Part shown: in pieces, positions 1-24,110 of the stretch
Numbering within the stretch: the first letter of the stretch is position 1
Layout of the letters: each line of letters begins with the position of its first letter
The notes under the pieces: generated by a model
Seen by the model: only the letters and a program-made list of their open reading frames with translations
What the model was told of the DNA's origin: nothing
The model's database searches: none
Position numbers and translations under genes: made by a program
Assembly (NCBI GenBank): GCA_002811675.1
Contig: PDIM01000054.1
Coordinates: 243,768-267,877, forward strand
DNA length: 24,110 bases
Source: Ichthyosporea sp. XGB-2017a
Taxonomy: Eukaryota > Opisthokonta > Ichthyosporea
Direction of reading: 5' to 3'

Positions 1-107
1 TAGACGAATGTTTAGAAATCTTTTCTTTTTTTTTTTATTTTGTTTTATTTTTTTTGAATGTTGAAGAGAAGAAGAGAAGAAGAAAACAAGAGCGAGTGAA
101 AAGAAAT

Positions 108-3032
108 ATGGCTGTTGATGATCCTGCTGAGAAGGTTACTGCCCCTGTGCAGTCATTGGTGGAGGCAAATATTGCTGCAGCAAAGCAGGAAATCCAGAAG
201 GACTTGATGGGCGGTGTCGCGTTTGAGAAACCAATCAAAGAGTCTGTGTCTGAAATGACGATTGTGAATGCTCAATCGCCTTCAACAGCTGCTGGTGCGA
301 ATGGTGATTCTGCGGATACGAGCATGACGCAATTCGAATTACCCGAAGGATGGACAGTAGAGGAAACCGACACCGGGCGACTTTATTTTGTTGATCATAG
401 TAAGAAATTAACGTCGTGGGTCCCACCAGAGGGGAGTGTTGGGTTCCATGAAAGTATGCCAGAGCTGCAGCCACTGCCTGTTGGCTGGGAGATGGCATTG
501 GACGATGACGGCGAAAGGTATTATATTGATCACAATAGCAAAACAACTAGTAGAGAAGACCCAAGAGGGAGCATTGCTTCATCTCGAGCATCGCTTGTGA
601 ATGCTTTGAGTGGGTCCAAGCTTGATGTTGCAGTTGAGACGGAGGATTCTGCGAGTGCCACTTGTGCGAACGAAGCTCCCACTTCGTTGTTTGCGCCACC
701 AAAAAAGAAGGGAAGTTTGTCGGAACTGGAGTTTCTATCACCAGAAAATCTACCGCCTCCGATTGCGTATTTGAACCAGAAGCGTCGTATGGAAGAGGAG
801 AAAGAGAAGCGAAAATCAAGTCTTGAGGCACTCAATCAGAGTGCCGAGAATATCAAGGCGGGCGTGGACTCTAATGCTACTGATTCTATTACTTCTGCTG
901 AAAACAAGGTTAATTTCAAAGACGCAAAAATTGTTAAAGTTTATCTTGAAAATGGCCAGACTAAGACCTTTAAATTTTTTGATTCTACGACTGCAAAAGA
1001 TTTGATTAAATTGGCCACTCAGCGCACATACTCGTTGCCGTATAGTGATCACTTGGCTCTGGTAATGGAGCATACAGAGACGAAAATGTGGGCTTGGCTG
1101 AGACCTTTTGATTCTTTGTATGAAAGAATGAAGTTTATGGACGAGCGATGTGTCCACTCAAACTGGATTCATCGCCTTCGAGTGCGTTACTTGAAGCCGA
1201 CACCTTTGGAATTTCATACTGATAATACTTCCACTTTTGACTACATGTTTCACCAGACGAAAAACGATGTTATCAGTGGCGAGTTCTGCACTGAGCTTGT
1301 CAAGGATGATCTTATTCACCTTGCTGCTCTGGATATGCAACTTTGGTGCTGCACTTCTAGCAAAGAATTCGATGTGAAGATGATTAAAAATTCTATTGGG
1401 TTTGAATTCTTCTTCCCTTCGTACTTCTTACAGACATATTATATCAAAAATAGGAAGAAGACTGAGAAGAGTCTTGCTGCCATGTGGAAAAGCAAGTGCC
1501 AATTTTTGACCGCAACGGATTGTAAGCTGAAGTATTTAGATATTTGTTACAAGCTTCGTGATTTCGGTGGTGAAAAATACCATGTTCTTCTGGAATTGGA
1601 AACAGGGGTAGTCAACCCTGTAAAGCTGCTTATTTCTTGCAAACACGGAATAAGTTACGTAAAAGAAGATGCGTCCATATGCAAGGTTATGAATTTTGCC
1701 GATATTTCGAAAATGGAAATGAACGTTGATGCAACGAACCAGAAGTGTATTGTTGAGCTGTTCAAGTTTCCAGATAGTAGCACATCAATTAAAATCATTG
1801 CCAAAGATAATGACGGACAAGATATCGCTACTTTGATCAACGGATACCATCGCCTGTTTGTGATGTCACCTCATGCTGCAGATGACAAATATCTCATTCC
1901 AGCGCCAGCACCAAAAGTTCTAGAGCTGGGGACGAAAGAAGACTCTTCCGATACCATTTGTGACGGCTTAGCTGATGCCCCGCCCCCGCCACCTATGCCC
2001 GCAGGTCTTATTGGGTTGCACGACTTGCAAGGAGTCAAACTGAGGAAAGTGCTCAAACACGCTAGTTCGGAGCCCGCAATGGATTCCGCTAATACGTCTT
2101 TAGAAATGATAAAAAAGGCCAAGGAGCGCATGAAGCGAGTCGGTACGATGGACTCCATCAAAACTAAATCTGGTGAAGTTTTTGAATTCAAGAGATTAAG
2201 GAATACTAACACCAGCAAGCCTGCTCCGGCCTATGATTCTACGCATAATGTTCTTAACATTGGCTATAGAAAAGGTAGCGATGGCTCTCTTGTATGTGAT
2301 TTAGACATGAAACCACCGAAATACGTGGCATCTTCTTTGGAAAATATTAAACTCCGCAATACGGGGATTGACCTAACTGTCGCTCCTGAGTCCAATATAA
2401 GGCCTTCAAAGAGAAGTTCCGAGCCATCAATTAGCACTACCAAACAAATCCCTCCCCCTGTCAAACCAAGGGTGAAGAGGAGCGAAACAATGCCAGCAAT
2501 AAGAATTACTCCAAGCTCACCAAGTACTCCTAGAAGCTCATTAGCTGAGGAAGTTTTGGAAGAGCACGCCCCAGAAATGGGAGATGCATTTTCCGAAGGA
2601 CTGGCCAACAAGCTTATGTTGGGAGATGCCCCATTTCAGTCTACCCCCCCAAAAGCCCCCGGAAATTCTGAAGCCTTAAAAGACCCGATTGAAGGAGAGC
2701 AATGTGCAAATTTTACGCCCCCCGTGGTTGACTTAAATTTACCAAAAGAAATTGTTGCGGAGGCGGAAATTGCACCTAAGACAGCAAAAGAGGGAGTTCG
2801 GTCAAGAGAAGGACTTTTGAATAATGAAGTTGATTTGGACAATACCCACGAGTATTATGATATTTTGGAAACAAGCATGGACGCAAAATCTCGCACTACG
2901 GGAGTGGACAAGGATACCACCGTTTCAACAGAAAGTGTTGACAAATTAGATGGCAGTGAATCCAAGTCTAAAGCCAAAACTGGAGGTGGAGGAGGTAAAA
3001 AATCTCGAAAAAGAAAAGGGAAGAAGAAGTAA
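108..3032 (+). CDS. WW + FERM domain scaffold protein
   Basis: The protein has 974 residues when started at the first in-frame ATG (108, context AAATATGG). The frame is open upstream to the window edge, so a 5' exon cannot be excluded, and a 13-codon out-of-frame uORF begins at 58. WW1 is at about residues 77-108, with both Trp (82, 104) and the Pro at 107. WW2 is at 122-153, has the first Trp (127), but carries Arg at 149 where the second Trp should be. Residues 274-585 read as a FERM domain: a ubiquitin-like lobe, an alpha lobe with DLIHLAALDMQ, and a PH-like lobe. The tail is disordered, with a PPPPPMP run, a PPPVKPRVKR SH3-type ligand, an EYYDIL tyrosine motif and a Lys/Arg-rich C-terminus. 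FERM proteins link membranes or receptors to actin, and WW domains bind Pro-rich partners. Metazoan FRMPD4 also combines WW and FERM, but I see no PDZ here. No intron is needed. Confidence 0.85.
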   Translation: MAVDDPAEKVTAPVQSLVEANIAAAKQEIQKDLMGGVAFEKPIKESVSEMTIVNAQSPSTAAGANGDSADTSMTQFELPEGWTVEETDTGRLYFVDHSKKLTSWVPPEGSVGFHESMPELQPLPVGWEMALDDDGERYYIDHNSKTTSREDPRGSIASSRASLVNALSGSKLDVAVETEDSASATCANEAPTSLFAPPKKKGSLSELEFLSPENLPPPIAYLNQKRRMEEEKEKRKSSLEALNQSAENIKAGVDSNATDSITSAENKVNFKDAKIVKVYLENGQTKTFKFFDSTTAKDLIKLATQRTYSLPYSDHLALVMEHTETKMWAWLRPFDSLYERMKFMDERCVHSNWIHRLRVRYLKPTPLEFHTDNTSTFDYMFHQTKNDVISGEFCTELVKDDLIHLAALDMQLWCCTSSKEFDVKMIKNSIGFEFFFPSYFLQTYYIKNRKKTEKSLAAMWKSKCQFLTATDCKLKYLDICYKLRDFGGEKYHVLLELETGVVNPVKLLISCKHGISYVKEDASICKVMNFADISKMEMNVDATNQKCIVELFKFPDSSTSIKIIAKDNDGQDIATLINGYHRLFVMSPHAADDKYLIPAPAPKVLELGTKEDSSDTICDGLADAPPPPPMPAGLIGLHDLQGVKLRKVLKHASSEPAMDSANTSLEMIKKAKERMKRVGTMDSIKTKSGEVFEFKRLRNTNTSKPAPAYDSTHNVLNIGYRKGSDGSLVCDLDMKPPKYVASSLENIKLRNTGIDLTVAPESNIRPSKRSSEPSISTTKQIPPPVKPRVKRSETMPAIRITPSSPSTPRSSLAEEVLEEHAPEMGDAFSEGLANKLMLGDAPFQSTPPKAPGNSEALKDPIEGEQCANFTPPVVDLNLPKEIVAEAEIAPKTAKEGVRSREGLLNNEVDLDNTHEYYDILETSMDAKSRTTGVDKDTTVSTESVDKLDGSESKSKAKTGGGGGKKSRKRKGKKK

Positions 3033-3194
3033 ATCCTCATTAATGGCCCTTCAACAAAGAGTCTGACCAAGGGGATTTCGGAAATCTTGAGCCCGGATCC
3101 TGGTTGCATTTTTTCTTTCACCATTTTTCGTTTTGCTTTTGTATTATGTAATAATTAATAATAATATGTATTTGCCTTTTTTAAAAAGAGAAAA

Positions 3195-3200
3195 AATAAA
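3195..3200 (+). terminator. Polyadenylation signal AATAAA, WW-FERM gene
   Basis: AATAAA lies about 160 nt after the stop codon at 3032, in the spacer shared with the convergent methyltransferase gene. Confidence 0.6.
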
Positions 3201-3252
3201 GCTCGAGAGGCCTTTAAACGTCTTGCAAGAACTTTTAAAATTTTCCAAAACC

Positions 3253-3258
3253 TTTATT
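3253..3258 (-). terminator. Polyadenylation signal AATAAA, methyltransferase gene
   Basis: TTTATT on the + strand reads AATAAA on the minus strand, about 47 nt after the methyltransferase stop at 3305. The two convergent genes therefore have signals only about 50 nt apart, so their 3' UTRs may overlap. Confidence 0.6.
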
Positions 3259-3304
3259 CTTCCTCGATTGCATGGGCAGGCCACTCAGAGGGAGCTGTAA
3301 TACT

Positions 3305-4220
3305 TTATCTGTGACTGCCATTTGGTTTGAACAAGATGTAGTGGAACGTTGCAGTTCCAGAATGGCGTTTGTTTGGACGAGATCGAGTCCAACTGGTCTC
3401 AACGTAGACGGGCCCAACATATTCGAAATAGGAAGCTAACTCGGGACATTTCGTATATTTGGCAAAGCCATTATTTTCCTCCTTTTCTATGTTCTCTCCC
3501 GGTTCAGTTCCAAATATTCCAAACGGATAATGCAGAGATAAAATTTTACGAGGAGTCTTAATTTCTTGCTTGATTTTTAAGAACAAATGGCAAGAAAAAT
3601 CAGCTTTAAACAGGTGATTTATAAATAATATTGTGGCAGGTACACGTCCAAAAGGAAAATCAAGCATATTAGCCCAATAGAATTTGACCAAGGAACCTCG
3701 CTTGCTGAGGATGGGATTGGCCTGGTTTGCCACGAGGACAGAGGCACGGTATCTAGTCCTTGAGAGCTCAACACCAATACACCCTTTGGTATGCAGTGCA
3801 AAATAGATGCATGTATTCCCTGTACAGAAAAAATGGACAAATACAAGTATTAACACAAGCTAATCAGGTTGCAAAGAAAAAGAAAACAAAAAAAAAAAAA
3901 CACTTCTCTCTCAGATGTTTTAGATGTACTATACCATTTCCGGAGCCCAAATCAAAAATAACGTCGTCTTCCGTAACAATGCCCTCCTTGGGTCCTCGTA
4001 GAAGCTGCTGAAGGCCGGTGTAAGTCAATTCGCCATACAAAGCAGTACTCCCTCCCTGATTGACCTGTGTCTTTTCTGTCTCCGATATTGCAAATGGGAG
4101 ACTTCGTCTAGATATCTGCCGCAATAAGAGCTGTGCATTGGCTTTACTTTGCTCAGAGTACAAAGATGTGCTTGCTACAAGCAACAAAACAAAAATCCAC
4201 TGAAATAATTTAAAACTCAT
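3305..4220 (-). CDS. DOT1-like SAM methyltransferase with signal peptide, two exons
   Basis: Exon 1 is 4220-3935 and exon 2 is 3819-3305. The 115-nt intron (3934-3820) starts GTATAG and ends CTGTACAG. Joining restores SAM motif I across the junction (IFDLGSGNG then NTCIYFALHTKGCIGVELSR), giving 266 residues. Residues 1-28 (MSFKLFQWIFVLLLVASTSL and following) look like a signal peptide or signal anchor. ALYGELTYTGL at 60-70 resembles the YGE(L/I)TxEG element of DOT1-type methyltransferases. Then come motif I (D90), an acidic GVELSRTRY strand end that would bind the SAM ribose, ATILFINHLF as the motif-IV-like strand, and a C-terminal VETSWTRS plus FHYILFKP strand. The fold assignment is firm, but the substrate is unknown. 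The leader argues against a nuclear histone role. I chose the ATG at 4220 because the upstream frame has no ATG. Confidence 0.8.
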
Positions 4221-4455
4221 CTTGTTGGACTCCCTTATTAAATGTTCCGAAGAGTTTTTAACATCTTCCCCAAAGTCATGCAATCTGAAGCAGACATCGT
4301 TTTAAACTTTGAAGTCAAAATAAAGAAACAAAAAAATCAAACAACTCGACAGCTGTTGCGGTATTTTTTTTTTTTTCGGTTCATAAATTCTTCAGTTCCA
4401 AAGTGACAATTTTCCCAAATGTCAATTTCATATGGTGACAAGTTCGTTATGTGTA

Positions 4456-6174
4456 TTAGTCTGTTCTAGGCATTTTCTTGATGCGAGACATTAAAGATAT
4501 CGGATGGAAGTTGGACTTATTCAAGGACATCGTTATTTTTTTAGCAGGAGTACTAGTAGTGGAGCTGGTGGCAGTGTGGTCATTGGGTGCGGACGTATCG
4601 GAAGCTGACTTCTGTTGTGAAGTATTGTTACTGCTGCTTGCTGCAGGTACATTTCCCTTAAGAGGAGTTGCAAAAAGTGGTCTTTTTTTGTTTGGATTTA
4701 TCGTTTGTCTTGAAGCGAAATCAGTTTTAATTTCAAGTGTGTCACGTGATGGACAATCCATCTTTCTTTGCTGTGAAGGAAGCGAGCTATTGCTAGCTTT
4801 ATCACTTTTTGAATTGGCATTTCTGCGTGAAGGTTTTGTCTGCCGCCTGGGTTTTTTAGGCGGACTTGTATTCGCTAGTGTATGACCTCCACGGTGAGAT
4901 AACACTTCCGAAAAATCCCCAAAAGAAGTCACGAATGGGTCATAAGTTTCATAATGAGGAACGCTGGCCAAATATTCCTTAATTCTTTCTCGCACAGCAC
5001 CAGATTCTTCCTTTGTACTTTCGTTTATGATACATCCCCGTTCTACATCAGGTCGAGGAAAAGAGCTTTGCTTATGACATATAAACTTAAACAGAAATTC
5101 TATTTCATTTGATGAGGGATATAACACAAAAGGACCGGAAGGCCCTTTGCCTAATAAAACACGTCCAGTTTCCTTCAAAAGTCTATTTAACTGATTTATA
5201 ACCACCTTTTGGCGGGCGCTCTTTGAAGGATCATCCGTGCAGGGTATCAGGTGGAGAATATGGGGGGAGCCATAAGTAAACGATTCGCAGATTCCATTTT
5301 CATTTGCAGAGCTTTCCACGTCTAAGCAAACAGTAGTGTTTTCAGGAAAATAAGAGCTACCAGATGATACTGTTGCATAACCTTTAAACTCAAACGTATC
5401 CTCTACAATTCCATGAAGCATTACTTCAAATCGCACAAGTTGTCTTTTCAATCTTAGAGGATTGAAGATGTCTTCTATAATATACAAGAATATGGCATCA
5501 TTATGCACTTGCAAAGGACTAGCAGAGCAAAGCCAAGAAGATGTCAGGTTAACCATACCATTGTCATTATTTTCCTCCAGTGACTTAAATACAACAAGGC
5601 GTGAGTCAATCAAACCAAATAATCGTTTTTCCTCGAGTGTGAATTTCTCCAAAGCAGACTGAAGACCCGAGTCAAGAACGAGGAGGGACCTTTCTGAGCA
5701 TATAAACGTTATCAAAGCTTTACTTTGGGAGTCCTTATCAGGTATAGAGGCAGCAAGATCAACATTGAGGAGCAAAGAACACAAAGAGGAAAAATGTTGG
5801 ACCACCTCCTGTTCTGTAAGTCGCAGAGGGTCACTTTTCGGACCTAAGCAAGTTGTTAATAATGAGTCAAATAGGGATTTGAGATCCTCTTGCAGGTTCT
5901 TCAGGGAGTTTTCATTTTGTACGTAGAATGATTTAATAATCGTGGAAGCCGCAGCTGGGGGATTGCAGTTTCTCTCGTGGTTGTGATTTGTTATGCAGGC
6001 AATGAAGATCCAAATCTTTTTGTTGTTTTGGATAACGGCTTTGATATAGGTTACGAATTTCTTCAGAAGGAGGTCATATCGTGCTCGGGTGAGTGCCCTC
6101 TCAGGGACAAGGGCGAGGATTTGTATGTGGAAGCTCTCGGAAACGGATGTCCCATCTGCACCCGCGACATTCAT
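4456..6174 (-). CDS. M1AP: M1AP-like protein (meiosis 1 arrest protein homologue)
   Basis: A single open exon encodes 572 residues from the ATG at 6174; upstream in-frame codons run through a poly-Lys-coding A tract and are leader. The match to vertebrate M1AP (about 530 residues), recalled rather than searched, runs the whole length. An N-terminal IQILALVPE strand and helix resemble a von Willebrand-type fold. FYVQNENSLKNLQEDLKSL at 83-101 is followed by ITFICSERSLLVLDSGL at 155-171. NGICESFTYGSPHIL at 293-307 matches the vertebrate CESLTYGLPFIL block. LLKETGRVLLGKGPSGPF at 332-349 comes next, then YDPFVTSFGDFSEVL at 411-425. The tail from about 438 is basic and Ser/Thr-rich (PPKKPRRQTKPSRR), a plausible nuclear localisation signal. 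In mammals M1AP works with the SHOC1-TEX11-SPO16 group in meiotic recombination and its loss arrests male meiosis. A meiotic role here is inferred from homology. Confidence 0.72.
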   Translation of the reverse strand: MNVAGADGTSVSESFHIQILALVPERALTRARYDLLLKKFVTYIKAVIQNNKKIWIFIACITNHNHERNCNPPAAASTIIKSFYVQNENSLKNLQEDLKSLFDSLLTTCLGPKSDPLRLTEQEVVQHFSSLCSLLLNVDLAASIPDKDSQSKALITFICSERSLLVLDSGLQSALEKFTLEEKRLFGLIDSRLVVFKSLEENNDNGMVNLTSSWLCSASPLQVHNDAIFLYIIEDIFNPLRLKRQLVRFEVMLHGIVEDTFEFKGYATVSSGSSYFPENTTVCLDVESSANENGICESFTYGSPHILHLIPCTDDPSKSARQKVVINQLNRLLKETGRVLLGKGPSGPFVLYPSSNEIEFLFKFICHKQSSFPRPDVERGCIINESTKEESGAVRERIKEYLASVPHYETYDPFVTSFGDFSEVLSHRGGHTLANTSPPKKPRRQTKPSRRNANSKSDKASNSSLPSQQRKMDCPSRDTLEIKTDFASRQTINPNKKRPLFATPLKGNVPAASSSNNTSQQKSASDTSAPNDHTATSSTTSTPAKKITMSLNKSNFHPISLMSRIKKMPRTD

Positions 6175-6204
6175 TTTGAATTTGTGAAATGTTTGTTTGT
6201 GTTT

Positions 6205-6239
<35 letters not shown>

Positions 6240-6311
6240 TTTCATGCAAATCCGAAATAGAAAAAGTTAATTCTGATTCACTGACAGACTGGAAGAAGAA
6301 AACAGCAAACA
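6175..6311. promoter_or_regulatory. Divergent promoter with 32-nt T tract
   Basis: Only 137 bp separate the start codons of the M1AP-like gene (-) and the TAF1A-like gene (+). The spacer contains an uninterrupted T run at 6207-6238. Long poly(dA:dT) tracts exclude nucleosomes and are typical of shared promoters in compact genomes. No TATA box is evident. Function is inferred from position. Confidence 0.55.
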
Positions 6312-8264
6312 ATGTTCTCCTTGGCCGGATTTCATCCCGTGCGCTCAGGGATCCGGCCTGCGCATCTCAACAAACTGCTGCGGATCCTCCATGCGGCGCT
6401 GGTGCAACACGAGTGGGCCAAAGGAGCAGCTATCCTGTCTGTGATTCTCGTCAAGTGGAAGTTCATCCCGAAGGTGGCGTGGCAAATTGGGTTTATGATC
6501 CTCACAAAGGGTTCCTCACAGCACAAAGCCATCATGTACTTCCGTGTGATGCTGTCCTTGGTCCGTGATGTTGATTTGCGCCAGAAAATGATCCTCGAGT
6601 TGTCCTTCTATCTCATCCGAGAGGGGAATCTCCGTGAGGCGTATGATAATCTAATTGGGTTTGTGCATCTGTCGCCCTATAGTGAAAATATTCTCTACCA
6701 TGGTTACTGCGGGGTGATTTCCTATGAGCTGTGGGCACAGGAGGTGGAGCACAACTGCTGTCGCGAGCTTCTCTCTTTAACTGCCAGACAAACTTCGTCG
6801 TCTGGGGCTACTACCAATCAATCGTCGTGTAACGATGGGGAGGGGATGGGGGGCTTGAAGGGGCCAATGAAGTTTGAAAGCGTGTTTGGGGTAAAGTCGC
6901 TTGTTAATGGTAAAGATAAATCGAAGTCTCCCCCCCTTAGTAACCTTTCATTGTGGATTTGGAATTATCAATGCACTTTTGGCGACGGGGATGATTACTT
7001 TGAAGAAGACTCTGTAGGTGGACACAATGTTGATTCCTTGCTGTGCAATTATTCGAGCAAAGCGGCTGTGCTTGAGAAACAGGCGGTTGGTCATCTCAAA
7101 AATGCTGTTGGAATGGATATGGGATTCTCGGAACTGTTTTTTTTGCGGTATATGGAGCTATTAATGTTTCGAGTCCGCCGTTTTGAAGTGATTCAAATGC
7201 CGCACACCCGGGTTGGAAATGAAAAAGGTGGCGAAGCAAAGTTGGATGGGCAAGAAGAGGACGTGAGTGTGGTAGAAGATGGTTGGGGTAAGATTTTGAG
7301 CCTTTTTAATGCTTCATTTCCGCAAGCAGAAACAGAATATTACGTGGTAGAGGTCCTTGCACAGCTGGAGTCTGCAGTAGGCCCTATGACTCCCACCGAA
7401 GCGGTAGGGAGAGGAGAATGTACTTTTAATGTACTAAAAGCGTGGTATATGTGCTTGAAGTTCATCTTCACCGTAGCTGTGAGGCGAGGAGGGGGTATGA
7501 AGGGCTTGGAGGAACAAAAAAGCCACTACGGCCACAACTTGGGAGGGGCTTCGATGTTTGTTTATGGAATGGTTTGTGTATTATCGCAACTTGTGTATCT
7601 GGACCCAACATGGGATCTTCTTAACGACGAAATAGAGTATCTAATGCACGGTGAGCTGTTTAAAAATGAGGAAGATGAGGATTTTGGACCACTGAGGGTA
7701 GCTGCTAAGGAAGCTATTCGGCGCTTGGCTGTTAAAATTGCAATAGAGCGAACAAATGCACCGCAACTCCAGCACCAGCTATCGACGTGGAAACGTCTTC
7801 GATCCACTTTAGATCTCTGTCCGGGTATGACTGTTTTTGAGACAGGAGATGAAGAGTGGATTATGGCATATCATATAAAGCCTCATTGGGACAAAATGAA
7901 AGCACATGTTAAAGCTCGGATTGACAAGAGTGTGGAGGCTTCAGAGATGACTGATGAAAGCTGTAGCGATAGCCTGACTTGTGATGAAGATGAGTTTGAT
8001 GAAACTCAATCAATACAATGTGATCTCTTAATTACTGATAAATCCTTAAAGGACTCGTGTGTGAAACTCTCAGAAGAGGGAACGTTGTTCATGGAGAAAT
8101 TGACTTGCATTGCCCTTATTCGTGCGAGAGGAACAAGGGCAGAGCCTAGTATTTTCAATTCCTTATTTTTTGAAGAATTCCGTAATTGGCTTTTGAACTG
8201 TAAAGTAAAACCTTCCTTGACGAAAGATTTCGAAATGGCGGTTAGTTCCTTGCGATATGATTAA
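6312..8264 (+). CDS. TAF1A: TAF1A-like RNA polymerase I initiation factor subunit (probable)
   Basis: 650 residues, one exon. Residues about 18-140 form a helical-repeat region with LLRILHAALVQHEWAKGAAIL, WQIGFMIL and LSFYLIREGNLREAYDNLIGF. These line up in order and spacing with the N-terminal TPR-like part of human TAF1A (recalled: ALLKHQWQQAAEY, WKLGSEIL, ALYLLHHGMLKDAKRNL). FFLRYMELLMF near 274 resembles the YVEMLEFYGD repeat. Human TAF1A has 450 residues; the extra length here is in acidic or Gly/Ser-rich inserts (about 155-260, 300-325, 535-575). TAF1A is a subunit of SL1/TIF-IB, which recruits RNA polymerase I to rDNA promoters. The match rests on short blocks without an invariant motif, so another TPR protein remains possible. 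Confidence 0.45.
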   Translation: MFSLAGFHPVRSGIRPAHLNKLLRILHAALVQHEWAKGAAILSVILVKWKFIPKVAWQIGFMILTKGSSQHKAIMYFRVMLSLVRDVDLRQKMILELSFYLIREGNLREAYDNLIGFVHLSPYSENILYHGYCGVISYELWAQEVEHNCCRELLSLTARQTSSSGATTNQSSCNDGEGMGGLKGPMKFESVFGVKSLVNGKDKSKSPPLSNLSLWIWNYQCTFGDGDDYFEEDSVGGHNVDSLLCNYSSKAAVLEKQAVGHLKNAVGMDMGFSELFFLRYMELLMFRVRRFEVIQMPHTRVGNEKGGEAKLDGQEEDVSVVEDGWGKILSLFNASFPQAETEYYVVEVLAQLESAVGPMTPTEAVGRGECTFNVLKAWYMCLKFIFTVAVRRGGGMKGLEEQKSHYGHNLGGASMFVYGMVCVLSQLVYLDPTWDLLNDEIEYLMHGELFKNEEDEDFGPLRVAAKEAIRRLAVKIAIERTNAPQLQHQLSTWKRLRSTLDLCPGMTVFETGDEEWIMAYHIKPHWDKMKAHVKARIDKSVEASEMTDESCSDSLTCDEDEFDETQSIQCDLLITDKSLKDSCVKLSEEGTLFMEKLTCIALIRARGTRAEPSIFNSLFFEEFRNWLLNCKVKPSLTKDFEMAVSSLRYD

Positions 8265-8326
8265 TCTCCTTTTTTCATTCATTATTTTTCAGTAAATAAG
8301 AACGTTATATATTTAAATTAATGGAC

Positions 8327-8332
8327 TTTATT
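8327..8332 (-). terminator. Polyadenylation signal AATAAA, cyclase gene
   Basis: TTTATT on the + strand, about 98 nt beyond the cyclase stop at 8430. The convergent + gene ends at 8264; I found only a weaker AATAAG near 8295 for it. Confidence 0.5.
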
Positions 8333-8429
8333 CTTAATTTAAGACCATCGAAACTTCTGCGGCAGTATACTGAGCTGTTTCGTAAAGAAAGCGTAATGAA
8401 GACAACGCGCATGTTACGTAATATAGCAA

Positions 8430-11400
8430 TTATTTGGTTTCCAATGTGCAAACCCCATCCCAATCATCTCCTGGAGGATTTTCTTTCAAGTAATAGCACC
8501 TTTCGATCATTATTTCTGCCGCCTTGTCGGGGCGAATATCTACACAGTCTTCGAAGTACCCGATAGCCTCATCCCACTTTTGTTTGCGAAACTCTTGCAA
8601 GCCGATGCTATAGTAGTTAATTAACTTAAGCTCGCGCTCTGAAACCCCATTGGTCTTTGTAGCAACGAGCTCAAGAATCCTAACAGGCCTGCTTTTACCG
8701 ACTACCCTAATCTGATCAACTTCTCTTGTGATGAAAAAGTCTGCAATTTGCCTTTCATTGAGAGTAAATTCGCTAATAAGAACTTTCACACCATATGCTT
8801 TTGTGGCTCCTTCAATTCTAGACGCAAGGTTAACACTGTCTCCTATAACGGTATACTCCATTCGCTGAGCACAACCAATATTACCGCTGACAGCAACCCC
8901 GGTATTGATTCCAATTCCATACCTGATGGCGGATCGATTTTGGATAGCTAGTTTCTTGTTCGCTGCCTCAATGTTTTCTGACATCTCAAGTGCGGTATGA
9001 CATGCTCTTAGTGCGTCATCCGGACTCGGAAAAGGGACACCGAAAGTTGCCATGACTGAATCCCCAATGTATTTATCCAGAATGCCATCATTTTTAGTGA
9101 TGGCATCGACAGCACACTCAAAATAAAGATTTAACAGGTCTACCAGTTTCTTGGGATCCATGCTTTCAGACATTTTCGTAAATGAGCGAATGTCACTAAA
9201 GAACACTGAAACTTTTTGTCTATTGCCACCTAATTGGGCCCCGCCATCGTTGAGAACCTTTTTCACAAGCGAAGGAGCCATGTACCTACCCAGGGTTGAC
9301 ATCATCTTGGTTTCAGATGTGATATCTTGGATGACCATGACAATACCAATGTTGTTATTCTTTGTTCGCCACTGTTGAGATAATTTGTAGACTTGTATAA
9401 AATTTTTCTCCCATTCATCGTGATCACTAATTCTTTTACTGAAGAAAGACAGCATCGAAATATGATGAATTGCATTTCGAATCTGGGTCCAATATGTTCC
9501 ACCGGTAGGCTTGTGTGAGCTGTCTCTAAGCGGAGAGAGCGTGTAGTTGATCATCAAGTTACTCTCAAAACCTGAGCTGCTTTGAAGCTCATAGTTATTC
9601 GCCATCACTCTTTCACCCGTATTATATACTTTCTTAATGTCTTCAACCAACGCAGGCGCCGAAGCTAACCAGGTGCCAAACGATAAACTCTTGGCGTCCT
9701 CAGTTCGCACACCTAGACAATCCAAGATATAATTTTGGTTCATAGTGACAAGCTCGCCAGTGCCACTAAGTGTCATGACAGTTGAGTCAATGCTATTCAG
9801 AATATTCTGCAAATAGTGTTGCGTTTGAATAGACTCTTGGAACAATTGAGATTTTTCAATCGCAACAGCCGCTTGAGAACTAAATGCAGAAAGTAGCTTT
9901 TCATCATCTGAATTGAACGTGGCTCGTGTAAGCTTATTAATCATTTGAATCACACCTATAATTTGCTGCTCAATGTTGATAATGGGCATACATAATATAG
10001 ACTTCGTCTTATATCCTGTCTGCTTGTCGACATTTGGATTAAATCTCGAATCCTCGTAAGCATCAGGGATGTTCAAAGTATCCCCCAAAGCAACTGTTGC
10101 CCCGACTATACCTGCCGTCAATGGAATTCGGATCTCCCTCATGTTTCCATCTACATCATAGATATTTGTCCATAGCTCTTGTGATGCCTGATCTATCAAA
10201 AATATTGTACATTTATCTGCCTGAAGTAGATTGCGTGCTGAACTCATAATAACTTGCATCAAATGGTCCAATTCTAGGGTGGAAGAAAGCTTCTTTGTGG
10301 TGTTCAATATGACATCAAACTGACGCTTATATTTTAAAATACCTTCATAGTCCATAGCGCGCGTCAAGGCTAGTGTCGTGACGTCCACCAACACTTGAAG
10401 ATTACTCAAGTCAAAGCTCATAAACTCTGTTTCCCCTATCTTATCAAAGCATACAAGCACACCAGTAGTTGTGACCTGTCCTTTTCGACGCTTTACCCCC
10501 ATAGGGATACACACAGCTGAACTAGGCTTCCCTTCATGGAGCTCAAATTTGGTAGCATAGTCATTGGGACTTAAATTTGGTAAAACTACCACTTGTCCAC
10601 TTGCAGCACACCTTCCTTCAATACCGACACCCAAGTCAATTGATGCAGTGTGAGACGATTTCCCACGTTTTTGTTTTCGCCAAACATACTTTGCATCATG
10701 ATCGAGCAAGTACACATATGCTGCTCGACAACAGACAAGTGCTTTGGCCTGCTCCTCAATTTTTTCAGTCACTTTTTCAGTGTCCTTATACAAAAAAACT
10801 TCGTTAATCATTCTTAAGAAAAAGGCACAGTCGAGCACAATCTTAGACGAATCGGATATCATTTCCTGTTGGTCAGAATTGGCAGTTGGAAAAATTTCCA
10901 GAATAGAATAAATAATATTTAAAGAGTCTATGAATTCGGAGATGGCTTTAGAAACAGTCGAAGAATTCGCCACCGATGGGTGCTCTCCAGAGTCTTGCCT
11001 GGGCATAATGGATGGCCTTCGTGAATGTGACAAGCTTTGTGAAAACCCTATGTTACTAAGTGATGTATAGTTTTCCAAGTTGAGCTTGTACGCTAACGTG
11101 GAAGGATGCCCCTGAGTATCTTCCGCTATACTTCCCCGACTATCTCCATAACTGTTCATATTCAATGATCTCATATTCATGAGGGACAACGCATTCGCAG
11201 AAAAGTCGGAAACTGAAGCCCTTTTCTCAGACGGCATCGCTTCCTGGCCAGTCAACGTTATTGTCGCAATGGGCTGATCTTCGCTTAACGGATCCGAATT
11301 CCTTCTCTGAGCTTCGATTGCCCCAGGAAGCTTCATTGACGCCCTTCGGTTCCGAGTGATTTTGGCCAATTGGTCGTAGTTCTTGCTACTTTTGATACTC

Positions 11401-11771
11401 TTTTTTCGTTCAACTTTACTCACTAAATCCACACAATTCAAAATTATCGATATCCCCCCATTTTGGAAAATTTCTTGCTCCCCGTCTAAATCAGTTGCTA
11501 AAAGCCTTAAAAGCTTGGAGCTATGTATTGCCAAGTTCGGGTCCTTCTGATGTGTTTTCATTAACCTTATAACATGAGGTATTACCTGAGCGGATATAAG
11601 AGTTTTCACTTCGGTCAAACCTTGATTGGCAATATCTGACAACAATTTGACAGCCGCTATAGATCTACTCAGTGTGTTGGCATCGAACAAGTCCATCACG
11701 GCTCTTTTAATACTCTTGTTTCTGATTTTATCAATAGAGAAATCCTCTTCCAGAACTTCTACCTTCTTAAA
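8430..11771 (-). CDS. Class III adenylate cyclase, ARM-like/GAF-GAF-PAS-CHD-TPR (main exon)
   Basis: Makes cAMP from ATP. The exon runs from a TTGTAG acceptor (start 11771) to the stop at 8430. The first in-frame ATG is 11696; residue numbers here count from 11699. Residues 15-95 look like armadillo-type helices, followed by a Ser-rich linker. GAF-A is at about 305-450 and GAF-B at about 472-620. GAF-B contains the full NKx5Fx3DE motif (N588, K589, F595, D599, E600) of cyclic-nucleotide-binding GAF domains. A PAS domain spans 625-795 with an extra stretch of about 48 residues near 735-783. The catalytic domain (822-1012) has both metal Asp (D836 in FFSDIRSFT, D880 in KYIGD), K876 and T950 at the purine-selecting positions, and N957 and R961. 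This K/T pair is the one I recall for cyanobacterial CyaB1, so ATP is the predicted substrate. A TPR-like hairpin lies at 1025-1070. There is no membrane segment, so it should be soluble. Confidence 0.93.
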   Translation of the reverse strand, partial: FKKVEVLEEDFSIDKIRNKSIKRAVMDLFDANTLSRSIAAVKLLSDIANQGLTEVKTLISAQVIPHVIRLMKTHQKDPNLAIHSSKLLRLLATDLDGEQEIFQNGGISIILNCVDLVSKVERKKSIKSSKNYDQLAKITRNRRASMKLPGAIEAQRRNSDPLSEDQPIATITLTGQEAMPSEKRASVSDFSANALSLMNMRSLNMNSYGDSRGSIAEDTQGHPSTLAYKLNLENYTSLSNIGFSQSLSHSRRPSIMPRQDSGEHPSVANSSTVSKAISEFIDSLNIIYSILEIFPTANSDQQEMISDSSKIVLDCAFFLRMINEVFLYKDTEKVTEKIEEQAKALVCCRAAYVYLLDHDAKYVWRKQKRGKSSHTASIDLGVGIEGRCAASGQVVVLPNLSPNDYATKFELHEGKPSSAVCIPMGVKRRKGQVTTTGVLVCFDKIGETEFMSFDLSNLQVLVDVTTLALTRAMDYEGILKYKRQFDVILNTTKKLSSTLELDHLMQVIMSSARNLLQADKCTIFLIDQASQELWTNIYDVDGNMREIRIPLTAGIVGATVALGDTLNIPDAYEDSRFNPNVDKQTGYKTKSILCMPIINIEQQIIGVIQMINKLTRATFNSDDEKLLSAFSSQAAVAIEKSQLFQESIQTQHYLQNILNSIDSTVMTLSGTGELVTMNQNYILDCLGVRTEDAKSLSFGTWLASAPALVEDIKKVYNTGERVMANNYELQSSSGFESNLMINYTLSPLRDSSHKPTGGTYWTQIRNAIHHISMLSFFSKRISDHDEWEKNFIQVYKLSQQWRTKNNNIGIVMVIQDITSETKMMSTLGRYMAPSLVKKVLNDGGAQLGGNRQKVSVFFSDIRSFTKMSESMDPKKLVDLLNLYFECAVDAITKNDGILDKYIGDSVMATFGVPFPSPDDALRACHTALEMSENIEAANKKLAIQNRSAIRYGIGINTGVAVSGNIGCAQRMEYTVIGDSVNLASRIEGATKAYGVKVLISEFTLNERQIADFFITREVDQIRVVGKSRPVRILELVATKTNGVSERELKLINYYSIGLQEFRKQKWDEAIGYFEDCVDIRPDKAAEIMIERCYYLKENPPGDDWDGVCTLETK

Positions 11772-11907
11772 CTACAATTACGTACGTACACACACACAAA
11801 AGCAAAGGAAAAAAAAAACTTTTAAGTTAATCACTTACAAAAATCCTCCGGATAGCTCGACATTAAGCTCCAAAACTCTTGCACATAAATCGGCAAATTC
11901 ACTTTAC
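11772..11907 (-). other. Proposed 136-nt intron in the cyclase gene
   Basis: The donor AAG/GTAAAG is at 11907 and the acceptor TTGTAG ends at 11772. Removing it joins the upstream coding frame (ending QKQYKGRK) to the cyclase frame (FKKVEVLEEDF) in phase 0 with no stop. It contains an alternating GT/CA tract near the acceptor. A second, stronger donor (GTAAGTG at 11838) would give a 67-nt intron; the frame feeding it has a stop, so it would suit a 5'-UTR intron for a shorter cyclase starting at 11696. Confidence 0.5.
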
Positions 11908-12939
11908 CTTTCGCCCTTTGTACTGCTTCTGTGGACATGGAAGCTCCGGTAAATCAATACTGTATTCCCCATACGTACTTCCCCCAAGACCCTGTAATTT
12001 CAAAATAGATCTAGACAAGATTGGAAGCTTCTCATCATTTATAAACAACTGCCCATTTTTGTACACTACACGACGCACTTGTCCTCTCTCTTGTTTCTCT
12101 ACCGTCATTGATCCATTAGCTCCATTTCCAATCTTCAAATCATTATTCACTTTTGGTAACAATTCACTATTTGGTTTATCAGTTTTCTCATCGGCCCCGT
12201 TCTCGTCACACTTATTCGTGTTTTGTTTTGATTTGTCATTGGCGTCCTGTTCGAGATCACTTTCGTCTGCTTCCTGGGATACAAACGAGAGCTCTTTCTT
12301 CACTGGAACTGTACCGGGCTCCAAGTGAGACTCTTCTGAAACTAAAGTTATTCCCTTGAAATTAAGATCCGCAGACGAATGTTTTCGTTTTCCAAACAAC
12401 AGATTAGTAGAGGAATCTTTTCGTATACTCTTCAAATCAAGCACTGAATCATGCAGTTTGTCCCCTGGAGAGATAGAGTTGATTCCACTATTACTTCGAG
12501 GCGAAGCAGCACAGCTGATGCACTCAGGAGAATCTTCCGTGTTTTTTTGTGCACCAGTTTTTGACACATGCAGCAAAATTTCACCGCTACCGCTACTACT
12601 GCTCCTGCTCCTTTCCTTTCGACACTGACAGTTTACTCCCTCTTGCCTTAAGCCCTGATTCCCGTTTCCCTGTCCCAGCCCGCCCTCTTTTTCTTGCCTA
12701 TATCCTATTTCGCTGTCCTCGTCCTCCTCTTCTCTGATACTATGTTTAATCTTTGTTTTGTGCTCTTCAGGGACTGTCCCGAACATCGAATGCCGCCGGA
12801 ATCCCGGCAAAGAGTCTTGCTTTCGACCTCTTTGTTGCCACGGCGGAACAGTAGCTTTGGAGGTGGAAGAGGAGGTACTTGGGGCCCGATACTGTCCCTG
12901 CATATCCAGCTGAGACGACGTAGGAGTTCCCTCTTCCAT
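11899..12939 (-). CDS. Low-complexity coding exon, probable N-terminus of the adenylate cyclase
   Basis: The ATG is at 12939. Read through to its own stop it encodes 346 residues; in the spliced model only 344 codons (12939-11908) are used and the whole cyclase has 1457 residues. The sequence is hydrophilic and disordered, with Gln/Gly/Ser-rich and acidic patches, a Ser run (SRSSSSGSG) and no recognised domain. The last 80 residues (VRRVVYKNGQLFINDEKLP, then LQGLGGSTYGEYSIDLPELP) look more ordered. It shares the strand and a compatible phase with the cyclase and lacks an obvious polyadenylation signal of its own before it. The alternative is an independent small gene ending at 11899. Confidence 0.55.
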   Translation of the reverse strand: MEEGTPTSSQLDMQGQYRAPSTSSSTSKATVPPWQQRGRKQDSLPGFRRHSMFGTVPEEHKTKIKHSIREEEDEDSEIGYRQEKEGGLGQGNGNQGLRQEGVNCQCRKERSRSSSSGSGEILLHVSKTGAQKNTEDSPECISCAASPRSNSGINSISPGDKLHDSVLDLKSIRKDSSTNLLFGKRKHSSADLNFKGITLVSEESHLEPGTVPVKKELSFVSQEADESDLEQDANDKSKQNTNKCDENGADEKTDKPNSELLPKVNNDLKIGNGANGSMTVEKQERGQVRRVVYKNGQLFINDEKLPILSRSILKLQGLGGSTYGEYSIDLPELPCPQKQYKGRKVK

Positions 12940-13112
12940 CCTTTAATCCCTTGCTATTGGTACTTATTGTCGGGGATGCACCTGTTTTCCTTTTGTTTCC
13001 TGCCCTCCTTTACTGTTGTAGGGCAGTCACTTTCCCCTTTTCCTTTGCGAATCCTTAGTTCTAATCGTATAGACTCGTAACTACCCTCAATTCATACACA
13101 ATCCCTCATTCT
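12940..13112. promoter_or_regulatory. Upstream region of the cyclase gene
   Basis: No coding region is supported. The sequence is pyrimidine-rich on the + strand, so purine-rich on the gene's strand, and leads into the A-rich repeat bordering the assembly gap. Taken as the 5' UTR and promoter of the minus-strand gene by position only. Confidence 0.3.
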
Positions 13113-13199
13113 TTGTTCAACTTTCCAAAAAAAAAAAACGAATCACAAACTAACACATATAAATATAAAACAGATAAAAAAAAAACACAAACACAAACA
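13113..13199. repeat. Left copy of an 87-bp gap-flanking duplication
   Basis: Identical base for base to 14089-14175, including the 12-A and 10-A homopolymers. The copies diverge after CACAAACACAAACA: this one runs into A-rich sequence, the other has one more ACAAAC unit. Best explained as the same locus present at both contig ends. Confidence 0.9.
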
Positions 13200-13216
13200 A
13201 AAAAAATTAAAAAAAA

Positions 13217-14088
13217 NNNNNNNNNNNNNNNNNNNNNNNNNNNNNNNNNNNNNNNNNNNNNNNNNNNNNNNNNNNNNNNNNNNNNNNNNNNNNNNNNNNN
13301 NNNNNNNNNNNNNNNNNNNNNNNNNNNNNNNNNNNNNNNNNNNNNNNNNNNNNNNNNNNNNNNNNNNNNNNNNNNNNNNNNNNNNNNNNNNNNNNNNNNN
13401 NNNNNNNNNNNNNNNNNNNNNNNNNNNNNNNNNNNNNNNNNNNNNNNNNNNNNNNNNNNNNNNNNNNNNNNNNNNNNNNNNNNNNNNNNNNNNNNNNNNN
13501 NNNNNNNNNNNNNNNNNNNNNNNNNNNNNNNNNNNNNNNNNNNNNNNNNNNNNNNNNNNNNNNNNNNNNNNNNNNNNNNNNNNNNNNNNNNNNNNNNNNN
13601 NNNNNNNNNNNNNNNNNNNNNNNNNNNNNNNNNNNNNNNNNNNNNNNNNNNNNNNNNNNNNNNNNNNNNNNNNNNNNNNNNNNNNNNNNNNNNNNNNNNN
13701 NNNNNNNNNNNNNNNNNNNNNNNNNNNNNNNNNNNNNNNNNNNNNNNNNNNNNNNNNNNNNNNNNNNNNNNNNNNNNNNNNNNNNNNNNNNNNNNNNNNN
13801 NNNNNNNNNNNNNNNNNNNNNNNNNNNNNNNNNNNNNNNNNNNNNNNNNNNNNNNNNNNNNNNNNNNNNNNNNNNNNNNNNNNNNNNNNNNNNNNNNNNN
13901 NNNNNNNNNNNNNNNNNNNNNNNNNNNNNNNNNNNNNNNNNNNNNNNNNNNNNNNNNNNNNNNNNNNNNNNNNNNNNNNNNNNNNNNNNNNNNNNNNNNN
14001 NNNNNNNNNNNNNNNNNNNNNNNNNNNNNNNNNNNNNNNNNNNNNNNNNNNNNNNNNNNNNNNNNNNNNNNNNNNNNNNNNNNNNNNN
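13217..14088. other. Assembly gap (872 N)
   Basis: A run of 872 undetermined bases. Both sides end in the same A-rich low-complexity sequence, so the true gap may be much smaller or zero. Reading frames that appear open across it carry no information. Confidence 0.99.
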
Positions 14089-14175
14089 TTGTTCAACTTT
14101 CCAAAAAAAAAAAACGAATCACAAACTAACACATATAAATATAAAACAGATAAAAAAAAAACACAAACACAAACA
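14089..14175. repeat. Right copy of the 87-bp gap-flanking duplication
   Basis: Identical to 13113-13199; see that entry. It begins at the first determined base after the gap, which is the signature of an unmerged contig overlap. Confidence 0.9.
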
Positions 14176-14546
14176 CAAACAATTAAAAACAAAAAAATTA
14201 GCGAGAGCTGAGGAAAAATGACAAAAAGAGGATATTTAATATTATTTACCTTATATATTCCAATTCTCCAAAGATCTGCCACTAGACCGAGGTTGGCGTT
14301 TCCCTTATTTGGGAAAGAGAGGTTACAACTCATGTCAAAGCTGCAGTGCAGGCATTTTATGGTACAGGGAAAATTATCAATTAAATGCTTCTCACATGTA
14401 CACTACAGCTACATGACCAGTTATAATAACTAGACCGGCCGAGGGTGATATGAAGTGAAGTGAAGGGGGACGTATCGACGTCGAGTACCGATCATCATTA
14501 TCAATTCGGCCAAGAATTTCAACAATGCTTGGCTGAGCAAAGCTGG
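14176..14546. other. Spacer without a recognisable gene
   Basis: A-rich at the left, then ordinary mixed sequence. It contains a short direct repeat (TGAAGTGAAGTGAAG near 14451) and the palindrome CGACGTCG near 14476. A minus-strand frame from about 14333 runs only to a GTAAAT donor-like site near 14245 and matches nothing I know. It could hold the end of a gene hidden by the gap, but nothing supports a call. Confidence 0.4.
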
Positions 14547-14552
14547 TTTATT
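14547..14552 (-). terminator. Polyadenylation signal AATAAA, zinc-finger gene
   Basis: TTTATT on the + strand, about 75 nt after the zinc-finger stop codon at 14626. Confidence 0.6.
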
Positions 14553-14625
14553 CTTTAGTTATAACTTCATGAAACTTTTAATTTGCAAAGTAAAGAGGTG
14601 GTCGATGGAGGTTGACTGGATTATT

Positions 14626-17933
<3,308 letters not shown>

Positions 17934-19589
17934 ATGTCTTCTAACAACAGTTGTAGTGAAAGTAGCTGCGTTGAAGAGGTATCAAGTATTTATACTGATA
18001 TAAGTCATGATGAGCAAGAGGGGGAAGAAGAGGAGCGCGAGTGTTCATATGGCGGTGAGAAAGAATATTACGTTTCGGAAAATAGTGATGTGAACGAAAG
18101 CATTTCTGCTGAGGATGGTATTGAGAATGCTAATGAGGAAGGCCAAGATACGGAAGAAGACTATGAATATGAGTATGATTTCGAACAAGAAGAAACTGAA
18201 GATGCTAGCTCTGTGGTAATAAGTGGGAAAGAAGCTACAAAAAGGCAAGTAAAAGAAGGGGAATTGTCTACCGAGAAAGGTTTTTCTGAGAGTGAAGAAT
18301 TTGTGAAAATGTCCACTTCTCAAGCAACGAATGAAAGCGACGACGAGCTGGAAAATATCCCTATCAATAGCAAGCTGAATGAGAAGAAAGAGGAAAAGGG
18401 TGAAGGCGAAGAAGTACAAGAAAGCCAGGGTGACCATATGGGTGGGGCATATTGTGAAGAAAATGAGGGGCCTTCTTCTGGAAATGAAGAAGGAGAACAA
18501 GAAGAAAGTGTTGTGCTAACCCCATCTTTATCTATCTCCTCTTTTTCTTCCCTGGGGGTTGATAGCGACCTGTCTGGGGCGGATAGTAGTGGGACTGTCC
18601 TCCAAAATAAGTTTATAAAGTTCTGGGTTGGGAGATTAAGAGGAGAAAGTTCATCAAGCCCTCGTGACGATTCTAAATGTGATCAATTTAATTCTAGTAA
18701 GGAAAAAGAAAATAGCTCGAAATCAGCTGCGTCGATGAATGGGAAGGGGAGGACAATTGGTACAGCTCGTGTGGCTAAAGGCGGCGGGGATAACAAAAAG
18801 TTTGTAGGCAAGAATAAGAAGAATGCAGCTGCAAGTAGCGAAGAGGACATGATTGTCGTGTCTATGAATGAGTCGGTGATGGAGCGCATTAAGTATACTA
18901 ATACAACAAAAAAAATCCATCGAGAAGCTGACCAAGATATGGAACATATGCAAAAGAATTTAGCGAAAGAAGTAGCCATTACTAATAAGAATTATCAAGA
19001 AAAGGAGAGAATCAAGTCTGTTGATGAACTTGTTGATGGGATGATAAAGAAGCTTTCGTGCAGAGATGCTCAGAGAAATGGTCATTGTATGCATTCTAGA
19101 AAGGATAGTCATGTTGCCATGGCTGGTGACCTTGAGTATGATAGCATTACTATGTTTGCAGAAGTGCTGAACAATTGCCCCCGGCCTACAGAGGGCAAAG
19201 AGGAGGTTTGGCAGCAACTTTTGGGGATGAAAAGAAAGGGCTATATGGGTGCAGAAAATGGGGATACGGGAGAGAAAGGTGGGGGTATTCCGGGAACGGA
19301 TACGAGGGCATTCAAGCGAAGCGGTGATACAGCCTCCCCCACTACAGCCATATCATATCTGGAAGCGAAGGATGTCTTAGAAAGAAGCAAGCATTTAGCT
19401 TCGAAGGCGAACTCCTTTGGGGGTAGTGCAGCTACCAGTAACAACTCTACTAAATCCACTAAAACCACAGTTAGCAAAGCGACTGGGGGACAAAAGAAAA
19501 AGAAGAAGCAGAGGGAGGGGGTGAGGAAAGAAACAAAACCCATAACGAGTGGAGTTAACAAGCAGCGAAGTGTCAATGTCTTCAGGTAA
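17934..19589 (+). CDS. Acidic, low-complexity protein of unknown function
   Basis: 551 residues from the ATG at 17934, one exon. I do not recognise the family. Residues 1-190 are extremely acidic (Glu/Asp/Ser with EYEYDF repeats) and probably disordered. The middle has a Ser-rich stretch, then a basic KKFVGKNKKN segment. The most ordered part, about 305-415, includes MNESVMERIKYTN, NYQEKERIKSVDELVDGMIKKL and MFAEVLNNCPRP, and is predicted helical. The C-terminus is strongly basic (KKKKKQREGVRKE), a plausible nuclear localisation signal. An acidic N-terminus with a basic tail is common in nucleolar, chromatin and splicing-associated proteins, but that is only analogy. A short out-of-frame uORF (ATG GAC GTT TGA) precedes the start. 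Confidence 0.75.
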   Translation: MSSNNSCSESSCVEEVSSIYTDISHDEQEGEEEERECSYGGEKEYYVSENSDVNESISAEDGIENANEEGQDTEEDYEYEYDFEQEETEDASSVVISGKEATKRQVKEGELSTEKGFSESEEFVKMSTSQATNESDDELENIPINSKLNEKKEEKGEGEEVQESQGDHMGGAYCEENEGPSSGNEEGEQEESVVLTPSLSISSFSSLGVDSDLSGADSSGTVLQNKFIKFWVGRLRGESSSSPRDDSKCDQFNSSKEKENSSKSAASMNGKGRTIGTARVAKGGGDNKKFVGKNKKNAAASSEEDMIVVSMNESVMERIKYTNTTKKIHREADQDMEHMQKNLAKEVAITNKNYQEKERIKSVDELVDGMIKKLSCRDAQRNGHCMHSRKDSHVAMAGDLEYDSITMFAEVLNNCPRPTEGKEEVWQQLLGMKRKGYMGAENGDTGEKGGGIPGTDTRAFKRSGDTASPTTAISYLEAKDVLERSKHLASKANSFGGSAATSNNSTKSTKTTVSKATGGQKKKKKQREGVRKETKPITSGVNKQRSVNVFR

Positions 19590-19615
19590 AAGGCAAGAAG
19601 AGACAGAAGCAAAAA

Positions 19616-19621
19616 ATAAAA
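19616..19621 (+). terminator. Polyadenylation signal AATAAA, acidic-protein gene
   Basis: The first of several overlapping AATAAA copies between 19616 and 19640, about 27-50 nt after the stop codon at 19589. Confidence 0.5.
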
Positions 19622-19813
19622 AATAGAAATAAAAATAAAGCACAGCTGTTCTTTGCATTTTCATTTTCATTTAAGGTGGAAATTGTATTAAAAAAAAGAA
19701 AAGGAATTATTATGTAGCACTTGCACGAGTACAAAGGGAGATTCAAATTTAAAGAGAGGAATAGAAGGAGGCATTTTGGGGTGAGTGTGGATTGAATAAA
19801 AAAGGTAAGAAGA

Positions 19814-21166
19814 ATGAAAGAAACTAAAGGGGCTGAAGTAGCAACAAGTAAAGATGCTTTAAACACTGGAGAAGCGAAGTGTGAATCAGCTTATAGCACT
19901 ACTGCAGAGCACATTGCTGTTGCTTACAACGATAATGTAGTCCCTGTGAAGCTATACAGAAGGAGATTCGTCGTTTTAGTACTATATGCCTTGTTGAATG
20001 CCCTATTGGGATTTCTCTGGCTGACGTACACGCCCATGATTGACACTGCTGCAGAATTCTATGACGTGTCAGAAGAATCTATTGATTTCTTTACGCAAAT
20101 TTTCTTCATCGTATTTATTCCGGGGATTTTCGTGGTGAATTTTTTTATTGGAGTTTTTGGTGTCCGAGCCGCTGTCATTGTTGGATGCGCGGCAATCACT
20201 TTGGGAAGTTGGTTGCGCTATATAGCCAACCATACTTTTTGGTTGGCACTATTTGGGCAGGGGCTCGTGGCTGTGGCCCTCGTTTTGACATTTAGCCTCC
20301 CTCCCAGATTAGCAGCGGATTGGTTTCCCGAAAAAGAACGTGTAATGGCCACTTCTGTGTGCGTTGTTTTTAATCAGGTAGGTTCCGCGCTTGGTGCTTT
20401 CTTTCCAGGGCAATTAGTTGATGACAATGTAGACAAAATGAGAGACATGCTCCTCTATGAGGCCATTATCACGTCTGCCATTGCGTTACCAAACGTAATC
20501 GTTTTCCGTTCTCAGCCACCCTCACCACCATCTCCTTCATCCGAAAAGAAGATAACAGAAGGAAGCTTAAGCCCATGGGAAGAAACTAAACAACTTTTGT
20601 TTAACAAGCAATTCATCATGCTGTACATTATTGAGGGGATTGCCGTTGGCAGTTATGCAACTATCCTCGCTATTGTCGATCAGGTACTAGGCGATATCGA
20701 TTCATCCTCTACCGTAGGAAACATTAGCTTTGTCCTTCAACTTGCAGGTATACCAGGAGTAATGATTCTGGTTCCGCTACTGACAAAGTCCAAGCGATAT
20801 AAAGTGGTTCTGCTTTCTGTTATGACTTTCGTTTCACTCTCTCTTGTTGGTTTCACCGTCTCAGTGTATTATGTTCACATCCCGACTATTTATGTTACTA
20901 GTGCCCTTGTTGGCTTCTTCTGGTATGCAAGCGTGCCCTTATTGTATGAGTTTGCTGCTGAGTTATCCTATCCGGTATCAGAAAGCACATCGTCCGGGCT
21001 TCTGAACCAGGCAATGTATTTATTTGCCCTAGGCTTTACTTTCGCCTTACAGAAACAGTCCCCATTGCTTATCAACGTGTTTTTCATCAGCACAGTGGTG
21101 CTCTCAACTGTTCTTGGTTTCTTTTTTGTAAACGAAGAACTTCGCAGAATAGCAATCGATGTTTGA
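19814..21166 (+). CDS. SLC49/FLVCR-family major facilitator transporter
   Basis: 450 residues, one exon, ATG at 19814. About 12 hydrophobic helices form two halves around a cytoplasmic loop (235-262) rich in Pro/Ser/Lys. RRRFVVLVLYALLNALLGFLW in TM1, LPPRLAADWFPEKERVMATS at 162-181 and FNQVGSALG at 186-194 follow the FLVCR1/2 pattern (recalled: LPSRIASVWFGPKE, GNQLGTAVG). W69 and Q188 fall where I recall the FLVCR choline-site Trp and Gln. SGLLNQAMYLFALGF near 393 is also typical. Family members carry choline, ethanolamine or haem-related cargo across plasma or organelle membranes; the cargo here cannot be told. It lies 224 bp after the acidic-protein gene on the same strand with its own leader. 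Confidence 0.87.
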   Translation: MKETKGAEVATSKDALNTGEAKCESAYSTTAEHIAVAYNDNVVPVKLYRRRFVVLVLYALLNALLGFLWLTYTPMIDTAAEFYDVSEESIDFFTQIFFIVFIPGIFVVNFFIGVFGVRAAVIVGCAAITLGSWLRYIANHTFWLALFGQGLVAVALVLTFSLPPRLAADWFPEKERVMATSVCVVFNQVGSALGAFFPGQLVDDNVDKMRDMLLYEAIITSAIALPNVIVFRSQPPSPPSPSSEKKITEGSLSPWEETKQLLFNKQFIMLYIIEGIAVGSYATILAIVDQVLGDIDSSSTVGNISFVLQLAGIPGVMILVPLLTKSKRYKVVLLSVMTFVSLSLVGFTVSVYYVHIPTIYVTSALVGFFWYASVPLLYEFAAELSYPVSESTSSGLLNQAMYLFALGFTFALQKQSPLLINVFFISTVVLSTVLGFFFVNEELRRIAIDV

Positions 21167-22311
21167 TTGCTAAAATGTAACGGCGTTTCGTGTATAGGCT
21201 GACGTGCAAGGGGATCCGGAATGCCACGCAAGAGAAGTCGGCATTGGTAGCAATTGCCAATCCATGCATGGTCTCTGAAATATATTTCATTAGGGCTGAT
21301 GATGAAGCACAGGCATTACCATTTCTATAGCATTCTGTGTGCATTGATCGAAAACGGCCTGACGTAATATCAACGACCCCAGCTATGGCTTTTTCATGAA
21401 AGACCCTGCTTAGTGGTTGACAGTTTGCTGCGAAAGGAAACCTTTGCTTCGATTATAACCGTATTCCGGCATTCTAATTAATGGAAGTTTCCTTTAAATT
21501 TGCTGAGGGTCTGAGACCCCTGTACTCACGGACGGGTTAGATCCCGAGAGTCAAGTGACCTTTTGGCAAGCAAACTTAGTTCCATAATATGTAGATAGTG
21601 AAAATAAAAGAATAAAAAAAAAGGACCAGAAAACGCATTCGATTACATAGCAAATATTTGTGTGAAATTGTATGAACTCAATTCTCCGTTGTTCATGACT
21701 CGGTGTGAAAGCTTTCAAACGATAGCCACGATTATGTTTTCTTTGCAGGTTTGCAATGTTGTAACATGTCGATATTTGTATAAGCCGGGTCTGTTACTTA
21801 TTCTCTATAGATGTGGCATCGACTTATAGCTACTCGAAACGAGCTGGGAGCCCTGTCGAATTTTCCACGCTTTCCCACCGAAAACTCGCTGCTAATAATA
21901 ATAATATCGAATTGTGTAATAAAGTACCTCACATGAACATTACAAAGACCTAAAGGTCGGCTCCCCTCGCAGTTTTTTTCTTTAGGGTTATGTATGGTAT
22001 TTTGAATTCCGGGAGCCAATCAGAGGACGCCCTAAAAGTGGACTGTGTACAGATGATCACGTAGCTTAAGTACTCATCTTAACGTATAACTGCATAATTA
22101 TTTAGGCGCAGCTGGGAGAGTACCGGCCATTATACCAACTACGTACAGGCGCTATGTACTACAGGCAGTACTGATCACCGCTCACGAGGACGGAGGAATT
22201 ACAGTAGTTGCGTTACTTAGGCCCGCTAATTCCAAAATACCAGTATTTTAACAGGAAAGAAAAGAGGTTGATTTCAGAAGATTTCAAAATTTAATTAGGG
22301 GCTAATTTGGC

Positions 22312-22343
<32 letters not shown>

Positions 22344-22527
22344 AAAGATCCGCCTCCCTTTTTTTTAGTTTTAATTTTTTATAAAATGATATTAGTTTAG
22401 AAAGAACGAAGAAGTGAGATTTATAGTTTGGTTGAGATTTGTGTGAAGTGAAGTGCGGGTTGATTTGTTTTTGGTTTTTGTTTTTGTCTATACAAAGGAT
22501 AGCAATTAGACTTTAACCAAATCAGAT
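21167..22527. other. About 1.4 kb without a recognisable gene
   Basis: Holds the 3' UTR of the transporter (AATAAA at 21603), then sequence of normal complexity in which I find no coding frame longer than 85 codons and no tRNA, 5S or spliceosomal RNA signature. Small palindromes occur at 21507-21519 (GGGTCT G AGACCC) and 22234-22249 (AAAATAC CA GTATTTT). A 26-T run at 22312-22337 and T/G-rich sequence lead into the next gene and are probably its promoter. Confidence 0.4.
21603..21608 (+). terminator. Possible polyadenylation signal, transporter gene
   Basis: AATAAA with a second copy at 21611, about 440 nt after the stop codon. This is far for this genome, and no nearer copy was seen. Confidence 0.35.
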
Positions 22528-22548
22528 TATATATATATATATATATAT
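22528..22548. repeat. (TA)n microsatellite immediately upstream of a start codon
   Basis: Alternating TA for 21 bases, ending 5 nt before the ATG at 22554. It could act as a TATA-like element or be a variable 5'-UTR tract. Confidence 0.8.
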
Positions 22549-22553
22549 TGAGC

Positions 22554-23273
22554 ATGCGAGTGATTGCATTAATACCTTTTGGTTTGGCGTATGTTGTGTT
22601 CGCCGGGATCTCCTGCATACGGGTTGGGATAAAGTGTGTGGAGAGATGGGACTTGGAAGCGTACAACAACAGGGAGAATATGGGGGTGTCGTTTTTTCTG
22701 AAGCATAACAGAAACTTTTTTGGGGATAACAGTCACGATAATAAGGTCGGTGATTCTTTTGTGGCACAAGTGTTGCTGTTTTTTGCAGTTGCTTTTGCCA
22801 TTTTGAATATTATGCTGTGGGCTATCATCATGCAGACTTTGTATTCAAAGAAGAAGACCATCAGATCAAGAATGGCTCACAAGAGCACCTCTTCAGCCGA
22901 CCGTGTTGGGTACTTTTTGGAAAAATTGGGGAAGGCCGGGGATGATTTCCTCATTGAATCGGAAAAGATCTTGGCAGACAAGGGGCACAAACAGGGAAAT
23001 ATTAGCAAAACATCATGCAAGGATATGGTGGGTAGCATTGAGGACGCCAATGAAAAGTCGAGAAACATTTGTGTGTTTCTGATTTTCTACCTTTCGACAT
23101 CCATTTTTGTTGGGTTTATGGCTGTGGGTGCTCACATGTTCTATGCTGGAAGCAGCAACTGCATGAACACGACACACGTCTTTACTCTTATTGGCCTTAC
23201 TTATGGCTGCGCCTTGCTTGATTCCCTCCAAGCACTTCTTTATATGTTCTTCCTTCCGTCATTTCGCTCTTAA
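22554..23273 (+). CDS. Four-helix membrane protein of unknown function
   Basis: 239 residues from the ATG at 22554, one exon. I do not recognise a family. Four hydrophobic segments are visible: ALIPFGLAYVVFAGISCI near the N-terminus, VLLFFAVAFAILNIMLWAII (about 72-92), ICVFLIFYLSTSIFVGFMAV (about 171-190) and VFTLIGLTYGCALLDSLQAL (about 209-228). Between helices 2 and 3 lies a charged loop of about 80 residues with basic KKKTIRSRMAHK and a helical DRVGYFLEKLGKAGDDFLIESEKI. Helices 1-2 are separated by a loop with ERWDLEAYNN. By the positive-inside rule the large loop is cytoplasmic and both termini are on that side. The layout resembles MARVEL or tetraspan proteins, but no signature motif is present. 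Confidence 0.75.
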   Translation: MRVIALIPFGLAYVVFAGISCIRVGIKCVERWDLEAYNNRENMGVSFFLKHNRNFFGDNSHDNKVGDSFVAQVLLFFAVAFAILNIMLWAIIMQTLYSKKKTIRSRMAHKSTSSADRVGYFLEKLGKAGDDFLIESEKILADKGHKQGNISKTSCKDMVGSIEDANEKSRNICVFLIFYLSTSIFVGFMAVGAHMFYAGSSNCMNTTHVFTLIGLTYGCALLDSLQALLYMFFLPSFRS

Positions 23274-23390
23274 TCTTTTCTGTCCCAGTTCGTCATCATC
23301 TTATCATCATTATAGTCCTATTCGCAACCTTCATTCACAGTATATATTTCTCTTTCATTAAGATCTAAAAAGACAACAGAAAAAAGATTA

Positions 23391-23396
23391 AATAAA
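23391..23396 (+). terminator. Polyadenylation signal AATAAA, membrane-protein gene
   Basis: About 118 nt after the stop codon at 23273. Confidence 0.6.
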
Positions 23397-23488
23397 GAGC
23401 TTGTCCTACTCCTTTGTGTACCAAACATAACTGGAAAGAAAAGAATGAAACAACAAAGCAGAATACTAGAAAGGAAAATCATTATTGT

Positions 23489-23494
23489 TTTATT
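23489..23494 (-). terminator. Polyadenylation signal AATAAA, small charged-protein gene
   Basis: TTTATT on the + strand, about 130 nt beyond the stop at 23624. It faces the convergent membrane-protein gene. Confidence 0.5.
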
Positions 23495-23623
23495 CAGTGG
23501 GGAGTTTAAGCAAAAACAATAACGTGGAGAAGAGTAATTTCATATCATTGTAAAGGAATCTGATAAAGGACACTGGCAAAGAAAGAGAGAGAGAGAGAAG
23601 AAGAAGACAGCCATATTAATAAT

Positions 23624-23923
23624 TTAGTTTGGTGTTGGGCCTACAGGGTAAATAACTCCCGAGTAGTACATTCCTCCAACAGAGGAAGAAACAAGAAGGG
23701 ATCCGTCTTCCTCCTCTTTCAAGATCCACATGGGGAATTCCTCTCGTTCCACCGGGGTTTCGTCATTCTCCATCTCCATTTTGTCACTTTCCTTTTTACG
23801 ATGCCGAGGTCCTTCTTCCTTGATGTTTATATTCTTCTTGGTAGCTCGTGTGATCGCGTGATCCTTCACCTTGTGGAGCTTTTCCTCGATTTCCTCCACG
23901 GAAGTCTTTCTTTTCTTACTCAT
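23624..23923 (-). CDS. Small charged protein of unknown function
   Basis: 99 residues from an ATG at 23923. Residues 1-60 are highly charged and probably helical or disordered (KKRK near the start, then EEIEEKLHKVKDH). The last 35 are different: FPMWILKEEEDGSLLVSSSV followed by a GGMYYSGVIYPVGP segment, which looks like a short beta element and could be a conserved binding motif. AATAAA lies at a normal distance downstream, and the upstream DNA is A/C-rich on the + strand like other upstream regions here, which supports a real gene. I recognise no family. A nuclear location is possible from the KKRK motif. Confidence 0.6.
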   Translation of the reverse strand: MSKKRKTSVEEIEEKLHKVKDHAITRATKKNINIKEEGPRHRKKESDKMEMENDETPVEREEFPMWILKEEEDGSLLVSSSVGGMYYSGVIYPVGPTPN

Positions 23924-24110
23924 ATTTGCTCTTAGTTATCCCAAGCCCTCCCCCTCACCATTAATTGGTTCCACACCAAACCAAAAAAAATAACAAAAAA
24001 AAGCCCAATCAACAACACAACCAAAACAATAACTGGAAGCAAACAAAAACAAAAGAAAAAACAAAGCAACTCAAAGCAACACAACACATAACACCAAAAA
24101 AAAAAACAAC
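23924..24110 (-). promoter_or_regulatory. Upstream region of the small charged-protein gene
   Basis: Strongly A/C-rich on the + strand, T/G-rich on the gene's strand. Low complexity, no coding frame. Called a promoter or 5' UTR by position only. Confidence 0.3.

Follow-up and report, generated by a model that had tools for sequence, protein, structure and literature searches.

The window, a stretch of 24,110 nucleotides, carries on its minus strand a nuclear gene of Chromosphaera perkinsii, Nk52_evm76s2118, whose product is probably (at about 75%) a class III adenylyl cyclase of the CyaB-like kind, soluble and acting as a homodimer, related to Planctomycete-type proteins, in which the second of two GAF domains (GAF-B) would serve as a cyclic nucleotide switch and an armadillo (ARM)-like module would tether or regulate the enzyme. 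Splicing of 12939-11908 to 11771-8430 gave a translation identical, letter for letter, to the deposited protein Nk52_evm76s2118 (P0002, 1457 aa). The prefix Nk52 is assigned to C. perkinsii, Ichthyosporea, in PMC6981761. The coordinates of the gene, its domains and its main sites are given in Table 1, where the residues of domains and sites are counted from the first codon of exon 2. The interval described by the sequence-only reading corresponds to exon 2, exon 1 having been missed.

Table 1. Features of Nk52_evm76s2118 in the window.
Feature	Position	Strand	Evidence or remark
Gene, two exons, product of 1457 aa	8430-12939	minus	interval of the sequence-only reading = exon 2
Exon 1, 344 codons, low-complexity and charged N-terminus	11908..12939	-	spliced translation = P0002
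Intron, 136 bases, GTAAAG...TTGTAG	11772..11907	-	spliced translation compared with deposited protein
Exon 2, 1113 codons and stop	8430..11771	-	P0002 residues 345-1457
ARM-like helices, residues 13-142	11346..11735	-	AF2 helices; beta-catenin ARM among top fold matches
Linker, mostly disordered, residues 143-298	10878..11345	-	pLDDT <50 at 139-278 and 290-298
GAF-A, residues 331-445	10437..10781	-	one of two Pfam GAF stretches; fold
GAF-B, residues 500-638, candidate cAMP-binding domain	9858..10274	-	best Pfam GAF stretch; 1ykd and PDE matches
GAF-B NKFDE motif, N612 K613 F619 D623 E624	9900..9938	-	60-row alignment
PAS-like domain, residues 661-816	9324..9791	-	fold and alignment to PAS-bearing relatives
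Class III cyclase catalytic domain, residues 844-1043	8643..9242	-	
D860, metal ligand (role by homology)	9192..9194	-	identical in 60/60 rows
K900, purine-selecting Lys	9072..9074	-	60/60 rows; aligns with Cya2 E (2w01) / K (engineered AC 6fht)
T974, purine-selecting Thr	8850..8852	-	T 41/60 rows, S 19/60
TPR-like C-terminal helices and conserved PPxxxWDGV...K tail, residues 1045-1113	8433..8639	-	predicted helices

The protein consists, in this order, of a low-complexity N-terminus, ARM-like helices, a disordered linker, GAF-A, GAF-B, a PAS-like fold, the class III cyclase domain and a TPR-like tail. The arrangement from GAF-A to the tail had been proposed from the letters alone, as had the armadillo-like helices and long disordered segment preceding it, and both were confirmed, the former by Pfam GAF matches and predicted fold, the latter by AF2 helices, fold matches to the beta-catenin ARM region and pLDDT values below 50. 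In the Pfam search of Nk52_evm76s2118, PAS, TPR and ARM were absent or below threshold: no PAS match was obtained in the protein itself, this domain being recognised by its fold and by its relatives, and the tail matched TPR_2 at a sub-threshold 0.0014. The P-P/W pattern of the tail is present in 112 of 121 proteins (P0001-P0121). The PAS-like domain holds a helical insert at about residues 747-806. A hidden intron within it was considered and rejected: a single GT/AG pair of 60-230 bases with a length divisible by three was found and its splice signals were poor, so the insert was taken as real.

Three protein searches gave 5545, 3475 and 6466 matches, the best 120 of each being listed. Among the matches listed, the named eukaryotes were Chromosphaera (by prefix), Rozella, Gonapodya, many chytrids and Planoprotostelium (Amoebozoa), and the named bacteria were Wallbacteria, Riflebacteria/Ozemobacteraceae, Myxococcota, Elusimicrobiota, Nitrospirota and Planctomycetes. 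Identity over the span used for the trees (GAF-B to cyclase) was 44–49% for opisthokont rows, 42–47% for other eukaryotic rows, 38–44% for Planctomycete-type rows, 35–41% for other bacteria and 34–37% for cyanobacteria. Most non-opisthokont eukaryotic rows are transcript sequences with no species name (the contig name of P0123 is presumably that of Cyanophora), and five further rows (P0024, P0025, P0032, P0060 and P0226) lack an organism label. Long low-complexity N-termini were seen in P0024, P0025 and P0032, for which a eukaryotic source may be guessed from the sequence. The amoebozoan protein of Planoprotostelium fungivorum (P0027, a GAF and PAS/PAC sensor-containing cyclase) has the same GAF-GAF-PAS-AC-tail order and is absent among the ARM-like HMM matches listed. 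PDB matches to AC5/8/9 and AC10 were much weaker than those to bacterial CyaB and Cya2.

An initial tree was built with 81 of 341 pooled aligned segments (324 of them full-span), in which 34 eukaryotic rows were kept and the remainder were either selected on their names or reduced by identity. P0051 and P0121, which showed branches >7 and shifted columns there, were left out of the 68-row tree (613 columns), whose rows were chosen from the same pool and the third search and realigned with MAFFT. In the latter tree the 15 opisthokont rows formed one clade (99/96), with Chromosphaera branching first, followed by Rozella, Gonapodya and the chytrids, an order agreeing with the species tree. The two Chromosphaera rows (Nk52_evm76s2118 and P0016) paired at only 90/31, the unnamed row P0003 adjoined the opisthokont clade (85/92), and P0007 and P0077 grouped with Planoprotostelium. 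The opisthokont clade includes proteins such as Spizellomyces SPPG_00950 and Rozella ROZALSC1DRAFT_30510, which share both the clade and the domain order of Nk52_evm76s2118. The sequence-only statement that fungal cyclases are built quite differently consequently fails for Rozella and the chytrids. Differences in detail exist: Cladochytrium P0029 has an added ankyrin region and Gonapodya P0039 an added WD40 one.

The 15 opisthokont rows fell within a larger clade of 39 rows (100/98), whose remaining members are 11 eukaryotic rows from outside the opisthokonts, 5 rows without a label and 8 of Planctomycete type, the last including 3 named Planctomycetes. The Planctomycete-type rows sit among the eukaryotic ones, paired with P0123 (93/81), and the trees point to this clade, represented by the FHA-GAF-GAF-PAS-cyclase of Thalassoroseus pseudoceratinae (P0206), as the nearest bacterial relatives found here, rather than to cyanobacteria. 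Unlike Nk52_evm76s2118, 7 of the 8 rows have an N-terminal FHA in place of the ARM-like segment, and the GAF-A motif was lost in a manner of their own in the 6 rows aligned. The catalytic-domain tree (43 rows) agreed with that of 68 rows, with weaker supports. In it, 8 receptor-type cyclases of the same genome stood far apart (100/100), so that the catalytic domain of the window lies outside the receptor guanylate cyclase (GC) clade of its own genome; the receptor type was checked for 1 of the 8 rows, its closest match being a natriuretic peptide receptor (1e-109), and the trees contain no fungal Cyr1, animal membrane AC or soluble AC rows. AU tests rejected a grouping of the GC rows with the protein of the window alone (P0001; p 0.034) and with five opisthokont rows (p 0.036). 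All eukaryotic rows with the GC rows were not rejected (p 0.214), which we read as a rooting question because the GC branch is very long.

A link between the fungal proteins and Nk52_evm76s2118 was also found ahead of the sensor domains. An HMM of the ARM-like segment, trained on the N-termini of 14 fungal rows, Rozella among them, with the Chromosphaera rows excluded, matched Nk52_evm76s2118 at 22.5 bits (E 6.9e-6, residues 38-119, where Pfam is sub-threshold), compared with 7.8 bits for the best of 1000 shuffled N-termini and 9.5 bits for the best non-opisthokont row. Since the fungal-only model matches it, the segment common to the 14 fungal rows used and Nk52_evm76s2118 supports, at the level of sequence, a single gene of opisthokonts that carries an ARM-like adaptor, if not for P0016 then for the lineage leading to Nk52_evm76s2118. 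The paralog P0016 was not matched by this HMM (0.9 bits; 5.7 bits with the window protein, P0001, in the model), and direct profile-profile comparison of the N-termini gave P 0.0023 with a probability of only 12.6%. Neither the ARM-like module nor the disordered segments were seen in the bacterial relatives aligned.

The most serious alternative to one old family is that several eukaryotic lineages acquired such cyclases separately, from Planctomycete-like or other bacterial donors, which we consider possible but doubtful. It would account for the nesting of the Planctomycete-type clade among eukaryotic rows and for C47, a GAF cyclase paralog of the same genome with a different bacterial affinity (100/99) whose union with the family was rejected (p 0.02). 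Moreover, PMC5005798 assigns a bacterial donor (36% identity) to the adenylate cyclase of Batrachochytrium dendrobatidis and infers repeated transfer into the chytrid. That protein possibly belongs to the same family as Nk52_evm76s2118. However, the opisthokont rows are united in a clade whose branching follows that of the species, the ARM-like N-terminus is common to Nk52_evm76s2118 and the fungal proteins, a single eukaryotic clade without the Planctomycetes was not rejected (p 0.134), and the branch of C47 is long (1.81), leaving its placement unsure. From the tree, an older gene shared with Holozoa is suggested instead of repeated transfer, and the best reading of the sequences is that the ancestor shared by Holozoa and Fungi possessed the sensor cyclase; the reported chytrid transfer (PMC5005798) could then be reread as older inheritance. 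A single eukaryotic origin, to which the nesting of the Planctomycete-type rows runs counter, is no more than compatible with the AU result. As a tentative scenario, to which we give well under even odds, a GAF-GAF-PAS cyclase would have existed in the animal-fungal ancestor or an earlier eukaryote, gained the ARM module and later been lost in animals and most fungi, and the Planctomycete FHA version would derive from a eukaryote-to-bacterium transfer, a direction proposed because the Planctomycete-type rows nest within eukaryotic rows.

As regards the catalytic site, all six class III catalytic residues are present, including the Lys/Thr pair of adenylyl cyclases that the sequence-only reading had recognised (K900 and T974). 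D904 and R985 are invariant in the 60 aligned rows and N981 is kept in 59 of them. With the fold, the two metal Asp, the purine pair, the Asn and the Arg, the domain is a class III nucleotidyl cyclase; the metal, purine, Asn and Arg roles are assigned from class III cyclases in general. Position 974 sets the chytrid and Gonapodya rows apart, being Ser in 19/19 of them and Thr in Rozella and Chromosphaera.

The NKFDE motif of cNMP-binding GAF domains is complete in GAF-B (5/5), as in Anabaena CyaB1/CyaB2, and degenerate in GAF-A (3/5; D,K,F,D,L). Five cAMP-contacting positions are known in CyaB2 (PMC4411481): R,T,I,D,N there correspond to K,T,I,D,T in GAF-B, so that T, I and D are kept. The last of them is also Thr in 6 of 8 cyanobacterial rows, and the first, equivalent to Arg291 of CyaB2, is Lys in Nk52_evm76s2118. 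Because GAF-A lacks two NKFDE residues and the Arg291 equivalent is Lys, ligand binding could be altered.

By analogy with CyaB1 and CyaB2, in which binding of cAMP to the tandem GAF domains switches the cyclase on (PMC4411481), the protein is probably a self-activating, cAMP-responsive homodimeric adenylyl cyclase. Two active sites built across the homodimer would turn ATP into cAMP; cAMP, or possibly cGMP, would be bound by GAF-B, and the signal would pass through the connecting helices and the PAS-like domain to change catalytic output. Most likely this would be a positive-feedback switch, as in the Anabaena enzymes, cAMP at GAF-B raising cyclase output. GAF-A has a probable role in dimerisation, and the ARM-like module and disordered segments would probably act in tethering or regulation via protein partners.

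A guanylyl cyclase or a cGMP-controlled cyclase in place of a cAMP switch is unlikely. The GAFb domain of CyaB2 alone binds cGMP too (PMC4411481), the GAF domains of PDE2/PDE5 also match GAF-B, and Lys occupies the Arg291 position. Nevertheless, K900 and T974 are of the adenylyl type, and the guanylyl cyclase Cya2 carries E where K900 stands, its E488K form showing adenylyl cyclase activity (PMC5995499).

CyaB1 is known for its GAF-GAF-PAS-AC order and its Lys/Thr purine pair. Nk52_evm76s2118 has the same order (PAS from fold and relatives, without Pfam support) as Anabaena CyaB1/CyaB2, that of CyaB2 being taken from PMC4411481. Its C-terminal extension is matched in cyanobacterial relatives too. 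A cyanobacterial donor would fit this identical order, the CyaB2 tandem GAF as best PDB match, and the 39–45% identity of residues 804-1113 to the best cyanobacterial matches. Within the phylum of the cyanobacterium G001, 82 of 117 genomes match the GAF or cyclase part at E ≤1e-40, not all of them CyaB-like. Transfer from a cyanobacterium is nonetheless very improbable: from GAF-B to cyclase, cyanobacteria reach 34–37% identity against 42–49% for eukaryotic rows, and Nk52_evm76s2118 differs from CyaB1/CyaB2 in its extra ARM-like and disordered N-terminus and its degenerate GAF-A motif. Where a grouping of protist sequences with cyanobacterial CyaB would have supported transfer or shared ancestry, the CyaB rows form a separate clade of their own (100/100), and AU tests rejected opisthokonts with cyanobacteria (p 0.0096 with 68 rows; 0.0081 in the 43-row catalytic-domain tree). 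These tests rule out the donor save as a deep sister of the eukaryote and Planctomycete clade, a position that is compatible (p 0.187). From the earlier proposal of ancient transfer or a poorly described eukaryotic family, a little-described eukaryotic sensor-cyclase family stands, and the special link to cyanobacterial CyaB is not supported.

The catalytic and GAF parts are of a known kind. No paper describing a GAF-GAF-PAS cyclase family in Holozoa was found by title or abstract, most subscription journals lying outside the search, and adenylyl cyclase is absent from the portion of the main text of PMC12716839 that was consulted. As far as the literature searched shows, the following are new: an ARM-bearing opisthokont form in an organism near to animals, the finding that cyanobacteria are not its special relatives, its kinship with Planctomycetes, and the replacement of Thr by Ser in fungi. 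In animals and well-studied fungi, cAMP is attributed mainly to G-protein-coupled or Ras-linked adenylyl cyclases, and in animals to soluble AC as well. If the proposed reading is true, a self-contained cAMP source is added to the common ancestor of ichthyosporeans and zoosporic fungi. Since Chromosphaera is studied for its animal-embryo-like division, Nk52_evm76s2118 lends itself to study as a candidate regulator of the life cycle.

Finally, contamination of the assembly by bacterial DNA, which would have undone the sequence-only reading and could explain the bacterial type of the domains and a eukaryotic label or source on only 29 of the 120 relatives listed (best 120 of 5545), is refuted practically beyond doubt by the GT-AG intron, backed by the deposited gene model, by the eukaryotic neighbour genes and by paralogs on other contigs. 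A first scan of the genome contigs (25.06 Mb, 291 contigs) with the window protein had found no relatives; paralogs were identified on other contigs, and one of them, C47, likewise has an intron. The neighbouring frames encode, according to Pfam, a WW/FERM protein, a relative of TAF1 subunit A (TAF1_subA), two C2HC zinc-finger proteins and an MFS transporter, and because these neighbours are eukaryotic the gene is regarded as a nuclear eukaryotic one.

The paralog of the window cyclase on contig C47 of the Chromosphaera perkinsii genome gives a spliced product of 1182 aa in which a PDEase_I-like domain is followed by two GAF domains, a PAS region, the cyclase and a tail. The motifs of phosphodiesterases are HN..H, HD..H and a distal Asp. 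Since a pairwise alignment with the transcriptome protein P0003 showed their His and Asp residues to be substituted in the paralog, it has the appearance of an adenylyl cyclase joined to a pseudo-phosphodiesterase. In the tree, its cyclase falls with another bacterial clade than the window cyclase family. P0003 itself (1936 aa, five GAF stretches) matches PDEase_I strongly, at 247 bits, and retains the His/Asp motifs there; a GAF-PAS-cyclase module lies on the same chain. It is thus predicted from its domains to combine a maker and a breaker of cyclic nucleotides in a single protein.

Five further cyclases of this genome obtained little score from the GAF-PAS-cyclase profile beyond the catalytic domain, and membrane/HAMP-like sequence was seen by eye N-terminal to this domain in the three of the five that were viewed. 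They cluster in the tree with one bacterial-type row, which comes from the cyanobacterial phylum, and they are a third set of bacterial-type cyclases in the genome.

Features located in the Chromosphaera perkinsii genome (G000; C, contigs; L146, stretch of C47 with its own numbering)
Feature	Position	Remark
Paralog of window cyclase	G000:C47:32605-36276 (= L146:2606-6277)	two exons, GT-AG junction
Three cyclases	G000:C70:107935-116823	score confined mostly to catalytic domain
One cyclase	G000:C17:36999-37679	score confined mostly to catalytic domain
One cyclase	G000:C183:128325-128984	score confined mostly to catalytic domain
Run of 872 N	window 13217-14088	separates cyclase gene from C2HC zinc-finger genes

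Exon-wise matches in the 25 Mb of the genome, which are matches rather than genes and all lower bounds, numbered at least 89 for Guanylate_cyc, 11 for PDEase_I and 46 for cNMP-binding. Judged from this genome alone, the cyclic-nucleotide toolkit looks large.

At the alignment column (A2) of T974, the purine-selecting Thr of the window cyclase, Ser replaces Thr in all 19 chytrid and Gonapodya rows, and Rozella is without this change. The N run beside the cyclase gene may be an assembly gap or sequence that was withheld.
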